DNA of 64,000 nt, from contig JAHCHY010000008.1 in the NCBI GenBank assembly GCA_026129485.1, positions 62,001 through 126,000 of the forward strand, written 5' to 3'. Below, one piece after another: positions 1 through 64,000 of the stretch (position 1 is its first letter; every line of letters begins with the position of its first letter). Below the pieces are notes generated by a model. That model had not been told where the DNA came from. It saw only the letters and a program-made list of their open reading frames with translations, and searched no databases. The translations under genes and the position numbers were made by a program. The DNA is from Cyclobacteriaceae bacterium. Lineage in GTDB: Bacteria > Bacteroidota > Bacteroidia > Cytophagales > Cyclobacteriaceae.

Positions 1-1247
1 CATTCCTCCTCAATAACGATACGTATGATGTGATTTTGCTGGATATGAATTTCAGCAAAGACACCACCAGCGGTAAAGAAGGATTTGAGTGGCTGAAACA
101 AATTAAAGAACGTGATCCTGATGCCGTAGTAATTATGATTACTGCATTTGGCGATGTGGAGATGGCCGTACGTGCGTTGAAAGAAGGCGCCACTGATTTT
201 ATTCTGAAGCCGTGGCAGAATGAAAAATTAGTAGCCACAATCTCTACTGCCATCAAGCTAAAGAAATCATACAACGAAGTAGATAAGCTGCGCAAGGCCA
301 AGCAAATGCTGGAAGAGCAGATCAGCCAGCCCTTCCGCGATATAATTGGTCAGAGCAGTGCGCTTAATGAAGTATTTGGGCTTATTGATAAAGTCGCTAA
401 AACCGATGCGAATGTGCTGATATTGGGCGAGAACGGAACCGGGAAAGAATTAGTGGCGCGTGCTATTCACCAGAAGTCGATGCGCAAGGACAATTCGTTT
501 GTAGCGGTGGATATGGGTGCCATTACCGAAACCCTGTTTGAAAGCGAGCTGTTCGGCCATAAGAAAGGTGCATTTACTGATGCGCGCGAAGACCGCCCCG
601 GGAGGTTTGAATTAGCCAATGGCGGTACCTTGTTTTTAGATGAGATCGGTAACCTGAGCATGGCGCTGCAAAGCAAGCTGTTGAGCGCATTGCAATCGCG
701 GCAGATCACGCGCATAGGTTCCAACCAGCCTATTGAGGTAGATATCCGGTTGATCTGCGCCACCAATATGCCCTTGCACCAGATGGTGCAGGAAGGAAAA
801 TTCCGGCAGGATTTATTGTACAGGATCAACACTGTTGAAATCACCATACCACCACTCAGCGACCGGATTGATGATATTCCACTGCTGGCCAACCACTTTC
901 TGAACCATTATGCCAGGAAGTACAGGAAAGAGGTGAACAATATTTCGGCTGAGGCTATGAGCAAGCTGAAGAAATATCCCTGGCCGGGTAACGTACGCGA
1001 GCTGCAGCATGCCCTTGAGCGCGCGGTAATCATGGCCGACTCTTCCACGCTGCAGGAAAGTGATTTCCTCTTCAGCCGTAAAAGCTCCAGCGACTTGGCT
1101 TCCGATACCCTAAACCTGGATGAAGTGGAAAAGGCTGCCGTTGTAAAAGCCATTCAGCTCCATAACGGCAACATCTCAAAAGCTGCGGAAGAATTAGGGC
1201 TAACACGCGCATCCCTGTATCGCAGAATGGAAAAGTATGGGCTTTAA
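1..1247 (+). CDS. Sigma-54-dependent response regulator, NtrC family (5' partial)
   Basis: The gene begins before the window and is open from base 3. The protein is the output half of a two-component system: a receiver domain (phospho-acceptor Asp in LLDMN, conserved Lys in KPW), an AAA+ sigma-54 activator domain (Walker A GENGTGKE, Walker B LFLDEIG, arginine-rich end), and a C-terminal Fis-type helix-turn-helix ending in LTRASLYRRMEKYGL. The sigma-54 contact loop reads GAFTDA (567-584) rather than GAFTGA. The first 30 or so receiver residues are missing. Its last 11 bases overlap the next gene, a membrane histidine kinase, so the two very likely form a cognate pair acting on sigma-54 promoters. 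The regulated process is not visible here. Confidence 0.93.
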   Translation, partial: FLLNNDTYDVILLDMNFSKDTTSGKEGFEWLKQIKERDPDAVVIMITAFGDVEMAVRALKEGATDFILKPWQNEKLVATISTAIKLKKSYNEVDKLRKAKQMLEEQISQPFRDIIGQSSALNEVFGLIDKVAKTDANVLILGENGTGKELVARAIHQKSMRKDNSFVAVDMGAITETLFESELFGHKKGAFTDAREDRPGRFELANGGTLFLDEIGNLSMALQSKLLSALQSRQITRIGSNQPIEVDIRLICATNMPLHQMVQEGKFRQDLLYRINTVEITIPPLSDRIDDIPLLANHFLNHYARKYRKEVNNISAEAMSKLKKYPWPGNVRELQHALERAVIMADSSTLQESDFLFSRKSSSDLASDTLNLDEVEKAAVVKAIQLHNGNISKAAEELGLTRASLYRRMEKYGL

Positions 1248-2589
1248 CTGGCGATCACCGCTCGTTACGCGCATCAGCATACTGGTGGCCACGATTGTAG
1301 TGTTTGCCTTTGTTGTTGCCTCTAAAGACAGGAGCTTCATCCTGATTCTTGCCCTGCTTGGCGCGATTGTTTTCCAGGTAAAGAAGCTTATGGAAGAAGC
1401 AGAGAAGCATGACATTCCGCTTTCTTCCATTTTCAACTCCATCCGGTTCGATGAGTTTACCCAAACGTTTAAATCCGATGCCTCATCGCCACAGGTAGAA
1501 CAGCTGCAACGCGAGCTGAATGAGGCGCTGGCCAAGCTGAAGCAGGCACGTAAAGAGAAAGACTCGGAATACCAGTTCTTCAAAAATATTGTACAGCACG
1601 TGGGCATTGGCTTGCTCACCTTTAAGCGCGATGGCTCCATCCAGATTATGAACAGCGCAGCCAAACGTTTGCTTCGCGTTAACAAAGCCGATCGTATTGA
1701 AGATCTGAAAATGGTAAGCGAATCGCTGGTAGATACATTTGTTAAGCTGAAAACCGGTGGCCGCGAATTATTGCGCCTTACTTTCGGTGATGAAACCGTA
1801 CAGCTTTCCGTGTTTGCCATTGAATTAACTCTGCGCGATGAGGAGGTGAAGCTCATTTCGATGAGCAACATTCAAAGCGAGCTGGAAGAAAAAGAAATGG
1901 AAGCCTGGCAAAACTTAGTGCGGGTGCTTACGCACGAGATCATGAACTCGGTTACGCCTATTTCTTCCTTAGCAGGCATTGTAGAGGAAGACCTGAAAAG
2001 CCGGATTGACCGGCCGGTTGATACTACGCTTAAGAAAGAAGACCTCGAAGATATGTACCTGTCGCTGCAAACCATCAGCAAGCGCAGCGCAGGGCTTATC
2101 AAGTTCGTGAAAGAATTCCGGAACCTTACCCATATTCCCAAGCCGAAATTGGCCGAGGTAAGCGTAAAAGAATTATTAGAAGAGCTGGCGCAGCTTCACA
2201 AAAAAGAGCTGGCCGATAACCAGGTTACCATATCAGTAAACGTAACACCCGAAAATCTTTTTGTGCTGGCCGATAAGACCATGATTGAGCAGGTTATCAT
2301 TAACCTGATTAAAAATGCCATACAGGCTTTTGATGACCAGCCTGGAAAGAAAATTGACCTTACCGCCTATTCAAATGAAAAGGGTCGCACCATTATATCC
2401 GTTAAGGACAATGGTTCGGGCATTGATGCCGATGCGCTTGAAAAAATATTCATCCCTTTTTACTCTACCAAAAAGACCGGTTCAGGCATTGGCCTGAGCT
2501 TATCCAAACAGATTATGCGGCAGCATGAAGGCAACATTACGGTGAAATCGGAATTGGGTAAGGGCACCGAGTTTTTGCTGCGCTTTTAA
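1237..2589 (+). CDS. Sensor histidine kinase, NtrY-like
   Basis: This is a 450-residue membrane histidine kinase. Two closely spaced hydrophobic segments lie at about residues 11-29 and 33-47, with almost no periplasmic loop. They are followed by a coiled region (80-110), a PAS-like domain (about 112-210), a HisKA helix with the phospho-acceptor in LTHEIMNSV (H233), and a HATPase_c domain with an N box (NLIKNAIQAF) and G boxes (DNGSGID, GSGIGLSL). The start ATG lies inside the end of the preceding regulator gene, an 11-base overlap typical of translationally coupled NtrY/NtrX-type pairs. The lack of a sensor loop suggests that it senses a membrane or cytoplasmic signal; the ligand is unknown. 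Confidence 0.92.
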   Translation: MGFNWRSPLVTRISILVATIVVFAFVVASKDRSFILILALLGAIVFQVKKLMEEAEKHDIPLSSIFNSIRFDEFTQTFKSDASSPQVEQLQRELNEALAKLKQARKEKDSEYQFFKNIVQHVGIGLLTFKRDGSIQIMNSAAKRLLRVNKADRIEDLKMVSESLVDTFVKLKTGGRELLRLTFGDETVQLSVFAIELTLRDEEVKLISMSNIQSELEEKEMEAWQNLVRVLTHEIMNSVTPISSLAGIVEEDLKSRIDRPVDTTLKKEDLEDMYLSLQTISKRSAGLIKFVKEFRNLTHIPKPKLAEVSVKELLEELAQLHKKELADNQVTISVNVTPENLFVLADKTMIEQVIINLIKNAIQAFDDQPGKKIDLTAYSNEKGRTIISVKDNGSGIDADALEKIFIPFYSTKKTGSGIGLSLSKQIMRQHEGNITVKSELGKGTEFLLRF

Positions 2590-2626
2590 ACTTCCCATCG
2601 CAAAAGCGAATATTTAAAAAGATTAT

Positions 2627-2634
2627 TAGCTTTG
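2627..2634 (+). promoter_or_regulatory. Bacteroidota -7 box (TAGCTTTG) of acpP
   Basis: TAGCTTTG matches the phylum's TAnnTTTG -7 consensus and lies 21 bases before the acpP ATG, in the 66-base gap after the kinase gene. No clear -33 TTTG is seen. The box suggests that acpP has its own promoter instead of being read only from the two-component operon. Confidence 0.5.
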
Positions 2635-2655
2635 AGCATTCTATAAACAGCCAGT

Positions 2656-2895
2656 ATGCCAGACGTTCAAAAAAAGGTGCACGCCATCCTGAAAGAAAAA
2701 TTAGGCATCCCCGACTCTGAGATTACACCCGATGCCAGCTTTGTGAAAGACCTGGGCATTGATTCGCTTGATTATGCCGAGCTGGTAATGGAGTTTGAGC
2801 AGACGTTTGATATTAAAATTCCCGATGACGATGCCGAGAAAATGCAAACCATCGGGCAGGCGGTAACCTACATTGAAGGTAAACTGGTTAAATAG
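2656..2895 (+). CDS. acpP: Acyl carrier protein
   Basis: This 79-residue acidic protein carries the growing acyl chain in fatty-acid synthesis as a thioester on 4'-phosphopantetheine. The attachment site is S37 in the motif GIDSLDYAEL, followed by the acidic helix II and III sequences typical of AcpP (VMEFEQTFDIKIPDDDAEK). The length is normal for the family. It is not followed by fabF, its usual neighbour. Instead its 3' end overlaps by 8 bases the end of a convergent gene. It could be a secondary ACP, but nothing in the sequence departs from a housekeeping AcpP. Confidence 0.93.
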   Translation: MPDVQKKVHAILKEKLGIPDSEITPDASFVKDLGIDSLDYAELVMEFEQTFDIKIPDDDAEKMQTIGQAVTYIEGKLVK

Positions 2896-3226
2896 CCTGC
2901 AACTGGTAGTAGCTGCTGAATCGCTTCATTTTACCTGCCGAATCTTTTAGAAAAGCTTGTGAGCTTGTGAGATCTGCAAGCGGAGCAATGTGCCAGCCAT
3001 TGGTGGCTTCGTTCCAGAATACCACAAATTTTTCAAGCGAAAGCATCAGCACATCCATTTCATAAATCTCTTCGCCATCGCAATCGTGCAAGCCGGTAAA
3101 TTGCAGCAAAATATGATCGCGCTTAACCAACTCGCCTTTATAGCACTCAATATTATTCAGGCGCATCAGCAACCGGCTTGCTTCATCCCATGCCTTAAAT
3201 TTTATTCTGCGCGGTTTAAATTCCAT
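2888..3226 (-). CDS. YopX-like hypothetical protein
   Basis: A 112-residue protein that I place in the YopX family. It starts with the signature stretch RRIKFKAWDEASRLLM, followed by a central LLQFTGLHDCDGEEIYEMDVLM that matches the family's 'q-y-T-G-l-k-D-k-n-G-k-e-I-Y-e-g-D' core, and a C-terminal beta region. YopX proteins are best known from prophages and have no established enzymatic role. No phage genes surround this one, so it looks like a domesticated or chromosomal member. It is convergent with acpP and shares 8 bases with it. The ATG at 3226 gives the expected family N terminus. Confidence 0.7.
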   Translation of the reverse strand: MEFKPRRIKFKAWDEASRLLMRLNNIECYKGELVKRDHILLQFTGLHDCDGEEIYEMDVLMLSLEKFVVFWNEATNGWHIAPLADLTSSQAFLKDSAGKMKRFSSYYQLQAI

Positions 3227-3238
3227 ATCGCGTAAAGT

Positions 3239-3246
3239 TACCTTTG
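3239..3246 (+). promoter_or_regulatory. -7 box TACCTTTG abutting the lipid-kinase start
   Basis: An exact TAnnTTTG match ends only 4 bases before the ATG at 3251. With the usual 5-7 base distance from the box to the transcription start, the mRNA would begin at or next to the start codon. Confidence 0.55.
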
Positions 3247-3250
3247 TTTT

Positions 3251-4168
3251 ATGCCTGTCGAAAATAAGGAAAATAAAAAGGTGCTGTTCATTGTCAATAA
3301 ATACTCCGGAACCGGCTACCGGCCTGCTGTGGAAGGTAAATTAATTTCTTTTTGCGATGAGCTGGGGCTGGAAGCCACATTAGAGTTTACGCAGGGGCGC
3401 GGGCATGCTACTGAGCTGGCCCAAACCGCAGCATCCAGCAAAAACTTTGATGTCGTGTTTGCGATGGGTGGCGATGGTACCGTAAACGAAGTAGCAAGGG
3501 GTGTATTGAACACCGGGCAAGCTATGGGCATTATCCCGAAAGGGTCGGGGAACGGATTGGCTCGTCATCTTGGTATTCCGTTGAATATTAAAAAATGTAC
3601 GGCTTACCTGGCGTCTTCTCATATTGTAAGCATGGATTCATTTACGGTAAATAACCATCTGTCCGTAAATGTTTCGGGTATCGGGTTTGACGGGCACGTG
3701 GCTGCGCAATTCGGTAAAAATGGAAAACGCGGGCTAACCAATTACGCCCGGTTAGTGGTTCAGGAATTTTTACAATACCCGGAGTTTACCGGGAATATCG
3801 TATTGGATGGTGCAATCGTTCATGAGCCCGCCTTTGTAATTGCGTTTGCCAACTCATCGCAATTCGGGAACAACGCACGCATTGCCCCGCATGCTTCGGT
3901 ATGCGATGGTGTGCTGGATGTGAGCTTTATCCGCAAAGTACCTTTTGCACATGCACCGGGCTTTGCCCATAAGATGTTTACCGGTAAGCTGGCCGGAAGC
4001 AGGTTTGCAAAAATTTCAAAAGGAAAAGAGGTTGTATTGCAATTTCTCAAGCCGGTTGCCTTTCATGTAGATGGAGAGGCTATGACACCACAGCAAAACT
4101 TCACTATTAAAATCAATCCCGGCTCAATCCGGATGCTGGTTCCTGAGAAACAATCTAAAAGTATCTGA
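3251..4168 (+). CDS. Diacylglycerol kinase family lipid kinase
   Basis: This 305-residue protein has the catalytic domain shared by DgkB, YegS and sphingosine kinases, which phosphorylate lipid alcohols with ATP. The N-terminal VLFIVNKYSG strand-loop is present, as are the nucleotide-binding GGDGTVNEVARG (residues 73 on) and the PKGSGNGLARHL loop (98-104). The C-terminal beta-sandwich half contains VDGEAM, with the usual metal-associated Asp-Gly. There is no membrane segment, as expected for a peripheral enzyme. The lipid substrate cannot be read from sequence; DgkB-type recycling of diacylglycerol is the likeliest role. Confidence 0.88.
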   Translation: MPVENKENKKVLFIVNKYSGTGYRPAVEGKLISFCDELGLEATLEFTQGRGHATELAQTAASSKNFDVVFAMGGDGTVNEVARGVLNTGQAMGIIPKGSGNGLARHLGIPLNIKKCTAYLASSHIVSMDSFTVNNHLSVNVSGIGFDGHVAAQFGKNGKRGLTNYARLVVQEFLQYPEFTGNIVLDGAIVHEPAFVIAFANSSQFGNNARIAPHASVCDGVLDVSFIRKVPFAHAPGFAHKMFTGKLAGSRFAKISKGKEVVLQFLKPVAFHVDGEAMTPQQNFTIKINPGSIRMLVPEKQSKSI

Positions 4169-4205
4169 AGGCGTCAAGACCCCGAACCTTCGAGATCAGA
4201 CGCCT
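4169..4205 (+). terminator. Hairpin between convergent genes
   Basis: AGGCGTC (4169-4175) and GACGCCT (4199-4205) are inverted, with a smaller CGAA/TTCG pair in the loop. The element fills the gap between the lipid kinase and the oppositely oriented MocR gene, so a bidirectional terminator is plausible, but no clear T tract follows. Confidence 0.35.
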
Positions 4206-4213
4206 AATTACCT

Positions 4214-5647
4214 TCATTGCTTTCTAATCAACTCACCCAGTGTACGCAATCCCTTCTCCACCTTATCGCTCCACGGCATTCCGTAGCTCAACCGGAAGTA
4301 ATTATGAAACTGGCCTTGTGCTGAAAAAATTTGTCCCGGGGCAATACCGATATTGTGCTTCAATGCCTGCTTGTGCAGCTTAAACCCATCGGAATTTTTA
4401 TCCATCTCTACCCAAAAAACAAAACCACCCTGCGGACGGGCAATGCGAATCGAATCCGGAAAATACTCGCTGATCGCCTGCAGGTAACGCAGGTTCTGTG
4501 TGTACAACGCTTTACGCAGATGGCGCAAATGCAATTCATACCGGCCATTCTGTAAAAAATGTGCAATCGAAACCTGTGCCAGCGTATTGGTGGCCACATT
4601 ATTCATACGCTTCAGCTGGATCACCTGGCTCTTGAATCGACCGGGGGCAGCCCAGCCAATGCGGTAGCCGGGCGCAAGCGACTTGGAAAACGATCCGCAA
4701 TGCAGCACCAGTCCTTTCTTATCAAACGTTTTGCAGGTACGCGGCCGGTTTTTGCCAAAGTACATCTCGCCATAAATATCATCTTCAATCAATGGAATTT
4801 CTTTTTTGGCCAGCATGCTCACCAATTGCTTTTTGCGCTCATCCGGAATACAACTGCCCAATGGATTGTTGAAGTTTGGCACAAACAAACATGCCTTGAT
4901 ATCAAAGCGATCCAGGGCTTGTTGCAAATAGGTAAGGTCAATTCCCGTTACCGGGTCGGTCGGTACCTCCACCACTTTTAATCCTAAGCTTTGCATTACC
5001 CGAAAGATACCATAGAATGTAGGGCTCTCCGTGGCCACCGCATCGCCCGGCTTGGTTACAGCCTGCAAGCAAAATGATAATGCCTCCATACAGCCGGCTG
5101 TAACTACAATGTCATCTTCGCTTAACGAACCGCCCCAGTTAAAGCTCAGTCGCGCAACCTGCTTTCGTAACTTTTCGTTGCCCTGTATGTGTTCGTAACC
5201 TAAGCAATGATCAGCCTCCGTACGCAGGCTATGAATGACCGATTTGTTCAGCTTGGCGGCCGGCAATAATGAAGCATCCGGTGCGCTGAGTGAAAAGGAA
5301 GTAAGCTTGGGTGATCGCAGATCATGGTACACGCTGGAAATCATCTCATCCACACTTACCGGCATTGCTTCATCGGTCGGCTCACAGGTAGCGGGAACTT
5401 CAAACGGAAGCTGAGGCGAAAATTTTACATAATACCCGGATTGCGGCCTTGCCTCAATCAGCCCTTTGCTCTCTAAGTAATAGTATGCCTGAAACGCTGT
5501 ACTCAGGCTGATGCCTTGTTCTTTACTTAAAGCCCGTACTGAAAGCAGGCGATCGCCAATCTTGAGCGCCCCCTTTTCGATAAGCGATTCTATCCGGGTG
5601 GCTACCGCCAGGTACAGGTGTTCCGTCTTTTCAACTATTGTTTCCAT
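4214..5647 (-). CDS. MocR/PdxR-family regulator (GntR HTH plus aminotransferase domain)
   Basis: This 477-residue fusion has an N-terminal GntR-type winged helix (about residues 8-76, LSVRALSKEQGISLSTAFQA) joined by a linker to a fold-type I aminotransferase domain. The PLP lysine is K322 in SFSKSLAPGYRIGW. Other PLP contacts (NFNNPLGS, EDDIYGEM) are intact, so PLP can bind. Family members are transcription factors that use PLP or an amino acid as effector. The gene is divergent from an EamA transporter, its probable target, with a perfect palindrome 36 bases upstream of the start. Whether it controls vitamin B6 or amino-acid export cannot be told from sequence. Confidence 0.88.
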   Translation of the reverse strand: METIVEKTEHLYLAVATRIESLIEKGALKIGDRLLSVRALSKEQGISLSTAFQAYYYLESKGLIEARPQSGYYVKFSPQLPFEVPATCEPTDEAMPVSVDEMISSVYHDLRSPKLTSFSLSAPDASLLPAAKLNKSVIHSLRTEADHCLGYEHIQGNEKLRKQVARLSFNWGGSLSEDDIVVTAGCMEALSFCLQAVTKPGDAVATESPTFYGIFRVMQSLGLKVVEVPTDPVTGIDLTYLQQALDRFDIKACLFVPNFNNPLGSCIPDERKKQLVSMLAKKEIPLIEDDIYGEMYFGKNRPRTCKTFDKKGLVLHCGSFSKSLAPGYRIGWAAPGRFKSQVIQLKRMNNVATNTLAQVSIAHFLQNGRYELHLRHLRKALYTQNLRYLQAISEYFPDSIRIARPQGGFVFWVEMDKNSDGFKLHKQALKHNIGIAPGQIFSAQGQFHNYFRLSYGMPWSDKVEKGLRTLGELIRKQ

Positions 5648-5682
5648 TATTAACTGATATGGTCAAAATTAACAAAACTGAA

Positions 5683-5695
5683 ACTGTTTTACAGT
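5683..5695. promoter_or_regulatory. Candidate MocR operator palindrome
   Basis: ACTGT-TTT-ACAGT is a perfect 5-3-5 palindrome in the divergent region between the MocR gene and the EamA transporter, 36 bases from the regulator's ATG. Its position fits autoregulation and control of the divergent unit. Only the symmetry is observed; binding is inferred. Confidence 0.4.
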
Positions 5696-5830
5696 ATGGC
5701 AAACCTTGATTTTTGCTGCGCATACGTGGTAAAAATGAAGGCACTGGCTCCAAAAGAATTTTATAAGGCAAAAGAAACGCTTGGAAAACTTCTTTCAACC
5801 CATCTGCCATACTACCACCTGAACAACTAA
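5696..5830 (+). CDS. Possible small protein (44 aa), unrecognised
   Basis: An ATG directly after the ACTGT palindrome opens a 44-codon frame ending at 5830, 38 bases before the EamA transporter gene. The peptide starts MANLDFCC, has a lysine-rich middle (MKALAPKEFYKAKETLGK) and ends LPYYHLNN. An internal ATG at 5735 would give 31 residues. I recognise no family. It occupies most of the 221-base divergent intergenic region, so it may be a leader peptide, a small protein or chance. Amino-acid composition looks protein-like, but support is weak. Confidence 0.25.
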   Translation: MANLDFCCAYVVKMKALAPKEFYKAKETLGKLLSTHLPYYHLNN

Positions 5831-5868
5831 ATTAACTATTTGACAATTTTACGAGTAATATAAAGTTC

Positions 5869-6822
5869 ATGACTGATTCCAAGAATTCACTATTAGCTTA
5901 CCTCGCGCTTGCTGCGGTTTGCATTATCTGGGGCACCACCTACCTGGCCTTGCGTGTGGGGGTTTCCCAGTTTCCACCTTTTCTTTTTTCATTGATCCGC
6001 TTTTCCGTAGCCGGCCCGGTGCTGGTTTTGCTTATGCTTACCATCGGCAAGCAAAAATGGCCCGACCGTAAAACGCTTTTCAACCAGGCGGTAAGCGGTA
6101 TTTTAATGACTACCCTGGGCGTTGCCTTGGTAGGCTGGGCCGAGGTTTACATTTCCAGTGGATTAGCCGCGGTAATCTGCTCGGTAATGCCGGTATGGAC
6201 TATATTAATAAATGTGCTGATTTTAAAAGATGAAAAACCAAACTGGATTATCATAACCGGGGTATTGACAGGGCTAACAGGCATTGTGATGATCTTTAGC
6301 GAGCACTTAGCTGAGTTTGCCAACCCGCTTTACATTTTTGGAATTGTAGTAACCTTTGCCGCCAACATATCGTGGGCTGTTGGCAGCATCTGGGTAAAAA
6401 AGAAAAATGAAAATACCGATCCGTTTCTGGGCGCAGGTTTGCAAATGAGCTTTGGGGCGATTGGTCTTGTGCCGTTAACGCTCCTGTTTGACAGCTATTC
6501 AAAAATTCAATGGACAACCGAAGTAGTCTATGCTCTCACCTATATAATTGTTATCGGATCGATGGCTGCTTACGTGTGCTATTCGTATGCGATCAAGAAA
6601 CTACCCATGACGGTGGTTTCGCTATACGCCTACATCAACCCGATTGTGGCCGTGCTGTTAGGCTGGCTGCTGCTGAATGAAAAGCTGAACTTCCATATTG
6701 CGCTGGCGATACTGGTAACCATTGCAGGCATCTACATTGTAAACATAGGTTATCGGACCAAAAACTCCAGCGGCACGAGCGCATTACAATCCATCGGGCG
6801 AAGGCTTAAATTTTCGAGATAA
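5869..6822 (+). CDS. EamA/DMT-family transporter
   Basis: This 317-residue protein has ten hydrophobic segments in two repeated EamA halves (about residues 8-145 and 155-300). It begins with the family hallmark CIIWGTTYLALRVGV and has the end-of-repeat INPIVAVLLGWLLLNEKL. DMT transporters of this kind export metabolites such as amino acids. It lies divergent from a PLP-dependent MocR regulator, an arrangement common for such exporters. The next gene, a GNAT acetyltransferase, starts at the base after its stop codon, so the two are probably cotranscribed. Confidence 0.9.
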   Translation: MTDSKNSLLAYLALAAVCIIWGTTYLALRVGVSQFPPFLFSLIRFSVAGPVLVLLMLTIGKQKWPDRKTLFNQAVSGILMTTLGVALVGWAEVYISSGLAAVICSVMPVWTILINVLILKDEKPNWIIITGVLTGLTGIVMIFSEHLAEFANPLYIFGIVVTFAANISWAVGSIWVKKKNENTDPFLGAGLQMSFGAIGLVPLTLLFDSYSKIQWTTEVVYALTYIIVIGSMAAYVCYSYAIKKLPMTVVSLYAYINPIVAVLLGWLLLNEKLNFHIALAILVTIAGIYIVNIGYRTKNSSGTSALQSIGRRLKFSR

Positions 6823-7278
6823 ATGGAAGTACGGATACTCGATTACCAACCTGTCCATCAACCGCACTTTGAGCGATTGAACAGGCATTGGATTGAAAAA
6901 TATTTCTGGCTGGAACCCGTAGATATAGCCGTGCTTCAGAACCCGGATGAACATATCCTGGCACCGGGTGGTCATATCCTGATGGCAGAGCACAAACATG
7001 AAATAGTTGGCGCAGTTGCCCTGAAGTTTGTGCAGCCGGGCCTGTACGAGTTTACCAAAATGGCAGTAGACGAAAAATATCAGGGATTGAAAATAGGTAA
7101 GCTGCTGGCTGAAGCAGCCATTGCGTGGTGCAAACAAAATAACGCTAACCGTATTATCCTGTACTCCAATACGAAGCTTGTTCCGGCTATTTCGCTTTAT
7201 CGCAAGCTTGGCTTTCGGGAAGTTGCGGTGGACGGCCCGTACAAAAGAAGCGACATTAAAATGCAACTGGATTTATAA
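6823..7278 (+). CDS. GNAT-family N-acetyltransferase
   Basis: A 151-residue GNAT enzyme. It shows the acetyl-CoA binding motif A (MAVDEKYQGLKIGKLLAEAAIAWCK, residues about 86-110), preceded by the EIVGAVAL beta-strand and followed by motif B (ISLYRKLGFREV). It starts immediately at the end of the EamA gene and is followed by the DinB-like gene after 2 bases, so the three form a tight operon. The acetyl acceptor is unknown. Confidence 0.87.
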   Translation: MEVRILDYQPVHQPHFERLNRHWIEKYFWLEPVDIAVLQNPDEHILAPGGHILMAEHKHEIVGAVALKFVQPGLYEFTKMAVDEKYQGLKIGKLLAEAAIAWCKQNNANRIILYSNTKLVPAISLYRKLGFREVAVDGPYKRSDIKMQLDL

Positions 7279-7280
7279 AT

Positions 7281-7724
7281 ATGCTTACACAAAATCTAAC
7301 CGTCATTATCACGCGCAACCTGCAAAAGCTAAAATCCGAGCTGGAGCTTTACCAGCAGGAAAGCAACATCTGGAAAACGGATAAAAATATCGCCAATGCA
7401 GCAGGTAATCTTTGCCTGCACCTGGTGGGCAACCTGAACACCTACATTGGCGCTGTATTAGGCAACACCGGCTATGTGCGCGACCGCGATGCCGAGTTTT
7501 CCCTGAAAAACATTTCCCGCAAGGAGCTTGTTCAAAAAATAGAAGACACTATAGCTATGGTTAATACAATTCTGCCCGGGATTGATGAAAAAATATTAAA
7601 GTCGGAATTCCCATTATTAGTATTGAAAGAAAAGACATCGACAGAATATTTTCTGGTACATATAGCCGTACACTTGGGTTATCACCTGGGGCAGGTGAAT
7701 TACCACCGCAGGCTGCTGGACTAA
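7281..7724 (+). CDS. DinB-like / DUF1572 family protein
   Basis: This 147-residue all-helical protein resembles the DUF1572 branch of the DinB superfamily. It contains NLCLHLVGNLNTYIGAVLG near residue 45 and VHLGYHLGQVNYHRRLLD at the C terminus. The histidines in these two segments match the expected metal-binding positions of DinB four-helix bundles. Family members have been linked to thiol-dependent chemistry, but no function can be assigned here. It is third in the EamA-GNAT-DinB operon, with only 2 bases between genes. Confidence 0.75.
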   Translation: MLTQNLTVIITRNLQKLKSELELYQQESNIWKTDKNIANAAGNLCLHLVGNLNTYIGAVLGNTGYVRDRDAEFSLKNISRKELVQKIEDTIAMVNTILPGIDEKILKSEFPLLVLKEKTSTEYFLVHIAVHLGYHLGQVNYHRRLLD

Positions 7725-7760
7725 CCGGCCCGCATAGCTGTTTTACTTCGTATTAAATAA

Positions 7761-7768
7761 TATCTTTA
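7761..7768 (+). promoter_or_regulatory. -7 box (TATCTTTA) of the aminotransferase gene
   Basis: TATCTTTA matches seven of eight positions of the Bacteroidota -7 consensus and lies 22 bases before the ilvE ATG at 7791. A TTTTAC stretch about 16 bases upstream could serve as the -33 element. Confidence 0.45.
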
Positions 7769-7790
7769 CCTGGCAAAAAAAATCACGCTC

Positions 7791-8858
7791 ATGACTATCA
7801 CTACTTCCATCCCCGTAAAAAGAACAACACAGTCGCGATTAAGCACCGTTGATTTCAGCAACCTCGGCTTTGGCAATTACATCTCCGATCACATGCTGGT
7901 AGCCAAATATGATAATGGAGCCTGGCAGGAACCCCAAATTATACCTTACGGTGATTTATTGATGAGCCCCGCCATGCTCTCACTTCACTATGGCCAGGCC
8001 GTTTTTGAAGGCATGAAAGCGTTTCACATGCAGGATGGTTCCATCAACGTTTTCCGGGTGGAGCGCCATCACAAGCGCCTGAACAAATCGCTGGCCCGCA
8101 TGTGCATGCCTGCCATCAGCGAAGAGCTTTTTACATCCGGCATCGAAGCTGTTGTTAAAACCGATGAAGCCTGGATTCCGAAAGACAACGGCAGCTCCCT
8201 GTATATCCGGCCGGTGGTATTTGCTTCCGAAGCAAAATTAGGTGTTAAAGTAGCCGATCAATATTTGTTCGTGATTCTTACCAGCCCGGTTGGGCCATAC
8301 TTCAGCAAACCCGTTCGGTTAAAGGTTGAGCTGGAATATGTACGCGCTGCCGAAGGCGGAACCGGTTTTGCAAAATGTGCGGGTAATTACGGTGGCGCTT
8401 TCTATCCTACCCAGCAGGCAAGAGAACAGGGTTTCGACCAGGTAATCTGGACGGATGCTAAAGAGCACAAATACATTGATGAGTCCGGTGCGATGAACAT
8501 CATGTTTGTAATCGATAACAAGCTGGTTACACCGGCTCTTTCTTCTTCTATTCTGGATGGCGTTACCCGTAACACTCTTATTACGCTTGCAAAAGACATG
8601 GGTGTAACCGTGGAAGAAAGAAAGATCAGCATTGAAGAAATTGAAAAAGCATTCCAAAATAAAACCATAGCCGAGGCTTTTGGTGCCGGTACGGCTGCTG
8701 TGGTATCGCCCATAGCAACCATTACCATAAACGGTATTGATTACCACTTACCGGAAGTGAACGAGAACGGTTTTCAATTAACGGTGAAACGAAAGCTGCA
8801 TAACATTCGCAGTGGTGCCGCACCCGACAAATACAACTGGAACCACATCATCAAATAA
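7791..8858 (+). CDS. ilvE: Branched-chain amino acid aminotransferase
   Basis: This 355-residue fold-type IV PLP aminotransferase interconverts branched-chain 2-oxo acids and leucine, isoleucine or valine. Recognisable features are LHYGQAVFEGMKAF (about residues 65-78), the PLP lysine K195 in AKCAGNYGGAF, DESGAMNIMFV (about 230-240) and the late GAGTAAVVSPI phosphate-binding loop. The length matches the mammalian-type BCAT group usual in this phylum. It is followed after 6 bases by an oxidoreductase gene and then a flavin-binding protein gene, forming a probable three-gene unit, though the other two have no evident role in branched-chain metabolism. Confidence 0.93.
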   Translation: MTITTSIPVKRTTQSRLSTVDFSNLGFGNYISDHMLVAKYDNGAWQEPQIIPYGDLLMSPAMLSLHYGQAVFEGMKAFHMQDGSINVFRVERHHKRLNKSLARMCMPAISEELFTSGIEAVVKTDEAWIPKDNGSSLYIRPVVFASEAKLGVKVADQYLFVILTSPVGPYFSKPVRLKVELEYVRAAEGGTGFAKCAGNYGGAFYPTQQAREQGFDQVIWTDAKEHKYIDESGAMNIMFVIDNKLVTPALSSSILDGVTRNTLITLAKDMGVTVEERKISIEEIEKAFQNKTIAEAFGAGTAAVVSPIATITINGIDYHLPEVNENGFQLTVKRKLHNIRSGAAPDKYNWNHIIK

Positions 8859-8864
8859 GCGGGG

Positions 8865-9860
8865 ATGAGAGCTGCGTTCTTTACCGGGCAAAATCTGCCT
8901 TTGGAAATTCGCGAAATTAAAAAACCAAAACCGGTAAAAGACGAGGTGCTGGTGCGCCTGCACTATGCCGCGCTTAACCATCGTGATATATGGGTTCAGA
9001 AAGATACCAACCTTACCGGCCAGCCGGTGGTTTTAGGGTCGGATGGTTGCGGTGTTATTGAAGATACAGGCGAAGATGCCGATCCGCTGCTAACAGGCGC
9101 AGAAGTAATCATCAACCCCAGCCTTAACTGGGGCAATAATCCCGTTGTGCAAGGCGATACATTCAAGATACTCGGTTATCCGGATGCCGGTACGTTTAGC
9201 GATTACATCTGCATTTCAAAAAAGCAGGTATTTGAAAAACCGGAGCACCTGTCGTTGCAGGAAGCTGCTGCAGTCCCTTTAGCAGGGTTGACTGCTTATC
9301 GCGCGCTGTTTTCAAAAGCAAGACTTCGCGCAAAAGAAAAAGTATTGATCACCGGTATTGGAGGCGGGGCCGCCCTGTGGGCCATGCAGTTTGCCGTGGC
9401 GTACCAGGCGCGGGTATATGTTACGTCCGGCTCAAACGAAAAAATTGAAAAGGCAAAAACGCTTGGCGCAATCCAGGGTTTCAATTACACCGATCCGGAA
9501 TGGACAACGCAAGCCCTGAAAGAAGCCGGTGGTTTTGATATTGTGATCGATAGTGCCGGTGGGCCGCAGTTTTCGCAATTATTTGATTTGATGATGCCCG
9601 GTGGTCGTATTGCCATTTTTGGTCGCACTGCGGGCAACATACCTGATGTGCCTACGCGCCTGCTGTATTGGAAACAAATTTCCATTCATGGAAGCACCAT
9701 GGGCACACGCGATGAATTTTTATCGATGCTTGATCTGCTGGAGAGCCGAAACCTGAAACCGGTAATCGACAAGGTATATCCGCTGGAAGAAATCGACACG
9801 GCATTTCAGCGCATGAAAAGCGGTAACCATTTCGGCAAGATTGTATTGCAGGTAAAGTAA
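8865..9860 (+). CDS. MDR-family (quinone oxidoreductase-like) dehydrogenase
   Basis: This 331-residue medium-chain dehydrogenase/reductase has an N-terminal GroES-like domain (ALNHRDIWVQKD, GSDGCGVIED) and a Rossmann domain with a GIGGGAALWAMQFA nucleotide-binding loop (about residue 160), ending LEEIDTAFQRMKSGNHFGKIVL. The catalytic zinc ligands of alcohol dehydrogenases are not evident, so it belongs with NADPH-dependent quinone or enone reductases. The substrate is unknown. It is tightly spaced between ilvE and a PNPOx-like gene. Confidence 0.86.
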   Translation: MRAAFFTGQNLPLEIREIKKPKPVKDEVLVRLHYAALNHRDIWVQKDTNLTGQPVVLGSDGCGVIEDTGEDADPLLTGAEVIINPSLNWGNNPVVQGDTFKILGYPDAGTFSDYICISKKQVFEKPEHLSLQEAAAVPLAGLTAYRALFSKARLRAKEKVLITGIGGGAALWAMQFAVAYQARVYVTSGSNEKIEKAKTLGAIQGFNYTDPEWTTQALKEAGGFDIVIDSAGGPQFSQLFDLMMPGGRIAIFGRTAGNIPDVPTRLLYWKQISIHGSTMGTRDEFLSMLDLLESRNLKPVIDKVYPLEEIDTAFQRMKSGNHFGKIVLQVK

Positions 9861-9866
9861 ACTATT

Positions 9867-10508
9867 ATGAGCACCTTCCCTATCACGAGCAAAACAGAGA
9901 TCACCCGGCTTCCCAAGCGCGGTGTGTATGATAAAGAAGCCATCTACGCCATACTTGATGAAGCGCTGGTTTGCACCATTGCCTTTACAGTAGATAGCCA
10001 ACCGTTTCAGATCCCCACCGGGTTTTGCCGCATCGGGAACAAGCTATACATACACGGTTCGGTAGGCAGCTTTTATATGCGCGAGCTTCAGCAGAAGAAA
10101 TTGCCGGTGTGCATCAGCGCTACATTGCTGGATGGCATGGTGCTGGCCCGCTCGGCTTTTCATCATTCCGTTAACTACCGGTCGGTGGTATTGTTCAGCG
10201 AGCCTGAACTGATCTCGGACAAGCATGAGCTGTACACCGCGCTGGAAGTATTCACCAATAAAATGTGCCCCGGCAGGTGGAATGATGTACGCAAGCCAAC
10301 GGAAGGCGAATGGAAAGCTACGATGGTTCTCGGTTTCGATATCAGGGAAGCCTCGGCCAAAGTGCGTACGGGCTCGCCAAAAGATGATGAGGAAGATTAT
10401 GACCTGGATATTTGGGCTGGTGTTCAGCCCCTGAAGCTGGAGCGTAAAATTGCTATTGCCGACCCGGCATTAAAAGCCGGGGTGCCGCTGCCTGCCTACC
10501 TGGTTTGA
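9867..10508 (+). CDS. Pyridoxamine 5'-phosphate oxidase-like flavin-binding protein
   Basis: A 213-residue split-barrel protein of the flavin-nucleotide-binding (Pyridox_ox_2) group. It opens with ITRLPKRGVYDKEAIYAILDEALVCTIAF, the family's N-terminal signature, followed by IPTGFCRIGNKLYIHGSVGSF and later ARSAFHHSVNYRSVV. Such proteins bind FMN and are often poorly characterised reductases or heme-binding proteins. They are not PdxH itself. The gene follows the MDR dehydrogenase by 6 bases and probably shares its transcript. Confidence 0.85.
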   Translation: MSTFPITSKTEITRLPKRGVYDKEAIYAILDEALVCTIAFTVDSQPFQIPTGFCRIGNKLYIHGSVGSFYMRELQQKKLPVCISATLLDGMVLARSAFHHSVNYRSVVLFSEPELISDKHELYTALEVFTNKMCPGRWNDVRKPTEGEWKATMVLGFDIREASAKVRTGSPKDDEEDYDLDIWAGVQPLKLERKIAIADPALKAGVPLPAYLV

Positions 10509-10538
10509 ACCGGGGTCGGATAATTGCGCTTAATTTGG

Positions 10539-10546
10539 TATCTTCG
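10539..10546 (+). promoter_or_regulatory. Possible -7 box (TATCTTCG)
   Basis: TATCTTCG resembles TAnnTTTG with one mismatch and lies in the 119-base gap before the small basic-protein gene at 10628, giving an untranslated leader of about 75 bases. No clear -33 element is seen. Confidence 0.35.
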
Positions 10547-10627
10547 CGGGCCTTTGAACCATTTTAGCGGGTTCCGGGTTTAAAAAGTGGGCCAAATGGC
10601 CTTAAAATCAATAAAACACAATATATC

Positions 10628-10858
10628 ATGGGCAGACCTCCTGTATTACCAAAAAAGAAAAAAGACGGTTTTTGGCTGGAAGTGCGCAACAAGGGCGCAA
10701 AAACCGGTACCATTTTAATCCGCGACAGCTATCAGGCCATGATGCAGGCCGCCAAGCAATATGAAACCACCAAGGATGTGATCATCCTGGGAGAGCACAA
10801 AAACGGCAAAAAAGTAGATGACAAGGCCGCAAAAGCAAAAAAGACCAAAGAGGCCTGA
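10628..10858 (+). CDS. Small basic conserved hypothetical protein
   Basis: A 76-residue lysine-rich protein (MGRPPVLPKKKKDGFWLEV at the start, KAAKAKKTKEA at the end). The middle part, GTILIRDSYQAMMQAAKQYETTKDVIILGEH, is folded-looking, so the protein is not just a low-complexity tail. I do not recognise a named family, though the high charge suggests nucleic-acid or ribosome association. It is a single-gene unit with its own upstream gap and a strong terminator 20 bases after the stop. Confidence 0.75.
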   Translation: MGRPPVLPKKKKDGFWLEVRNKGAKTGTILIRDSYQAMMQAAKQYETTKDVIILGEHKNGKKVDDKAAKAKKTKEA

Positions 10859-10878
10859 TAAAGGCGTAAACGTAAATC

Positions 10879-10908
10879 AAAAAGCTACCCTTCGGGGTAG
10901 CTTTTTTT
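10879..10908 (+). terminator. Rho-independent terminator (bidirectional)
   Basis: GCTACCC and GGGTAGC pair around a TTCG tetraloop, extended by A/T pairs, with a T7 tract on the plus side and an A-rich left flank. It ends the small basic gene and, read in reverse, could also end tadA from the other strand. Confidence 0.88.
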
Positions 10909-10972
10909 ATGACGTGATAAAATGAATTATCATAAAATTCGTTTTAAAACGAGAAATACCTCGTTTTGCCCC

Positions 10973-11416
10973 TTAAGCCCTCAGCCGTTTAAAAAACTCC
11001 TGAAGCATCACTTTACTTTCCTGCTCGCCTACTCCCCTCTTTACTACTGTACGAGGATGAAGCAAAGGCGAGCTCACAAGCGAATAACCGCGCTGCACAT
11101 CGCTGGCGCCAAACACCAACTGTTGCAGCTGCACCCAATGCAAAGCCCCGGCACACATCACGCAGGGTTCCAGCGTAACATAAAGTGTGCATTCATTCAG
11201 ATACTTTGAACCGAGATAATTGGAAGCTGCTGTTACGGCCAGCATTTCGGCATGCGCGGTTGAATCGGTAAGCTGTTCTGTTTGATTGTGCGCACGCGCT
11301 ATGATCTTGTTCTGGCAAACCACTACAGCGCCTACCGGTACTTCGCCCAGCTCCAAAGCTTTGCGGGCTTCCTTCAGAGCCTCGCGCATAAAGTAGTCGT
11401 CTGTATAAAGATCCAT
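10973..11416 (-). CDS. tadA: tRNA-specific adenosine deaminase / nucleoside deaminase
   Basis: This 147-residue zinc deaminase has the catalytic STAHAEMLA (H55, E57) and the second zinc motif LEPCVMCAGAL (C85, C88). The overall sequence matches bacterial TadA, which converts A34 to inosine, classically in tRNA-Arg(ACG). The start MDLYTDDYFMREAL is typical. A tRNA-Pro with anticodon AGG elsewhere in this window (60145-60219) would be an additional candidate substrate. A guanine or cytosine deaminase paralogue is possible but less likely. Confidence 0.88.
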   Translation of the reverse strand: MDLYTDDYFMREALKEARKALELGEVPVGAVVVCQNKIIARAHNQTEQLTDSTAHAEMLAVTAASNYLGSKYLNECTLYVTLEPCVMCAGALHWVQLQQLVFGASDVQRGYSLVSSPLLHPRTVVKRGVGEQESKVMLQEFFKRLRA

Positions 11417-11438
11417 CCCGTAAGGGCTTTAAGAAGGC

Positions 11439-11987
11439 TTATTTGATCCGGATCGTTTTCATCATGGCCCGTACGGTTTCCTGCCAGTCTTCTTTAGATG
11501 ATTTGGGACAATTAAATGAAAACACCAATGTACGTCCGGGTTCAACCAGGTATTGAATATAGGTGTAGCGATATACCGGGCTTTGTTCACCCAGCACCAT
11601 TTTATTTCCATTCACGCGCGATTCAAACTCCAGGAAAATCAGTTTCTTTTTATGCACCTCGTGCACGCCTTCCTCAATCATATCAATGCGATCGTAAAAG
11701 CTATGGATGCTGGATTTAAAAAACTTCTGCGCCATTTCCAGGTTGGCATCGGGCCATTGCGTGGCCGAAACATTCACGCTGAAATCCAATGTGCGGTTCA
11801 GGTCGGTATAGGCTGCCAAAGGCGCACGCACCGAAGGGTAGCGCTGCACAATATCCTCGGGCGTCATGGGTGAAAGCTCGGGTGGCAGCGAAATAACAAT
11901 ACCATCGGCTACCTTTGTTTTTACCAGCTTATCAGGCGCAAAACTCAAAAGCCCCCATACTGACAGGAATAACAGGATTTTCTTCAT
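11439..11987 (-). CDS. Exported hypothetical protein
   Basis: A 182-residue protein with an N-terminal signal sequence (MKKILLFLSVWGLLSFAP), so it is probably periplasmic. I chose the ATG at 11987 because the frame upstream offers only a GTG two codons earlier. The mature part contains VADGIVISLPPELSPMTPEDIVQRYPS and a C-terminal PGRTLVFSFNCP segment. The pattern resembles small secreted PsbP-like proteins, but I cannot name a family. It lies 22 bases upstream of tadA on the same strand and may be cotranscribed with it. Confidence 0.72.
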   Translation of the reverse strand: MKKILLFLSVWGLLSFAPDKLVKTKVADGIVISLPPELSPMTPEDIVQRYPSVRAPLAAYTDLNRTLDFSVNVSATQWPDANLEMAQKFFKSSIHSFYDRIDMIEEGVHEVHKKKLIFLEFESRVNGNKMVLGEQSPVYRYTYIQYLVEPGRTLVFSFNCPKSSKEDWQETVRAMMKTIRIK

Positions 11988-12074
11988 AGCCACTTCAAAA
12001 CGAAAAAGATTTAGCGCACACTATATAACGTGCAACCTTTATTAATTTGCGTCCCAAATTTAAGGAATTTAAAC

Positions 12075-13832
12075 ATGTTGAGAACTCATACCTGCGGTGA
12101 ACTGCGTATTGAAGATGTAAATAAACCTGTAACCCTTACCGGCTGGGTGCAACGCACCCGCGATAAAGGCAGCCTGTTGTGGATAGACCTGCGCGACCGG
12201 TACGGTATTACCCAGCTTTTTCTGGAGGAAGGTAAAACCGATGCATCGGTTCTGCAAACTGCACGCACCACAGGCCGCGAATATGTGCTGAAAGTACAGG
12301 GGACCGTAGTGGAACGGCTTTCCAAAAACGACAAGATGCCTACGGGCGACATTGAAGTAAAGGTAAGCTCAATCGAAATACTCAATCCTTCCAAAGTTCC
12401 CCCGTTCACCATCGAAGACAATACCGATGGCGGTGATGACCTGCGGATGAAATACCGTTACTTGGATTTACGCAGAAATCCCGTGCGCGAAAGCTTACAG
12501 TTGCGCCACAAAATGGCGCAGCAAACACGAATCTACTTAGATAGCTTAAATTTTATTGAAGTAGAAACCCCGGTGCTGATCAAATCCACACCGGAAGGTG
12601 CACGCGATTTTGTGGTGCCTTCGCGTATGAACCCTGGTGAGTTTTATGCCTTGCCGCAATCGCCTCAAACATTCAAGCAATTGCTGATGGTTTCCGGCTT
12701 CGACCGCTACTACCAGATTGTAAAATGCTTTCGCGATGAAGATTTACGGGCCGATCGCCAGCCTGAGTTTACGCAGATCGACTGCGAGATGGCCTTCATC
12801 ACGCAGGAAGATATTCTGAATACATTTGAAGGATTGGTACGCCATTTATTCAAGACTGTAAAAGGTATTGACCTGCCTTCGGTACCGCACATGAGCTATA
12901 CCGATGCCATGAAATATTACGGCTCGGATAAGCCCGATACACGTTTCGAAATGAAGTTTGCAGAACTAAATGATGTAGCCCAGGGTAAAGGTTTCCAGGT
13001 ATTTGACAGTGCCGAATTAGTGGTGGGCATTTGCGCGCAAGGTTGTGCCGAATACACGCGCAAGCAATTGGATGAGCTTACCGAGTTTGTAAAACGCCCG
13101 CAGGTTGGCGCCAAAGGTTTGGTGTATGTGCAGTACAAAGCCGATGGCACATTCAAATCATCGGTAGATAAATTTTATTCGGCCGATGACCTGAAGCAAT
13201 GGGCAGAAAGGTTTAATGCAAAGCCGGGCGATTTGCTGCTGGTGCTTTCGGGTGAAAAAGCCAAAACACAAAAAGCGTTGAACGAGCTTCGCCTTAAAAT
13301 GGGCGATCAGCTTGGCTTACGCGATAAAAATAAGTTTGCTGCGCTGTGGGTAATTGATTTTCCGCTATTGGAGTGGAACGAAGAAACTCAACGTTACCAT
13401 GCTATGCACCACCCGTTTACATCGCCCAAGCGTGAAGACATTCAGCTGCTGGACACCAACCCCGGTGCTGTGCGCGCCAACGCCTACGATATGGTGATTA
13501 ACGGAACCGAAGTAGGTGGCGGCTCTATTCGTATTCACGATCGCGCCACGCAACAGCTCATGTTTACACATCTCGGCTTTAGCGATGAAGAGGCTAAAAA
13601 ACAATTCGGCTTTTTAATGGATGCCTTTGAGTTTGGCGCACCGCCACACGGAGGCATTGCGTTTGGTTTCGATCGCTTATGCTCGTTGTTTGGTGGCGCG
13701 GATTCCATCCGCGACTTTATCGCCTTCCCGAAAAACAATGCAGGCCGCGATATGATGATTGATACGCCTTCTGCTATTTCGCAGGAGCAATTAAATGAGC
13801 TGAGCATCGCGGTGCAGGAAGTGAAGAAGTAG
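12075..13832 (+). CDS. aspS: Aspartate--tRNA ligase
   Basis: This 585-residue class II synthetase charges tRNA with aspartate. It has an N-terminal OB-fold anticodon domain ([25 protein letters not shown]), motif 1 around [19 protein letters not shown], motif 2 in [23 protein letters not shown], the bacterial GAD insertion (about residues 300-400), and motif 3 in [14 protein letters not shown] take the ATG at 12075, which gives the standard [10 protein letters not shown] start; an upstream start at 12030 adds a 15-residue extension without homology. Whether it is discriminating or also charges tRNA-Asn cannot be decided here. Confidence 0.96.
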
Positions 13833-13879
13833 CATGTATCAGACTCTTGAGTGGCAATCTGTTTTGCTTTACTGGGCAT

Positions 13880-14467
13880 CTAAACCCGTAACGAACCCCG
13901 GAATCCGCGTACACCGTAATACGATTCTGCACCGTTGTGGTAAGTGAACACATGGCCGAAACGGAAATCACAAAAGATAGCGCCACCTAACTTCCGGATG
14001 CCGGCAGGGGTTTTTACCCAGCTTGAGGTTTTTGCATCAAACTTTCCAAGCTTCTGCAGCTCGCGGTATTGCTCTTCGGTTAGTATTTCTATGCCCATAT
14101 CTTCCGCCATACCGATGGCGCTGTTTCCCGGCTTATGTTCCTTGCGCGACTCCAAGGCTTCATGATCGTAGCAAATGCTCCTGCGGCCTTTCGGTGTTTC
14201 AGGCGCACAATCATAAAAAATATACTCACCGGATTTTTTATCATGCCCCACCACATCCGGCTCGCCACCGGTAGCTTCCATTTGATTAAGCGACCAGAGC
14301 TTGTCCGCATTGGCTTCAAGTCTTGCCTGTACCTTAGTCCATTCAATACCTTTATGGCGGCTCATATTTTTTTCAAACCGGGTTTTCAATATTTCGACCA
14401 GATTATGGCGCTGGTCAGCCGGTAGTTTCTTTTTTGCGCTGCTCTTACTCATACCAAAACTATTCAT
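13880..14467 (-). CDS. DUF4256 domain-containing protein
   Basis: A 195-residue protein that matches the DUF4256 family over its length: LVEILKTRFEKNMSRHKGIEW near the start, GGEPDVVGHD, YIFYDCAPETPKGRRSICYD and the C-terminal WVKTPAGIRKLGGAIFCDFRFGHVFTYHNGAESYYGVRGFRG. The function of the family is unknown. A later ATG at 14452 (MSKSSAKK) is also possible. It is followed on the same strand by genes for an AHSA1-like and a DoxX-like protein, a mix often seen in small accessory clusters. Confidence 0.85.
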   Translation of the reverse strand: MNSFGMSKSSAKKKLPADQRHNLVEILKTRFEKNMSRHKGIEWTKVQARLEANADKLWSLNQMEATGGEPDVVGHDKKSGEYIFYDCAPETPKGRRSICYDHEALESRKEHKPGNSAIGMAEDMGIEILTEEQYRELQKLGKFDAKTSSWVKTPAGIRKLGGAIFCDFRFGHVFTYHNGAESYYGVRGFRGSLRV

Positions 14468-14513
14468 ATATAACCTTTACTAACTGGTGTTACGCAAAAC
14501 GGATAATAAGGTG

Positions 14514-14963
14514 TCAGGCTGATTCTGCAAGCATCCGTTTCAGTTCTTCTTCCAGCCGATCCATGTTCTCATCATTCTTTCCCACGGTATACTTTTTGAT
14601 TTTATTGCATTCCGCTACCGTGGCAAATTTTTGCCTGAACGTTACCCGTGTTTCATTATCGGAAAGCGCGCTAAAAGCCACTTCCACCTGGAAGAGCGGC
14701 TTCGACTGTCTATCCCACACGATCAGTTCCGGTTCGCGTATGGTGGTAAAGGTGCATTCGTTCCGAAAGTTACCCCTATCCGGGGCGTGCATCACAAAGC
14801 TCCAGCGGCCGCCCTCCCAAAAATCAAACCGGTTAAACGTGTTGGTAAAACCTTTGGGCCCCCACCAGACTTTCAAGTGAGTAGGATCCTTCCAGGCTTC
14901 GTACACCAGCTTTCGCGGAAACTTAAAATCACGAACTGTTACGATTTCATTATCCGGCTGCAT
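14514..14963 (-). CDS. SRPBCC / AHSA1-domain protein
   Basis: A 149-residue START-like fold protein of the activator-of-Hsp90-ATPase-homologue group. It has the typical ITVREFKFPREL-like opening (VTVRDFKFPRKLVYEAW), then KVWWGPKGFTNTFNRFDFWEGGRW and the late MDRLEEELKRML helix. Such proteins bind hydrophobic ligands; most have no known substrate. The length is normal. A second SRPBCC protein is encoded at 38984-39406. Confidence 0.87.
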   Translation of the reverse strand: MQPDNEIVTVRDFKFPRKLVYEAWKDPTHLKVWWGPKGFTNTFNRFDFWEGGRWSFVMHAPDRGNFRNECTFTTIREPELIVWDRQSKPLFQVEVAFSALSDNETRVTFRQKFATVAECNKIKKYTVGKNDENMDRLEEELKRMLAESA

Positions 14964-15042
14964 GTTGTCAATCCGTAAACTTTCAACAAAATAGAAAAAG
15001 AATCTCTAAAACTCCGTCCCTGTTTTTTTTTCGGAAGTCATA

Positions 15043-15426
15043 TTAGCCATTACTACCGGCAAGTTTCCGGCTGGCCGGCCTGAAATACCAGGACACGCCT
15101 GTTAACACTAGCAGCAGAACCGGGCCGAACAGTTGCACCAACGGATCGCCCACTGCGAGGTGTGAAAACACCGCGCCTGACATGGCAAAGAAAAAGCCTG
15201 CATAAGCCCATTCTTTTACCAGTGGAAACTTTGGTGCAAGCACGGCAATCACACCCAGAATTTTCCATACACCCAAAATGGTTAACAAATAGGCAGGGTA
15301 TCCTAAACCGGCAAACACATCTATTTCTTCCTGCATTTTAATCAGCTGGACAATACCGGTTGATGCCATCCCCAACGAAAGCCACACGGTGGCAACCCAG
15401 TAAATAATTTTATTGCGCTTTGACAT
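15043..15426 (-). CDS. DoxX-family membrane protein
   Basis: A 127-residue protein with four hydrophobic segments and the DoxX-like features of GMASTGIVQLIKM and YPAYLLTILGVWKILGVIAVLAP. DoxX-like proteins are small inner-membrane proteins loosely tied to redox or thiol stress; the exact role is unknown. It may belong with the DUF4256 and AHSA1 genes transcribed in the same direction just downstream. Confidence 0.85.
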   Translation of the reverse strand: MSKRNKIIYWVATVWLSLGMASTGIVQLIKMQEEIDVFAGLGYPAYLLTILGVWKILGVIAVLAPKFPLVKEWAYAGFFFAMSGAVFSHLAVGDPLVQLFGPVLLLVLTGVSWYFRPASRKLAGSNG

Positions 15427-15528
15427 ATACGTTTAATGTTATTGTGTATTCTGGCTGATTTTATTCTCATCTCAACAATGGCTGCCATCATCCGAATATA
15501 CAACAATTATATCCTACACCCCCTTATT

Positions 15529-18500
15529 CTACCGCCAATCGCCCAGCAAAATAGCCCCGGCCCAATAATAAGGATGCTGGTATTTCGGGTTGCGCGAGAG
15601 CGTAATCTGCGCTTCGCGCAAAGCATCCAGCGTGGCCATCGTGCGCATGTTTCTGTAAAACTCCGTCATCAGCAACGAAGTAGCTTCATCATCTACTTTC
15701 CACAACGTGGCCACTACCGATTTCACCCCGTTTTGTAAAAACCCGCTGGCCGGGCTTACAGGCGAGCTTTCGGCAGAGCCTTTGGTAACGGCCGTCTGGC
15801 AGGCGGAAAGCACTACAATGTCCAAATGATTCATTACCTCCATGCCCCACAGCTCTTCCAGCGTAAGCTTACCATCGCCATTGGCATCGTTGCCACCCGC
15901 CATGGTTAAAAATGATTGGGTAAAGTCTTCATAGTCTAAGTTACCGTGCGTGGCAAAATGCATCACGGTAAAATCTTCCCCGGCCGTTTTCACTTTATCT
16001 TCCGTGGCCTGATCTTGCAAAAACACAGCCGATGACGGGTACAGCTTCTTGATCTCGGCCACCTCGCGTTCTGTGCTGGGCAAGCTCTTATCCGGGTTGC
16101 CGAACGCAATAATCTTCATAGCCTTTTCGGATTCGGCCAGCCGCAGAATGTTGGTTGAGCTTACATAGAAAATGGCAAACTGGCTGGCTAACAAATTAAA
16201 CTCGCCATTAGCCAATGTTTTGCCCAGCAATTGGAACGGTATGTAATTCAATACACCGGTGGCAATAATACCTAATCTTCTCTTCGAAGCAATTTCAGCC
16301 GCAGCAGGCGCAACGAGGTATTGATACATTTCCTCAAAAGGCACCATGGCTTTCTCCTGCTGCCTTACGTTATATACTAATTCCTGCCTGTACTTTGCCT
16401 CGTGGCTGATGTCAAGCTTATCGAACGTACCCATTTTGTTACGGGCCACATTCAGTATCGCATTTACATTGCGGCCCAATTGTTCGCGGCCCACGTTCAC
16501 AATCTTGGCAATTACGGTATCGCGCGTAGCAACAAAAATGTAAAGCTGGTTCTCGCCCGGCAGGTACGAGAGCAGCGCCATATCTTCCGGGATATTTTTC
16601 TTCTCGCGCCTGAACTCCACCGGCTGCACGCTGTTATTAAAATACTTGGTCAGCTCGGGCCGCACATTTACCTGCTGGTTTACAAACTTCAGGTAATCGC
16701 CTTCGGCAATGGTTTTGGTGCCCTCCAGGTATTTAAGCCTTTCCCTGTTCTGCTGATCGGCCGGCAACGCTTTTTCATTTGCAATCTGTAATTCAATTCC
16801 ATCCAGCCGGGCCTTCATGTTGCGTTCCTGCTCCACAATCCTGCTTTTGCCGGTGTCTTCAAATTTTACATCCAGGTTTTTGAACTTGGCCTTCAGGTTA
16901 TCTTCGTTATTCTTTTGCAGGTAGCTCATGGCCAGCTCGGTTTCACCCAACTGCAGCAGCACATCTACCAACGCTTCGTACACTTTCAGAATATGCTTAT
17001 CGGACGAGAAAAGCTTCCGGGCCTCTTCCCCACCCGATACCTTGTTCCGGATTTTTTCAATTACCACCACCGCCTCTTTCAGGTAGTCGCGGCTTTGCGG
17101 CAATTGCTTGTTCTCCTTGTAGAGTATGCCCAGCCAATACAAGCTTTCCCATAACGTATTGTACTTGCTTATCTCGCGCGATACACTGATGGTTTCCTCT
17201 AATATGGGCTTGGCTTTGGCATAATTCTTCTGCAGCACTTCAAGCTGCCCCAGCAAATTGATGTTAGCTAAGTAATCCACCCGCAGCGATTTCTCTTTGG
17301 CCGATTTGGCGCCTTCATTCAGAAAGCGTGCCGCTTCATCATATTTCTTCTCTTCAATTTTCAGGCGACCGATCATGCTCAGCGCTTCGGCTTTGGGGCG
17401 GGGCGCTCCTACCTTATCAAAAACGGTCAATGCCTGGCGTAGCCACTTATCGGCCTGCGCATAATCATTCAGGTAGTAATACGATTCGCCAATCAGGCTG
17501 TGAACAATTCCAAAGTTCTCGTTGTAATCGCCTGCTTTTTGCATAATCTCGTACGACTTCTGGTAATATTCCAGTCCCTTGCTGTAGTCGCCCTGAGCCG
17601 TATAAACCGTACCGATGTTTGCCAGCGGAGCCAACCGGTTGTATTCTGAATTTACTTTCCTGTACAGACTATCGCTGGCCATCTGGTAGCGCAACGATTT
17701 ATCATACTCGCTCAGTTGCTTGTATACATTACCCAGGTCGATGTACGCACCGGCAAGGCCCCACTCGTTGTTGGTGCTGCGGTATAATTCAAAGCTCTTG
17801 TGGCCGAACTCAAGCGCTTTCTGAAACTCACCCGCCTCAGCCATAATATTGCTGCGCACTTCCAACAGGTATGCTTTCAACGTAACATCATTCAACGTGT
17901 CGGAGATAGCCTGCGCCTGGTCCAGCAGCTTCAAGGCTTTTACATTATCGCCATACACGTAAGAAGCATCGTTGCCCATTTCAACCAATGTGTAGGCTGC
18001 ATCTTTACTGCGATTGGTTTTTGTGTAGATGTCTAACGCTTTGCGGATGTAATCCTCAGATGCAGCAAACTTTCCCTGCGAGCGGTTAAGCCCTTTCAGG
18101 CGCAGGTAGCAAAACGCCAGTATGTTATCATCTTTTATTTCAATCGCCAGCTTTACAGCCTCATCAAAATAAGCACCCGCCTTTTTATAATTGTTATCGG
18201 CTGCCTGGGCCAGCGTACCGAGGTTTGCCAATGTGTAAATCAGGTTGGGCTTGTCTTTAATTTTTCGCTGAAGCGCAAGCGTTTCGAGGTAAAGCTTTTC
18301 AGCTTCCTTGTAATCTGTTTTTGATTGATAACCACCTGCCAGGTTGGAAATGGCCAATGCCCAGCTTACGGTATCCTTACGGGCTTTTAACATATCAATA
18401 GCTTTATTGTAATAATCAAAAGCCGTGCTGAACGCTTTCGTTTTTACATAACTCGCAGCCAGATCCTGGTAGGCTGCCGACAGCTGTGTGGAATCATTTA

Positions 18501-21117
18501 CCTGGTGCAGGGCTTCTACCGTATTATTCAGGGCTTCCTGCGCAGCAACAGGATTATTGGTTTCGGTAAACAACGTAGCGAGCTTGGACCATGAGCTGGC
18601 TACCTGCGTAAGGTTGCGGCATTTTTTTGCCAGCGCAATTGCTGCCTGGTGCGATTCAATTGCTTTCTCAAATTCAAGCTTGCTCCAGTAATTCTGGCCG
18701 ATATTGGAGAGCATAACAGAAGCGTTAACTGAATCGCCTGCTTCCATATACAATTTGTAAGCCACACGATAGCGCCCGATGGCCTCGTCATACTTAAAAA
18801 GGTTAGTGCCCTGGTTGTAAGCATACTCCCAATGTGATTCCGCTTCCTGCGCTTTGTCGCCCAGCGTATTGAAAACAGAAACAGCCTGCAGAAATACCTC
18901 ATTCGCTTTTGCATAATTTTTCATGGCGGCATAACCTTTCCCTACATTCAGTAATAGCTCCGCACTTCTTTGCTCGTTACCGGCTTCTCTAAACAACCTG
19001 TGAGCTTCCCGGTAATGAAATAAAGATTGCGCCTTGTTGCCAAAGTGCTTGCAGGTAACCGCCCACCGGTCATGCGTGTCGGCCTGTTCGCTCGCCCGAT
19101 GTTTTACACTGGTAATGGTAAGCGCAAGCTGGTGATGCTTGTAGGCGTTTAGTGAATCACCCAGATCACGATATTGATAGGCCACGTTATTATACACGGT
19201 AGCCAGGTTGGTGGTGTCATGCTTCAGCTTATAGATCTTAATCGCTTCGCCATAATAGTCAATTGCTTTGCGCGGGTTATTGACATAGTCTTTACCATGA
19301 ATAAAAGCCATATCCCACCAGGCATCGGACAAATTCCGGTAGTCATCTTTTTTTAGGAGGGGGAAAACTTCTTTTATTTTAGCAAGGCCCGCCTTTGGAT
19401 TTTTGCTGTCGCGATAATTTTTATAGATGCTGCGCTTTACGCTGACCAGGTTTGCGGTGTCTTTCAGTTGCATGTATATCTTCTCGCATTCCAGGTAACT
19501 TACATTTGACTGATCATATTCTTTCAGCTTAAAAAGAAGGGAAGCCTCATACTCCAGCGCATAAGCCAGCTTTTCGGTATTATTCCACTGGCGGGCATAC
19601 TTTACCGCTTCGGCTGCTGCCGCTTTTGCCTTGTTGTGCTGGCTTAGTTTATCTAAGTTTATAGCCAGGTTGCGTTTCATTTCGATCATACCGGAAGTAT
19701 CACGCAAGGCTGTAAAAATTTTATGAGCCCGTTCATAATCAGCAACTCCTTCGGCCCGCTTATTCATTTCTTCGCTGTACATATAACCCCTGCTCCATAA
19801 AAGATCGGCTTCGCTGGCAGCATTATCTATAGTTCTTGTAATGCTCATCGCGCTCTCGTACCGGCTCACCGCCTTTGCAAAGTTGCTTTGCTTACGGGCA
19901 AGCCGGGCTAACTCTTTAATGGTAGCGATCAAATCGTCCTGATACGATTTTCTATCTCTTTCCAGCTGAAACACTTTCCTTCGAAGCGCTTCAGCATTTT
20001 CCAAATGCGCTTCGGCATGGCTGTAGTCATCTATTGCCAAATAAGCCATGCCCATGTAGTGCTCGGCAAACCCGGCACCATAATCACTTTTAGCCGCTAT
20101 AAATTTTTCTTTTGCCTTCTCGTACCACGGTATGGCAGCAGCATACTGATTCCGGGCTTCTTCCAACAGGGCAACTTCATAATGATACAAAGCTTCGTTG
20201 TAGGGATCGTCCAATTTTGCTCCCAGGAAAATACACGCCTCCAGAACCTTGCGGGCATCCTCAAATTGTTTCGACTTGCGAAAGTCTACGGCCTCGTTGT
20301 ACCAGTCTTTCACCATACTCTTAGTGATGCGCCTTTTGTAGTGCGTGTAGCTGGCTTCCATTTTTTGCTGCGATGCGCCTACGAACACAGTACGCAGCTC
20401 GGTATCGGTAACCCGGTCGCCTTCCCACGCATAGTCTGTATAGCTTTTGATCCAGGGCAGCGTTAAGCCGGTATTATAATTATACTGCAGGGTAGCATGG
20501 TACAGGTAGCTCCACACCGAAATGGTATCGGCTTTTTCCAATACATCCGACACCAACATCCCCTTGTTGGGGCCTTCCTTAACGCGATCGGAATTATTGG
20601 AGTCTTTCAGCCTGCGGCCTTCTTCATTAAGGGCCATCTGCATTTTTACGAACTTCTCGGTGCGCAAACGATACCCGTCCGAGCTCAGGATTTCTTCTAT
20701 GGTGTAATACGGCTTGCCGGCTTCATCCGAAAAGAAAATTCCGTAAGACGCCAGGTAGAAATAAGAGCTTTTGAAGCCGGGCTTAACTTTGATCTTTACA
20801 AACACCACATCGTTTTTGTAAACCGGCTCTTTGCTTTCTACCAGCACGCTGGTTTTTTTGAGCGATACATCCTGCAGGGTAATCGTGTTCAGGTAACGCG
20901 CTTCGCCTTTGCGTTGCTGTTGCAGGCTTGCCCATACTTCTGCACGGGCTCCCTTGTTAATTCCGGATTCCGTACCGTAATCAAGCGTAACCAGGTACCT
21001 GCCGGCTCCTTTGTCTTCTACCGAAGCAACCGGAAATGCAAACCACGATTCGTCTGATTGAGCCCGGGCAAATTTACCCGCAACAACAAACACCGCCAGG
21101 AGCAATAAAACACGCAT
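15529..21117 (-). CDS. Exported TPR-CHAT protein (caspase-like, 1862 aa)
   Basis: A very large protein starting with a signal sequence (MRVLLLLAVFVVAGKFARAQ), so it is secreted to the periplasm or beyond. From about residue 260 to 1380 it is a long array of tetratricopeptide repeats, which are protein-binding superhelices. A coiled segment follows (about 1400-1500), then a C-terminal CHAT domain with the caspase-type dyad: His1724 in HFATHG and Cys1773 in VVLSACQTA. Between them lies DANGDGKLTLEE (1744-1755), which fits an EF-hand loop but also overlaps a normal CHAT motif. The intact dyad suggests a protease. Export argues against a cytosolic defence role. A bestrophin-like gene lies just upstream on the same strand. 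Confidence 0.9.
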   Translation of the reverse strand: MRVLLLLAVFVVAGKFARAQSDESWFAFPVASVEDKGAGRYLVTLDYGTESGINKGARAEVWASLQQQRKGEARYLNTITLQDVSLKKTSVLVESKEPVYKNDVVFVKIKVKPGFKSSYFYLASYGIFFSDEAGKPYYTIEEILSSDGYRLRTEKFVKMQMALNEEGRRLKDSNNSDRVKEGPNKGMLVSDVLEKADTISVWSYLYHATLQYNYNTGLTLPWIKSYTDYAWEGDRVTDTELRTVFVGASQQKMEASYTHYKRRITKSMVKDWYNEAVDFRKSKQFEDARKVLEACIFLGAKLDDPYNEALYHYEVALLEEARNQYAAAIPWYEKAKEKFIAAKSDYGAGFAEHYMGMAYLAIDDYSHAEAHLENAEALRRKVFQLERDRKSYQDDLIATIKELARLARKQSNFAKAVSRYESAMSITRTIDNAASEADLLWSRGYMYSEEMNKRAEGVADYERAHKIFTALRDTSGMIEMKRNLAINLDKLSQHNKAKAAAAEAVKYARQWNNTEKLAYALEYEASLLFKLKEYDQSNVSYLECEKIYMQLKDTANLVSVKRSIYKNYRDSKNPKAGLAKIKEVFPLLKKDDYRNLSDAWWDMAFIHGKDYVNNPRKAIDYYGEAIKIYKLKHDTTNLATVYNNVAYQYRDLGDSLNAYKHHQLALTITSVKHRASEQADTHDRWAVTCKHFGNKAQSLFHYREAHRLFREAGNEQRSAELLLNVGKGYAAMKNYAKANEVFLQAVSVFNTLGDKAQEAESHWEYAYNQGTNLFKYDEAIGRYRVAYKLYMEAGDSVNASVMLSNIGQNYWSKLEFEKAIESHQAAIALAKKCRNLTQVASSWSKLATLFTETNNPVAAQEALNNTVEALHQVNDSTQLSAAYQDLAASYVKTKAFSTAFDYYNKAIDMLKARKDTVSWALAISNLAGGYQSKTDYKEAEKLYLETLALQRKIKDKPNLIYTLANLGTLAQAADNNYKKAGAYFDEAVKLAIEIKDDNILAFCYLRLKGLNRSQGKFAASEDYIRKALDIYTKTNRSKDAAYTLVEMGNDASYVYGDNVKALKLLDQAQAISDTLNDVTLKAYLLEVRSNIMAEAGEFQKALEFGHKSFELYRSTNNEWGLAGAYIDLGNVYKQLSEYDKSLRYQMASDSLYRKVNSEYNRLAPLANIGTVYTAQGDYSKGLEYYQKSYEIMQKAGDYNENFGIVHSLIGESYYYLNDYAQADKWLRQALTVFDKVGAPRPKAEALSMIGRLKIEEKKYDEAARFLNEGAKSAKEKSLRVDYLANINLLGQLEVLQKNYAKAKPILEETISVSREISKYNTLWESLYWLGILYKENKQLPQSRDYLKEAVVVIEKIRNKVSGGEEARKLFSSDKHILKVYEALVDVLLQLGETELAMSYLQKNNEDNLKAKFKNLDVKFEDTGKSRIVEQERNMKARLDGIELQIANEKALPADQQNRERLKYLEGTKTIAEGDYLKFVNQQVNVRPELTKYFNNSVQPVEFRREKKNIPEDMALLSYLPGENQLYIFVATRDTVIAKIVNVGREQLGRNVNAILNVARNKMGTFDKLDISHEAKYRQELVYNVRQQEKAMVPFEEMYQYLVAPAAAEIASKRRLGIIATGVLNYIPFQLLGKTLANGEFNLLASQFAIFYVSSTNILRLAESEKAMKIIAFGNPDKSLPSTEREVAEIKKLYPSSAVFLQDQATEDKVKTAGEDFTVMHFATHGNLDYEDFTQSFLTMAGGNDANGDGKLTLEELWGMEVMNHLDIVVLSACQTAVTKGSAESSPVSPASGFLQNGVKSVVATLWKVDDEATSLLMTEFYRNMRTMATLDALREAQITLSRNPKYQHPYYWAGAILLGDWR

Positions 21118-21228
21118 AATCAGTTTTAAAAAAGCCAGAAAATTTAGGCATTTTTAAAGTTCTTTCGTGTGCTAATTACAAGGTATGATTATAAAATCCG
21201 TGCTGGCACGGATGCCGGTCATTCCCGG

Positions 21229-22005
21229 TCAATCCAAAAGCCGGGTGGTTTCTTCCGCATCTATCGTGATGTCGTCTTCGCCCACATCGTCAAACGGGTT
21301 TTCGAGATGATCCTGGATGTTATCTAAGCTTACGAGAATAAAGCTGTATAAAACGGGCATAACATATTCCAGCGAATCGGAATAATCGCCTACCGTGCTG
21401 GCAAAATAGGGCCCGTAAATAATCGGGAACACGTAAATAAAAACTTTGCTGTAGGTGCGAAGCGTTATCGGGGTACGGTAATTATGAATGATCTTCATAT
21501 TATCGAACGCGATGATCATTTTGCTGATGTACTGATTTATCCTGGATATTTCGCTGCTCTGCACATCGTACTGCCGCAATCCGTTGGTGAATGCAGATAG
21601 CTCTGAAAAAAGCTTGTACATGCTCACTTCATTTTCTTTCCACTCCGGGCTGTGGTTGGTCTTGAACATATCACGCATCAGTCGCATCATTTCAAAAGTG
21701 ATCTGCCTGCTGCGATCGGGCAGCGTTTTTTCCTTAACCGGTGGCCAGTCGCGGGTAGCATAATAGATGGCAACCGCATGTCCTTTAAAATCGGCCAGGC
21801 GCTGCAAGGCGGTTTCTCTTCTTGTATAAGCCGATCCGATAGAAAATACCACCGGAAATACAATGGCCACACCCACCAGCATATCCGGAAACTTGGCAAT
21901 AAAGCCGTAATGAAAGCACGTATAAGTAGAGATTACAGCCAGGGCTGTTATTATAAACGTTTTATAATTGATGATGAGCGAGAAACTCCGGATAATACGC
22001 TTCAT
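21229..22005 (-). CDS. Bestrophin-like membrane protein
   Basis: A 258-residue membrane protein with two N-terminal hydrophobic segments (NYKTFIITALAVIST; FPDMLVGVAIVFPVVFSIGSAY) and two more near residues 195-230. The ending LDNIQDHLENPFDDVGEDDI is the conserved bestrophin (UPF0187) signature. Bacterial bestrophins form pentameric ion channels. I start at the ATG at 22005; a TTG at 22035 would add ten residues. The gene lies 111 bases before the TPR-CHAT gene and could share its transcript, with no known functional link. Confidence 0.75.
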   Translation of the reverse strand: MKRIIRSFSLIINYKTFIITALAVISTYTCFHYGFIAKFPDMLVGVAIVFPVVFSIGSAYTRRETALQRLADFKGHAVAIYYATRDWPPVKEKTLPDRSRQITFEMMRLMRDMFKTNHSPEWKENEVSMYKLFSELSAFTNGLRQYDVQSSEISRINQYISKMIIAFDNMKIIHNYRTPITLRTYSKVFIYVFPIIYGPYFASTVGDYSDSLEYVMPVLYSFILVSLDNIQDHLENPFDDVGEDDITIDAEETTRLLD

Positions 22006-22076
22006 GGGGTCGTGTAAGTCCGCGAAAATTTCCAAAAAGAGCGGACATTACCAAATTGTTAAGCCCAAAATACAGC

Positions 22077-23321
22077 CTATTCTTCTACCACTTCCACTTC
22101 AACCCGCACATTTCTGCGGGCATTGTTACTGTTTTTGTCATGCAGCATACGGTTACCACCCCATGCTTTTATGGTTACGCGATCATCGGCAATCCCGTTC
22201 GACTTAAGCCACTCTTTAATAACCTGCGCACGTTGTTCCGATAGCTCTTTTGCCGAGCCTGAACCTTCCACCACATCGCGTGTAAGCTCAAAAAAGTTTT
22301 TGGACGGGCCCATCGTAATAATTTTTCCACGCGCATTACCATTGGTGTGGCCATGCAGCATAATCTTATAACGTTCATTGGAGTTCATGAAATCCAGCAG
22401 GCGGTTAAGCTCATATTTCGATTCGGGCATCATAACAGCCGCATCGTTAAAGAAATAAACATTATACAGGGTTTCAATATCACCCCTGTGTAAACGCGCC
22501 AGATCGAAATGAACAATATACTTATCCTCTTTCCATTCCATATACTCCGGCAGGCTATCGGGCTTAATCTCATTCAGGTTAAAATCATGCTGCACTTTCC
22601 GGAAACCGAATGAAGAGCCGATCAGGGTGATTTTGCCGGTTTTATTCTTCGGGTCAACCATAGGCACGGCTTCATGCGCTTTTACTTTTTTGATCAACCG
22701 CGATACATCGATATCAATCAGCTCAACCTCGCCTTCAATCGGTTTGCTGTTGGTGGGATTATACAAATAGAACAATACATTGGCTTCTTTAAGAGATGGT
22801 GCGCCCTTCGGTTTAGGCTCTTCTGCTTTCGGCTCTTCAACTTTTGGTTCCTTTTCATCGGCAGGCTCTTCCACTACCAGGACCGATTCTTCCCGCACCC
22901 CTGGTTCAGGTTCCGGGCTTACAACTGTTGATGGTTGATTTAAGGTTGTACGGGTTTCATCTTGTTTGCCTGTTGTAACCTGCGCATCAGCATAACCTTC
23001 TTTCATTACCCTTACCCACGCACGCTCAAAGCCACCTTCTTTACGCGCTTTCAGCATCTGTGCAATTGATTCATCAAAATCCGCGTAATAATCGAGGTAG
23101 ACATAATAAAATTTCCGTCCTGCATCGTAGCCGTATTTCGAATGCAGCCCGGAGGCATTCAACTGAGCCACATAGCTCTCCATGTGTTTTTCTTGTCCGA
23201 TACGATAAGCCGCCACCACAATGTAGTGCCCTTTCTGAAGATATTCGCCTTTAGGTGCAGGATCGGTAAACGATATGAAAGCAGCCCCCAGCAGTGCAAG
23301 GGCAATAGCATAGCCTTTCAT
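22077..23321 (-). CDS. OmpA-family protein with SPOR-like N-terminal domain
   Basis: A 414-residue exported protein (signal MKGYAIALALLGAAFISFT, ATG at 23321; an earlier start adds residues that would hide the signal). Residues about 30-120 resemble the SPOR fold (GHYIVVAAYRIG, YYVYLDYYADFDESIAQMLKARKEGGFERAWVRVM). A proline/glutamate-rich linker follows (VEEPKAEEPKPK), then a beta-rich middle part. The end is an OmpA-type peptidoglycan-binding domain (IMLHGHTNGNARG, LSEQRAQVIKEWLKSNGI, ARRNVRVEV). It should tether the outer membrane or an envelope complex to the wall. A link to gliding or type IX secretion is possible but not shown. Confidence 0.85.
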   Translation of the reverse strand: MKGYAIALALLGAAFISFTDPAPKGEYLQKGHYIVVAAYRIGQEKHMESYVAQLNASGLHSKYGYDAGRKFYYVYLDYYADFDESIAQMLKARKEGGFERAWVRVMKEGYADAQVTTGKQDETRTTLNQPSTVVSPEPEPGVREESVLVVEEPADEKEPKVEEPKAEEPKPKGAPSLKEANVLFYLYNPTNSKPIEGEVELIDIDVSRLIKKVKAHEAVPMVDPKNKTGKITLIGSSFGFRKVQHDFNLNEIKPDSLPEYMEWKEDKYIVHFDLARLHRGDIETLYNVYFFNDAAVMMPESKYELNRLLDFMNSNERYKIMLHGHTNGNARGKIITMGPSKNFFELTRDVVEGSGSAKELSEQRAQVIKEWLKSNGIADDRVTIKAWGGNRMLHDKNSNNARRNVRVEVEVVEE

Positions 23322-23382
23322 AGACAGGTCTTTTGGTTTACTTAAATATTGAATAAAATTCTGACTTATGCAATCCAAAAAC

Positions 23383-24336
23383 CTAACGTGCGAACATCTG
23401 CTTCAGAAAACTGGTGCCATACCCGGTAAGCTGTATAAAGGCTGAAGGCACACTAAGCAAGGCCACACGGATAGAATTTATGCGCGTAAAAGCGTGTATG
23501 GCGATGAGTAAGAAATAGCTGATGTAACCCAACACCAGCAGTAAACCCAGCTTTGGAAAAAGTAATGCGATTACCGGAACCGCGCACAAACCCAATGTAA
23601 AGAAAGCCGGGAACCAATGTGTAAGTTTTATTTCGCCCGGATGCGCGCGGCCAACCAGCACACGTCCTTTTCCAAAATTTGAAACCTGCTTGAAAAAATC
23701 ATGCAGCGATGTTCTGCGCTTATGGTAAACAAAGGCACCGGGTATCAGCGCTACATTAAATCCATGCTTACGGATGCGAATGCTCAATTCAATATCTTCA
23801 GCAAGCCGGTCGAACACAAAGCCATGTGTTTGCGCATATACTTTACGGCTAATGCCCATGTTAAAACTACGCGGCTGAAAACCGCTTTTGCGCCCACCGC
23901 GTATTCCGCCTGTAGTAAACAGGGAAGCCATTGTGTAAGCCATGGCCTGTTGTAAGGGTGTAAAATCATCACGGCCACGGTCAGGGCCGCCCCATGCATC
24001 CACCGCTTCTTTCTGCATAAATTTTTCTACTTCCTCAAAATAGGTTTCGGGTATTACGCAATCACTGTCAAACACCACGAGGTACTCGCCCCTGGCGCGT
24101 TCAAATCCAAAGTTGCGGCTTGGCCCCGGGCCGCTGTTGGGTTTAAAAAAATAAGTAATGGATAATACCGATGCGTATTGCTCATACACCTCGCGACTGG
24201 TGCGTGCCGAGCCATCTTCCACCAGCAGCACTTCAAAATTTTTGTACGATTGCCGGGTAAGGCTCTGCAGCAGTTCCTGCACTTCATGCGGGCGGTTATA
24301 CACCGGAACAATTACCGAATACTTTGGCGCTTGCAT
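23383..24336 (-). CDS. Glycosyltransferase family 2 membrane protein
   Basis: A 317-residue GT-A glycosyltransferase: YSVIVPVYNRPHEVQELLQSL at the start, the donor-site DXD-like VVFDSDCVIP near residue 90, and the acceptor-side RLAEDIELSIRIRKHG. The C-terminal third holds hydrophobic segments that anchor it to the inner membrane. Such enzymes elongate surface polysaccharides. Sugar and acceptor cannot be inferred, and no polysaccharide cluster surrounds it. The ATG at 24336 is chosen because the earlier TTG lies inside the promoter -7 box. Confidence 0.88.
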   Translation of the reverse strand: MQAPKYSVIVPVYNRPHEVQELLQSLTRQSYKNFEVLLVEDGSARTSREVYEQYASVLSITYFFKPNSGPGPSRNFGFERARGEYLVVFDSDCVIPETYFEEVEKFMQKEAVDAWGGPDRGRDDFTPLQQAMAYTMASLFTTGGIRGGRKSGFQPRSFNMGISRKVYAQTHGFVFDRLAEDIELSIRIRKHGFNVALIPGAFVYHKRRTSLHDFFKQVSNFGKGRVLVGRAHPGEIKLTHWFPAFFTLGLCAVPVIALLFPKLGLLLVLGYISYFLLIAIHAFTRINSIRVALLSVPSAFIQLTGYGTSFLKQMFAR

Positions 24337-24342
24337 TTTCAA

Positions 24343-24350
24343 CAAAGGTA
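24343..24350 (-). promoter_or_regulatory. -7 box TACCTTTG of the glycosyltransferase gene
   Basis: An exact TAnnTTTG on the minus strand ends 6 bases before the ATG at 24336, so the transcript would start at or next to the start codon. Confidence 0.55.
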
Positions 24351-24415
24351 ATCAATCCGGCTACAGAAATTAATTTCCTATAGCTTCCGGGTTGCGGGTT
24401 TTAGTACATTTAAGG

Positions 24416-25930
24416 ATGAAAAGATCTATCCTGCTGCCCGTTATTATTTTTACCTGCATCTGTCCGGGCTTCGCCCAGAAAAATCCTGACCTGGATAAAG
24501 TATCGGCCACGTATGCCACTCAATCTTTCCGCGAATTTTATGACATGCTCAGCTTACCGAATGATGCGCACTTTCCGCAGGACATTGAGAAGAACGTGCA
24601 GTGGTGCGAGCAGGCATTTACCAAACGGGGATTCTCCACACAGCGGCTAATTACCCCTGCTGTGCCGTTGCTGCTGGCCGAACGCAAAGTGAAGAATGCA
24701 AAAAAAACAGTGCTGATCTATTTACAGCTTGACGGCCAACCGGTTGAGCCTTCGCAATGGCAACAGGAAAGCCCGTGGAAACCCACGTTGAAAGAAAAAG
24801 ATGCTTCAGGCAAATGGCATACAATTGCCTATGAACGTTTATACGAAGGCTTTGATCCCGACTGGCGTATTTTTGCACGGTCTGCTTCCGATGCCAAAGG
24901 CCCGGCCATAGCATTTCTGGCTGCGTTAGATGCTGCACAAGCGTTAAAGATTCAACCCAACTACAACATCAAAGTAATTATGGATTTTGAAGAAGAGCTG
25001 GGTTCGCCCAATCTTCCTCCTGCCGTTATTCAATATAAAAACGAGCTGGCCGCTGATATGCTTATCATCTATGATGGTCCGCGCCACGTAAGCAATCAAC
25101 CTACGCTAAGCTTTGGAGCGCGTGGTATTTGCGAGATCACCCTTACCACGTTCGGGCCGCGGGTGCCGGTGCACAGTGGTAATTATGGTAACTACACACC
25201 CAACCCGGCTATGCGGTTAGCCCGGCTGCTGGCCTCCATGAAAAATGATGAAGGCCGTGTTACGATTCCCGGGTTTTATGATGGCATTACCTTAACGGAT
25301 GAAGAGAAGGCTATCCTGAAACAGGTGCCTGACAATGAAGCTGAAATCAAAAAATTTCTGGGCATCGCGAAAGCCGATAACATGGGTGATAATTTCCAGG
25401 AGTCGTTGCAATATCCGACACTGAACATCCGGGGATTAGATGCCTTGTTTGTGGGTAAAGAAGCCCGCACGTTAATCCCGGCCACAGCTACAGCCGAAAT
25501 TGATATTCGTTTAGTACCGGGCAGCAACCCTGACCGGCTGATTGGCCTGGTAAAAAAGCATGTTCAGGATCAGGGCTATTATGTAATCGATCGTGAGCCC
25601 ACTGAAGAAGAGCGTATGCAGCATGAAAAAATAGCTTCGTTCCGGTCGCATTTCTCCTATGCGGCCTTTCAAACGCCTTTTCAATCCGGGCCGGGCGTCT
25701 GGCTGAATAAAGCCATGATTAAAGCTTTCGGAAAAGAACCCATCAAAATCCGCATGATGGGCGGTTCTATTCCTATCTCGCCATTTGTTACTACGTTAAA
25801 TATTCCGGCCGTAAGCGTGCCTACCGTAAATGCCGATAATAACCAGCATGCCGAGAACGAAAATATACGGGTGGGTAATTATGTTGATGCCGTAAAAACT
25901 TTCCTGGTGATACTGATGGAGAAGTTGTGA
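24416..25930 (+). CDS. M20-family metallopeptidase, exported
   Basis: A 504-residue dipeptidase/deacylase-type peptidase with a signal sequence (MKRSILLPVIIFTCICPGFAQ). The ATG at 24416 is preceded closely by AAGG; an upstream TTG would only add 8 residues. Zinc-site segments are recognisable: RSASDAKGP, MDFEEELGSPN and the C-terminal NADNNQHAENENIRVGNY. The dimerisation domain has PVHSGNYG. It probably hydrolyses peptides in the periplasm as a dipeptide or N-acyl amino acid hydrolase. Its downstream neighbour is a convergent toxin-antitoxin pair with a 1-base gap. Confidence 0.88.
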   Translation: MKRSILLPVIIFTCICPGFAQKNPDLDKVSATYATQSFREFYDMLSLPNDAHFPQDIEKNVQWCEQAFTKRGFSTQRLITPAVPLLLAERKVKNAKKTVLIYLQLDGQPVEPSQWQQESPWKPTLKEKDASGKWHTIAYERLYEGFDPDWRIFARSASDAKGPAIAFLAALDAAQALKIQPNYNIKVIMDFEEELGSPNLPPAVIQYKNELAADMLIIYDGPRHVSNQPTLSFGARGICEITLTTFGPRVPVHSGNYGNYTPNPAMRLARLLASMKNDEGRVTIPGFYDGITLTDEEKAILKQVPDNEAEIKKFLGIAKADNMGDNFQESLQYPTLNIRGLDALFVGKEARTLIPATATAEIDIRLVPGSNPDRLIGLVKKHVQDQGYYVIDREPTEEERMQHEKIASFRSHFSYAAFQTPFQSGPGVWLNKAMIKAFGKEPIKIRMMGGSIPISPFVTTLNIPAVSVPTVNADNNQHAENENIRVGNYVDAVKTFLVILMEKL

Positions 25931-25931
25931 A

Positions 25932-26297
25932 TCAGCTATTCCTGTATTCTTCTAATAGCCTCTTGTCTAATGTCCACAACGACATCTTGTTAGATTTACT
26001 GGCAACCAGCAAACAACTGTCCATCAAACCTATTCCTTTATTGGGAAGTTTCCTTCTGTATGAAAATTTTCCTGCCTCAATCATCAGGTTACGCTCATTT
26101 ATTTTAGGTAAGGAATCCCAAAGTTCCATGATTTGCTTTTCTTCCATTTCATTTTTAACTCCCTGAAGCAGTTCCCCGAAGACCAAACTGACTGCAACTA
26201 CTTCCCCATCCTCTAAATAAGAAGATAGAAGATCATTGACCGTTTCGTCTGACTGTCGAAAAAATTCTATCCAAACCGATGTATCCACAATGATCAT
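25932..26297 (-). CDS. vapC: VapC-type PIN-domain toxin
   Basis: A 121-residue PIN-domain ribonuclease. The acidic metal-binding residues are in place: MIIVDTSVWIEF (D5), VFGELLQGVK (E), and the C-terminal LMDSCLLVASKSNKMSLWTLDKRL (two Asp). VapC toxins cleave tRNA or rRNA until bound by VapB. The start overlaps the stop of the antitoxin gene by 4 bases, which gives the coupling expected of a toxin-antitoxin operon. The target RNA is unknown. Confidence 0.9.
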   Translation of the reverse strand: MIIVDTSVWIEFFRQSDETVNDLLSSYLEDGEVVAVSLVFGELLQGVKNEMEEKQIMELWDSLPKINERNLMIEAGKFSYRRKLPNKGIGLMDSCLLVASKSNKMSLWTLDKRLLEEYRNS

Positions 26298-26515
26298 AAA
26301 TCACGGTTGATCTTCCGTATCCTTTCCGCATTAAAATCATTGGCAAACTCCAAAGGGTTTTTCCTCAGCTTTTGGATTGATTTCTTAATTTTTTGCCTGT
26401 TTGTGTAATCTGTCAGCGCAATGATCAGGCTTTCGGTAATATTTTTTCCGCCTGAATATTTTCTTACCTCATTAATCAATTCTTCAGGTACAAGTGCTGT
26501 GATTTTCATATCCAT
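26294..26515 (-). CDS. vapB: VapB-type antitoxin
   Basis: A 73-residue antitoxin with an N-terminal DNA-binding part (MDMKITALVPEELINEVRKYS, GKNITESLIIALTDYTNRQ) of the DUF2191 kind and a charged C-terminal tail (NDFNAERIRKINRDL) that would wrap the toxin. It precedes vapC with a 4-base overlap. A perfect 12-bp inverted repeat ends 18 bases upstream of its start, the likely site of autorepression. A start at 26509 is also possible. Confidence 0.85.
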   Translation of the reverse strand: MDMKITALVPEELINEVRKYSGGKNITESLIIALTDYTNRQKIKKSIQKLRKNPLEFANDFNAERIRKINRDL

Positions 26516-26532
26516 TTCGTTTTCAATACCTT

Positions 26533-26559
26533 AAAAATACGATAATCTATCGTATTTTT
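26533..26559. promoter_or_regulatory. VapBC operator (27-bp palindrome)
   Basis: AAAAATACGATA-ATC-TATCGTATTTTT is a perfect 12-3-12 palindrome upstream of vapB, between it and dnaX. Such sites bind the VapBC complex for autoregulation. The position and symmetry are observed; binding is inferred. Confidence 0.72.
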
Positions 26560-26606
26560 CAAACCAAAATACGGCTGGGCGAATTACCCTCTGTACTACT
26601 TTAAAA

Positions 26607-26636
26607 TTTGAAGTTTTTCAAATTGAACTATCTTGC
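26607..26636 (+). promoter_or_regulatory. dnaX promoter (TTTG and TATCTTGC)
   Basis: TTTG (26607-26610) and TATCTTGC (26629-26636) are separated by 18 bases, close to the Bacteroidota -33/-7 arrangement. The -7 box ends 5 bases before the ATG at 26642, predicting little or no 5' untranslated region. Confidence 0.5.
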
Positions 26637-26641
26637 GCCCG

Positions 26642-28320
26642 ATGGAGAATTTTGTGGTCTCGGCCCGTAAGTACCGCCCGCTTGGCTTCGAAGAAGTGGT
26701 GGGCCAGGAGCATATCACCACTACGCTTAAAAATGCCATCGACAACAACAAGCTCGCGCAAGCCCTGCTGTTCTGCGGACCGCGTGGAGTAGGTAAAACC
26801 ACCTGCGCCCGCATTGTAGCCCGCATGATCAACGGGTTTGAAGAAAGAGCCGAAATTAACTCGCTCAATATCTTTGAGCTGGATGCAGCATCCAACAACT
26901 CGGTGGATGACATTCGTAACCTGATTGACCAGGTACGCTACCCGCCCCAGTTCGGCAAGTTTAAGGTGTATATTATTGACGAGGTGCACATGCTCTCGAA
27001 TCAGGCCTTCAATGCCTTTTTGAAGACGCTGGAAGAGCCGCCTTCGTACGCCATATTCATCCTGGCTACAACCGAAAAGCACAAGGTTATACCCACCATT
27101 CTTTCGCGTTGCCAGATTTTTGATTTTAACCGCATCCAGGTTTCAGACATTGCCCGCCAGCTGAAGCGCGTGGCCGACCGTGAAAAAATAAAAACCGAAG
27201 ATGAGGCCCTGCACCTGATTGCCCAGAAAGCAGATGGCGCTTTGCGCGATGCCCTTTCTATCTTCGACCTGATGGTTACGTTCTCTTCCGGTAATGAAGT
27301 AACGTTTAAAAATGTACTCGATAACCTCCACATCCTGGATCATGATTATTATTTCAGGGTGGTGGACGGATTGCTTTCCGAGAATCATGCACAACCCTTA
27401 GTGCTGCTGGATGAAATCCTGAAGAAGGGATTCGATGGTCATAACTTTATTGTTGGTTTGGGCGATCACCTACGCAACCTGCTGGTGGCCCAGGACGCCC
27501 GCACGGTGGATCTGATGGACATACCGGAAAGCACACGCAAAAAATACCTCGAACAATCCGGTGCGGCCTCGCCATCGCTGCTGCTCACATGGCTAAACCT
27601 GGCGAGCCAGTGCGACATGAATTACAAGAGCAGCAAAAATCAGCGCCTGTTGGTTGAGCTTGCGCTGATGAAGATGGCGCATGTGAATGCAGTTATCAAG
27701 GCCAATGGCGCCCCCGTGCAGGAGGGGTTAAAAAAAAAATTGAGCCCGTAACCAGCACCCCGGCTGAATCCAATGCGGCTCCTGTATCCGCAGAAGCTAT
27801 TGAAACTGTTAACTTAGTTGCCAAGGCTATAAAAGAACCCGTTGCCAAAACGGCCGATGAAAGTAACAGGCCGCGTGCAACCATCAACCTGGGCAACCTG
27901 CTGAAGGGTAAAGCAAAAGAAGAAACCGGCAAACCGGTTGTTTCAGCGCCTGCCAAAGAGAACAAGCCTGTAAAGGAGCATGAGCTTATCAAGACGTGGA
28001 ACGATTTTGCCGAACAGAAAAAGAGCCAGGTAGCCGAGTACCATTTACTGAAACAACCTTTTTCCTTTCAGGATAACCTGGTCACGCTTACGCTCACCAA
28101 CCCGGTAGAAGAGCCGCTGCTTCATTCCATCAAATCCGATTTGCTTACCTACCTGCGCGATAACCTGGATAACAGCTTGATTCAACTCGACTATAAATTT
28201 GCGGACATCGAAACCAAACGTGTGGCTTACACCAACAAGGAAAAATTTGATGCACTGGCAGAAAAAAATCCGTTATTAAAAAAGCTGCAGGAAAAGCTGG
28301 GCCTTGATCCTGACTTCTGA
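26642..28320 (+). CDS. dnaX: DNA polymerase III tau/gamma subunit, with frameshift site
   Basis: The clamp-loader ATPase of DNA polymerase III. The in-frame product from the ATG at 26642 stops at 27751 (369 residues, gamma-like). It has Walker A GPRGVGKTT, Walker B IIDEVHML, the sensor/arginine region TILSRCQ and the collar domain. A run of ten A (27730-27739) precedes that stop. Reading one base back, or adding one A to the mRNA, opens a frame running to 28320 (559 residues, tau-like). Its end, NPLLKKLQEKLGLDPDF, is the usual end of phylum DnaX proteins. An SD-like AGGAGG lies just before the run. The usual CxxC zinc module after Walker A is absent. The start is the ATG giving MENFVVSARKYRP. 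Confidence 0.92.
27720..27751 (+). promoter_or_regulatory. Frameshift / slippage signal in dnaX
   Basis: The element has three parts: AGGAGG at 27720-27725, an A10 run at 27730-27739, and a zero-frame TAA at 27749-27751. This matches the layout of known dnaX recoding signals: E. coli uses -1 ribosomal frameshifting on A-AAA-AAG with an upstream SD-like sequence, and Thermus uses RNA-polymerase slippage on A9. A homopolymer sequencing error is the main alternative. Confidence 0.72.
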
Positions 28321-28422
28321 TTACGGCTGCGTCTTTGGTAGTTTTGCCATTTTCCATAGAAAACTAAATCCGGTCAAAACCAAGACAATCCAAAAGTCGT
28401 TACTTGGTGGTAAGCACTGACA

Positions 28423-28704
28423 ATGATTACCGCCTTAAGAATTTTTCTGATTGTTCTTTCGGGCTTGCTGATAGCCCGCGATATCGGTACGATCATTCAG
28501 TACGCGCAGGTTGAAATAACAGAAGAATATTCCTCCACACAGAAAGCAGAATCTACCCTGCAACAGCAGGCTGAAGTCAAAAAAATCACGAGGAAGATTA
28601 CCGTACTTACGCATTTTATCCGGTATACACCGGTTAACGTTACCCCGGAAGTAGCGCCACCGGCAACCGGGCGGTGGTTACGCCACCGCGCTTTACTGAT
28701 TTAA
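28423..28704 (+). CDS. Small membrane-anchored hypothetical protein
   Basis: A 93-residue frame starting with a hydrophobic segment (ALRIFLIVLSGLLIARDIGTIIQYA) that could be a signal anchor, followed by a polar, glutamine- and lysine-rich part (EVKKITRKITVLTHFIRYTPVNV). No family is recognised. It sits in the 450-base gap between dnaX and the SPFH gene with no competing frame, but its C terminus (ATGRWLRHRALLI) looks irregular, so the true end or the gene itself is uncertain. Confidence 0.4.
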   Translation: MITALRIFLIVLSGLLIARDIGTIIQYAQVEITEEYSSTQKAESTLQQQAEVKKITRKITVLTHFIRYTPVNVTPEVAPPATGRWLRHRALLI

Positions 28705-28772
28705 GTCGCGCCTGCGATTTATTAGCTTCTTCATTTTAAAAATTTATCGTTCACTTTAAAACTCAACCTGAT

Positions 28773-29552
28773 ATGAGAACCATTTCGTATGTCCTGGTAT
28801 TTGTTAGCGCGCTCGCTTTTACCAATTGTTCTGTCATCCGGCAAGGCGAAGTAGGCATGAAGCGAAGGCTTGGTGTATTAAACCAAAAAGTGCTTCCACC
28901 CGGATCAGTGGGATATAATCCCTTCACCAGCACCATTATTAAAATGCCCATTCGTACCATGAACATGGAGATCAGCTCCAATCTTCCATCGAAGGAAGGA
29001 TTGAATGTGGCAGCCGTAATTTCCATCCTGTACCGGATTGAGCCGGGCAAAGCGCCCCTCATAGTAGAAAACATTGGCGTGGGCAATGAACAAAATGTAA
29101 TCAGCAGCGTGTTCCGTTCAACCGCAGCCGATGTTTGTTCGCGTTTCTTCGCCAAAGACATGCATTCCGCACAACGCGCCAACATTGAAAAAGAAATCGC
29201 TACCCAAATGTCTGAGCTATTGGTGCCGCGTGGATTTGTAATTGAGGCCGTGTTATTAAAGAACATCCAGTTGCCGGCCGGTCTTGCCCGTGCCGTGGAA
29301 GAAAAGCTGGAGGCCGAGCAGGATGCACAACGCATGGAATTCTTGCTGGAACGTGAAAAGCGGGAAGCACAACGTAAAAAAATTGAAGCCGAAGGTATCC
29401 GCGATGCACAAAAAATTATCTCCGAAGGCCTGAGCAAAAATATTATTGAGTGGCAGAGCATCGAAGCTTTTCGCGAGCTTTCAAAATCTGCCAACAGTAA
29501 GATCATTATCACCGATGGCAAATCACCTATGCTGATTAATCCGAAAGAATAG
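28773..29552 (+). CDS. SPFH/prohibitin-family lipoprotein
   Basis: A 259-residue protein with a lipoprotein signal (lipobox ending in TNC, Cys19), followed by an SPFH/prohibitin domain. It shows QGEVGMKRRLGVL, LPSKEGLNVAAVISILYRIEP and VFRSTAADVCSRFFAKDM. A C-terminal helical flotillin-like coiled coil (EEKLEAEQDAQRMEFLLEREKREAQRKK region) follows. Prohibitin-like proteins assemble rings on membranes and often associate with proteases. The lipid anchor instead of a transmembrane helix is a common variant in this phylum. Confidence 0.87.
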   Translation: MRTISYVLVFVSALAFTNCSVIRQGEVGMKRRLGVLNQKVLPPGSVGYNPFTSTIIKMPIRTMNMEISSNLPSKEGLNVAAVISILYRIEPGKAPLIVENIGVGNEQNVISSVFRSTAADVCSRFFAKDMHSAQRANIEKEIATQMSELLVPRGFVIEAVLLKNIQLPAGLARAVEEKLEAEQDAQRMEFLLEREKREAQRKKIEAEGIRDAQKIISEGLSKNIIEWQSIEAFRELSKSANSKIIITDGKSPMLINPKE

Positions 29553-29558
29553 AAATCA

Positions 29559-29638
29559 AACCGCGGAGGACGCTGAGAAGCGCTAATTCTTTTGCTAAAG
29601 AAGAATCAAGCCTTGTGTAGCCAGCGTTCTTCGCGGTT
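29559..29638. repeat. Intergenic inverted repeat (18-bp arms)
   Basis: AACCGCGGAGGACGCTGA (29559-29576) and the complement of CCAGCGTTCTTCGCGGTT (29621-29638) pair with three mismatches. A second pair, ATTCTT/AAGAAT, sits inside. The element fills the 101-base gap between convergent genes and may act as a bidirectional terminator or be a dispersed repeat copy. Confidence 0.6.
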
Positions 29639-29653
29639 AAAATGCCAAGCGAA

Positions 29654-30766
29654 TCAAACCTTCACATAAATCTTCTTCTTATCCATCCAATAGCCCACTA
29701 CCCAGCAGGTAAGCATCACCCACAAAGCGAACAGAACAGAGCCGTTGTAATCTCCCGCCCACGATTGAAATATATGCTGGTATATCCAATCGTATAATGT
29801 GTTATCACCCACGCTAAACGTCCACATCAAAATCACAAATACTTCTGAAAGCAAGTAGATGAACAACGTGTTCTTTCCAAACACTTCAAAGAAGTAAGTC
29901 CACCGGTTTAGTTGCGCGATCTCAATAATAAACACCAGCACCGCAAGCACCATTAAATCGATACCTACCGTATGCAACACATACGTGCTGGTCCAAAGTT
30001 TTTTGTTGATGGGAAACATCAGCCCCCACCAGGCTGCCATCACCAGCAGCACCGCTCCTACCATTAACAGCTTGGCAATGGTTTCGTAGTTCTTTCCGTT
30101 TCGTTGAAGAAACAAACCGGCTACATAACCCGCTATTACATTTACCGTTGCCGGTAAGGTACTGAGTAAGCCCTCCGGGTCGAAGGCAACTCCTTCGCCA
30201 TGATACAGGTGCTTTTCACCCAGCAGCCACAAGTCAAGCCTGGTACCGGCATTACCTTCTAAAGTAAGGTCGCCAAACTCAAACAGGATAACCCGGTAGA
30301 GTATCAGCGCAAGCACGCTAAACCATAAGGCACCCTTTACTTTGAAATAATGGATTACCAGCGATGCGATACCGTAACACAACGCGATGCGCTGCAATAC
30401 GCCAAATACGCGCGTGCTTTCAAAAGGCTTAAACACCCACTCGCCAGCAGCATTTTGAGAAACAAACGGAAACCAGTACATCAGGTAGCCGAGCAGAAAT
30501 ATGATGAGCGTACGTTTAAGAACCTTTGTTAAAAAAGAACCTTCCCCTGCCGCTTCATATTTCGCCTGGCTAAAGCTCATGGCATTGCCCACCACAAAAA
30601 GAAAAGTGGGAAATACGAGATCGGTGAGCGTAAACCCATGCCACCCGGCATGCAGCAGCGGTGAATAGGTATTGGAGCTGCCCAGTGAGTTTACCACAAT
30701 CATCAGGGCTACATCCATTCCCCTGAAAACATCGAGCGAGAGGTAGCGGTTTTGGCTTAAAGACAT
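29654..30766 (-). CDS. DUF5009 / HGSNAT-like membrane acyltransferase
   Basis: A 370-residue protein with about ten membrane segments. It begins RYLSLDVFRGMDVALMIVVNSLG, the signature of the NagX/HGSNAT-like (DUF5009) family, followed by HAGWHGFTLTDLVFPTFLFVVGNAMSFS with the conserved histidine. Animal HGSNAT moves acetyl groups from acetyl-CoA across the membrane onto glucosamine; bacterial relatives are thought to act on amino sugars in glycan breakdown. The substrate is unknown and no glycan-use genes are nearby. Confidence 0.87.
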   Translation of the reverse strand: MSLSQNRYLSLDVFRGMDVALMIVVNSLGSSNTYSPLLHAGWHGFTLTDLVFPTFLFVVGNAMSFSQAKYEAAGEGSFLTKVLKRTLIIFLLGYLMYWFPFVSQNAAGEWVFKPFESTRVFGVLQRIALCYGIASLVIHYFKVKGALWFSVLALILYRVILFEFGDLTLEGNAGTRLDLWLLGEKHLYHGEGVAFDPEGLLSTLPATVNVIAGYVAGLFLQRNGKNYETIAKLLMVGAVLLVMAAWWGLMFPINKKLWTSTYVLHTVGIDLMVLAVLVFIIEIAQLNRWTYFFEVFGKNTLFIYLLSEVFVILMWTFSVGDNTLYDWIYQHIFQSWAGDYNGSVLFALWVMLTCWVVGYWMDKKKIYVKV

Positions 30767-30841
30767 GGGGATTCTTTTTTTGAAGGTAAAGAATCCCGCA
30801 GGTAAATCAAAAAAATAACTTGTTGCTATACGCTTCCTGCT

Positions 30842-33226
30842 CTACTCATTCCTGAGCGAATCCACCGGATTCGTGATGGCTGCCCGGATAGCCTGAAAAG
30901 ATGTGGTGATGAATGCAACGGCAGTAATCGTTCCCGCAGTAAACAGGATCATCCACCATGTTACATCAACATGGTAAGCAAACGCCCCGAGCCACCGAAC
31001 CATTGCCCACCAGCCTAAGGGTAAGGCGATCAATATCGCAATACCGACAAGGCTCATGAAATCTTTTGAAAGCATAGCCACTACATTGGGTACACTTGCA
31101 CCAAGAATTTTCCTGATACCAATTTCCCGTGTGCGCTGCATGGAAGAAAAAGTAGTCAGGCCAAACAAGCCCAGGCAGGATACCAGTATGGCAAGGATTG
31201 AAAAATAGAACGCGATGCGTCCCGTATTCTGTTCCGTGCGGTAAATGTTATCGAGTTTCTGATCGAGAAACGCATAATCCGGAATTGTCTGCGATTCATG
31301 TTTCCTGTATAAGCGTTCAACGGCTCCAATAGCCTCCGCAGTCTGTCCCTGTCTTGTCCGGATGAAAAGCCCCCCGAAGTTCATGGGGTCACCGGGCCAA
31401 TAACGAAAAAGCATGGGCTCAATGGCGGTCGTCATGGGGCGAAAATGAAAATCTTTTACTACACCAACCACCGTACCCTGTGTGTTCCACAACCGAAGCG
31501 ATTTCCCGACAGCCTCCTGTGTTATCCAGCCCATTCTTTTCGCAGCCGTCTCGTTGATCAGCCACGAAGCAGAATCCGAAGAAAGCGTGGCATCGAAGTT
31601 TCTTCCTGAAAGGAGTGTGATCCCGGTTGTTGAAAGGAAGTCTGTGTCAACGATCATGTGCGACATCGGGAAAACCACATCAGTATCTTGTCCTTCCCAG
31701 GCAATGCTATGCGTTGAAGCATTCACATCGATCAAGTTATTTGAAGCAGCCGTTACACCCAGGATGCTCGTTTCGCGTTGAAGGTCTGATTTCAGTAATG
31801 CCGCCTTGTTAAAAAGCTGATTTTTCAGGCGTAAGAAAATGAGCTGCTCTCTGTTAAAACCCATATCTTTTTCCTGTATGAATTTAAGTTGTGCATAAAC
31901 CACGATAGTGCCCAGGATGAGCATTACAGAGAAGATGAATTGTGCAACAACCAATGTACGCCTGAACAACTGGCCTGTACCTGTGCTGAAAAGACCCTTT
32001 AATGTTTTAACCGGCTGAAAGCTGGACAACAGGAAAGCAGGGTAGACACCCGCCAGGGAAGATACCAATACAGTCGCTCCCAGGATCACCAAAACGGAAA
32101 CGGCATTAAATGAAATGGTGATCGCTTTGCCGGATATATCATTCAGGATGGGAACAAACACAAACAGCAGAAACACGGAAAGTAATACGGATAACGCAGT
32201 TGTGAGAAATGACTCGCATAGAAACTGAACCATCAGTTGCCTGCGAACCGCGCCAATAACTTTTCGTACGCCAACCTCCCTGGCCCGTTCGGTTGCCCTG
32301 GCGGTGGAAAGGTTTATAAAATTGAAAAGGGCGATCAGCAACACAGCAATTCCAACGGCCAGGAAAATACGCAGGTATACGATGCTGCCGGTCTTTACCC
32401 AATCGCCATAATCAAAATGCGAGTGCAGGTAAATTTCATCCAAAGGCTGCAACCATAGCGTGGGGTTTGACCAGGTATTGAAAGGCAGCAGGTAGTCTTT
32501 CAGCTTCCCGCCAAGCGCAACAGGGTTTGCCTGCGCGTCTAATTGCAAATAAGTATGATAGGCATGATTACCCCAATGCGAAAAATTTTCCGGTTTCCGG
32601 ATTTCTTCATAACGCATGGACAGGATCACATCGAACCGGATATGAGAATTGGCAGGGCAGTCCGGTGTAACGCCTGCAAGGGTAAAGAGACCATTGTTGT
32701 TTAGGATCAATTGCTGTCCCAGCAACGCAGGATTGTTTTTCCAGCCTGCCCCAAACAGTTGCACGGCAATTTTTTCCGCGATCACTACTTCATTGGGTTC
32801 GAGCAGTACTTTACCCGGGTTCCCTGTCAGCAGGCGAAAGTCGAACATCGTGAAAAATGAATGGTCGGCAGTAATTATTTGCGAGGGCTCGATGCTCAAT
32901 CCGTTCAGCGTAAGTATTCCCGGAAGGGGCCGCGATACCCGGCAAGCCTGGACAATCTCAGGATAATCGCGTTTCAATGCTTCGGCAAGCAAGCCAGGTG
33001 TAACGGCTACGGGATGAAGAACGCCCTTATGGTCTTGCGTTTCCGCAACGCGGTAGATTTCCCGGTGGTATTGGTGAAAGCGGTCATAGCTGTACTCATC
33101 CTGAATATACAAGGCAATCGTCAGGCTGCACGCGATTCCGATCCCCAGCCCTGCAATATTAATAAAGGAATAGATTCTGGCTCTCCGGATATGCCTCCAG
33201 GCCATTTTAAAGTTGGTGCGCCACAT
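30842..33226 (-). CDS. FtsX/MacB-type ABC transporter permease
   Basis: A 794-residue permease made of two tandem MacB-periplasmic-core plus FtsX units. Each has an N-terminal membrane helix (ARIYSFINIAGLGIGIACSLTIALYI; LFRRTLVVAQFIFSVMLILG), a periplasmic domain and FtsX segments (NLSTARATERAREVGVRKVIGA; SSMQRTREIGIRKILGASV). This 8-TM form is widespread in Bacteroidota. No ATPase gene is adjacent, so it must use one encoded elsewhere. Family roles include lipoprotein or peptide efflux and envelope stress. The ATG at 33226 is used; an earlier TTG adds two residues. Confidence 0.9.
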   Translation of the reverse strand: MWRTNFKMAWRHIRRARIYSFINIAGLGIGIACSLTIALYIQDEYSYDRFHQYHREIYRVAETQDHKGVLHPVAVTPGLLAEALKRDYPEIVQACRVSRPLPGILTLNGLSIEPSQIITADHSFFTMFDFRLLTGNPGKVLLEPNEVVIAEKIAVQLFGAGWKNNPALLGQQLILNNNGLFTLAGVTPDCPANSHIRFDVILSMRYEEIRKPENFSHWGNHAYHTYLQLDAQANPVALGGKLKDYLLPFNTWSNPTLWLQPLDEIYLHSHFDYGDWVKTGSIVYLRIFLAVGIAVLLIALFNFINLSTARATERAREVGVRKVIGAVRRQLMVQFLCESFLTTALSVLLSVFLLFVFVPILNDISGKAITISFNAVSVLVILGATVLVSSLAGVYPAFLLSSFQPVKTLKGLFSTGTGQLFRRTLVVAQFIFSVMLILGTIVVYAQLKFIQEKDMGFNREQLIFLRLKNQLFNKAALLKSDLQRETSILGVTAASNNLIDVNASTHSIAWEGQDTDVVFPMSHMIVDTDFLSTTGITLLSGRNFDATLSSDSASWLINETAAKRMGWITQEAVGKSLRLWNTQGTVVGVVKDFHFRPMTTAIEPMLFRYWPGDPMNFGGLFIRTRQGQTAEAIGAVERLYRKHESQTIPDYAFLDQKLDNIYRTEQNTGRIAFYFSILAILVSCLGLFGLTTFSSMQRTREIGIRKILGASVPNVVAMLSKDFMSLVGIAILIALPLGWWAMVRWLGAFAYHVDVTWWMILFTAGTITAVAFITTSFQAIRAAITNPVDSLRNE

Positions 33227-33382
33227 AAACAAGTGTTTTTACAAGCTACCTTGTGGCTACCGGGTTACCTTTAAAAGGTTACATCCTGCTTCTAAAATTC
33301 TTGCTGAGCACTGATGTTCTAAAAAACAACTCTTATAATCATCACAAGCGGACGCTTGCGACTGGCTGGCGAAGGAATCATT

Positions 33383-33937
33383 CTATTTGCATTGGCCCTC
33401 CACCAAATTCGTTCCGTCAGTCGTCCAGCAATCTTTATAGATGCTACAGTAGCAAAGGGTATAGTTGAAACGTTTGGAATCAACCATGGGAATTCGTGTG
33501 CCGCGCCAGGACTTAACATGAAAGATCTTCACTTCTTCACCAGGCGCCATCACGCTATTGTCCACACCCGAATAAACTATCCACAGGCTATCGCGTTTCC
33601 CCTCTCCCACCAGGTCTTTTATTAAGTCGCTGTAATCCTTATACAGTTTACCGTCCAGATAAATCTTCGAATCCCTGACCAATGCCGGGCCAACACCCTT
33701 GTTAATAACTGAAATATAGAATTCCTGATTTTCTTCGCTAATGTAATTATACACCCACTCCACGTAGGGCCACACCGATGTATGTTGCTGATCCATCATG
33801 ATCCGTGCCTGGAAAATGTAAACAGACAACGTCATAATGCTTACTACGATTGCCGATAGCGCGACAATCATTTCGCTCCTCAGACCTTTCTTTACAGATT
33901 GATCAGGGGAGGCAGCGGACTTTGGTATTTCTTCCAT
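33383..33937 (-). CDS. Membrane-anchored hypothetical protein
   Basis: A 184-residue protein with one transmembrane helix at residues 25-45 (IVALSAIVVSIMTLSVYIF) and an extracytoplasmic remainder. Motifs include VWPYVEWVYNYISEENQEFYISVINKGVGPALV. This resembles small phylum proteins with a short immunoglobulin-like beta region, but I cannot assign a family or function. The cysteines near the end (LCYCSIYKDCW) could form a disulphide. It is a single gene flanked by a 150-base gap without other features and a nested palindrome. Confidence 0.7.
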   Translation of the reverse strand: MEEIPKSAASPDQSVKKGLRSEMIVALSAIVVSIMTLSVYIFQARIMMDQQHTSVWPYVEWVYNYISEENQEFYISVINKGVGPALVRDSKIYLDGKLYKDYSDLIKDLVGEGKRDSLWIVYSGVDNSVMAPGEEVKIFHVKSWRGTRIPMVDSKRFNYTLCYCSIYKDCWTTDGTNLVEGQCK

Positions 33938-34040
33938 AGCGGGTGCTAATGGCTCTAATATAATAAACTCGAGCCAATGGGGGGAACAATATTACTTAAC
34001 GAAAAAACAGGCAATGCGAATTTGCAAGGTTCAGAAACAA

Positions 34041-34170
34041 AAACTGGGGCTGACTAAAAAGTGTGGTCTGATGTCAGGTTGAGCCTGTCGAAACCGTTTT
34101 TCTGTAACGAAATGGCCTTCGACAGGCTCAGGCCGACATTCAAAAATTACTTTTTAGCCAGCCCCAGTTT
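34041..34170. repeat. Nested 130-bp inverted repeat (MITE- or REP-like)
   Basis: The outer 22-base arms (34041-34062 and 34149-34170, starting AAACTGGGGCTG) pair with one mismatch. Inside, GGTTGAGCCTGTCGAAACC (34077-34095) pairs with CCTTCGACAGGCTCAGG (34116-34132), a core I know as a common intergenic repeat. The whole unit folds into one long hairpin with a short loop around 34096-34112. There is no coding frame and no obvious target-site duplication. It occupies most of the 257-base gap here. Confidence 0.8.
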
Positions 34171-34194
34171 CCCAAATTTGACCTTAACCGGTGA

Positions 34195-35274
34195 TCAGGC
34201 GCGTGGCAGGCTGTCCACTAACGCACGCCATTTCTCCAGTTCGGCTAAACCGGGTTTGCGCAAGCCGAAGAACTGCACGATCATTTCCTTATTCTTATCA
34301 AATACTTCGATGGCTGTAACCACTCCATCCGTGGTAGGTTTCTTCACAATCCACGCACTGTCAATCATATCTTCGCGCAGGTGCATGTTAAAGTCCGGAT
34401 CGAGAATGTTCAGCCAGTTATCCATTACCCGTATGGTCTGGATTTTTCCCTGGTGGATCTGGATGTTTCCACGGCTTCCGGCAAACACCATGATCGGTAA
34501 ATGATCTTTCGCTGCACTTTCCAACAGATCTTTCAACGCATTTTTTTGAATGCGTTGAGAAAATTTTCCCTCCGCTAACAGCACGGCATCCAACCGGTTT
34601 ACCTGGTGCTTGCGCAGCATACCAAAAAAGTCGTGCGTATCTTTCATGTTTTCCCAGTCTGTAAGCAAAGCATCTTTGTCCACATCGCCAATAGCTTTTA
34701 CAGGAACTTCCTTTACAGGAGCTACAACAACTTCGGTTGATTGTTCTGTGGCTGTAAAATCAGCCACCAGCTTATCAAATGCTTCCTGGTTGCTGCCGGC
34801 TTTATTACCCGGGCCGGGCGCTACCAGAAATATTTTGGTTACGGCATTTCCGGCTTCATCAAAAATCTGGATGCTTTGCTGCAAGCCATGCGGTGTTTGC
34901 AGCCGTACGGCAAAGCCAAATTTCCATGCGGCAAAGAATACACGGGTTTCGATCGGGCCGATAACGGTTGCCATACGATGTGCGGGCGGCCCCATAATTT
35001 CAACTTTCTGAAACGGGCCTTTATGCTCCAGCACACAACCTTCGTTTCGCGTAAGCGACATCACACGACCTAATTCCGGCAATCGCTCAACCAGCTTTGT
35101 CCAGTCGCCTTCCAGCCGTGTGGTATAATCACCCACGGTAGTAGCCAGCAATTCGGCTTCGCTTACGCCTAACTCCTGCGCACAATCGCGAATGCGGAGA
35201 GTGGGTTTTACTTTTTTTAATTCGTCCCAACGCGCACGCAAAGTGGCTGATACGGGTTCTGCTAACTGGCTCAT
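34195..35274 (-). CDS. hmuS: Hemin-degrading / heme-transfer protein, HmuS/HemS family
   Basis: A 359-residue cytoplasmic protein made of two HemS/ChuX domains (about residues 15-165 and 200-350). Landmarks are LRARWDELKKVKPTLRIRDCAQELGVSEAELL near the start, MATVIGPIETRVFFAAWKFGFAVR, and HLREDMIDSAWIVKKPTTDGVVTAIEVFD near the end. HemS-type proteins accept heme after import and either release iron or pass it on. The ATG at 35274 overlaps the hmuV stop by 4 bases, showing it is the last gene of the hmuTUVS operon. A longer frame upstream adds unrelated residues. Confidence 0.92.
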   Translation of the reverse strand: MSQLAEPVSATLRARWDELKKVKPTLRIRDCAQELGVSEAELLATTVGDYTTRLEGDWTKLVERLPELGRVMSLTRNEGCVLEHKGPFQKVEIMGPPAHRMATVIGPIETRVFFAAWKFGFAVRLQTPHGLQQSIQIFDEAGNAVTKIFLVAPGPGNKAGSNQEAFDKLVADFTATEQSTEVVVAPVKEVPVKAIGDVDKDALLTDWENMKDTHDFFGMLRKHQVNRLDAVLLAEGKFSQRIQKNALKDLLESAAKDHLPIMVFAGSRGNIQIHQGKIQTIRVMDNWLNILDPDFNMHLREDMIDSAWIVKKPTTDGVVTAIEVFDKNKEMIVQFFGLRKPGLAELEKWRALVDSLPRA

Positions 35275-36077
35275 ATTGATTCTGTTTTTAAAGTGGATAA
35301 TGTAGTGCGTTCGGGCACGATGTAAGGACAATCCGTACACGGATCGTGATACACATTTACCCTACAGCAAAATGTTTCTTCTATAATAGGTTTGGTAAAT
35401 ACTTTTTTGGATTCGCCCTGCGCAACGATAATACCGTTACGCATAAAATAAAGATGATCGGCAAACTGAACGGCCTGGTTTAAATCGTGCACAATGGCCA
35501 GCACGCCAATGTTGCGTTCGCAGGCTTTTTTAACAAGACTGAAAATCAATTGCTGTTGCGCAATGTCTAAGCTGGAGGTGGGCTCATCCAGCAACACATA
35601 ACGCGGAAAGGCTCTCTGATCCCACACCTGGGCCAGCACACGTGTAAGCTGCACGCGCTGTTGCTCGCCACCCGATAATGTGAGGTAATTGCGGTTAGCC
35701 CAATCCGCCACCCCGGTAAGCTCCATTACTTCATCCAGCAGCTCCTGATTATATTTTGCCGCATTTCTGAAATGCTGCCGGCCCATTTCCACGATCTGCT
35801 TTACCGAAAACGGAAACTGAACATGCGAGTGCTGGGGTAATACGGCACGCACCGCAGAAAGCTGTGCTACCGAATGCGAAGCCGCCACCATATTATTGAT
35901 GCGAACTTCGCCTTTGTAGCCGGTTAACTCGTGCGATAAAATCTTAAGCAACGAACTCTTACCCGCCCCGTTCGGGCCGGCTATTGCCGTAAACGTTCCG
36001 GGCTGCACCGTAAGGTTTACGCCATTGAGCAACGTTTTTCCATTTATGGATAGCACGATATTTTTCGCCTCAATCAT
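35271..36077 (-). CDS. hmuV: Heme ABC transporter ATP-binding protein
   Basis: A 268-residue ABC ATPase. It has Walker A GPNGAGKSS, the signature LSGGEQQRVQLTR, Walker B YVLLDEPTSSLD and the H-loop AIVHDLNQA. It powers heme import through HmuU. It overlaps hmuU by 4 bases and hmuS by 4 bases, so all are translationally coupled. The C-terminal tail CRVNVYHDPCTDCPYIVP carries two cysteines in CTDC that are unusual for HmuV and might bind a metal or have no role. Confidence 0.93.
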   Translation of the reverse strand: MIEAKNIVLSINGKTLLNGVNLTVQPGTFTAIAGPNGAGKSSLLKILSHELTGYKGEVRINNMVAASHSVAQLSAVRAVLPQHSHVQFPFSVKQIVEMGRQHFRNAAKYNQELLDEVMELTGVADWANRNYLTLSGGEQQRVQLTRVLAQVWDQRAFPRYVLLDEPTSSLDIAQQQLIFSLVKKACERNIGVLAIVHDLNQAVQFADHLYFMRNGIIVAQGESKKVFTKPIIEETFCCRVNVYHDPCTDCPYIVPERTTLSTLKTESI

Positions 36078-37150
36078 CTTATATTAAAATCATTTTTATG
36101 ATTTGCCCGCACCAGCAGGAAAATGAAGAAGGGCGCCCCGATCAGTGCGGTTACAACACCAATAGGAAGCTCGGTGGGCGCCACCAGCGTACGCGCCAGT
36201 AAATCGGCCAATAATAATAAGACAGGCCCACCCAGCAACGAGGCAGGTAAAACCAGCCGGTTATCCGCACGGAAAACAACCCGCACTAAGTGTGGCACCA
36301 CTAACCCGATAAAACCGATTATACCCGCCAATGAAACGCTTACACCCACTGCCAGCGCGCTGAAAAACACAATTGATTTTTTCACGCGCTCCACATCCAC
36401 ACCCATGTGAAAAGCTTCTGCCTCGCCAATGGCAATGGCATTGAGCGGAAACTGGTAGGTTAACATCCACACGCTGGACAATATTAAAACCGGTGCTGTT
36501 ATTAAGACTTTCTGCCAGGTAGCGCCTCCTAAATCACCCAGCGTCCAGAAGGTGAACATGCGCAACTGGTTTTCATCCGCATAGAAAATAACCAGCCCCA
36601 TTAAGGCTCCGGCTAATGCATTAATGGCCACTCCGCCCAGGATCAGCACGGCAATATTTGTTTTGCCAAGCTGTTGCCCGATTTTCATTACCAGCATGGT
36701 TGAAGCAAAACCCCCGGCAAATGCAGCAACCGGCATTAGCAAGTGCATACCCAAACCGGCTTTCACAAACAAAAAATTGCTGCCGAATACAATTAACGCT
36801 ACAACGGCCAGCGCAGCACCGCTGGATACCCCGATCAACCCGGGCTCAACCAACGGATTGCGAAACAAGCCCTGCAAGGCCGCGCCACTTACGGCTAATG
36901 CCGCGCCAATTAAAATCGTCATTACAATCCGCGGCAAGCGTATGCTCCATAGAACAGTTTCGTGTATGGCATCGGGTTGTTGCGTGGTGAGCCCTACCTT
37001 GTATAACACAACCGATACAATATCTTTTACCGGTATGGTAACCTGGCCTATGCTAAGCGCCACCAGCGCGACCACTACCAGCGCAACAGAAAGGATACCG
37101 ATTATGGTACTTACTTTTTGTTGCTTCCAGGTAATGGCTACGGTTGTCAT
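36074..37150 (-). CDS. hmuU: Heme ABC transporter permease (FecCD family)
   Basis: A 358-residue inner-membrane permease with about ten helices, of the BtuC/FecCD family. It has RLPRIVMTILIGAALAVSGAALQGLFRNPLVEPGLIGVSSGAAL near residue 70 and FIGLVVPHLVRVVFRADNRLVLPAS with the coupling-helix region toward the C terminus. It forms the channel for heme delivered by HmuT. Its start overlaps the last base of hmuT and its end overlaps hmuV by 4 bases. Confidence 0.93.
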   Translation of the reverse strand: MTTVAITWKQQKVSTIIGILSVALVVVALVALSIGQVTIPVKDIVSVVLYKVGLTTQQPDAIHETVLWSIRLPRIVMTILIGAALAVSGAALQGLFRNPLVEPGLIGVSSGAALAVVALIVFGSNFLFVKAGLGMHLLMPVAAFAGGFASTMLVMKIGQQLGKTNIAVLILGGVAINALAGALMGLVIFYADENQLRMFTFWTLGDLGGATWQKVLITAPVLILSSVWMLTYQFPLNAIAIGEAEAFHMGVDVERVKKSIVFFSALAVGVSVSLAGIIGFIGLVVPHLVRVVFRADNRLVLPASLLGGPVLLLLADLLARTLVAPTELPIGVVTALIGAPFFIFLLVRANHKNDFNIR

Positions 37151-37977
37151 TATTGCTGGTGCGAATGAAGTTGTGTGGCTAATTCTTTTACCGCTTCACC
37201 CAGGCGGGGCCCAAAGTTGGAAAGCCTGATCCCGTCCATCGCAATAACCTGCTTCTTTTTTCCGGCTGGTAATTGCTGCACACCGGGTATGGCCAGCACG
37301 CCTTCTATACCTCCCAATGCCTGCACACCACTTTCAAACATGAGCAGAAAATCGGCCCGCGAGGTAAGGAGTGTTTCGGTGCTTAAGGGCTTGTAGCCTT
37401 CCACACCCGTTACAGCCGGAACGGCACCGGCATATTTCAATATTTCAGAAAAAGTATTTGCGCCTGCCAGGTTCAGGGCTGACTTATCGCGATTGAACAC
37501 ACACAACACACGTGGCGTTGTGCCTGATTGGCCGACAATCTTTTTTGCATCGGCAAGCTCTCCTTCAATTTTGGCAACCAGCTTTTTGCCTTCTTCCTGC
37601 CGGTTTAGCACTGCGGCAATTTTCTGAACCAGGTCTTTGGTGCCTTCAAATGAAAAAGTTCGCTCAATCGCCAGCACGGATATTCCGGCAGATTTAATGT
37701 GTTCGATTACTTCGGATTTAACATAATCCAACTCCACAATAAATAAAGTTGGTCTAAGGCTGATGATCCCTTCCGCGCTGATGCTGGTGCGATAGCCGAT
37801 GGAAGGAAGCTTTTGAATTTCGGCCGGGTATAAGCTGGTGCGATCGGAGGCCACAATTTTGGAGCAATCGCCCAGCGCACATACGGTTTCGGTAATGGCG
37901 CTGCCGGCTGTAATAATGCGCTGCCCTTGGGCCGAAAAAACGGTAAACAGCAGGGCTAACGGAAGAATATATTTCAT
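37150..37977 (-). CDS. hmuT: Periplasmic heme-binding protein
   Basis: A 275-residue substrate-binding protein with an N-terminal signal (MKYILPLALLFTVFSAQG) and no lipobox, so it is free in the periplasm. The cluster A-1 fold is evident in RIITAGSAITETVCALG and SIGYRTSISAEGIISLRPTLFIVE. A Tyr at the tip (GYRTS) matches the heme ligand known in ShuT/PhuT. It is the first gene of the hmuTUVS operon. A palindromic operator lies two bases before its ATG, so iron or heme regulation is very likely. Confidence 0.92.
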   Translation of the reverse strand: MKYILPLALLFTVFSAQGQRIITAGSAITETVCALGDCSKIVASDRTSLYPAEIQKLPSIGYRTSISAEGIISLRPTLFIVELDYVKSEVIEHIKSAGISVLAIERTFSFEGTKDLVQKIAAVLNRQEEGKKLVAKIEGELADAKKIVGQSGTTPRVLCVFNRDKSALNLAGANTFSEILKYAGAVPAVTGVEGYKPLSTETLLTSRADFLLMFESGVQALGGIEGVLAIPGVQQLPAGKKKQVIAMDGIRLSNFGPRLGEAVKELATQLHSHQQ

Positions 37978-37979
37978 TG

Positions 37980-37996
37980 TTTAGATTCTTTCTAAA
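37980..37996. promoter_or_regulatory. Heme-regulon operator at hmuT
   Basis: TTTAGAT-TCT-TTCTAAA is a 7-3-7 palindrome with one broken pair, starting three bases from the hmuT start codon. The same site occurs at the Cys-rich gene (38401-38417) and the heme receptor gene (43327-43343). Confidence 0.72.
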
Positions 37997-38068
37997 TAAA
38001 TGGCAAATGAAGCTACTATTTAGAGTTAATCCAAGTAAATGACGTAAAAATGCCCTAATCGGGGCGGT

Positions 38069-38398
38069 CTAAACTTTTGAGCTGACAATATTGCGCGCCT
38101 GCCACACCAGTTGAACCTGCCCGTAAAGCAGTTCAAGGTCTTCCAACTCATTGGAATTGAAAGTAATAAACAGGTTTTCGAGCGGGCTCCGGTAGATACG
38201 ATCCTGCCCGTTTGCCAGCGGAAACCAGAACTCCGGGTTATCGCGGTTTTGTAAAAGCCAGTCAAAGAACGCGGCCAGGTGATCTTCCGAAAAAGTGATC
38301 AGCAAATTGTTGAAAGCGAAATTGTACTCGTTACAACACGTGCACTGGCCGATATAGCCGCGGGGGCACTCCGCTATGATGTTAAAATTACAGCTCAT
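38069..38398 (-). CDS. Small Cys-rich protein (DUF6686-like), heme-locus member
   Basis: A 109-residue cytoplasmic protein without signal or membrane segment. Five cysteines lie in the first 22 residues (C3, C11, C19, C21, C22) around CPRGYIGQCTCCNEY, a pattern that could bind a metal or heme. The remainder (LLITFSEDHLAAFFDWLLQN, LFITFNSNELEDLELLYGQVQ) is conserved-looking. I recall a Bacteroidota family, DUF6686, of this type but am not certain. A perfect operator palindrome abuts its start, the same as at hmuT and the receptor gene, so it belongs to the heme or iron regulon. Its role is unknown. Confidence 0.75.
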   Translation of the reverse strand: MSCNFNIIAECPRGYIGQCTCCNEYNFAFNNLLITFSEDHLAAFFDWLLQNRDNPEFWFPLANGQDRIYRSPLENLFITFNSNELEDLELLYGQVQLVWQARNIVSSKV

Positions 38399-38400
38399 TA

Positions 38401-38417
38401 TTTAGAATTATTCTAAA
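38401..38417. promoter_or_regulatory. Heme-regulon operator (perfect copy)
   Basis: TTTAGAA-TTA-TTCTAAA is a perfect 7-3-7 palindrome starting three bases before the start of the Cys-rich gene. This is the best copy of the three and gives the consensus TTTAGAANNNTTCTAAA. Confidence 0.75.
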
Positions 38418-38615
38418 CAAATTTAACTGCCGGATCGAAGACTACTTTTAAAATCACACCGGTTATATAGCCCGTTACCGGAATAATTGTACCTGTAAAA
38501 GGGGTTGTTCAGATTCGTTCGCAAGCCTGTACATTTTTGAAGAAACAAAAGGCAGATCATCCTGAAAACAGAACAATTACAAAGATTTTGCATCTGGCCC
38601 GGTTTTGGGCATTTA

Positions 38616-38681
38616 GGAATTGGGCATTAGGTATTAGGACTGTGAAAGTAATTCAATGTCTATCACCTACTGCCAATTGCC
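38616..38681. repeat. Imperfect intergenic inverted repeat
   Basis: The arms 38616-38640 (starting GGAATTGGGCATTAGG) and 38658-38681 (CACCTACTGCCAATTGCC region) pair over most of about 23 bases with several mismatches. It lies in the 304-base gap between the divergent Cys-rich gene and a small membrane protein gene. Apart from this and the operator, that gap holds nothing I can identify. Confidence 0.4.
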
Positions 38682-38702
38682 TGCTTCTAATAACTAATAA
38701 CC

Positions 38703-38903
38703 ATGAGAGTTTTCCTTTCGCTTGTACTTTGGTTTATCCTGCTGGTGCTGTGCTGGCCGTTGGCTTTGCTCATGCTCTTTCTGTTCCCGATTATCTGGCT
38801 TGTCCTGCTTCCTTTCCGGATTGTAGGCTTCACGTTAGATGTGATCTTCAGCCTGGTAAAAGGGATCCTGCTGTTTCCGTTTAAGCTGGTGAAAGCGATC
38901 TGA
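38703..38903 (+). CDS. Small hydrophobic membrane protein
   Basis: A 66-residue protein that is almost entirely hydrophobic: MRVFLSLVLWFILLVLCWPL then LPFRIVGFTLDVIFSLVKGI. It should form two membrane helices with no sizeable soluble part. No family is recognised. It starts at the first ATG after an inverted repeat and precedes an SRPBCC gene by 80 bases. It lies inside the heme locus but has no operator. Confidence 0.6.
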   Translation: MRVFLSLVLWFILLVLCWPLALLMLFLFPIIWLVLLPFRIVGFTLDVIFSLVKGILLFPFKLVKAI

Positions 38904-38983
38904 TTTTAATTTGATTACCGGCTACTGACATACTGTTGTCATGCGGTTAGCAGATTTTGCATGAAACTTTAACTTCAAATTTT

Positions 38984-39406
38984 ATGCAGACCGGATTTAA
39001 AACTTCTTATACCACTACCATTCAGGCGCCTGCCGAAAAAGTTTGGGCTGCCATCACGCAACCGGAGCTGGTAAAGCAATATTTCTTTGGAACCAGCCTG
39101 GTTACCGACTGGAAACCGGGAAGCCCGATTTACTTCCGGGGTGAGTGGGAAGGCAAACCTTACGAAGATAAAGGTGTGGTATTAAAATTTGATGCTCCGC
39201 ATGAACTGGCTTATTCTTACCTGAGCAACTGGAGCGGCTTACCCGATAAAGAAGAAAACTATTTGTATGTAGCGTACACCTTAAGATCAGTAAACAGCAC
39301 AACCGAGCTTACGATTACGCAAACCAACTACGATGCAGACAAAGCTGCTCACAGCGAAGAGAACTGGGCTTCCCTTATTGAGGGTCTGAAAAAGCTGGTT
39401 GAGTAA
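38984..39406 (+). CDS. SRPBCC-domain protein
   Basis: A 140-residue START-like protein: FKTSYTTTIQAPAEKVWAAITQPELVKQYFFG at the start, then WKPGSPIYFRGEWEGKPYEDKGVVLKF and a C-terminal helix NWASLIEGLKKLVE. It belongs to the AHSA1/CalC group of small ligand-binding proteins. Nothing indicates the ligand. The ATG at 38984 is chosen; an upstream TTG would add nine residues. Whether its place in the heme locus is meaningful is unclear. Confidence 0.86.
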   Translation: MQTGFKTSYTTTIQAPAEKVWAAITQPELVKQYFFGTSLVTDWKPGSPIYFRGEWEGKPYEDKGVVLKFDAPHELAYSYLSNWSGLPDKEENYLYVAYTLRSVNSTTELTITQTNYDADKAAHSEENWASLIEGLKKLVE

Positions 39407-39414
39407 ACCTCTCG

Positions 39415-39726
39415 TTAAACAGAAGTGTCAGCTTCCAGCTCAAGCTCCCGCTTCTTCAAAGACTTATCCAGCCAGAATGTGCCGCCCGGTATTACCGATG
39501 CAGCAAGGGCAACCAGTGTGCTGAACCAATTCCACTTCATCGTACCTGTAATTGAAAACGTGAACAGGATATAAGCAATGAACAAAATACCATGCGCCCA
39601 GCCCACCACCTTTACAGCCACAGGAAACCCGAAATAGTATTTAAGCGGCATGGCAATCAATAACAACAGCAGGAACGAAATCCCTTCGGCCAACGCTACT
39701 TTTCTGAAAATCTTTAATTCTTTCAT
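39415..39726 (-). CDS. DUF3817 membrane protein
   Basis: A 103-residue protein with three hydrophobic segments. It has the DUF3817 pattern FRKVALAEGISFLLLLLIAMPLKYYF and VKVVGWAHGILFIAYILF (with the conserved W-H-G). The function of the family is unknown. The ATG at 39726 gives the family-typical MKELKIFRKVALAEG start. It is convergent with the SRPBCC gene and lies just downstream of the hemophore gene's terminator. Confidence 0.85.
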   Translation of the reverse strand: MKELKIFRKVALAEGISFLLLLLIAMPLKYYFGFPVAVKVVGWAHGILFIAYILFTFSITGTMKWNWFSTLVALAASVIPGGTFWLDKSLKKRELELEADTSV

Positions 39727-39762
39727 AGTAACTGATGTTAACAAGCAATTCATCGGTAAAGC

Positions 39763-39792
39763 AATAAAGCCTGCAAATTTGCAGGCTTTATT
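39763..39792 (-). terminator. Terminator of the hemophore/receptor operon
   Basis: AATAAAGCCTGCAAA and TTTGCAGGCTTTATT form a perfect 30-base palindrome, 27 bases past the hemophore stop. On the minus strand it reads as a GC-rich stem with a T-rich right side (TTTATTGCTTT). Confidence 0.65.
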
Positions 39793-39818
39793 ATATAAAC
39801 CCTAAACTCACTTAATTT

Positions 39819-41240
39819 CTAACCTGCTGCTTTCACCAGCTTGTATTCAATTACGGGCCTGCCGCGTGTACCGCCTTCGTTGGGATGGAAGCTGATGAAT
39901 TTGAGCTTATATACATTTCCGGATGCATCCTGCACCACGTAGAAGCGATCTCCATATACACCTATCGTTCCGGTAGTTGCCCGCCAGTTATGGCCAATCA
40001 CATAGCGCTCTGCCAAAAATGTGGTCGAAGCAATATTAGATTCATTGTATGCAGCGTACTCTACCGTACTGGTCAATACTTCTGCTGCTTTTACTCCACC
40101 GTGAATGTTGATGGCAACTATATCTGAAAAATTGTACGGGACAAGATTTCCGCTAAAAGTTGTTTGATATTGGGAATAGCTCCATAATATATCCCATTCT
40201 GCTTTTTTCGGCTCTACATTTACTATAGTACCACCATTAAAACTCAGGTGTTTAAAATTGTATGCTGCATCTTTAGGAATATCAACACTTGTAAAGCCCG
40301 AAGTTTGTTGAATAGTGCCATATTGTACGGTATAACCACCGCTTGCATTTCGTGTAATTCTTGCCTTAATCCACGGACGTGCAGGTGTGCCGCCTGCACC
40401 CCGATTGATAATTATTACTTTGTTATCGCTTGCTGTAGCAGAAATTGCAGGAATTACTGTGCCTGAAAGAGAGCCGTTCAGCGCATCGAAAAATGCAAAA
40501 TGTTCAGGAGCAGGAGCGCCCTGGCTTACCGCCAATGTTAAACCCACCGTATCGGCAGCGCCAATGCTTGCCAGGTCTGTTTCCGTAGTAACTTTTGCAC
40601 CGGCACTTGTAGTGTTGTTTAAAATTACCCTAAAGTCAGCGCCTGAGTAAAAACCTAAATCCCAACTGGCCCTCAACACCGATGCTTGGTTGTTTGATCT
40701 GAAGTTAACAAAAACTGAGTTAGCTGCGCTTGCTCCGGATTCTGCACCTGCAAGACCCTGCAAGGTTAATTGAGAGCCTTCTGAAACTATTGCAGAGAAA
40801 GAAAAGGTAAGCTCATTCGTTTCACCGATAAGCACACCGGTGGTCGACTCAATGGATGCAATTGTATATACGATGGTTTCGCCTCCGTCCAGGAACACAT
40901 CATCGCCCACAATAACCTTGAACGAAGCCGTGGTTGCATTTGCCGGTATGGTAACCGATAATGTGCCGCTTGCTGCTGCAGGCGTAGTGGTATAGTCCTC
41001 ACCATACACAATACCATTTTCCGTATAAGAAATCTGTACGGTTGTGGTTGAAGAAACCGCGCGTGTAAGATTGATCTTGACTTCCGCTTCACTTTCTCCA
41101 TCGGCAAGACCTAACGATGCAACTTCAAATGCTGCCAGGTTATCGGGCAGCGGTGGCTCATCTTCTTTACAGGAAGACAGCGAGCCAAGCAGCACAACAG
41201 TAAACACGAGTGATCCAAGTTTTAATAATTGCTTATTCAT
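39819..41240 (-). CDS. Calx-beta/HmuY-like heme-binding lipoprotein
   Basis: A 473-residue lipoprotein (lipobox ending LSSC, Cys24). After it comes a Calx-beta-like domain (about residues 35-150, with DDVFLDGGETIVYTIAS). The rest (about 158-473) resembles HmuY: SNNQASVLRASWDLGFYSGADFRV, then AEWDILWSYSQYQT, and YKLKFISFHPNEGG near the end. HmuY is a surface hemophore that takes heme from host proteins and passes it to a TonB receptor. The fusion of Calx-beta with HmuY is unusual in my reading. It lies 51 bases after the receptor gene on the same strand. Confidence 0.8.
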   Translation of the reverse strand: MNKQLLKLGSLVFTVVLLGSLSSCKEDEPPLPDNLAAFEVASLGLADGESEAEVKINLTRAVSSTTTVQISYTENGIVYGEDYTTTPAAASGTLSVTIPANATTASFKVIVGDDVFLDGGETIVYTIASIESTTGVLIGETNELTFSFSAIVSEGSQLTLQGLAGAESGASAANSVFVNFRSNNQASVLRASWDLGFYSGADFRVILNNTTSAGAKVTTETDLASIGAADTVGLTLAVSQGAPAPEHFAFFDALNGSLSGTVIPAISATASDNKVIIINRGAGGTPARPWIKARITRNASGGYTVQYGTIQQTSGFTSVDIPKDAAYNFKHLSFNGGTIVNVEPKKAEWDILWSYSQYQTTFSGNLVPYNFSDIVAINIHGGVKAAEVLTSTVEYAAYNESNIASTTFLAERYVIGHNWRATTGTIGVYGDRFYVVQDASGNVYKLKFISFHPNEGGTRGRPVIEYKLVKAAG

Positions 41241-41291
41241 TTGTTTATAAATTGATTGTTAGAAAAATTTCATTTAATGGTCAGGCAAAAT

Positions 41292-43316
41292 CTAATTCAG
41301 TTGAAAATTAAGGGCTATAAAGTATGATCTTCCATAGCTCATGGGTATGGCGCCCCCTGTACTATGCGCACCGCCTACATCCTGCGAGGTATTCTGAAGC
41401 CGTGTAACGTTACCCAGGTTTTTAACACCTGCGCTTACATTTAACGTTTTTGTGATCCGCTGGCCTGCAGTGAAGTCCAGCCAGTGAAATTCTTCACGCT
41501 CAGCCAGCCTTATATTGCCGCTTGCATATTCATAAACCGAACGCTTGCCGGTATATTTATAAAAAGCGGAAAGTGATGTACCTGTTTTTGTAAACTGGTA
41601 CGATACCGTTGCGTTTACCTCTGGCGTCCACATGATTTCAGGCAGCGAGGTATCATCTTCCGACAATTCATTATATACCCCGATGTGCGCCAACCCCAGG
41701 CTGGCTTTCCATGCTTTGTAGCTAAACGCATTATTAAGCGTAACACCTGCTGTCTTATACCGGCTTATATTAATGTATGTGGTAACAGCCGCGTTCTCAG
41801 GGTCAACGCCAAGTGCAATCATATTCCTGAACTCATTATAAAAAGCGCCTACTGTAGCCGTATAGCTATAGCTTGTTTTTGTTACTGCATTCCACGCTAA
41901 TGATGTAGAGTAGCTGTTTGAATATTCCGCCTCCAGATCGGGGTTGCCTTTTATGGAGTGGCTTGAATCAAAGAAGTAGAAATACAGCTCGCGCAAAGCA
42001 GGCGAGCGGAATCCTCTTGCGTAGGCCGCACGTAAATCCAGCACAGACGAGAGTTTTGCTTTTATGTTAACAGACGGGATAACCGGGGGCGCATCATACA
42101 CCGTGTTGTAAATAAACCGGAACCCGGGACGGATGTTTAAAAACTCAAAAGGTTTTGCTTCAGCAGAAAAAAACAATGCATAATCACCAATCTCCCGTTC
42201 ACGGTCAATCCGTTCCCCGGCACCTTTATTAAAATTCAGATCAAAGCCCGGCTGAAATGAAAGCTTATCGGTCATCCTGTATAAAAATGTTCCGCGCAGC
42301 GTAGTGCTGTTAAACTTTGCTTCATCTTGTGTGCCCGGCTCCGGTGAAAGCCTCACATCCTGAGTTGCTGCATCGTATAGCGTGGTTCGGGTTCTGCGTG
42401 TATAATCCTGAAAAGATCCTACGGCATTAAAACTCCACTTGTTGCTGATGTCCCATTCAGCCTGTAGCTGGTGCGTGTAGCGATCCGTAAGATATTCTTT
42501 ATCTGTAGCAAGGTTCGTGTTGGTATTGATAGCGCCTGCCGAAACAAGCGCTTCATTCAGGTAATCCAGCCGGTACCATGCGTTGAGCTTGTTATTGGTA
42601 TAACCCAGCGTGCCGCTTCCCAGCAACTGTTCTTTCGGGAGCCATTCTTTTACACGGCCTTCTTTATTGCCCTGCAAGCCTCCAAAGTTATTGCGCGTAA
42701 TACCCGCACCGGCATTAAATTTTTTACCCTGCCATTTGGCATACACGCTTTCGTTATGCACACCCTTTCCGGAGAAAGGACTGTACTCGTTGCCTGCGGT
42801 TTCTTCCAGTATGCGTGCCGAAACAGCCAGGGGCTTACCGCTTTTAATGGTTTTCTTCGTGATGATATTGATAACACCGGCCAGGGCATCAGAGCCATAT
42901 ACCACCGACATAGGGCCTTCTACAATCTCGATGCGCTCAACCTGGTTCATGTCAATCTGGTTCAGGCTCTCGCGTGTCGCACCGCGATCCAGCAGCGGTA
43001 CCCCATCCAGCAGGATCTTTACGTTCTGCCCTCTCATTCCCATCAGGGAAACATCTGCAGTACCCAGCGTAAGGTCACTCGAAAAACGCATACCAAGCTC
43101 GGTATTCAAAATGCCCTGCACATTGGTAGCATTACGCATGCGGATTATTTCAGGGCCGACTACCCGCACCTGATAAACCGATTTTTTCAGCGACTGGGGC
43201 TCATATTGCCCGGTAATCACTACCTCCTCCAGCATAGAGGTTTTTAAGCTATCACTTTCCTGCCCGCTGGAAAGAAAGGGGCAAATAAACAGGCCAAAAA
43301 GGGGTATTTTTTTCAC
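41292..43316 (-). CDS. hmuR: TonB-dependent heme receptor
   Basis: A 674-residue outer-membrane receptor. The plug domain has LEEVVITGQYEPQSLKK, LLDGVPLLDRG and the VEGPMSVVYGSDALAGVINIITKK box. The barrel includes the heme-receptor signature FRSP followed by an SSHSIKGNPDL stretch, resembling the FRAP/NPDL motif with a histidine between. That supports heme as the ligand. Its signal is MKKIPLFGLFICPFLSSG. The start is a GTG at 43316. A palindromic operator lies ten bases upstream and overlaps the promoter region. The hemophore gene follows on the same strand. Confidence 0.9.
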   Translation of the reverse strand: MKKIPLFGLFICPFLSSGQESDSLKTSMLEEVVITGQYEPQSLKKSVYQVRVVGPEIIRMRNATNVQGILNTELGMRFSSDLTLGTADVSLMGMRGQNVKILLDGVPLLDRGATRESLNQIDMNQVERIEIVEGPMSVVYGSDALAGVINIITKKTIKSGKPLAVSARILEETAGNEYSPFSGKGVHNESVYAKWQGKKFNAGAGITRNNFGGLQGNKEGRVKEWLPKEQLLGSGTLGYTNNKLNAWYRLDYLNEALVSAGAINTNTNLATDKEYLTDRYTHQLQAEWDISNKWSFNAVGSFQDYTRRTRTTLYDAATQDVRLSPEPGTQDEAKFNSTTLRGTFLYRMTDKLSFQPGFDLNFNKGAGERIDREREIGDYALFFSAEAKPFEFLNIRPGFRFIYNTVYDAPPVIPSVNIKAKLSSVLDLRAAYARGFRSPALRELYFYFFDSSHSIKGNPDLEAEYSNSYSTSLAWNAVTKTSYSYTATVGAFYNEFRNMIALGVDPENAAVTTYINISRYKTAGVTLNNAFSYKAWKASLGLAHIGVYNELSEDDTSLPEIMWTPEVNATVSYQFTKTGTSLSAFYKYTGKRSVYEYASGNIRLAEREEFHWLDFTAGQRITKTLNVSAGVKNLGNVTRLQNTSQDVGGAHSTGGAIPMSYGRSYFIALNFQLN

Positions 43317-43326
43317 GGCAGCAAAG

Positions 43327-43343
43327 ATTAGAATCGTTCTAAA
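43327..43343. promoter_or_regulatory. Heme-regulon operator at the receptor gene
   Basis: ATTAGAA-TCG-TTCTAAA is a 7-3-7 palindrome with one mismatch, 10 bases before the receptor's start and overlapping a TAATCTTTG -7-like box on the minus strand. It is the third copy of the motif. It is also upstream of the divergent AraC gene. Confidence 0.7.
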
Positions 43344-43476
43344 TAAAAAATACCCAATGAGGTATAATTAATGACGCTCATACCCGGGAATTTTAGTGCC
43401 ACAAATTTTTGGTACTTTTGAACGAAATCTTATGAAATCAGTTAATTGAAAGAGTGATTTATGTCATTTTATAATT

Positions 43477-44373
43477 ATGATAGATTTACAGACCCACACA
43501 TCCGCAATTGAAAATACCCAAAAAGGTAACCTGAAGATCCTGCTGGAGAAAGACGATATGGTTCTGCAAACCATTGAAAGCCCTTCTGATACCGGAACGG
43601 AACAGGCTATGCTGGTTAACCGCAACATCATTCACTTTTATTTTTGTGTGGATGGCCCCGCGGAGTTTGCATTCGGCCCGCATTACAGCCGGCAGATTGA
43701 AAAGCAACGAAACTATTTCTTCTATAACCCGGAAGCCGATTTACCCTTCCAGCTAAAGCTGGCACCCGGTGGAAGATTAGTGATTCTATCCATCATGCTG
43801 GAAAGCCTGCACAAGCTTTTTACGCACGATGCACTCCCCTTTCTGAAACCGGAAAATGTAAAGACCAAATTTTACGATGAGCGTGAGGTTCCGGCACAGC
43901 TATATGTCGTGCTCAACCAGCTTTTCACGATAAGCTTAAGTCCGAATGCAGAAAAACTGTATTACCAGGGAAAAGTGCTTGAATTGCTGGGGCTTTATTT
44001 TTCTGAAAAGAAAGCCAATACGGAAAGCTGTCCTTTTCTGAATGACCGGGAAACGGTAAGAAAAATAAAACATGCCAAGGAATACCTGCTGAAGCACATG
44101 GAAGCTCCGCCCGGGCTGAAAGAGTTAGCCAAAATTGCCGGGCTGAACGAATACCAGTTAAAAGTCGGCTTTAAGGAAATTTATGGCAATACGGTATTCG
44201 GCTACCTGCTCGATCACCGGTTAGATCATTCACGCATGCTGCTTGATTCGGCCCGGTACCAGGTAAATGAAGTCGCTTACCAGATCGGTTATACCAACCC
44301 CAGTCATTTTATTGCCGCATTCAAAAAGAAATTCGGGATTACACCCAAGAAGTATTTAATGAACCGGCATTAA
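43477..44373 (+). CDS. AraC-family regulator, PchR-like
   Basis: A 298-residue transcription factor. An N-terminal cupin-type sensor half (about residues 1-185) is followed by two AraC helix-turn-helix motifs (PPGLKELAKIAGLNEYQLKVGFKEIYG and QVNEVAYQIGYTNPSHFIAAFKKKFGITPKKYL). The linker DHRLDHSRMLLDSARYQV and the LKVGF/FGYLLDHRL pattern resemble PchR, a siderophore-responsive activator. It is divergent from the heme receptor gene, so it may control receptor expression in response to an iron carrier. The effector is unknown. It overlaps the convergent HerA-like gene by 4 bases. Confidence 0.85.
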   Translation: MIDLQTHTSAIENTQKGNLKILLEKDDMVLQTIESPSDTGTEQAMLVNRNIIHFYFCVDGPAEFAFGPHYSRQIEKQRNYFFYNPEADLPFQLKLAPGGRLVILSIMLESLHKLFTHDALPFLKPENVKTKFYDEREVPAQLYVVLNQLFTISLSPNAEKLYYQGKVLELLGLYFSEKKANTESCPFLNDRETVRKIKHAKEYLLKHMEAPPGLKELAKIAGLNEYQLKVGFKEIYGNTVFGYLLDHRLDHSRMLLDSARYQVNEVAYQIGYTNPSHFIAAFKKKFGITPKKYLMNRH

Positions 44374-45911
44374 TAGCGTCTGCGGGTACGGGTGGTTGTG
44401 CCAAACAGCATTCCGAAAACACCGCGCACCAGCTCGCGGCCAATCTGTTTGGAGACCGGGGAAGAAAGCACCTCATCGAACGTGCCCTTCTCCTTTGGGG
44501 TACGTGTGGTAGTACGCTGCCCCTGTACCTCGCGTGTTTTCTCTTCCTGCTCTTTACGGGTTGCATTCATTTTTTCTTCTAATATTTCAAAGGCACTTCG
44601 CGGGTCAACAGCTTCCCTGTACTTTTTATACAGGTCGGAGCTTTCCAGTTGCGACTTATATTCTGATTCGCTCAACGGCCCCATAACCGAAGCCGGGGGC
44701 GCAAGGTGCGTTACCACCGTTTCAGTTGGAACACCTTTTTCATTCAGCACGGTAATAAATGCCTGCCCGGTTCCCAGTTGCGTAAACTGTTGTTCCATAT
44801 CATAGTATTCCGACCGGGGAAAAGTTTTGATGGTTTCCTTCAATGCTTTAACATCATTGGGTGTAAACGCACGGATAACATGGTGCACGCGATTACCCAA
44901 TTGCGCTAACACGTTGGCCGGAACATCCTGCGTAAGCTGTGTGCAAAAGAAAACGCCTACGCCCTTTGAGCGGATTAACCGGATGATCTGGTCGATCTGA
45001 TCGAGGAAAGCTTTGGGCGCATCTTTAAATAACAAGTGCGCTTCATCCAGAAAGAAGACCAGCTTGGGCTTATCTAGGTCGCCTGCTTCGGGCAGGTTCT
45101 GATACAGCTCGGCCAGCAAGGCCAGCATAAAGGTTGAAAATACTGCCGGCTGACTTTGTATGTCCGATACATTCAGCAAGCTGATTACACCGCGGCCATC
45201 TACCTTTTCAAACAGGTCATCAATATCAAACGATTTCTCACCAAACAGGTGGTTTATGCCTTGCTGCTCCAATGCCACGATCTTGCGCAGGATGGTACCT
45301 GCCGTGGAAGATGATATCTTACCGTAATCATTTTTAATTTCAGCCGCTCCTGCTCCCTCCGAAAGATAGTTGAGCACTTTCTTCAGATCGTTCAGGTCCA
45401 CAACCGGAAGGTCTTTATCATCAGCATACTTGAACAGGATCATCATTACGCCACGCTGCACTTCGTTTAGCTCCAGGATTTTGCTGAGCAGCACCGGCCC
45501 GAATTCGGTAACCGTAGCGCGCATTTGTGCACCCACCTTTCCGCTAAGGGAATATAACTCAACCGGGAAACCGGATGGCGTATACTGGATATCCAACGCA
45601 TTGGCCCGTTCCGTAATCTTGTCATTCACGGCACCTTCTTTTGCCATACCGGAAATGTCGCCTTTCATATCGGGCATAAACACCGGTACACCGGCAGCCG
45701 AAAGCTGCTCGGCCAGCAACTGCAGCGTACGTGTTTTACCGGAGCCGGTGGCCCCGGTAACCAATCCATGCCGGGTCATCATACGCAGCGGCAGGTTTAC
45801 TTTGGCCTGCGCATGAATGGCGCCCTGGTAAATTCCCGCACCGAGATAAATGCCGGAACCCGCAACGGTATATGATCTATGGATTGATTCGATAAATTTT
45901 TCTGCTGACAT
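44370..45911 (-). CDS. HerA-like / DUF853 helicase-family ATPase
   Basis: A 513-residue ATPase: P-loop GATGSGKTRTLQLL near residue 50, Walker B VFFLDEAHLLFKDAPKAFLDQ and RLIRSKGVGVFFCTQLTQDVP. These match the DUF853 group of HerA/FtsK-like hexameric motors. Their role in bacteria is not established. It stands alone, with only an AraC gene overlapping its 3' end, and no nuclease or Sir2 partner of the sort seen with defence-linked HerA. The C-terminal tail is basic (TTTRTRRRY). Confidence 0.88.
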   Translation of the reverse strand: MSAEKFIESIHRSYTVAGSGIYLGAGIYQGAIHAQAKVNLPLRMMTRHGLVTGATGSGKTRTLQLLAEQLSAAGVPVFMPDMKGDISGMAKEGAVNDKITERANALDIQYTPSGFPVELYSLSGKVGAQMRATVTEFGPVLLSKILELNEVQRGVMMILFKYADDKDLPVVDLNDLKKVLNYLSEGAGAAEIKNDYGKISSSTAGTILRKIVALEQQGINHLFGEKSFDIDDLFEKVDGRGVISLLNVSDIQSQPAVFSTFMLALLAELYQNLPEAGDLDKPKLVFFLDEAHLLFKDAPKAFLDQIDQIIRLIRSKGVGVFFCTQLTQDVPANVLAQLGNRVHHVIRAFTPNDVKALKETIKTFPRSEYYDMEQQFTQLGTGQAFITVLNEKGVPTETVVTHLAPPASVMGPLSESEYKSQLESSDLYKKYREAVDPRSAFEILEEKMNATRKEQEEKTREVQGQRTTTRTPKEKGTFDEVLSSPVSKQIGRELVRGVFGMLFGTTTRTRRRY

Positions 45912-45992
45912 GATCTTTCGGTTTAGGTGCTTGGGCAGGGGATTGATTCAATCGAAAATTAGCGTAAAATACCGATTGAAGTTTTTAACAGG

Positions 45993-46505
45993 TTAAAGTT
46001 TTTTCTTCAGCAGCCAGTCCACCTGCGGATCATCGCCCATCCAGAAGGTGTGCTCTGAAAACCGCTCGAAACCCCATCGGCTATAGAACTTTTGGGCCTT
46101 GTAATTTTTTTCCCACACGCCTAACCAGATCCAGGTAAGCTGGTTGGAAACGGCATACTGCAATGCTTGCTCCATCAGCAATCGCCCTACCGATTTACCT
46201 TGCGCGGAAGTAAGCACATAAAGCCGCTGAAGCTCAATTGTATTTTCACCGAGATAAGAAACCACTTCATCGCTTTTGCGCAACCGCACAAACCCCACCA
46301 CTTCATCTTCATCAAAAGCGAGGTAAAGCTTTGAGCCGGGTTCGTGGAACTCCTGTTCAAACCGGGGCAGGTTGTAGGTTGCTTCGAAAAAGGCCTTTAG
46401 GTTTTCGGGAGTATTGGAATCGGCAAATGTATCGGTATAGGATGTGATAGCCACATGCCGCATGGCTGGTATTTTATCGAAGATGGCTTCTCTTACCTGG
46501 ATCAT
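45993..46505 (-). CDS. GNAT-family N-acetyltransferase
   Basis: A 170-residue GNAT enzyme. Motif A is LQRLYVLTSAQGKSVGRLLMEQALQYAV and motif B WLGVWEKNYKAQKFYSRWGFE, which is close to spermidine/phosphinothricin-type acetyltransferases. The start MIQVREAIFDKIPAMR is family-typical. Its start codon is directly preceded by the T tract of a strong terminator hairpin that ends the upstream gene, leaving no space for a normal leader. The substrate is unknown. Confidence 0.88.
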   Translation of the reverse strand: MIQVREAIFDKIPAMRHVAITSYTDTFADSNTPENLKAFFEATYNLPRFEQEFHEPGSKLYLAFDEDEVVGFVRLRKSDEVVSYLGENTIELQRLYVLTSAQGKSVGRLLMEQALQYAVSNQLTWIWLGVWEKNYKAQKFYSRWGFERFSEHTFWMGDDPQVDWLLKKKL

Positions 46506-46548
46506 AAAAAACTGCTTTACCCCGAAGGGGAGCTCCGAAGTAAAGCAG
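46505..46548 (-). terminator. Rho-independent terminator touching a start codon
   Basis: On the minus strand CTGCTTTAC and GTAAAGCAG form a 9-bp stem around a CCCC-TTCG-GGGG inner hairpin, followed by a T tract that runs into the ATG of the GNAT gene (46503-46505). It ends the DUF3078 gene and may attenuate the GNAT gene. Confidence 0.8.
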
Positions 46549-46563
46549 CGAACCGGTTAATAT

Positions 46564-47484
46564 TTATTTTTCAAAATTCTGGAATGTATAAAGCACCCCG
46601 AGCGAGAAAGCCTGGCTTAGCTGAACTCCGCTATCCTGGTCGTAATCATACAACAGGATACCACCCAACGAAACATTTATAAAACGATTCACTTTGGCAG
46701 TAAGGTTCAAATCCAAACGATGGTCGATCGTTTTGGCATCCAGGGTTTCGTAATTGGCAAACATCATGTAGCGCCACTTCAGGTTTACATTCTCTGCAAT
46801 GTCTTTATTGAAGTCGGCCACCATCTGGAAAGCCAGCCACTCAAAGCGCGTATTTTCACCAACCGTAACACCATACGGATTAGTAGCGCTTACGGCATCA
46901 AAACGGCCATTGTTATCAGCCACGATTGTAACACGGGGCGAAAATGGCGAAAGGTTAAGCTTAAAGAAATCGGCAGGCTTGTATTCAAAACCCCAGGCAG
47001 AGGTGATGAAAGCCGGTGCAAAAATATCCGAGATCAAAGTGGCTTGTTCAACTCCGTTCACATCTTTGGCATAGCTGTATCCCTTGGCAAATTGCGAAAG
47101 AAACGATAGTGATGTAGTAAAGCTCCACTTTGGACTTAATTCGCGGCCATACTGGGTTTGCAGAAAGATCCGGTCGAGTGTTTTACGATAACCCTGCCCC
47201 TGGTTGTTTACCATACCATAGAGGAAATCCAGTTCGTTATCCCAACTGTTCTTGTCCTTTTTGAAGTTGGCTTTGTAATTCAGGAATCCGTTAAACCCGA
47301 TCGAGTTTACCCCACCGGCCTTCCAGTTGGATGTAAAAGATGCCTGGTTAATGTTAAGCCCGGCTTTAAATGCTTTTTTCCAGTTGCTGGTTGAGTCTAC
47401 TTTAACCACCTGGGCTGATGCCAGAATTGAGAAAGTCATAAAAAAGCCAACAAGCAACAGGTTCTTTTGAGAAAATCGCGACAT
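46564..47484 (-). CDS. DUF3078 outer-membrane protein
   Basis: A 306-residue protein with a signal (MSRFSQKNLLLVGFFMTFSILASAQ) and a beta-barrel-type sequence. The DUF3078 core is clear: WKKAFKAGLNINQASFTSNWKAGGVNSIGFNGFLNYKANF near the start, DNELDFLYGMVNNQGQGYRKTLDRI, and the final LSQAFSLGVLYTFQNF. The family is Bacteroidota-specific with no known function. A TATCTTTG-like -7 box (TATTTTTG, 47506-47513, minus) lies 21 bases before the ATG at 47484. Confidence 0.87.
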   Translation of the reverse strand: MSRFSQKNLLLVGFFMTFSILASAQVVKVDSTSNWKKAFKAGLNINQASFTSNWKAGGVNSIGFNGFLNYKANFKKDKNSWDNELDFLYGMVNNQGQGYRKTLDRIFLQTQYGRELSPKWSFTTSLSFLSQFAKGYSYAKDVNGVEQATLISDIFAPAFITSAWGFEYKPADFFKLNLSPFSPRVTIVADNNGRFDAVSATNPYGVTVGENTRFEWLAFQMVADFNKDIAENVNLKWRYMMFANYETLDAKTIDHRLDLNLTAKVNRFINVSLGGILLYDYDQDSGVQLSQAFSLGVLYTFQNFEK

Positions 47485-47547
47485 ATTTTTAGGTTTTATT
47501 CGGCACAAAAATAAGAAAAACCGAATCCCAAGCCTTGAAAAGGCTGA

Positions 47548-47964
47548 TCAGATGTTATTTAGCCGGATTTCGTCCAGTGCAATCTCGGTAAGCGGCTTGG
47601 TAATAAACTTAATCACATGATTGTTGTTCACAATCTTGTCGATATCGCGCTTGTTATCCGAGCTGGAGAGGATTATGACTTTGCACTTGCTGCGCACCAA
47701 TTCATTGAATTTTTCAAATTCATAGAGGAACACGAAGCCATCCACAATCGGCATGTTGATATCCAGGAAAATCAGGTTGGGGATATTCTCAGGTTCACCC
47801 TGATGTTGCTTGAGGTAATCCAATGCCCCCTTGCCCGAACTCTTTACTTCAACCCGTTTGGCAAACTTTGTTATCTCAATAATCCGCTTGCTGATAAAAT
47901 TATCAGTGTCATTATCATCAACCAGCAAAACCAGATCAATTGTCTTAGTAGCAGCCATTTCCAT
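47548..47964 (-). CDS. Single-domain response regulator
   Basis: A 138-residue stand-alone receiver domain: acidic pair in LLVDDNDTDNFISKRIIE, phospho-acceptor in NLIFLDINMPIVDGF, then IILSSSDNKRDI and the Lys in FITKPL. It resembles Rcp1-like CheY proteins that signal through protein contact rather than DNA binding. No histidine kinase is adjacent. The start is uncertain: ATGs at 47964 and 47958 both work. Confidence 0.88.
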   Translation of the reverse strand: MEMAATKTIDLVLLVDDNDTDNFISKRIIEITKFAKRVEVKSSGKGALDYLKQHQGEPENIPNLIFLDINMPIVDGFVFLYEFEKFNELVRSKCKVIILSSSDNKRDIDKIVNNNHVIKFITKPLTEIALDEIRLNNI

Positions 47965-48101
47965 GCACAACCTGCTTAAATAAAATCCCTACACTTATCA
48001 ATTGTCGCAAATTTATTCTTTTTTGGCAGTTCCTAAACTTTTGGCACCTCTGTTAAAGCAATACGTAAGTATTTGGCCAAAAAAGTAAAAAAACAGGAAG
48101 G

Positions 48102-49901
48102 TTATTGGGTAAGTATTTTAAGTTTTTCGCCCCGCGCAAGCTTGAAGTCTTCTTTCTTGTTCCACTCCATAATGTCTTTAATGGTAACATTATACTGGCG
48201 GGCTACACTATAGAGCGTATCCGATTCTTTAACCTCATGCATAATAAACTGGGATTGTGCCGTTTGTGTCTTTGCTTCCTCTTTTTCCGATTGTGGCTTA
48301 ACCGTTAATACCTGGCCCGGCTTTATGCCTGCTGCAATGTCCAGCGCATTCCATGCAAGCAGGTCCGTTACACTAACATTGTATTGCCGGGCAATGGCAT
48401 AAAGTGTTTCACCCTGCTTTACAGTATGAGATGCAGGCTTTTCGGCAACAATCGAATCGGCATGCTGCAATACCAGCCGAGATGAGTCTGCCGGGATTAT
48501 CTTATCAGCAGGCTTTTGTTCCGGCTGGATAACAAGCTGGGGTTTCAGCGGGGCCCGGGTTGAAGCTTCCGACTCCGGGGTTTCTTTCGGCCGGACTTCC
48601 CAGTTAAAGAACGAATCTGAATCCACTTTGGCAATTACCGTTGTTTCTTCGGTTACCGACTCCAGAACAGGGACAGCCCCGCGTGTTACCGGTTTGGCAT
48701 TATCCAGGCGCACCACATCGCCCGGCTTTAAAGCGCCAGTCAACTGTTTATTGTATTTCTTCAGGCGTTTCAGTTGCACACCGGTTTGCTGACTGATCAA
48801 CCACAAATTATCACCGGAACGCACGGTATAGCTTTCGCCCCGGGCCCCGTTTTTCTTACGGGCCAGATAATAATAGGAGCCTGCCAGTACGGAGTGATCG
48901 ATCGGTATTTCGTTGTACTTCAGAAATTCCCTAATCCCAATACCCGACCGCTTGGCCAACGCGGTTGTGGTTTCACCCGGTATGGCCTGTATGGCCATTA
49001 TTCCATTAAATCGTTTCTTTTCGGTGCGGACAGTAGGCTTTACTTCAATCACTTCCGGTTTTGCGGAAGCTGAGGCTATGTTTAATGTATTGAATCCGGC
49101 CGGCAATGATCCTGTCGGAATGACCACTGCATACGTTTTGTCTGCCGGAATCTTATCCTTGCGAATCCACTTGTTGTAATCCCTGAGAAGGGACTCTTCC
49201 ATAGCCAGCTCATGCGAAAGCTCTGAAATACTTTTGGCGGACGTGATCGGGTAATGCGAAACCTTAACCTGCGGTTCGCCCTTTACGGCATTTTCAAAGG
49301 CGACCTTGTGTGCAATATATTTCTTAATGTACCAGTACGTATCGGATGTAATATCCATGTGGCGGGCGCCATTGTATTTGTCGCCAACCGATCGTTGCAC
49401 ACCTCCGCCCCCCATCTGGTAAGATTGCAGCGCCAACAACCAGTTATTGAACATAAAGTTATTCTTCTTCAGGTAGCGGGCTGCAGCACGGGTAGCCGAA
49501 TAAATATTCATTCGTTCATCCACTTCCCTATCTACCCGCAATCCCATTTCGAGCGCGGTAAAATCTTTAAACTGCCAGAACCCAACGGCATTTGAAACTG
49601 AAACGGCATCGGCAATCAAAGCGCTTTCCTGCAATACCAGGTATTTGAAGTCCTGCGGAAGCCGCTCTTCTTCAAAAATCTTTTCGATGATGGGGAAATA
49701 CGTTTTGGCACGCTCTACTTTGATATTAAAGTAGCGCGGGTATTGCGTAAGTGCGTCCACATCTTTCTGAATTTCGCGCCTGGCATCATCACGTATGGTG
49801 AGTGTCATGTCTGCGAAATGCATTTTATGAGGCACTTCAGGAGTTTGGGCGTATGAGGCAGCAACTCCGAAAAAAATGAGTGCGACTGCAAAAAATCTCA
49901 T
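48102..49901 (-). CDS. Membrane-bound lytic transglycosylase (MltD-like) with LysM repeats
   Basis: A 599-residue exported protein (MRFFAVALIFFGVAASYAQ). The SLT lysozyme-like domain (about residues 60-230) has the catalytic glutamate in YLVLQESALIADAVS, with SNAVGFWQF and NNWLLALQSYQMGGGGV. Three clear LysM modules follow (YTVRSGDNLWLISQQTG; HTVKQGETLYAIARQYN; HEVKESDTLYSVARQYN), with a weaker one near residue 300. It cleaves peptidoglycan to 1,6-anhydro products in the periplasm. The C terminus ends in the last LysM. Confidence 0.92.
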   Translation of the reverse strand: MRFFAVALIFFGVAASYAQTPEVPHKMHFADMTLTIRDDARREIQKDVDALTQYPRYFNIKVERAKTYFPIIEKIFEEERLPQDFKYLVLQESALIADAVSVSNAVGFWQFKDFTALEMGLRVDREVDERMNIYSATRAAARYLKKNNFMFNNWLLALQSYQMGGGGVQRSVGDKYNGARHMDITSDTYWYIKKYIAHKVAFENAVKGEPQVKVSHYPITSAKSISELSHELAMEESLLRDYNKWIRKDKIPADKTYAVVIPTGSLPAGFNTLNIASASAKPEVIEVKPTVRTEKKRFNGIMAIQAIPGETTTALAKRSGIGIREFLKYNEIPIDHSVLAGSYYYLARKKNGARGESYTVRSGDNLWLISQQTGVQLKRLKKYNKQLTGALKPGDVVRLDNAKPVTRGAVPVLESVTEETTVIAKVDSDSFFNWEVRPKETPESEASTRAPLKPQLVIQPEQKPADKIIPADSSRLVLQHADSIVAEKPASHTVKQGETLYAIARQYNVSVTDLLAWNALDIAAGIKPGQVLTVKPQSEKEEAKTQTAQSQFIMHEVKESDTLYSVARQYNVTIKDIMEWNKKEDFKLARGEKLKILTQ

Positions 49902-49958
49902 TGGGCTCAAAATTAAGTGAAAAGATCAGGAATTGAAAGAGAATAACGAACGTACCCG

Positions 49959-50594
49959 TTATTTCTTGCGCGCCATCATAATACCATCGCGCAAGGGCAG
50001 CAGCATGCACTCTACACGGGTGTCGGCAGCCACGGCATCATTAAACGCCTGCAATGCCTTTGTATCCTTATCGGCATGCTGCAGGGTAATCTTGCCGCTC
50101 CACAGCACGTTATCGGCCAGGATAAGTCCGCCCGAACGCACTTTAGCCAATACCAGGTTATAGTACTGCAGGTAATTCTCTTTATCGGCATCAATAAACA
50201 CCAGATCGAACGTTTCGGTAAGCGAAGGCAGAATAGCTGCGGCATTTCCTATGCGGTAGTCAATTACATCTTTTAAACCGGCTTGTTGAAAATAACCCCG
50301 CACACGGTTCTCCAGCTCCTCGTTCACATCTATCGTAATCAGCTTACCCCCGGCAGCAAGTCCTTCGGTCAGGCAAATGGCAGAATAACCGGTATAGGTT
50401 CCGATCTCCAGCACAACTTTGGGTTGCATGAGCTTGCTGATAAGCGATAAAAACCTTCCCTGCACATGGCCGGAAAGCATGCGCGGCTTAAGTACATGGG
50501 CGTGCGTATCGCGATTAATCTTCTTTAAAAGATCCGGTTCGGCAGCCGTGTGGGTCTGCACATAAGCCGCAATATCGTCAGGCAGAAATTCCAT
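49959..50594 (-). CDS. Class I SAM-dependent O-methyltransferase
   Basis: A 211-residue enzyme of the catechol O-methyltransferase group: SAM motif I VVLEIGTYTGYSAICL, metal-site Asp in LVFIDADKENYLQYY, and GGLILADNVLWSGK. It probably methylates catechol- or caffeoyl-type hydroxyls in the cytoplasm; the substrate is unknown. The ATG at 50594 overlaps the end of the M16 peptidase gene by 17 bases, so the two are translationally coupled. Confidence 0.9.
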   Translation of the reverse strand: MEFLPDDIAAYVQTHTAAEPDLLKKINRDTHAHVLKPRMLSGHVQGRFLSLISKLMQPKVVLEIGTYTGYSAICLTEGLAAGGKLITIDVNEELENRVRGYFQQAGLKDVIDYRIGNAAAILPSLTETFDLVFIDADKENYLQYYNLVLAKVRSGGLILADNVLWSGKITLQHADKDTKALQAFNDAVAADTRVECMLLPLRDGIMMARKK

Positions 50595-51825
50595 GGGCCG
50601 GTTCCATAACCAGGTAGCTGAGCTTGTCTTCTCGAAACATTTCATCAGCTAATTGCTGAAGTTGCTGGGCCGAGGTATGCTTTACGCGATCAAAGATCTC
50701 ATCGAGCGATGTTACGCGCCCCTGATCAAGAATATTTCGGGCCATCATCATCATAAAGCTAACGTTGTTTTCTTCGGCCATGGCAATTTGCCCGAGTATT
50801 TGTTCTTTACACGAAGCCAGTTGCTTTACGCCCAAAGGCGAATGGCTGAGCTTTTTCAATTCCTGCTTTACCAACGCGATGCTTCGTTTAAGCTGCGAGG
50901 GTTCCGTTCCAAACGAAATGGCAAATAAGCCTGTGTCGGTAAACGGAACATACTGTGCTCCTATGGAGTACACAAAACCATGCTTTTCGCGCAAAGCGAG
51001 ATTAAGCCGCGAGTTCATTCCTGAGCCGCCTAATATGCTGGTAAGCATATAGAACGGGCTGCGTTTTGTATCCGTAAAGGAATAAGCCGGGCGACCGATA
51101 GCACAACGGGCCTGCTTTACTGTACGCTGCAACACTACTTCGCGTGGTTTATAGCCCTTAAACGGAGTGCGCTTTTTTGCTGAACGCAATGCAGGTATTG
51201 TTCCCAGGTATTTTTCGGCCAGTTTAATCACACGATCTGCCGGTATATTGCCCACGCACGAAAATACCACACGCCTGGTATCTAAGTTTTCGCGGATAAA
51301 CTGTTGAAAGTTTTTTCGCTTAAACGCACGCACGGTTTTTTCTGTACCGAGGATGTTCATACCCAACGAATGACCGGCAAAGATCACTCCATCAAATTCA
51401 TCCTGCAGCGAGTCGTCCGGGTCATCGAGGTACATCATCATCTCCTCCAGGATCACCTGCCGTTCACGTTCAATCTGCGAAGCCGGGAATATAGAATCGA
51501 ATGTAATATCGGTCAGCAGTTCAAGGGCCCGCTCAAAGTAATCATCGCGCAAGGACGCATAGAATAAAATCTTTTCTTTATCGGTAAACGCATTCAGCTC
51601 ACCACCCAGCGACTCCAGCCGGTTAATAATATGAAACGCCTTGCGCCTGCGTGTACCCTTAAATGCCATGTGCTCCCAGAAGTGGGCAATGCCCTGGTTG
51701 GCGGATGTTTCATCACGACTGCCTATATCCAGCATAATGCCGCAATGAACAATTTTGGTAGTGGTAACCCGGTTATGAATTACCCGGATGCCATTCCTCA
51801 ACGTGTAAATTTCGTACTCCCTCAT
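50578..51825 (-). CDS. M16-family zinc peptidase
   Basis: A 415-residue pitrilysin-type protease. The inverted zinc motif HxxEH is HFWEH (H48, E51, H52) and the second glutamate region follows (LGGELNAFTDKEKILFYASL). It matches the shorter cytoplasmic M16 (processing-peptidase-like) type. No signal sequence is present. It is first in an operon with the overlapping O-methyltransferase. A minus-strand -7 box lies 10 bases before the ATG. Confidence 0.92.
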   Translation of the reverse strand: MREYEIYTLRNGIRVIHNRVTTTKIVHCGIMLDIGSRDETSANQGIAHFWEHMAFKGTRRRKAFHIINRLESLGGELNAFTDKEKILFYASLRDDYFERALELLTDITFDSIFPASQIERERQVILEEMMMYLDDPDDSLQDEFDGVIFAGHSLGMNILGTEKTVRAFKRKNFQQFIRENLDTRRVVFSCVGNIPADRVIKLAEKYLGTIPALRSAKKRTPFKGYKPREVVLQRTVKQARCAIGRPAYSFTDTKRSPFYMLTSILGGSGMNSRLNLALREKHGFVYSIGAQYVPFTDTGLFAISFGTEPSQLKRSIALVKQELKKLSHSPLGVKQLASCKEQILGQIAMAEENNVSFMMMMARNILDQGRVTSLDEIFDRVKHTSAQQLQQLADEMFREDKLSYLVMEPAHGISA

Positions 51826-51835
51826 AGTTCAGGTG

Positions 51836-51843
51836 CAAAAGTA
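51836..51843 (-). promoter_or_regulatory. -7 box TACTTTTG of the M16 peptidase gene
   Basis: An exact TAnnTTTG on the minus strand ends 10 bases before the ATG at 51825. Confidence 0.5.
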
Positions 51844-51984
51844 ATCTTTGCGGCACGCTGTACCAACCCCGAACATAATTGCCCGTATACGGGCACACCG
51901 GTTGACACAAGGCTCGTATTCTTCGTAAAATCGGGCCTGTGCTACGGCACAATAGTTGAATAACCGGATTTAAACCCAGGCACT

Positions 51985-52239
51985 ATGGAAACTCAAAAAG
52001 TTAAAACCTGCTTTACCATTACCTTTACCGATGACCAGTTTAACCATGCGCGCGCCTACGTGGAAGATATGAGGCGGCACCCTCAGCGCGTGTTCTGGCG
52101 CGGCAAAGAAGGGAAAACCGATGACGAATTAATTGTAGAGCAGATTGCGCACCGCATTTTATCGGGATTTTATAACACTGATACCTATACAGCCAGCAAG
52201 CACATTGTGCGGATGGAGAGTATGAGCTCTACACAGTAG
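51985..52239 (+). CDS. Hypothetical protein (84 aa)
   Basis: An 84-residue protein without signal or membrane segment. Features are KTCFTITFTDDQFNHARAYVEDMRRHP, a basic RVFWRGKEGKT and a predicted helix ELIVEQIAHRILSGF. I do not recognise a family. It stands alone between convergent-divergent neighbours. The 159-base gap upstream holds only the promoter of the M16 gene and a frame without a usable start. Confidence 0.6.
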   Translation: METQKVKTCFTITFTDDQFNHARAYVEDMRRHPQRVFWRGKEGKTDDELIVEQIAHRILSGFYNTDTYTASKHIVRMESMSSTQ

Positions 52240-52264
52240 CCAAGATGTAAGTACTGGATATGGT

Positions 52265-53119
52265 TTAAATCCTGTCCAATACTTTCCTGATCAGGCTTTC
52301 CACCACCTTGTTCGGGTCTTTCGCAAATTTGTTTTTAATGCGGTTGGCGATAATCGCATTGGCGCTCAACACTTCGTGGCCCAGCAACCTGCCGAAAGCA
52401 TAATACGCAGAAGTTTCCATTTCAAAATTGGTGAGCCAGAACCCGCCCTTATGATAATAGTTTAAATCTTCCAGCAGCCGTGGAAACCGGATAGGCAATC
52501 GCAACGCGCGACCTTGTGGCGCATAAAACCCGGGGCAGGTTACTGTGTTACCCACGCGCATGTCATTTTCAACCTGCTCGCGCAAAGCTACCGAACCCCG
52601 CACCACGTAAGGCATAAACGGAAGCCCTGTTTTTTTCTGAATATCATGCGCGAGGCCCGTTTCAAAATCGTCCATGGGCAGGTCGTAGAAATTCATCAGG
52701 TTATCAAAGCCTACCGCATAGTCTGAAAGCAGGTGCGTGCCTACCGGGATATCTTCCTGCAACGCACCCGAAGTGCCAATGCGCACTACCTTTAGCTTTT
52801 TCTTACGGGTTTTGGGCTCGCGGGTTTTCAGATCGATGTTTACGAGCGCATCCAGCTCGTTAAAGAATATCTCTACATTATCCGAGCCAATACCGGTGCT
52901 GATAACCGTAATTCTTTTCCCTTTGTATTTACCCACATGGGTGATGAACTCGCGCTTGTTCATTTCAAACTCCACCTCGTCAAAATACTGGCTTACCATA
53001 TACACCCGGCTGGGGTCGCCCACGGCAATTATAGTATCCGAAATATTTTTAGGCAGCAGGTTAAGATGGTACACGCTGCCATCGGGATTCAGGATCAGGT
53101 CGGTTTCGGATATTTTCAT
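52265..53119 (-). CDS. Nucleoside phosphorylase (uridine phosphorylase-like)
   Basis: A 284-residue enzyme of the PNP/UDP family. The phosphate-site IIAVGDPSRVYMVSQYF is followed by GKRITVISTGIGSDNVEIFFNEL and KVVRIGTSGALQEDI, and the sugar/base site by NFEMETSAYYAFGRLL. It splits nucleosides with phosphate to sugar 1-phosphate and base; the NFEMETSA sequence fits uridine- or purine-type activity. The family-typical TSG and NFEMETSA are intact. Confidence 0.9.
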   Translation of the reverse strand: MKISETDLILNPDGSVYHLNLLPKNISDTIIAVGDPSRVYMVSQYFDEVEFEMNKREFITHVGKYKGKRITVISTGIGSDNVEIFFNELDALVNIDLKTREPKTRKKKLKVVRIGTSGALQEDIPVGTHLLSDYAVGFDNLMNFYDLPMDDFETGLAHDIQKKTGLPFMPYVVRGSVALREQVENDMRVGNTVTCPGFYAPQGRALRLPIRFPRLLEDLNYYHKGGFWLTNFEMETSAYYAFGRLLGHEVLSANAIIANRIKNKFAKDPNKVVESLIRKVLDRI

Positions 53120-53138
53120 TTCTTTAATTCAAAAGAAA

Positions 53139-53195
53139 GATTTAAAATTCAATACCTGGTTGCTTCTAAAAATTTTGAATTTGAAATTTTAAATC
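53139..53195. repeat. AT-rich inverted repeat
   Basis: GATTTAAAATT (53139-53149) and AATTTTAAATC (53185-53195) are perfect complements between two minus-strand genes. The right arm runs into the stop region of the acetyltransferase gene (53194). A related repeat lies at 57407-57438. Confidence 0.5.
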
Positions 53196-53829
53196 AGTTA
53201 ATCGCCTTAGCGGGATTGCCAAACACCGTTTCCCCTGCTTTAACCGGTGCCACTACCACCGAACCTGCACCAATACGCGCCCCCTTACCTACCGTAACCC
53301 CGGAAACAATAGTTACTCCGGAACCGATAAACACTTCGTCATCGATCGTAACGCCCGGGTTAATGTTACTGCCGGCCCCTACCTGCACGAAATCGCCTAA
53401 CGTTGCTTCTACGCCAATAAACGCTTTGGCGTGTATCAAACAATGACTGCCAATTTTAGAACCGGGAGCGAGATAAGCATCAAAGTCAACAAAGTTTCCA
53501 TACCCGATAGCGGCTTTTTCTGAAACGGTTGCCTTGGGGTGCACGGCATTCACCGGCTGCACATGGCGCACTTCCTGCAGCATTTTTACCAGCGACTTCC
53601 GCAGCTTGTTATCATCAACCGCCACAAACGCTTCGCATTTTTTACCGATCAGCTTCAAAAAGCCATCGTTGTCGGTATCGCCCAGCACCGTTATCTCATC
53701 CACCTGCGTATTGTGCAGCTTCTTGTCATCATCCAGAAAGCCATACACAACCACTGCATTGGTTTCAAAAATTTCGCGGGCAGCGCGACCCAATGCATTG
53801 GCGCCAAAAATGATTACGGGATTTTCCAT
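53194..53829 (-). CDS. NeuD-like sugar O-/N-acyltransferase (hexapeptide repeat)
   Basis: A 211-residue protein with an N-terminal Rossmann-like half (PVIIFGANALGRAAREIFETN) and a C-terminal left-handed beta-helix of hexapeptide repeats (IGYGNFVDFDAYLAPGSKIG, GDFVQVGAGSNINPGVTIDD, TVGKGARIGAGSVVV). This is the NeuD/PglD layout, where acetyl-CoA is used to acetylate a sialic acid or UDP-sugar. No sialic-acid or polysaccharide cluster is nearby, so the acceptor is unknown. The ATG at 53829 is 4 bases after an exact -7 box. Confidence 0.9.
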   Translation of the reverse strand: MENPVIIFGANALGRAAREIFETNAVVVYGFLDDDKKLHNTQVDEITVLGDTDNDGFLKLIGKKCEAFVAVDDNKLRKSLVKMLQEVRHVQPVNAVHPKATVSEKAAIGYGNFVDFDAYLAPGSKIGSHCLIHAKAFIGVEATLGDFVQVGAGSNINPGVTIDDEVFIGSGVTIVSGVTVGKGARIGAGSVVVAPVKAGETVFGNPAKAIN

Positions 53830-53833
53830 AGCG

Positions 53834-53841
53834 CAAAGGTA
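53834..53841 (-). promoter_or_regulatory. -7 box TACCTTTG of the NeuD-like gene
   Basis: An exact TAnnTTTG on the minus strand ends 4 bases before the start codon at 53829. Confidence 0.55.
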
Positions 53842-53863
53842 TGGATTTGGTGCCGTTGAAAAA

Positions 53864-54106
53864 TTATGAATTACGAATCAGGTACAAATGCACGCCAATA
53901 GCCACCGGGTACACCAGCAGGTAAACAGCCGATGGCTTTACAAAGCCCATTAGCATGGTAGCCGGTAAAAGCAGCAGGAAAATGCTGATCAGGATAATCC
54001 ATGTTTTGTTGGGATTGTCCGTCTTTTGAATCTGAAGGATACGGTAAATCAGGTACGTAACCACAGCTACATTGAAAGCGAGCAGGAGAATGCGAATCAG
54101 AATCAT
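53864..54106 (-). CDS. Small membrane protein (80 aa)
   Basis: An 80-residue protein with three hydrophobic segments: RILLLAFNVAVVTYLIYRILQ, NKTWIILISIFLLLLPATMLMGF and AVYLLVYPVAIGVHLYLI. No family is recognised. It lies between NeuD-like and divergent ispD genes. The start ATG at 54106 follows the common IR hydrophobic onset. Confidence 0.7.
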   Translation of the reverse strand: MILIRILLLAFNVAVVTYLIYRILQIQKTDNPNKTWIILISIFLLLLPATMLMGFVKPSAVYLLVYPVAIGVHLYLIRNS

Positions 54107-54117
54107 TTCAAAAGAAG

Positions 54118-54125
54118 TATTTTTA
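54118..54125 (+). promoter_or_regulatory. -7-like box (TATTTTTA) of ispD
   Basis: TATTTTTA is one mismatch from TAnnTTTG and ends 7 bases before the ispD ATG. Confidence 0.4.
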
Positions 54126-54132
54126 CAAAGCT

Positions 54133-54810
54133 ATGCATTCCAAAGAATATGCCCTTATTGTAGCCGGAGGTAAAGGCACACGCATCAAAAGCAAGCTGCC
54201 CAAGCAGTTCCTGGAATTGCAGGGCAAGCCTGTTCTCATCCATACGCTGGAAGCATTCTACCGGTACTCCGAAAACATTACGGTTGTGCTGGTATTACCC
54301 GAAGATGATTTCACTACCTGGCATGGCATCTGTAAAAAGTACAGCTTTACGAAACCGGTTATTCTGCAAAAAGGTGGTGAAACCCGGTTTCAATCCGTAA
54401 AGAACGGCTTGCAAAAAATTGAAGGCCCCGGGCTGGTGGCTATTCACGATGGGGTTAGGCCATTGGTCAGTGAAGATATTATCGGAGCATCATTCCGGTT
54501 GGCTGCCGTGCATCAATCGGCAGTTGCCGCGGTGCGATTAAAAGAATCCATCCGTATGACAGATCAGGATAACACTAAAGCGGTAGATCGTTCCCGCTTC
54601 AGGCTTATTCAGACACCGCAAACTTTTTCGGTTGATCTGATCAAGCAAGCTTATCAGCTAAAAGAAGACCCCACTATGACGGATGATGCGAGTATGGTAG
54701 AAAAACTGGGGCACACTATTTCGCTTTTTGAAGGGAGCTACGAGAACATCAAGATCACAACACCCGAAGACCTGATTGTGGCAAAGGCGTTACTTGATTC
54801 GCATAAATAA
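54133..54810 (+). CDS. ispD: 2-C-methyl-D-erythritol 4-phosphate cytidylyltransferase
   Basis: A 225-residue enzyme that joins MEP to CTP in the non-mevalonate isoprenoid pathway. The nucleotide site is ALIVAGGKGTRIKSKLPKQFLELQGKPVLIHTLEAF. The catalytic region has IHDGVRPLVSEDI, and RLIQTPQTFSVDLI and TDDASMVEKLGHTISLFEGSYENIKITTPEDLIVA are typical. The AVRLKESIRM stretch takes the place of AVPVKDTIK. A strong terminator follows. Confidence 0.94.
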   Translation: MHSKEYALIVAGGKGTRIKSKLPKQFLELQGKPVLIHTLEAFYRYSENITVVLVLPEDDFTTWHGICKKYSFTKPVILQKGGETRFQSVKNGLQKIEGPGLVAIHDGVRPLVSEDIIGASFRLAAVHQSAVAAVRLKESIRMTDQDNTKAVDRSRFRLIQTPQTFSVDLIKQAYQLKEDPTMTDDASMVEKLGHTISLFEGSYENIKITTPEDLIVAKALLDSHK

Positions 54811-54842
54811 AAATGGCTACGCGAAAGGCGCAGCCATTTTCA
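54809..54842 (+). terminator. Terminator after ispD
   Basis: AAAATGGCT and AGCCATTTT pair with an inner CGC/GCG step around a GAAAG loop, right after the ispD stop. The A- and T-rich flanks allow it to work on both strands, ending the convergent DUF2795 gene as well. Confidence 0.78.
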
Positions 54843-54868
54843 AATTATCAAATTGATAAATAGGCTAA

Positions 54869-55090
54869 TTAATACTCATCTTCATTAAAGAAGAAATCTT
54901 CCTTGGTGGGATAATCCGGCCAGATCTCCTCGATGCTTTCATAAGGCTGCCCATCGTCTTCCAGCTCCTGCAGGTTTTCCACCACCTCTAATGGCGCACC
55001 TGAGCGGATAGAGAAATCAATTAATTCATCTTTGGTTGCCGGCCAGGGTGCATCTTCCAGGTACGAGGCTAATTCCAGTGTCCAATACAT
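54869..55090 (-). CDS. DUF2795-like protein
   Basis: A 73-residue acidic protein: MYWTLELASYLEDAPWPATKDELIDFSIRSGAPLEVVENLQEL, then EEIWPDYPTKEDFFFNEDEY. The pattern of helical repeats with DAPWPATKDELI and GAPLEVVENL corresponds to DUF2795. It binds no known ligand. The ATG at 55090 gives the family start; the longer upstream frame adds unrelated residues. Its acidity and conservation suggest a regulatory or structural partner. Confidence 0.8.
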   Translation of the reverse strand: MYWTLELASYLEDAPWPATKDELIDFSIRSGAPLEVVENLQELEDDGQPYESIEEIWPDYPTKEDFFFNEDEY

Positions 55091-55276
55091 AGTGCTTGTC
55101 CTCCTGTTTAAATTTTCCGCAAAAATAAAATTAAATAACCCATAGTCAAGTGGCGCCTGTTGATAGTTCGCGTTTTCGAAAAAGTAACCGTTTTCGGGAG
55201 GAGCGCACATTTTGGCTGCCTGTGGATATTGACCCAAAAACGCCATATTTGCGTTCTTAATTTAACCAATCGCTAA

Positions 55277-56959
55277 ATGGCTGACGAAAAAATAATTTTC
55301 TCCATGTCGGGTGTGAACAAGATTTATCCACCCCAAAAGCAAGTGCTCAAGAACATTTACCTCTCGTTTTTCTATGGAGCCAAGATTGGCGTGCTGGGTT
55401 TAAACGGTTCGGGTAAATCGTCTTTGCTGCGCATTATTGCCGGCATCGATAAGGAATACCAGGGCGAAGTGGTTTCCGATCTTGGGTATTCGGTTGGCTA
55501 CCTGGAACAAGAACCTCAGCTCGATAAGACCAAAACGGTTAAGGAAATAGTAGAAGAAGGCGTGAAAGACGTGGTCGCCCTGCTCAAAGAATTTGAAGCC
55601 ATCAACGAAAAGTTTGCCGACCCTGAGGTGCTGGAAGATCCTGACAAGATGGATAAGCTGATAACCCGCCAGGGTGAAGTGCAGGAAAAGTTAGATGCTG
55701 TAAATGCGTGGGAGCTTGACCATAAATTAGAACGCGCCATGGATGCGTTACGCTGTCCCCCGCCCGATGCCAAAGTAGAGCATCTTTCCGGTGGAGAAAA
55801 GCGCAGGGTTGCCTTATGCCGGTTGTTGCTGCAAACACCCGATGTATTGTTGCTGGATGAGCCCACCAACCACTTAGATGCCGAATCGGTACATTGGCTG
55901 GAAGAACATTTACGTCAATATAAAGGCACTATCATCGCGGTAACGCACGACCGTTACTTTCTGGATAACGTTGCCGGGTGGATCCTGGAGCTGGATCGCG
56001 GAGAAGGTATTCCGTGGAAAGGAAATTATTCAAGCTGGCTCGATCAGAAGCAAAAACGTTTGGCTCAGGAAGAAAAAACAGAATCGAAACGCCAGAAAGC
56101 GCTGGAGCGCGAGCTGGAATGGGTGCGCATGAGCCCGAAAGGCCGCCATGCAAAAGGCAAAGCCCGCTTAAGCGCTTATGATAAACTGATGAGCCAGGAA
56201 ACACGTGAGAAAGAAGATAAGTTAGAATTGTTTATTCCGCCCGGGCCGCGCCTCGGTAACAAGGTTATTGAAGCGCACGGTGTATCGAAAGCATTTGGCG
56301 ACAAGCTGTTGTACGAGAACCTCACGTTCTCATTGCCGCCTGCGGGCATTGTGGGTATTATCGGGCCGAACGGTGCCGGTAAAACCACGTTGTTCAAAAT
56401 GATAACCGGCCAGCTTAAGCCCGATGCCGGAACATTTGAAGTAGGCGAAACGGTAAAGATCGCTTATGTGGACCAGGAGCACGATGATCTGAAACCGGAG
56501 GATACCGTGTTCCAGGCCATCACCGGTGGGCAGGATCTGATTATGGTAGGCGGAAAAGAAATTAACTCGCGCGCTTATGTAAGCAAGTTTAATTTCAGCG
56601 GCACCGATCAGCAGAAAAAAGTAAAAGAGCTTTCAGGCGGTATGCGTAACCGTGCGCATTTGGCTATAGCGCTTAAGCAGGGCGGTAACTTGTTATTGTT
56701 AGATGAACCGACCAACGATTTGGATGTAAACACGCTGCGTGCGCTGGAAGAAGCGCTTGAAAACTTTGGCGGTTGTGCCGTAATTATTTCGCACGACCGT
56801 TGGTTCCTCGACCGGGTATGTACGCACATCCTTGCTTTTGAAGGTGATTCGCAGGCATATTGGTTTGAAGGTACTTTCAGCGAGTACGAAGAAAACCGGA
56901 AGAAGCGCGTAGGCGATGACCAGCCGCACCGGATCAAGTATAAGAAGCTGGTTAAATAG
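55277..56959 (+). CDS. ettA: Energy-dependent translational throttle protein EttA
   Basis: A 560-residue ABC-F protein with two ATPase domains. The first has LNGSGKSSLLRI, LSGGEKRRVALCRLLLQTPDVLLLDEPTNHLD and AVTHDRYFLD. The arm-domain linker lies near residues 235-315. The second has GPNGAGKTTLFKM, LSGGMRNRAHLAI and LLLDEPTNDLDVNTLRALEEAL. EttA binds the ribosomal E site and gates the first elongation step according to ATP level. Length and motifs match EttA rather than antibiotic-resistance ABC-F proteins. Confidence 0.94.
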   Translation: MADEKIIFSMSGVNKIYPPQKQVLKNIYLSFFYGAKIGVLGLNGSGKSSLLRIIAGIDKEYQGEVVSDLGYSVGYLEQEPQLDKTKTVKEIVEEGVKDVVALLKEFEAINEKFADPEVLEDPDKMDKLITRQGEVQEKLDAVNAWELDHKLERAMDALRCPPPDAKVEHLSGGEKRRVALCRLLLQTPDVLLLDEPTNHLDAESVHWLEEHLRQYKGTIIAVTHDRYFLDNVAGWILELDRGEGIPWKGNYSSWLDQKQKRLAQEEKTESKRQKALERELEWVRMSPKGRHAKGKARLSAYDKLMSQETREKEDKLELFIPPGPRLGNKVIEAHGVSKAFGDKLLYENLTFSLPPAGIVGIIGPNGAGKTTLFKMITGQLKPDAGTFEVGETVKIAYVDQEHDDLKPEDTVFQAITGGQDLIMVGGKEINSRAYVSKFNFSGTDQQKKVKELSGGMRNRAHLAIALKQGGNLLLLDEPTNDLDVNTLRALEEALENFGGCAVIISHDRWFLDRVCTHILAFEGDSQAYWFEGTFSEYEENRKKRVGDDQPHRIKYKKLVK

Positions 56960-56965
56960 TTAATC

Positions 56966-57008
56966 GTTAAGAGTTATTAGCTGCTCCTTTCAACTAATAA
57001 CTCTTAAC
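56966..57008. repeat. Perfect intergenic inverted repeat (15-bp arms)
   Basis: GTTAAGAGTTATTAG (56966-56980) and CTAATAACTCTTAAC (56994-57008) are perfect complements around a 13-base loop, filling most of the 61-base gap between ettA and the next gene. The stem is AT-rich and lacks a T tract. It may be a repeat copy or a weak terminator. Confidence 0.6.
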
Positions 57009-57020
57009 TACCAACTCAGT

Positions 57021-57389
57021 ATGAGAGCCTTCTATACCATCCTGCTGCTCGTTCTCAGCAACACGTTTATGACGTTTGCCTGGTATGGCCATCTTAAATT
57101 TAAAGAGATGAGCTGGAGCAAGAACCTCGGGCTGGCAGCGATCATCTTTATCAGTTGGGGCATTGCCCTATTTGAGTATATCTTGCAAGTACCGGCTAAC
57201 AGCATTGGCTTTAAAGAAAATGGCGGGCCGTTTTCGCTGATGGAGTTAAAAGTAATTCAGGAAGTAATTACCCTATCGGTATTCGTGATTTTTTCCCTCG
57301 TATTCTTCAAAGCCGAAACCTTCCGGTGGAATCACCTGGTCGGGTTTATATTTTTAGTGCTGGCTGTGTACTTTGTGTTTAAGAAGTAA
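57021..57389 (+). CDS. DMT-superfamily / DUF486 membrane protein
   Basis: A 122-residue protein with four hydrophobic segments. It shows LLVLSNTFMTFAWYGHLKF, SWGIALFEYILQVPANSIGF and MELKVIQEVITLSVFVIFSLVFF, the pattern of DUF486 proteins, which are half-size relatives of drug/metabolite transporters and probably act as dimers. The substrate is unknown. It may be in one unit with ettA, with only a palindrome between them. Confidence 0.88.
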   Translation: MRAFYTILLLVLSNTFMTFAWYGHLKFKEMSWSKNLGLAAIIFISWGIALFEYILQVPANSIGFKENGGPFSLMELKVIQEVITLSVFVIFSLVFFKAETFRWNHLVGFIFLVLAVYFVFKK

Positions 57390-57406
57390 CTTAATTCAAA
57401 GTTCAA

Positions 57407-57438
57407 GATTCAAAATTTTAAATCCTGAATTTTGAATC
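57407..57438. repeat. AT-rich inverted repeat
   Basis: GATTCAAAATT (57407-57417) and AATTTTGAATC (57428-57438) are perfect complements between convergent genes; the right arm overlaps the acyltransferase stop. Similar to the repeat at 53139-53195. Confidence 0.5.
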
Positions 57439-58357
57439 ATTTAATCTCCTGCCCCGGCTTCGTTTTCCACCGCTCGTGCATCCACACCCATTGCTCCGGG
57501 TGCTCGCGAACAATTTGTTCCGTAACGCTGGTAAAGTTTTGCGTGTTCACTACGAGGTCAGTTTCTTCATCACCTGTAATTACCAACGGTATCTCCGGCA
57601 GAATATGCATGTGCTGCTTGCCATCGGCACCGAGATAAATATAGGTGGGCACTACTGCTGCTCCCGTGCGCAATGCCAGCACCGTAGCGCCTATCGGGGT
57701 GGCTGCTTTCATTCCAAAGAAATTGACAAAGCGGCTTTTTACTTTTGTATCCTGATCGATCAGGATGGCTATTGATCCGCCTGACTTCAATATTTTAAAC
57801 AACCGGACGCTTTCTTTGCCACGCTCAATCGCTATCGCCCCAAAAGCATTACGGTATTCAAACAAAAGCTCATTTAATCTTTCATCTTTTAGTGCAGTAC
57901 CGATAATGTTGGGTTTAAGTCCGCGCAAAGCCATGTTGGTTACCTGCAAATCGAATGCGCCCACATGCGAGGTAAGAAACATGACACCTTTACCTTTGGC
58001 ATGGGCCTGCTCGTAATTTTCCAATCCATGCGTAACCAGAAATTTCTCCAGATCAATAAGTGTTTTAACCTTCAACGAGCGCAGTATATCACCGGCATTT
58101 TTTCCGAGCATTATAAAAACCTGCTTGCTTAAGGCAACAATCTCGCGTGGTGATTTCTCACCACTGAAAGCAAGACCTAAATGATAGATTGCTCTTTCAC
58201 GGGGTTTGGGGGAAAAAGAATAAGCTAATTTGCCCAACCAACCACAGAAGGCAAGCCAGGCTTTGCGCGGCAACAGGTTAGAGAAAAAAATCAAAAACCG
58301 GATAAAGTAGTAAAGCGAAGTATACTTGATTCGTTTTTTAAGCGGACGTTTTTCCAT
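57437..58357 (-). CDS. LpxL/HtrB-type lipid A acyltransferase
   Basis: A 306-residue acyltransferase with an N-terminal membrane anchor (SLYYFIRFLIFFSNLLPRKAWLAF). The catalytic HX4D is H131-VGAF-D136 in FLTSHVGAFDL. Later motifs are AIERGKESVRLFKIL and SIAILIDQDTKVKSRFVNFFG. LpxL-type enzymes add a secondary acyl chain to Kdo2-lipid IVA. Since an ornithine- or other lipid acyltransferase could look alike, the lipid A role is likely but not certain. The ATG at 58357 is preferred because an earlier TTG (58369) lies in the -7 box. Confidence 0.87.
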   Translation of the reverse strand: MEKRPLKKRIKYTSLYYFIRFLIFFSNLLPRKAWLAFCGWLGKLAYSFSPKPRERAIYHLGLAFSGEKSPREIVALSKQVFIMLGKNAGDILRSLKVKTLIDLEKFLVTHGLENYEQAHAKGKGVMFLTSHVGAFDLQVTNMALRGLKPNIIGTALKDERLNELLFEYRNAFGAIAIERGKESVRLFKILKSGGSIAILIDQDTKVKSRFVNFFGMKAATPIGATVLALRTGAAVVPTYIYLGADGKQHMHILPEIPLVITGDEETDLVVNTQNFTSVTEQIVREHPEQWVWMHERWKTKPGQEIK

Positions 58358-58366
58358 AAAGCACTG

Positions 58367-58374
58367 CAAAGATA
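58367..58374 (-). promoter_or_regulatory. -7 box TATCTTTG of the acyltransferase gene
   Basis: An exact TAnnTTTG on the minus strand ends 9 bases before the ATG at 58357. Confidence 0.55.
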
Positions 58375-58406
58375 AAGGCTTTGCTTAATTTAGAACGTTA
58401 AATACA

Positions 58407-58916
58407 ATGAAGACCTTATACATTGTGCGCCACGCCAAATCCAGTTGGGATGATCCTGAGCTGGATGACTTTGAGCGGCCTTTAAACAAACGCGGATTAA
58501 AGGATGCACCCCGCATGGGCAAACGGTTAAAGGAAAAGCGGGTAACACCCGATATTATGCTGAGCAGTCCGGCCGTGCGCGCACTGGCCACCTGCAAAGC
58601 AATTGCAACTGTGCTTGCGTTTAACGAATCGAAAATAAAAACTGACAGAAAGCTGTATCATGCTGATGAAGATCAAATCCTGGAAGTAGTTCGCAAACTC
58701 AAAGACTCACCCCGCGATAGCGAAGAAGTAGCTATGATATTCGGCCATAACCCCGGGCTTACCGAATTTGCAAACGCATTATTAAATCAAACTATCGACA
58801 ACATTCCCACCTGTGGCATTGTAGCAGCCCAACTTCCGGTAGCGCGCTGGCAGGATGTTACATTCGGCTGCGGCAAAATGCTGTTCTTCGATTTTCCGAA
58901 AAGGATTGAAGACTAA
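58407..58916 (+). CDS. SixA-type histidine phosphatase
   Basis: A 169-residue protein of the histidine phosphatase superfamily. The catalytic motif is VRHAKSSWDD (R8, H9), and FGHNPG (H114) supplies the second histidine. SixA dephosphorylates phosphohistidine on signal-transfer proteins; the substrate here is not known. It overlaps the convergent ExbD gene by 4 bases. The start gives MKTLYIVRHAK, as in the family. Confidence 0.88.
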   Translation: MKTLYIVRHAKSSWDDPELDDFERPLNKRGLKDAPRMGKRLKEKRVTPDIMLSSPAVRALATCKAIATVLAFNESKIKTDRKLYHADEDQILEVVRKLKDSPRDSEEVAMIFGHNPGLTEFANALLNQTIDNIPTCGIVAAQLPVARWQDVTFGCGKMLFFDFPKRIED

Positions 58917-59470
58917 TTTACTGCGCGAGTGGGTTCGGCCATTGAAATGTTCATCGGAATGCCCTTTCGCGCAGCATCATATAGCTGCAATTGGCGCTTA
59001 TCGTTCAGGTCCAGTTCACGAAATGCCTTAGGCGTAATACCGGCACGTTCTGCATAAATGGTGTAGTAAGCAGCCTGTATCGCATCAAGCGCTTCAATGA
59101 ACGCGCGTTGCGATGTACCCCTGTCTGTTTTTAAGGAAACAACTGCTTTCTCCGGGTTTTCGGATAATGAAGGATCTATATTGTTATTCAAAATAAATTT
59201 TTTGATTTCGTCCGTAACGCCATCCAGTGCATTTCGGGGTTCGCCTTCTATCAGGAACTGGTTTTCTGAATTAACCTGTATGGTAAATACATTGCGCTGG
59301 TGTAACTCCGATATAATATTTTCTTCGTTCCATTGCGGCAGCATCAACGTCAAACCTTTTTCATTTTTAATTACCGTAGTCATCAGAAAAAAGGTAAGCA
59401 ACAGAAAGGCAATATCAGCCATTGAGCTCGTGCTGACCTCAGCACTGCCCTGTTTGCGAAGCAGGCTCAT
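58913..59470 (-). CDS. ExbD/TolR-family protein, orphan
   Basis: A 185-residue protein with one N-terminal membrane helix carrying the conserved aspartate (SSMADIAFLLLTFFLMTT) and a periplasmic domain. It should pair with an ExbB-type proton channel to energise a TonB- or Tol-like system. No exbB or second exbD lies next to it, unlike the usual Bacteroidota exbB-exbD-exbD cluster. The C-terminal half (FRELDLNDKRQLQLYDAARKGIP) is longer than in E. coli ExbD. Confidence 0.85.
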   Translation of the reverse strand: MSLLRKQGSAEVSTSSMADIAFLLLTFFLMTTVIKNEKGLTLMLPQWNEENIISELHQRNVFTIQVNSENQFLIEGEPRNALDGVTDEIKKFILNNNIDPSLSENPEKAVVSLKTDRGTSQRAFIEALDAIQAAYYTIYAERAGITPKAFRELDLNDKRQLQLYDAARKGIPMNISMAEPTRAVN

Positions 59471-59512
59471 AAAATTTCGGAGTTTATACTATGGTAAGCC
59501 ACGAAAGCGATT

Positions 59513-59632
59513 TTAGTCACAGGTAGCCTCAAACAAGGCACGAGATTTTTTCCAGGCATTGTCATAGCCATGCATAATCCGGTCATAACGGTCTGTAACA
59601 CAAAGATTTCTTTCCGGGGGGCGCGTTTCCAA
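59513..59632 (-). CDS. Possible small protein or gene remnant
   Basis: A 39-codon frame with a TTG start in the 253-base gap upstream of the ExbD gene. The peptide contains PPERNLCVTDRYDRIMHGY and WKKSRALFEATCD, which look protein-like. No ATG gives more than 24 residues. It may be a small protein or a decayed end of a gene. No other feature fills this gap. Confidence 0.22.
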   Translation of the reverse strand: METRPPERNLCVTDRYDRIMHGYDNAWKKSRALFEATCD

Positions 59633-59723
59633 TGCATTTCAGTAAATAGTTAATTTTTTTCCTGCCTCCAATATCAATGGATTGCTTTGTACTTTTTTAT
59701 AAATTTGGATACAAATCAAGAAC

Positions 59724-60053
59724 ATGACATCACAAGTTGAGTCTGCCTGGAGTACCGATCGTATTATTGAAGACATCTACGGCAAACGCACTACCTTCAT
59801 CCAGGAGTTGTTGCAGCATAATGGGCTGGCTGCTTACCTGGAAGAACAGTTTGATACCGTTGCCCTTAGCGTAATTAAAACCGAGTTTTTGAAACGGGAC
59901 CTGAAACAACTGGCGGATTCCACGCTTGACCTGGTACACTACTCCATGTTAATCCGCAAAGCAAAAGAAACGGATAACTGGCCGGATGTCCTAACGATAG
60001 AAGAGTTTGTTCGGGCGGAGATCAGAACCGTGGTGGTCCGGTACATTTCCTGA
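59724..60053 (+). CDS. Hypothetical protein (109 aa)
   Basis: A 109-residue, probably all-helical soluble protein: WSTDRIIEDIYGKRTTFIQELLQHNGLAAYLEEQ, then VIKTEFLKRDLKQLADSTLDLVHYS and DVLTIEEFVRAEIRTVVVRYIS. No family is recognised and there is no signal. It is a single gene with a 250-base upstream gap and the tRNA gene on the other strand downstream. Confidence 0.68.
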   Translation: MTSQVESAWSTDRIIEDIYGKRTTFIQELLQHNGLAAYLEEQFDTVALSVIKTEFLKRDLKQLADSTLDLVHYSMLIRKAKETDNWPDVLTIEEFVRAEIRTVVVRYIS

Positions 60054-60082
60054 AGAACTGGATTAAATCAAATTACCATCTC

Positions 60083-60118
60083 AAAAAAATAAAGCCTTTA
60101 AAACAAGTTTAAAGGCTT
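60083..60118 (-). terminator. Terminator of the tRNA-Pro gene
   Basis: AAGCCTTTAAA and TTTAAAGGCTT form an 11-bp stem around a 5-base loop. On the minus strand it is followed by a T-rich stretch (complement of 60083-60090), 27 bases past the tRNA end. Confidence 0.75.
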
Positions 60119-60144
60119 ATTAAGGTGTTTGGTAATTATTCTTG

Positions 60145-60219
60145 TCGGGGTGAGACGATTCGAACGTCCGACCTCCACGTCCCTAACGTGATGCGCTAAC
60201 CGGGCTGCGCTACACCCCG
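60145..60219 (-). tRNA. tRNA-Pro, anticodon AGG
   Basis: On the minus strand the sequence folds as a 75-base cloverleaf. The acceptor stem is CGGGGTG with CACCCCG. The D stem is GCGC/GCGC. The anticodon stem is TCACG/CGTGG with loop TTAGGGA, so the anticodon is AGG (60182-60184). The T arm is GGACG-TTCGAAT-CGTCT, and A73 ends it. No CCA is encoded. C1-G72, A73, G35 and G36 are proline identity elements, so tRNA-Pro is secure. An A at position 34 is unusual in bacterial tRNA-Pro. The remainder of the 313-base gap around it holds only the terminator. Confidence 0.9.
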
Positions 60220-60366
60220 AATCCGGAACTTCAAAATCCCCGGGCTTGCCAGGGTTTCTAAAATCAGGGTGCAAGTATACTAAAAAGTGTCCATAAAAAA
60301 GCCTGCTTTGTACAAGGGTTTTTATACGATTCTGGCACCAAATAATTTACAGTCTGGATAAATCCA

Positions 60367-62268
60367 TCAGGAAGCCGGCAACATTACGGTAAAAACTGAA
60401 CCGGATCCCTTTTCGCTTTTCACGGAAATCTCGCCACCATTTTTCTCAACCATCTCTTTACTGATGATAAGCCCGATACCAGTACCCCTTTCGTGGTGCG
60501 TACCCGCAGTAGAGAAGCTGGTTGTCGCATCAAATAGCAAGGATAATTCTTCATCGTTCATGCCAACTCCTGAATCTTTTAAAATAATATGAACCCTATC
60601 GTCTACCCGGGTTGCCACCAGGCTGATTTCCCCTTTATCCCACGAGAACTTTATTGCATTGTTTAAAAGGTTTCGCAAAACAATCTCCATCTGATTTTTA
60701 TCTACCCATATAAACAAATCATCCGGCACTTCGGTTACCAGCGAAATCTGTTTAACTGACATGTTTTCTTCAAACTGATCGGCAACCCGGTTAACCAATT
60801 CTGCTACATTTACTTTTGATGGCGTGGCATTAATTTCACTTAACTCGCCCATCGCCCATTGCAAAAGGCTATCCAAAGCATTTCCGGATGCCTTTATGCG
60901 ATGGTTCAGACGATCGGACAACACGGCAAACTCCTCTTTGTTCAGGTTGCCTGAGGCATACAGGCTTAGTATAGATTGCAGGTTTGCCAGCGGGCCGCGC
61001 ATATCATGGCTGATCACCGAGAAAAGCTTATCCTTTAACTTATTTAATCGCTGCAGTTCCTGGTTGGATTGTTTAAGATACTTATTCAGTTGCTTTCGCT
61101 GACGGCTGGTTCTGAATGCATAGAATACCAATGCGCCTAACAATAATATTATTACTATAGAACCTGCTACTGCGTAACGCTGCTGCTTTATGATCAACAG
61201 GTTGTTCTCGTTAATCTGGTGCGACAACGCCAGCTCATTCTCCTTTTGCTTAAACTCGTCAGCAAATGTTAGCTGCCGGAGCTTACTGCTATTAATGCGC
61301 TGCTGTTTTTCTTCGGCAACCTCATGATACTCCTGGTAGTACGTATAAGCTTTCTGATAATCGCCTAACGCGGCATACGCCTTAGCATACGTTTCGTAGA
61401 GGTGGTCTTTCGGGTTAAAAAAATCATTCAGCACAACGACCTTACTTGTGATTATATGCTCTGCCGTATCCAGGTATTTAATTGTTTGTAAAGGAAGCTC
61501 TTTGCCCAAATAGGTTCGGGCAAGCTGAATGTATGTTTCAATTTCATTTTCCAGCTCATCAACTTTTTTAATGAGCCGGAGGTTCTCCTGATAGTAGTAC
61601 AGGCTGCTGTCGTATTTTTTTGTTCGCAGGTAAATACTGCCCACATTACCCTGTAATATGGCAATCCAGGCTGTGTCTTTATTTTGAATGGCGATGTTTC
61701 CGGCTCGCCTGAATCCCTGTAAGGCACTGTCGTACTCAAGCTGCTCGCGATCAATCAATGCCAGGCCATTGTAACAATTTATTCGGGTTCGGTGATCGAG
61801 CGAGTCCCTGCCCCGTTCCAATGCCCGTATATAATTCGCTTCAGCCTCCTGAAAGTTACCGGCTTTGTGATGAATCAGGGCCACTTCAAACCAGCAAAGC
61901 GCCTCAGCCACCTGTTTCTTCTGCCGGGCATACAGCTTGGCGCTCTCAATAAAATAAGTAGTTGCCTCGCTCATGCGCCCGTCTGCAAACATAATGGCTG
62001 CCCAGCTATATACCCGGGGCAAAACCTTCTCGGCATACTTTTTTTGCCGGGCTATCAGGGTAATTTCGGTTATATCCTTTTCCGATAATTTGAATTCACC
62101 TTTTCTGCACAGCAGCACAAACTCTTCAAATGTTTCTTTGAAGTCTTCGCTGGTGGCAGCATGGGTTAAACGGGTTTTGTAATCTTCCAATGTGGGAGAT
62201 GCTGAACCGGCCCGGGCAGGCAGAAGCACGAGGGAGAAATACAAAACAAGATTAACCGTACCCTTCAT
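60367..62268 (-). CDS. TPR sensor histidine kinase
   Basis: A 633-residue kinase with a signal (MKGTVNLVLYFSLVLLPARA), a periplasmic array of tetratricopeptide repeats (about residues 80-330), one membrane helix (YAVAGSIVIILLLGALVFYAF), a coiled coil and a HisKA/HATPase_c module (phospho-acceptor H421 in SVISHDMRGPLANLQ; DSGVGMND; GTGIGLIISKEM). Bacteroidota use this class to sense extracytoplasmic protein or peptide signals; the partner regulator is not adjacent. The ATG at 62268 or 62271 is used because an upstream extension would disrupt the signal peptide. Confidence 0.92.
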   Translation of the reverse strand: MKGTVNLVLYFSLVLLPARAGSASPTLEDYKTRLTHAATSEDFKETFEEFVLLCRKGEFKLSEKDITEITLIARQKKYAEKVLPRVYSWAAIMFADGRMSEATTYFIESAKLYARQKKQVAEALCWFEVALIHHKAGNFQEAEANYIRALERGRDSLDHRTRINCYNGLALIDREQLEYDSALQGFRRAGNIAIQNKDTAWIAILQGNVGSIYLRTKKYDSSLYYYQENLRLIKKVDELENEIETYIQLARTYLGKELPLQTIKYLDTAEHIITSKVVVLNDFFNPKDHLYETYAKAYAALGDYQKAYTYYQEYHEVAEEKQQRINSSKLRQLTFADEFKQKENELALSHQINENNLLIIKQQRYAVAGSIVIILLLGALVFYAFRTSRQRKQLNKYLKQSNQELQRLNKLKDKLFSVISHDMRGPLANLQSILSLYASGNLNKEEFAVLSDRLNHRIKASGNALDSLLQWAMGELSEINATPSKVNVAELVNRVADQFEENMSVKQISLVTEVPDDLFIWVDKNQMEIVLRNLLNNAIKFSWDKGEISLVATRVDDRVHIILKDSGVGMNDEELSLLFDATTSFSTAGTHHERGTGIGLIISKEMVEKNGGEISVKSEKGSGSVFTVMLPAS

Positions 62269-62346
62269 CATACTTACAAAAGTAGGCAAGTGAAAAGTAA
62301 ATAGCGGGAGGAGAAATCTACAGAACACTCAAAAATATTACCTGCT

Positions 62347-62961
62347 CTATTTTTTGTTCTGTTTTAGATCGCGAATGAATTTTGCCCAGTTAAATGGATT
62401 AAGAAAGGGGTTAGTGCGCGGCTGAAACCTGTCGGCAGATGATGTGCTCCATTGATCCATGTAATATTTGTAGTTCGCGGCCCCATCCATAGGGGTGGTT
62501 TTTATCATCAGGGCAATCAATTCGGCATTGATGTTCTTTTGATCTATGCCATTGTCCATAGGAATATTTAAGGCCAGTACGGCTTCCTTAAAAACTTCTT
62601 CGGTAGGGAAAGGCATAATCTGCACCTCCTTCAGGTAAGTAACATCGGTTACCATTTCAATTACAATCGTCAGGTTTTCGGGCGCACCTTTTGGCACGAT
62701 ATAATGCTGGCGATGGTAGCCCACCGAGCTGACCACCACGCTATCGCCTTCCAGCACGGGCATGGAGAAAAAACCTGCCGGGCTTGTGCTGGTCCCTCTT
62801 CCTGCCTTGGGCACATAAATGTGCACCCCGGGTAATACGTTTACACTATCGCTTACAAAGCCGGAAAGCTGTATAATTCTTCTTTTGCTCTGAGCCAGCG
62901 TTTCAGAGGCAGCGCCAGTTAATATGCCCGCAAAAATGATTAAGCCAATTAGTTTCCGCAC
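62347..62961 (-). CDS. CarboxypepD_reg-like domain protein
   Basis: A 204-residue exported protein (signal RKLIGLIIFAGILTGAASETLAQ; GTG start at 62961). The N-terminal domain IIQLSGFVSDSVNVLPGVHIYVPKAGRGTSTSPAGFFSMPV is the carboxypeptidase D regulatory-like beta-sandwich, usual in this phylum at the front of TonB receptors but here followed only by a short C-terminal part (DQWSTSSADRFQPRTNPFLNPFNWAKF). It is a periplasmic protein of unknown role. It precedes the TPR kinase gene on the same strand by 78 bases. Confidence 0.82.
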   Translation of the reverse strand: MRKLIGLIIFAGILTGAASETLAQSKRRIIQLSGFVSDSVNVLPGVHIYVPKAGRGTSTSPAGFFSMPVLEGDSVVVSSVGYHRQHYIVPKGAPENLTIVIEMVTDVTYLKEVQIMPFPTEEVFKEAVLALNIPMDNGIDQKNINAELIALMIKTTPMDGAANYKYYMDQWSTSSADRFQPRTNPFLNPFNWAKFIRDLKQNKK

Positions 62962-62984
62962 AATATCCTTAAATTTAAATCAAC

Positions 62985-62992
62985 CAAAGATA
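62985..62992 (-). promoter_or_regulatory. -7 box TATCTTTG of the CarboxypepD_reg-like gene
   Basis: An exact TAnnTTTG on the minus strand ends 23 bases before the GTG start at 62961, a normal leader length that contrasts with the short leaders elsewhere in the window. Confidence 0.5.
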
Positions 62993-63039
62993 TGGATTCA
63001 GGCCGGTTAAGCCTAATCCGATCCACTAATGGTTTTTGC

Positions 63040-63047
63040 TATCTTAG
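63040..63047 (+). promoter_or_regulatory. -7-like box (TATCTTAG) of the ArsR gene
   Basis: TATCTTAG is one mismatch from TAnnTTTG and ends 11 bases before the ATG at 63059, which supports choosing that start over an earlier one. Confidence 0.42.
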
Positions 63048-63058
63048 CCGCGCTATTT

Positions 63059-63448
63059 ATGCGGCTTAAACATTTTAATATTGACCTTGGCGCACAGATT
63101 TTCCTGGCTTGTTCCGATACCTCGCGCCTGCGTATTCTTAACCTGATTTTGACAAACGGTGAAATGTGCATTACCGATCTTGAGCATATCCTTGAATTTA
63201 CGCAAACCAAAACCTCGCGCCATCTGCTCTATTTAAAAAATTCGGGCATATTAACTTCGCGTAAAATCAACCAATGGGTATTCTATCAATTAAAAGAAGA
63301 GGTATCTGACATAACCCGGCAGATATTCCAGTTTTTAAGCCGCGACCCGGTACTGCAGAAAGACCAGCAGGTGTTTCAAACTCTTTATACCAACCGCGAA
63401 TTATCGCTTAACAAATTACAACTCAAACCGCTGAGCCAACCCCGTTGA
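63059..63448 (+). CDS. ArsR-family transcriptional regulator
   Basis: A 129-residue winged-helix regulator: CSDTSRLRILNLILTNGEMCITDLEHILEFTQTKTSRHLLYLKNSGILTSRKINQWVFYQL. It has no cysteine pair of the classic metal-binding ArsR type; the single Cys in GEMCITD is the usual position but lacks its partner, so the effector may not be a metal. The start at 63059 is set by the promoter. It overlaps nothing and is followed after 1 base by the HAD gene, so the two are probably cotranscribed. Confidence 0.85.
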   Translation: MRLKHFNIDLGAQIFLACSDTSRLRILNLILTNGEMCITDLEHILEFTQTKTSRHLLYLKNSGILTSRKINQWVFYQLKEEVSDITRQIFQFLSRDPVLQKDQQVFQTLYTNRELSLNKLQLKPLSQPR

Positions 63449-63449
63449 A

Positions 63450-64000
63450 ATGAAGTACAAGTGCATTCTTTTTGATTTAGACCACACCCTGTGGGATTTT
63501 GAAACCAACTCATCGCGCACGCTGGCCGAGCTATATGAAGCTCACAACCTGCAGGCACGTGGCGTTACCGGGTTTTCGGAGTTCCGGAAAGTGTTCTCCG
63601 CCATTAACACCGATTTATGGACGAAATACGATGCCGGTTTGATTAGCCGCGATGAAATCCGGTTTCACCGCTTCCGGAGTATCCTTGCTCATTTTGACGT
63701 TGACGATGAAAAACTATCCATGACACTTTCAGACGAGTATGTGATGCAATCGCCAAAAAAAGGTGCGTTAATGCCCCATGCAATCGAATCGCTTGAATAT
63801 CTCGCATCCCGCTATCACATGACAATCATTACCAACGGGTTTGAAGAAATACAGGGAACCAAGCTTGCCTCATCAGGCATTACACATTATTTCAAAAGTG
63901 TGGTAACCTCTGCCCGGGCCGGGCATAAAAAACCCGCACGCGAGATTTTTGATTTCGCCCTGGCTGAAAATGGCTTTGCCCACCACGAGGCTGTGATGAT
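63450..64000 (+). CDS. HAD hydrolase, YjjG/pyrimidine nucleotidase type (3' partial)
   Basis: The frame runs past the end of the window; 183 codons are visible. Motif I is FDLDHTLWDFETN (D9, D11), the cap follows, motif II is MTIITNGFEEIQ and motif III GHKKPAREIFDFAL. The order and spacing match the YjjG family of 5'-nucleotidases that clean up non-canonical nucleotides. The ATG lies 1 base after the ArsR stop, so it belongs to that operon. The C-terminal motif IV is outside the window. Confidence 0.88.
   Translation, partial: MKYKCILFDLDHTLWDFETNSSRTLAELYEAHNLQARGVTGFSEFRKVFSAINTDLWTKYDAGLISRDEIRFHRFRSILAHFDVDDEKLSMTLSDEYVMQSPKKGALMPHAIESLEYLASRYHMTIITNGFEEIQGTKLASSGITHYFKSVVTSARAGHKKPAREIFDFALAENGFAHHEAVM

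Follow-up and report, generated by a model that had tools for sequence, protein, structure and literature searches.

Three palindromes of the form TTTAGAA-N3-TTCTAAA in the heme uptake locus of this Cyclobacteriaceae bacterium are very probably (about 85%) operators of the iron-dependent repressor Fur. They widen the range of a published Fur box by one more lineage of the phylum and provide predicted operators that can be tested. New is the similar palindrome before hemA in relatives, together with the layout of box and promoter -7 element at iron-using genes. This second class of sites matters more than the boxes of the heme locus.

Fur-type boxes before the heme uptake genes

The window (the whole stretch of 64,000 nucleotides that was analysed) contains one exact and two one-mismatch copies of the palindrome (Table 1), which makes three against 0.04 expected (mean of 100 dinucleotide shuffles of the window with up to one mismatch; the largest shuffle count was 1). 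With up to three mismatches the window has 10 sites against 5.28 expected, which is close to noise. An earlier note on this DNA had described the three copies, gaps of 2, 2 and 10 bases to the start codons and an A-rich YAAA extension after each box; the copies were found as described, the open reading frames gave the same gaps and the extension is present on the plus strand. The hmuT and receptor boxes lie within 100 bp of uptake gene starts, and the third box precedes a gene for DUF6686, a domain without assigned function (the 'Cys-rich gene' of the earlier note). A literature search on DUF6686 found no paper, and a text search for TTTAGAA gave unspecific matches. The best NCBIfam match of the receptor was TonB-hemin, with a score below the family cut-off. 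The DUF6686 box is abutted by an exact TAnnTTTG, which we take to be the promoter -7 consensus; no exact copy was found close to the hmuT or hmuR box. This, and the mismatch in each of these two boxes, tells somewhat against them as Fur operators.

Table 1. Genes, Fur-type boxes and promoter elements of the heme locus (positions in the window)
Feature	Position	Strand	Evidence or placement
hmuS, heme-degrading HemS/ChuX protein	34195..35340	-	Pfam PF05171 (1.6e-71), PF06228 (2e-52)
hmuV, ATPase	35271..36077	-	Pfam PF00005 (ABC_tran), 9.3e-25
hmuU, permease	36074..37150	-	Pfam PF01032 (FecCD), 1.3e-90
hmuT, periplasmic heme-binding protein	37150..37977	-	Pfam PF01497 (Peripla_BP_2), 9e-32
Fur-type box TTTAGAAAGAATCTAAA (minus-strand reading)	37980..37996	-	1 mismatch; 2 bases 5' of hmuT
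-7-like element TTCATTTG	starts 15 bp before hmuT box		1 mismatch
DUF6686 gene	38069..38398	-	Pfam PF20391, 2.7e-10
Fur-type box TTTAGAATAATTCTAAA	38401..38417	-	exact; 2 bases 5' of DUF6686 gene
-7 element TAAATTTG	38418..38425	-	exact TAnnTTTG, at -8 relative to the DUF6686 box
HmuY-domain protein, downstream of receptor	39819..41240	-	Pfam PF14064, 2.5e-18
TonB-dependent heme receptor, hmuR-like, GTG start	41292..43316	-	Pfam Plug + TonB barrel
Fur-type box TTTAGAACGATTCTAAT	43327..43343	-	1 mismatch; 10 bases 5' of receptor gene
AraC-type gene adjoining receptor	43477-44373

In the organism's own assembly (4,075,102 bases) the palindrome occurs with up to one mismatch at five places, three of them within this stretch of 5.4 kb, for which the Poisson chance is 3e-9 when the other two sites are taken as background. 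As an account of the three window sites taken together, chance is refuted, and it is extremely improbable that they are chance or terminator-like palindromes. One exact genome site (C8:84280) does fold into a 14-bp hairpin (-16.7 kcal/mol) with a run of six T behind it and is terminator-like, but it also lies 28 bases before a SprT-like gene (Pfam PF10263), and sprT is among the Fur targets found by EMSA in Riemerella (PMC5609570). Moreover, the window sites stand before gene starts, and in relatives only 2 of 73 motif sites lay solely inside reading frames, against 19 of 30 control sites.

When iron is sufficient, Fur-Fe2+ would occupy the box on the -7 region of the promoter and the short leader, and bound Fur would keep hmuTUVS, the DUF6686 gene and hmuR-hmuY from being transcribed. 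A drop in iron would release Fur from the box and so turn heme uptake on. We infer the presence of the same Fur in this organism, the grouping of the genes into these units and their repression by Fur.

Recurrence among relatives

The earlier note had named randomly scattered genome hits as an outcome that would speak against it, and the hits are not scattered. In 194 genomes of the order the exact palindrome was found at 172 sites, and its reversed pattern at 59. A gene start lies within 250 bp of 65 of the 73 motif sites examined (out of 172), compared with 8 of the 30 examined sites (out of 105) of a second control palindrome. Among 80 proteins encoded downstream of exact boxes were 17 TonB receptors, 8 LuxR-type response regulators, some of which adjoin heme genes (loci L067, L071, L072 and L167), and 2 heme oxygenases. 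Of 34 sites assigned by hand to the uptake class, 23 show an 8-1-8 form centred on TNA.

Both heme oxygenase genes have an exact TAnnTTTG at +13, overlapping the box. At 11 of the 17 receptor genes an exact element lies within 20 bp of the box or between two boxes, where the second box was allowed up to three mismatches. Simple occlusion fits less well at the remaining receptors: at three (L047, L052, L186) a single box precedes the element by 45-56 bp, and at three more (L048, L181, L183) no exact element was found.

Identity of the regulator

The earlier note had equated the box with the iron control element of Irr. The 7-3-7 core does match the Irr consensus (TTTAGAA-N3-TTCTAAA), but the equation as proposed is not supported: among known elements the closest is the Fur box of Bacteroidota. 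The box predicted for Fur of Riemerella anatipestifer is 5'-ATTTAGAATTATTCTAAAT-3', and EMSA covered four promoters, among them that of hmuR, which Fur binds (PMC5609570). The DUF6686 box is identical to the core of this published box, from which the window boxes differ by 0, 1 and 1 of the 14 arm bases, and this likeness makes Fur, not Irr, the likely regulator. The Riemerella work also lends support to the more general proposal that heme uptake in this phylum is controlled through this box by a repressor of the Fur superfamily. On the Irr models of NCBIfam, whose cut-offs are 150 and 170 bits, two canonical Fur proteins of the same genus scored 32-35 bits and the organism's own weak Fur-family member 22-24 bits; Irr was rejected as the regulator on these scores.

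A Fur-family match was present in 178 of the 194 genomes. All three same-genus genomes encode a canonical Fur, beside a STAS gene and purA, and in the alignment the same-genus canonical Fur keeps HDH and CxxC. No canonical Fur was found in the assembly that contains the window; the one family member there is weak (51 bits) and Zur-like, with FurB/Zur as best PDB matches. This counts against the Fur reading, but relA/spoT and purA, neighbours of fur in relatives, are also missing from this assembly, an indirect argument that the absence of fur is probably an assembly gap. The Zur-like protein (L016), the only Fur-family match in the assembly, is an unlikely regulator, and the 4 kb around its gene (L274) contained no box with up to three mismatches. 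As to Fur autoregulation, 30 Fur loci (L076-L105) had no exact or one-mismatch site, and four had a two-mismatch site anywhere.

It is very unlikely that the window boxes belong to a DtxR/MntR-type protein or to the neighbouring AraC-type regulator. The genome has one DtxR-family gene (PF02742), but it is followed by an Nramp gene and no such box with up to three mismatches occurs in the region analysed around it. The AraC gene adjoins the receptor and could regulate it as well; however, AraC-like proteins were few among the 80 downstream of a box in relatives, and one of these (L050) matched the window's AraC protein by phmmer.

Boxes upstream of hemA and other iron-using genes

In relatives, a box with up to two mismatches was found in 36 of 76 anchored hemA upstream regions, against 0.4 in a Markov control; three loci (L177, L182 and L187) had entered the set because of exact sites and L240 repeats L177. 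The 12 of 88 loci that could not be anchored, and so are not among the 76, were included in the spacing analysis, which comprised 87 distinct regions with close relatives kept in. An exact TAnnTTTG follows 51 of 56 hemA boxes, in 39 of the 51 at 62-65 bp from the box start, and 31 of the 87 regions had no box with up to three mismatches. The organism's own hemA is preceded by TTTATAATCATTATAAA, with the -7 element at spacing 85, and a one-mismatch box upstream of its sdhC (C21:32553) has TAnnTTTG at spacing 52.

A scan for the box followed after 44-46 bp by TAnnTTTG gave at least 117 stretches, 80 loci of which were analysed, five without a downstream gene. Among the matches listed, 60 of 75 downstream genes belong to iron-using classes: ActA-type (26), SdhC (12), HemA (7), NuoB (5), aconitase (4), NqrA, RseC and CcmE (2 each; Pfam/NCBIfam). 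The seeds for these gene classes, and for those in the -7 comparison at receptor and ActA genes, were chosen by eye within the sets themselves. The scan imposes the spacing on genes other than hemA, so that near-fixed spacing holds for hemA only; seven ActA sites found without this restriction had the exact element at 74, 105, 129 and -22, and in three cases none. We presume ActA multiheme genes, by sequence and neighbour, to be ACIII. They differ in class from a NapC/NirT, NrfH-like cytochrome (P0003; phmmer label and CxxCH pattern), whose nrfH-like genes occur in 14 of the 194 genomes, with sites of up to two mismatches at 9 of 17 loci. A Fur-type box thus stands upstream of sdh, nuo and acn, outside the core promoter (in other genomes with imposed spacing, and at the organism's own sdhC).

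The centre TNA was found in 16 of 78 scanned sites (those of the 80 with enough flank), compared with the 23 of 34 uptake sites (p 3e-6, where the mismatch templates prefer a TNA centre), which indicates that the two site classes are not identical. Helical phasing of the non-modal spacings is suggestive only (p 0.06 for hemA alone, 0.16 with three-mismatch boxes, 0.007 once ActA and the own sdhC are added). Twelve genomes had one Fur-family match and an available hemA upstream region, and in seven of them a box with up to two mismatches precedes hemA; if a Fur-family protein binds the box there, it is that one. Genome G009, in which no Fur-family match was found, has an exact box before actA and none before hemA.

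By its placement upstream of the -7 element, the box at iron-using genes is activator-like. We give even odds to the proposal that in Bacteroidota the position of a single DNA word is enough to set iron uptake as well as iron consumption: on the promoter the word would repress uptake, and about 63 bp upstream of TAnnTTTG, or whole helical turns off this distance, it would activate hemA, ACIII, SDH, complex I, NQR, aconitase and cytochrome maturation, read by Fur or by another partner. One DNA word may thus serve both to turn uptake off and to turn iron use on. If true, an iron-sparing response would be built into the promoters without a RyhB-like RNA, and the second class would offer a promoter-level account of how respiration and heme synthesis could be cut back in a large phylum under iron scarcity. 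The part of the Riemerella RNA-seq report considered here lists such a response and assigns no site to those genes.

As for the protein that reads the word, a box about 63 bp, or whole helical turns off this distance, before the -7 element could be an activator site of Fur-Fe2+ for genes that use iron or heme (hemA, ACIII, sdh, nuo, acn, nqr and others), so that one regulator would turn uptake off and use on with no small RNA. This we rate a little short of an even chance; it would extend rather than replace the repression by Fur. The frequency and near-fixed spacing of hemA boxes, the boxes of the own hemA and sdhC, the iron-using majority among the scan matches listed and the genomes with a single Fur-family match point to Fur, as do the reported drop in expression of genes of these kinds in iron-limited Riemerella and the direct activation of nuo, acnA and sdh by Fur in Caulobacter (PMC6120978). 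Some evidence speaks against Fur as the binder of these sites. In Riemerella, sdh, aconitase and nuoG fall in low iron and the fall persists in a fur mutant; G009 has its actA box without a Fur-family match; TNA centres are scarcer than at uptake sites; ActA spacings vary, the phasing is suggestive only and many hemA regions have no box.

The Riemerella response that persists without Fur, the actA box of G009 and the differing centre and flank preferences would also suit two proteins that share one core. Fur would then serve the uptake genes, and the iron-using genes would answer to another regulator that responds to iron or heme, a protein other than Irr in an Irr-like role. We lean somewhat against this, though it is a serious possibility: no candidate protein was found, the half-sites TTTAGAA/TTCTAAA are identical, so that in genomes with Fur at least the sites with a TNA centre should be bound by it, and G009, in which no Fur-family match was found, lacks the hemA box.

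Relation to known iron regulators

The Riemerella box resembles the window boxes in core sequence, phylum, kind of target (hmuR, hemin receptors) and nearness to the start codon. Fe2+-dependent EMSA with Fur on rhuB (PMC10986502) and increased rhuH transcription with a mutated Fur box (PMC11967795) were reported in the same species. In contrast, Riemerella belongs to another lineage, the Flavobacteriaceae, and for the window sites binding and iron response are predicted.

Irr also controls iron-using genes. Its element has the same 7-3-7 core, whereas uptake sites here favour the 8-1-8 form and the same-genus Fur proteins are not Irr by the NCBIfam cut-offs. The Irr box, or iron control element, is described for Alphaproteobacteria (PMC3413700).

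In Caulobacter crescentus, Fur is reported to activate nuoA-N, acnA and sdhCBAD directly (PMC6120978, citing da Silva Neto 2009), a set that overlaps in function with the second-class sites. Caulobacter is from another phylum, and here hemA, ACIII, NqrA and others, a TAnnTTTG promoter and a near-fixed hemA spacing are added, with a putative binder. Within Bacteroidota, Har/PgFur of Porphyromonas gingivalis is a Fur-family regulator linked to heme; Har reportedly binds hemin and has no HxH metal site of the usual kind (PMC4222909), whereas the same-genus canonical Fur has retained its HDH and CxxC motifs.

Boxes at the Heme-Uptake Locus and in the Own Genome

The palindrome TTTAGAA-N3-TTCTAAA, a Fur-type box, occurs in the window at the three places named in the earlier note, and the short gaps it gave to the starts of hmuT, the DUF6686 gene and the heme receptor gene hold as well (see table). 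At a tolerance of one mismatch the window contains three boxes where 0.04 would be expected, and its genes form a full heme-uptake set (hmuT, hmuU, hmuV, hmuS, a TonB receptor and HmuY). An AraC-type regulator gene (window 43477-44373) is divergent from the receptor gene and is a possible second regulator of it.

The own assembly (4,075,102 bases) holds five such places at this threshold, three being the window sites. The other two precede sdhC and a SprT-like gene. The latter palindrome could act as a terminator, as an operator or in both roles; an operator is considered because sprT, like hmuR, was among the four promoters assayed by EMSA with Riemerella Fur (PMC5609570, in excerpt).

Box sites in the window and in the own assembly (C numbers are contigs of the assembly)
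Site	Position	Match	-7 element and spacing (bp)	Context
DUF6686 gene	38401-38417	exact		2 bases before gene start (38398)
hmuT	37980-37996	one mismatch		2 bases before gene start (37977)
Heme receptor gene	43327-43343	one mismatch		10 bases before gene start (43316, GTG)
SprT-like gene	C8:84280-84296 (L001)	exact		hairpin, then six T; 28 bases before gene
sdhC	C21:32553	≤1 mismatch	TAATTTTG at 52	upstream of sdhC
hemA (TTTATAATCATTATAAA)	C39:167584-167600		TACTTTTG at 85	upstream of hemA

The Regulator at the Uptake Sites

Fur is the likely regulator at the uptake sites. A Pfam FUR search of the own assembly returned a single weak, Zur-like protein (51 bits), whereas three genomes of the same genus have a best Fur match at E 2.2e-28 or lower. 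Their fur gene adjoins a STAS gene and purA, and relA/spoT flanks its other side in two of the three and lies on another contig in the third. Neither purA (present in 4/4 relatives and 14/14 control genomes) nor relA/spoT (3/3 relatives searched) has a match in the own assembly, which is 98% complete. Since both are missing along with canonical fur, an assembly gap over the relA/spoT-fur-purA block is more likely than loss of fur. A same-genus Fur finds its best structural matches in solved Fur structures and keeps HDH, YE and a CxxC pair; it stays under all NCBIfam cut-offs, with Fur models scoring highest.

On contig C24, an inverted repeat TTGTCTAAA...TTTAGACAA followed by TACTTTTG lies upstream of a DtxR-family gene (L110, minus strand). 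This repeat before dtxR and an Nramp gene is likely an MntR operator.

Conservation in the Order

The exact pattern occurs 172 times across 194 genomes of the order, against 59 times for its reversed letters and 105 times for a control palindrome with identical composition. Among the sites examined (73 of the box, in 68 loci, and 30 of the control palindrome), a gene start lies within 250 bp in 65/73 versus 8/30, 2/73 versus 19/30 lie purely inside a reading frame, and the centre is TNA in 34/73 versus 2/30. Pfam assigns the 80 proteins downstream of the box to 17 TonB plugs, 9 multiheme Cytochrome_C7 and 4 NapC/NirT (groups that may overlap), 8 LuxR-type response regulators, 3 GlutR, and 2 each of heme oxygenase, DUF6686 and PepSY. 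Sixteen genomes lack a Fur-family match; the exact box is found in 4 of these versus 97 of the 178 with one (p 0.035, uncorrected for kinship).

DUF6686 has to our knowledge no described function. It stands beside heme-uptake or receptor genes in 15/29 foreign loci (phmmer; several matches weak) and is a possible heme or iron protein. A second DUF6686 gene of the own genome, outside the window (C39:148013-148288; L111:1972-2319, minus strand), is divergent from a receptor-like gene. The LuxR-type regulators directly follow the box in loci L067, L068, L070-L072, L074, L164 and L167; in four of these (L067, L071, L072 and L167) a gene for a receptor or for HmuY is near. They are candidate regulators in heme-uptake loci.

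Two Layouts of Box and Promoter

At 17 receptor genes behind exact boxes, several of them close homologues from one genus, the -7 element (TAnnTTTG) lies within 20 bp of a box or between two boxes in 11 and at 45-56 bp past a lone box in three; the last three have no exact -7 element. It overlaps the box at both heme oxygenase genes. The box position at these genes is mostly as a repressor would require.

The gene behind three of the exact sites is hemA. Among 76 hemA upstream regions from relatives, the closest approach to TTTAGAATNATTCTAAA or TTTATAATNATTATAAA differs at no more than two positions in 36 and no more than three in 52, against 0.4 and about 4 in Markov-1 copies. Of 87 distinct hemA regions 56 have a box at ≤3 mismatches and 31 have none. 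An exact TAnnTTTG follows 51 of the 56 boxes, starting 62-65 bp past the box start in 39. The box thus precedes the -7 element by about 45 bp at a near-fixed distance; this placement would suit an activator contacting RNA polymerase. The other spacings are 53, 74, 75 and 84-86 (helix-phased) and 46, 101 and 122 (unphased). Helical phasing of these is suggestive only (Rayleigh p 0.06 at ≤2 mismatches, 0.16 with 3-mismatch boxes added, 0.007 once the set also includes ActA sites and the own sdhC). Several hemA promoters, such as L203, L204, L228 and L236, carry an FNR/CRP-like repeat (e.g., TGATAAAAATCA) between box and -7 element.

A scan for TTTAGAANNNTTCTAAAT, 44-46 bases and TAnnTTTG over a collection of 84,980 species gave at least 117 stretches, and 80 loci among the matches listed were analysed. 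Judged by record titles, to which we assigned presumed lineages, 75 of these 80 are Bacteroidota, the others being Pediococcus, an Acidobacterium, two Chlorobiota and another bacterium. Among the matches listed, 60/75 downstream proteins fall into eight kinds: ActA-type cytochromes (26), SdhC (12), HemA (7), NuoB (5), aconitase (4), NqrA (2), RseC (2) and CcmE (2). Two are GyrA/ParC and 13 are others, one RnfB-like with many [4Fe-4S] clusters. Pfam and NCBIfam concur (25 cytochrome c, 12 sdhC_b558, 7 hemA, 5 NuoB), and these genes are the iron-consuming side of metabolism. Since the spacing is built into the scan, the result tells which genes have the layout and is silent on constancy, which is seen only at hemA. 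Seven ActA sites identified independently of this condition have an exact -7 at 74, 105, 129 and -22, with three lacking one. The GyrA/ParC-type genes (L309, L337; Emticicia) are odd targets for an iron regulator. In an Acidobacteria MAG (L318:5798-7924) the same box (TTTAGAATTATTCTAAAT) marks the start of a Fur-family gene with a catalase gene after it, which may be an autoregulated unit of PerR type.

One Regulator or Two

The iron-using sites could be bound by Fur, then as an activator, or by a partner other than Fur, and we hold the two about equally likely. Caulobacter Fur directly activates nuo, acnA and sdh (PMC6120978, in excerpt), and, of 12 genomes covered that have a single Fur-family match and sequence upstream of hemA, 7 carry a hemA box. 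In Riemerella RNA-seq, SDH, aconitase, fumarase, NuoG, a quinol:cytochrome c oxidoreductase subunit, cbb3 oxidase and NrfHA are lower in low iron; this low-iron fall, however, persists in the fur mutant (PMC5609570, in excerpt), which speaks against a single regulator. So do the box flanks, which differ between the classes, and the TNA centre (23/34 uptake boxes versus 16/78 of the second class, p 3e-6). Moreover G009, a single-contig genome without Fur-family match, has an exact box before actA, though with a non-consensus -7 element; its hemA has no box upstream. A search of the open-licence PubMed Central literature found no description of activator-placed sites in Bacteroidota, and they may perhaps be new.

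Comparison with Known Systems

The earlier note likened the box to the Irr element. The site at 38401 can also be read as TTAGAAT-N-ATTCTAA, which we take to be the Fur-family 7-1-7 form. Within the same phylum, Riemerella anatipestifer Fur has the predicted box 5'-ATTTAGAATTATTCTAAAT-3' in the excerpted text of PMC5609570, whose abstract gives the E. coli box instead. According to further excerpts, the promoter with the rhuB box ATTTAGAATTATCCTAAAT is bound by Fur only with Fe2+ (PMC10986502) and rhuH rises when its Fur box is mutated (PMC11967795). The window site at 38401 is identical to the Riemerella box in all 17 bases.
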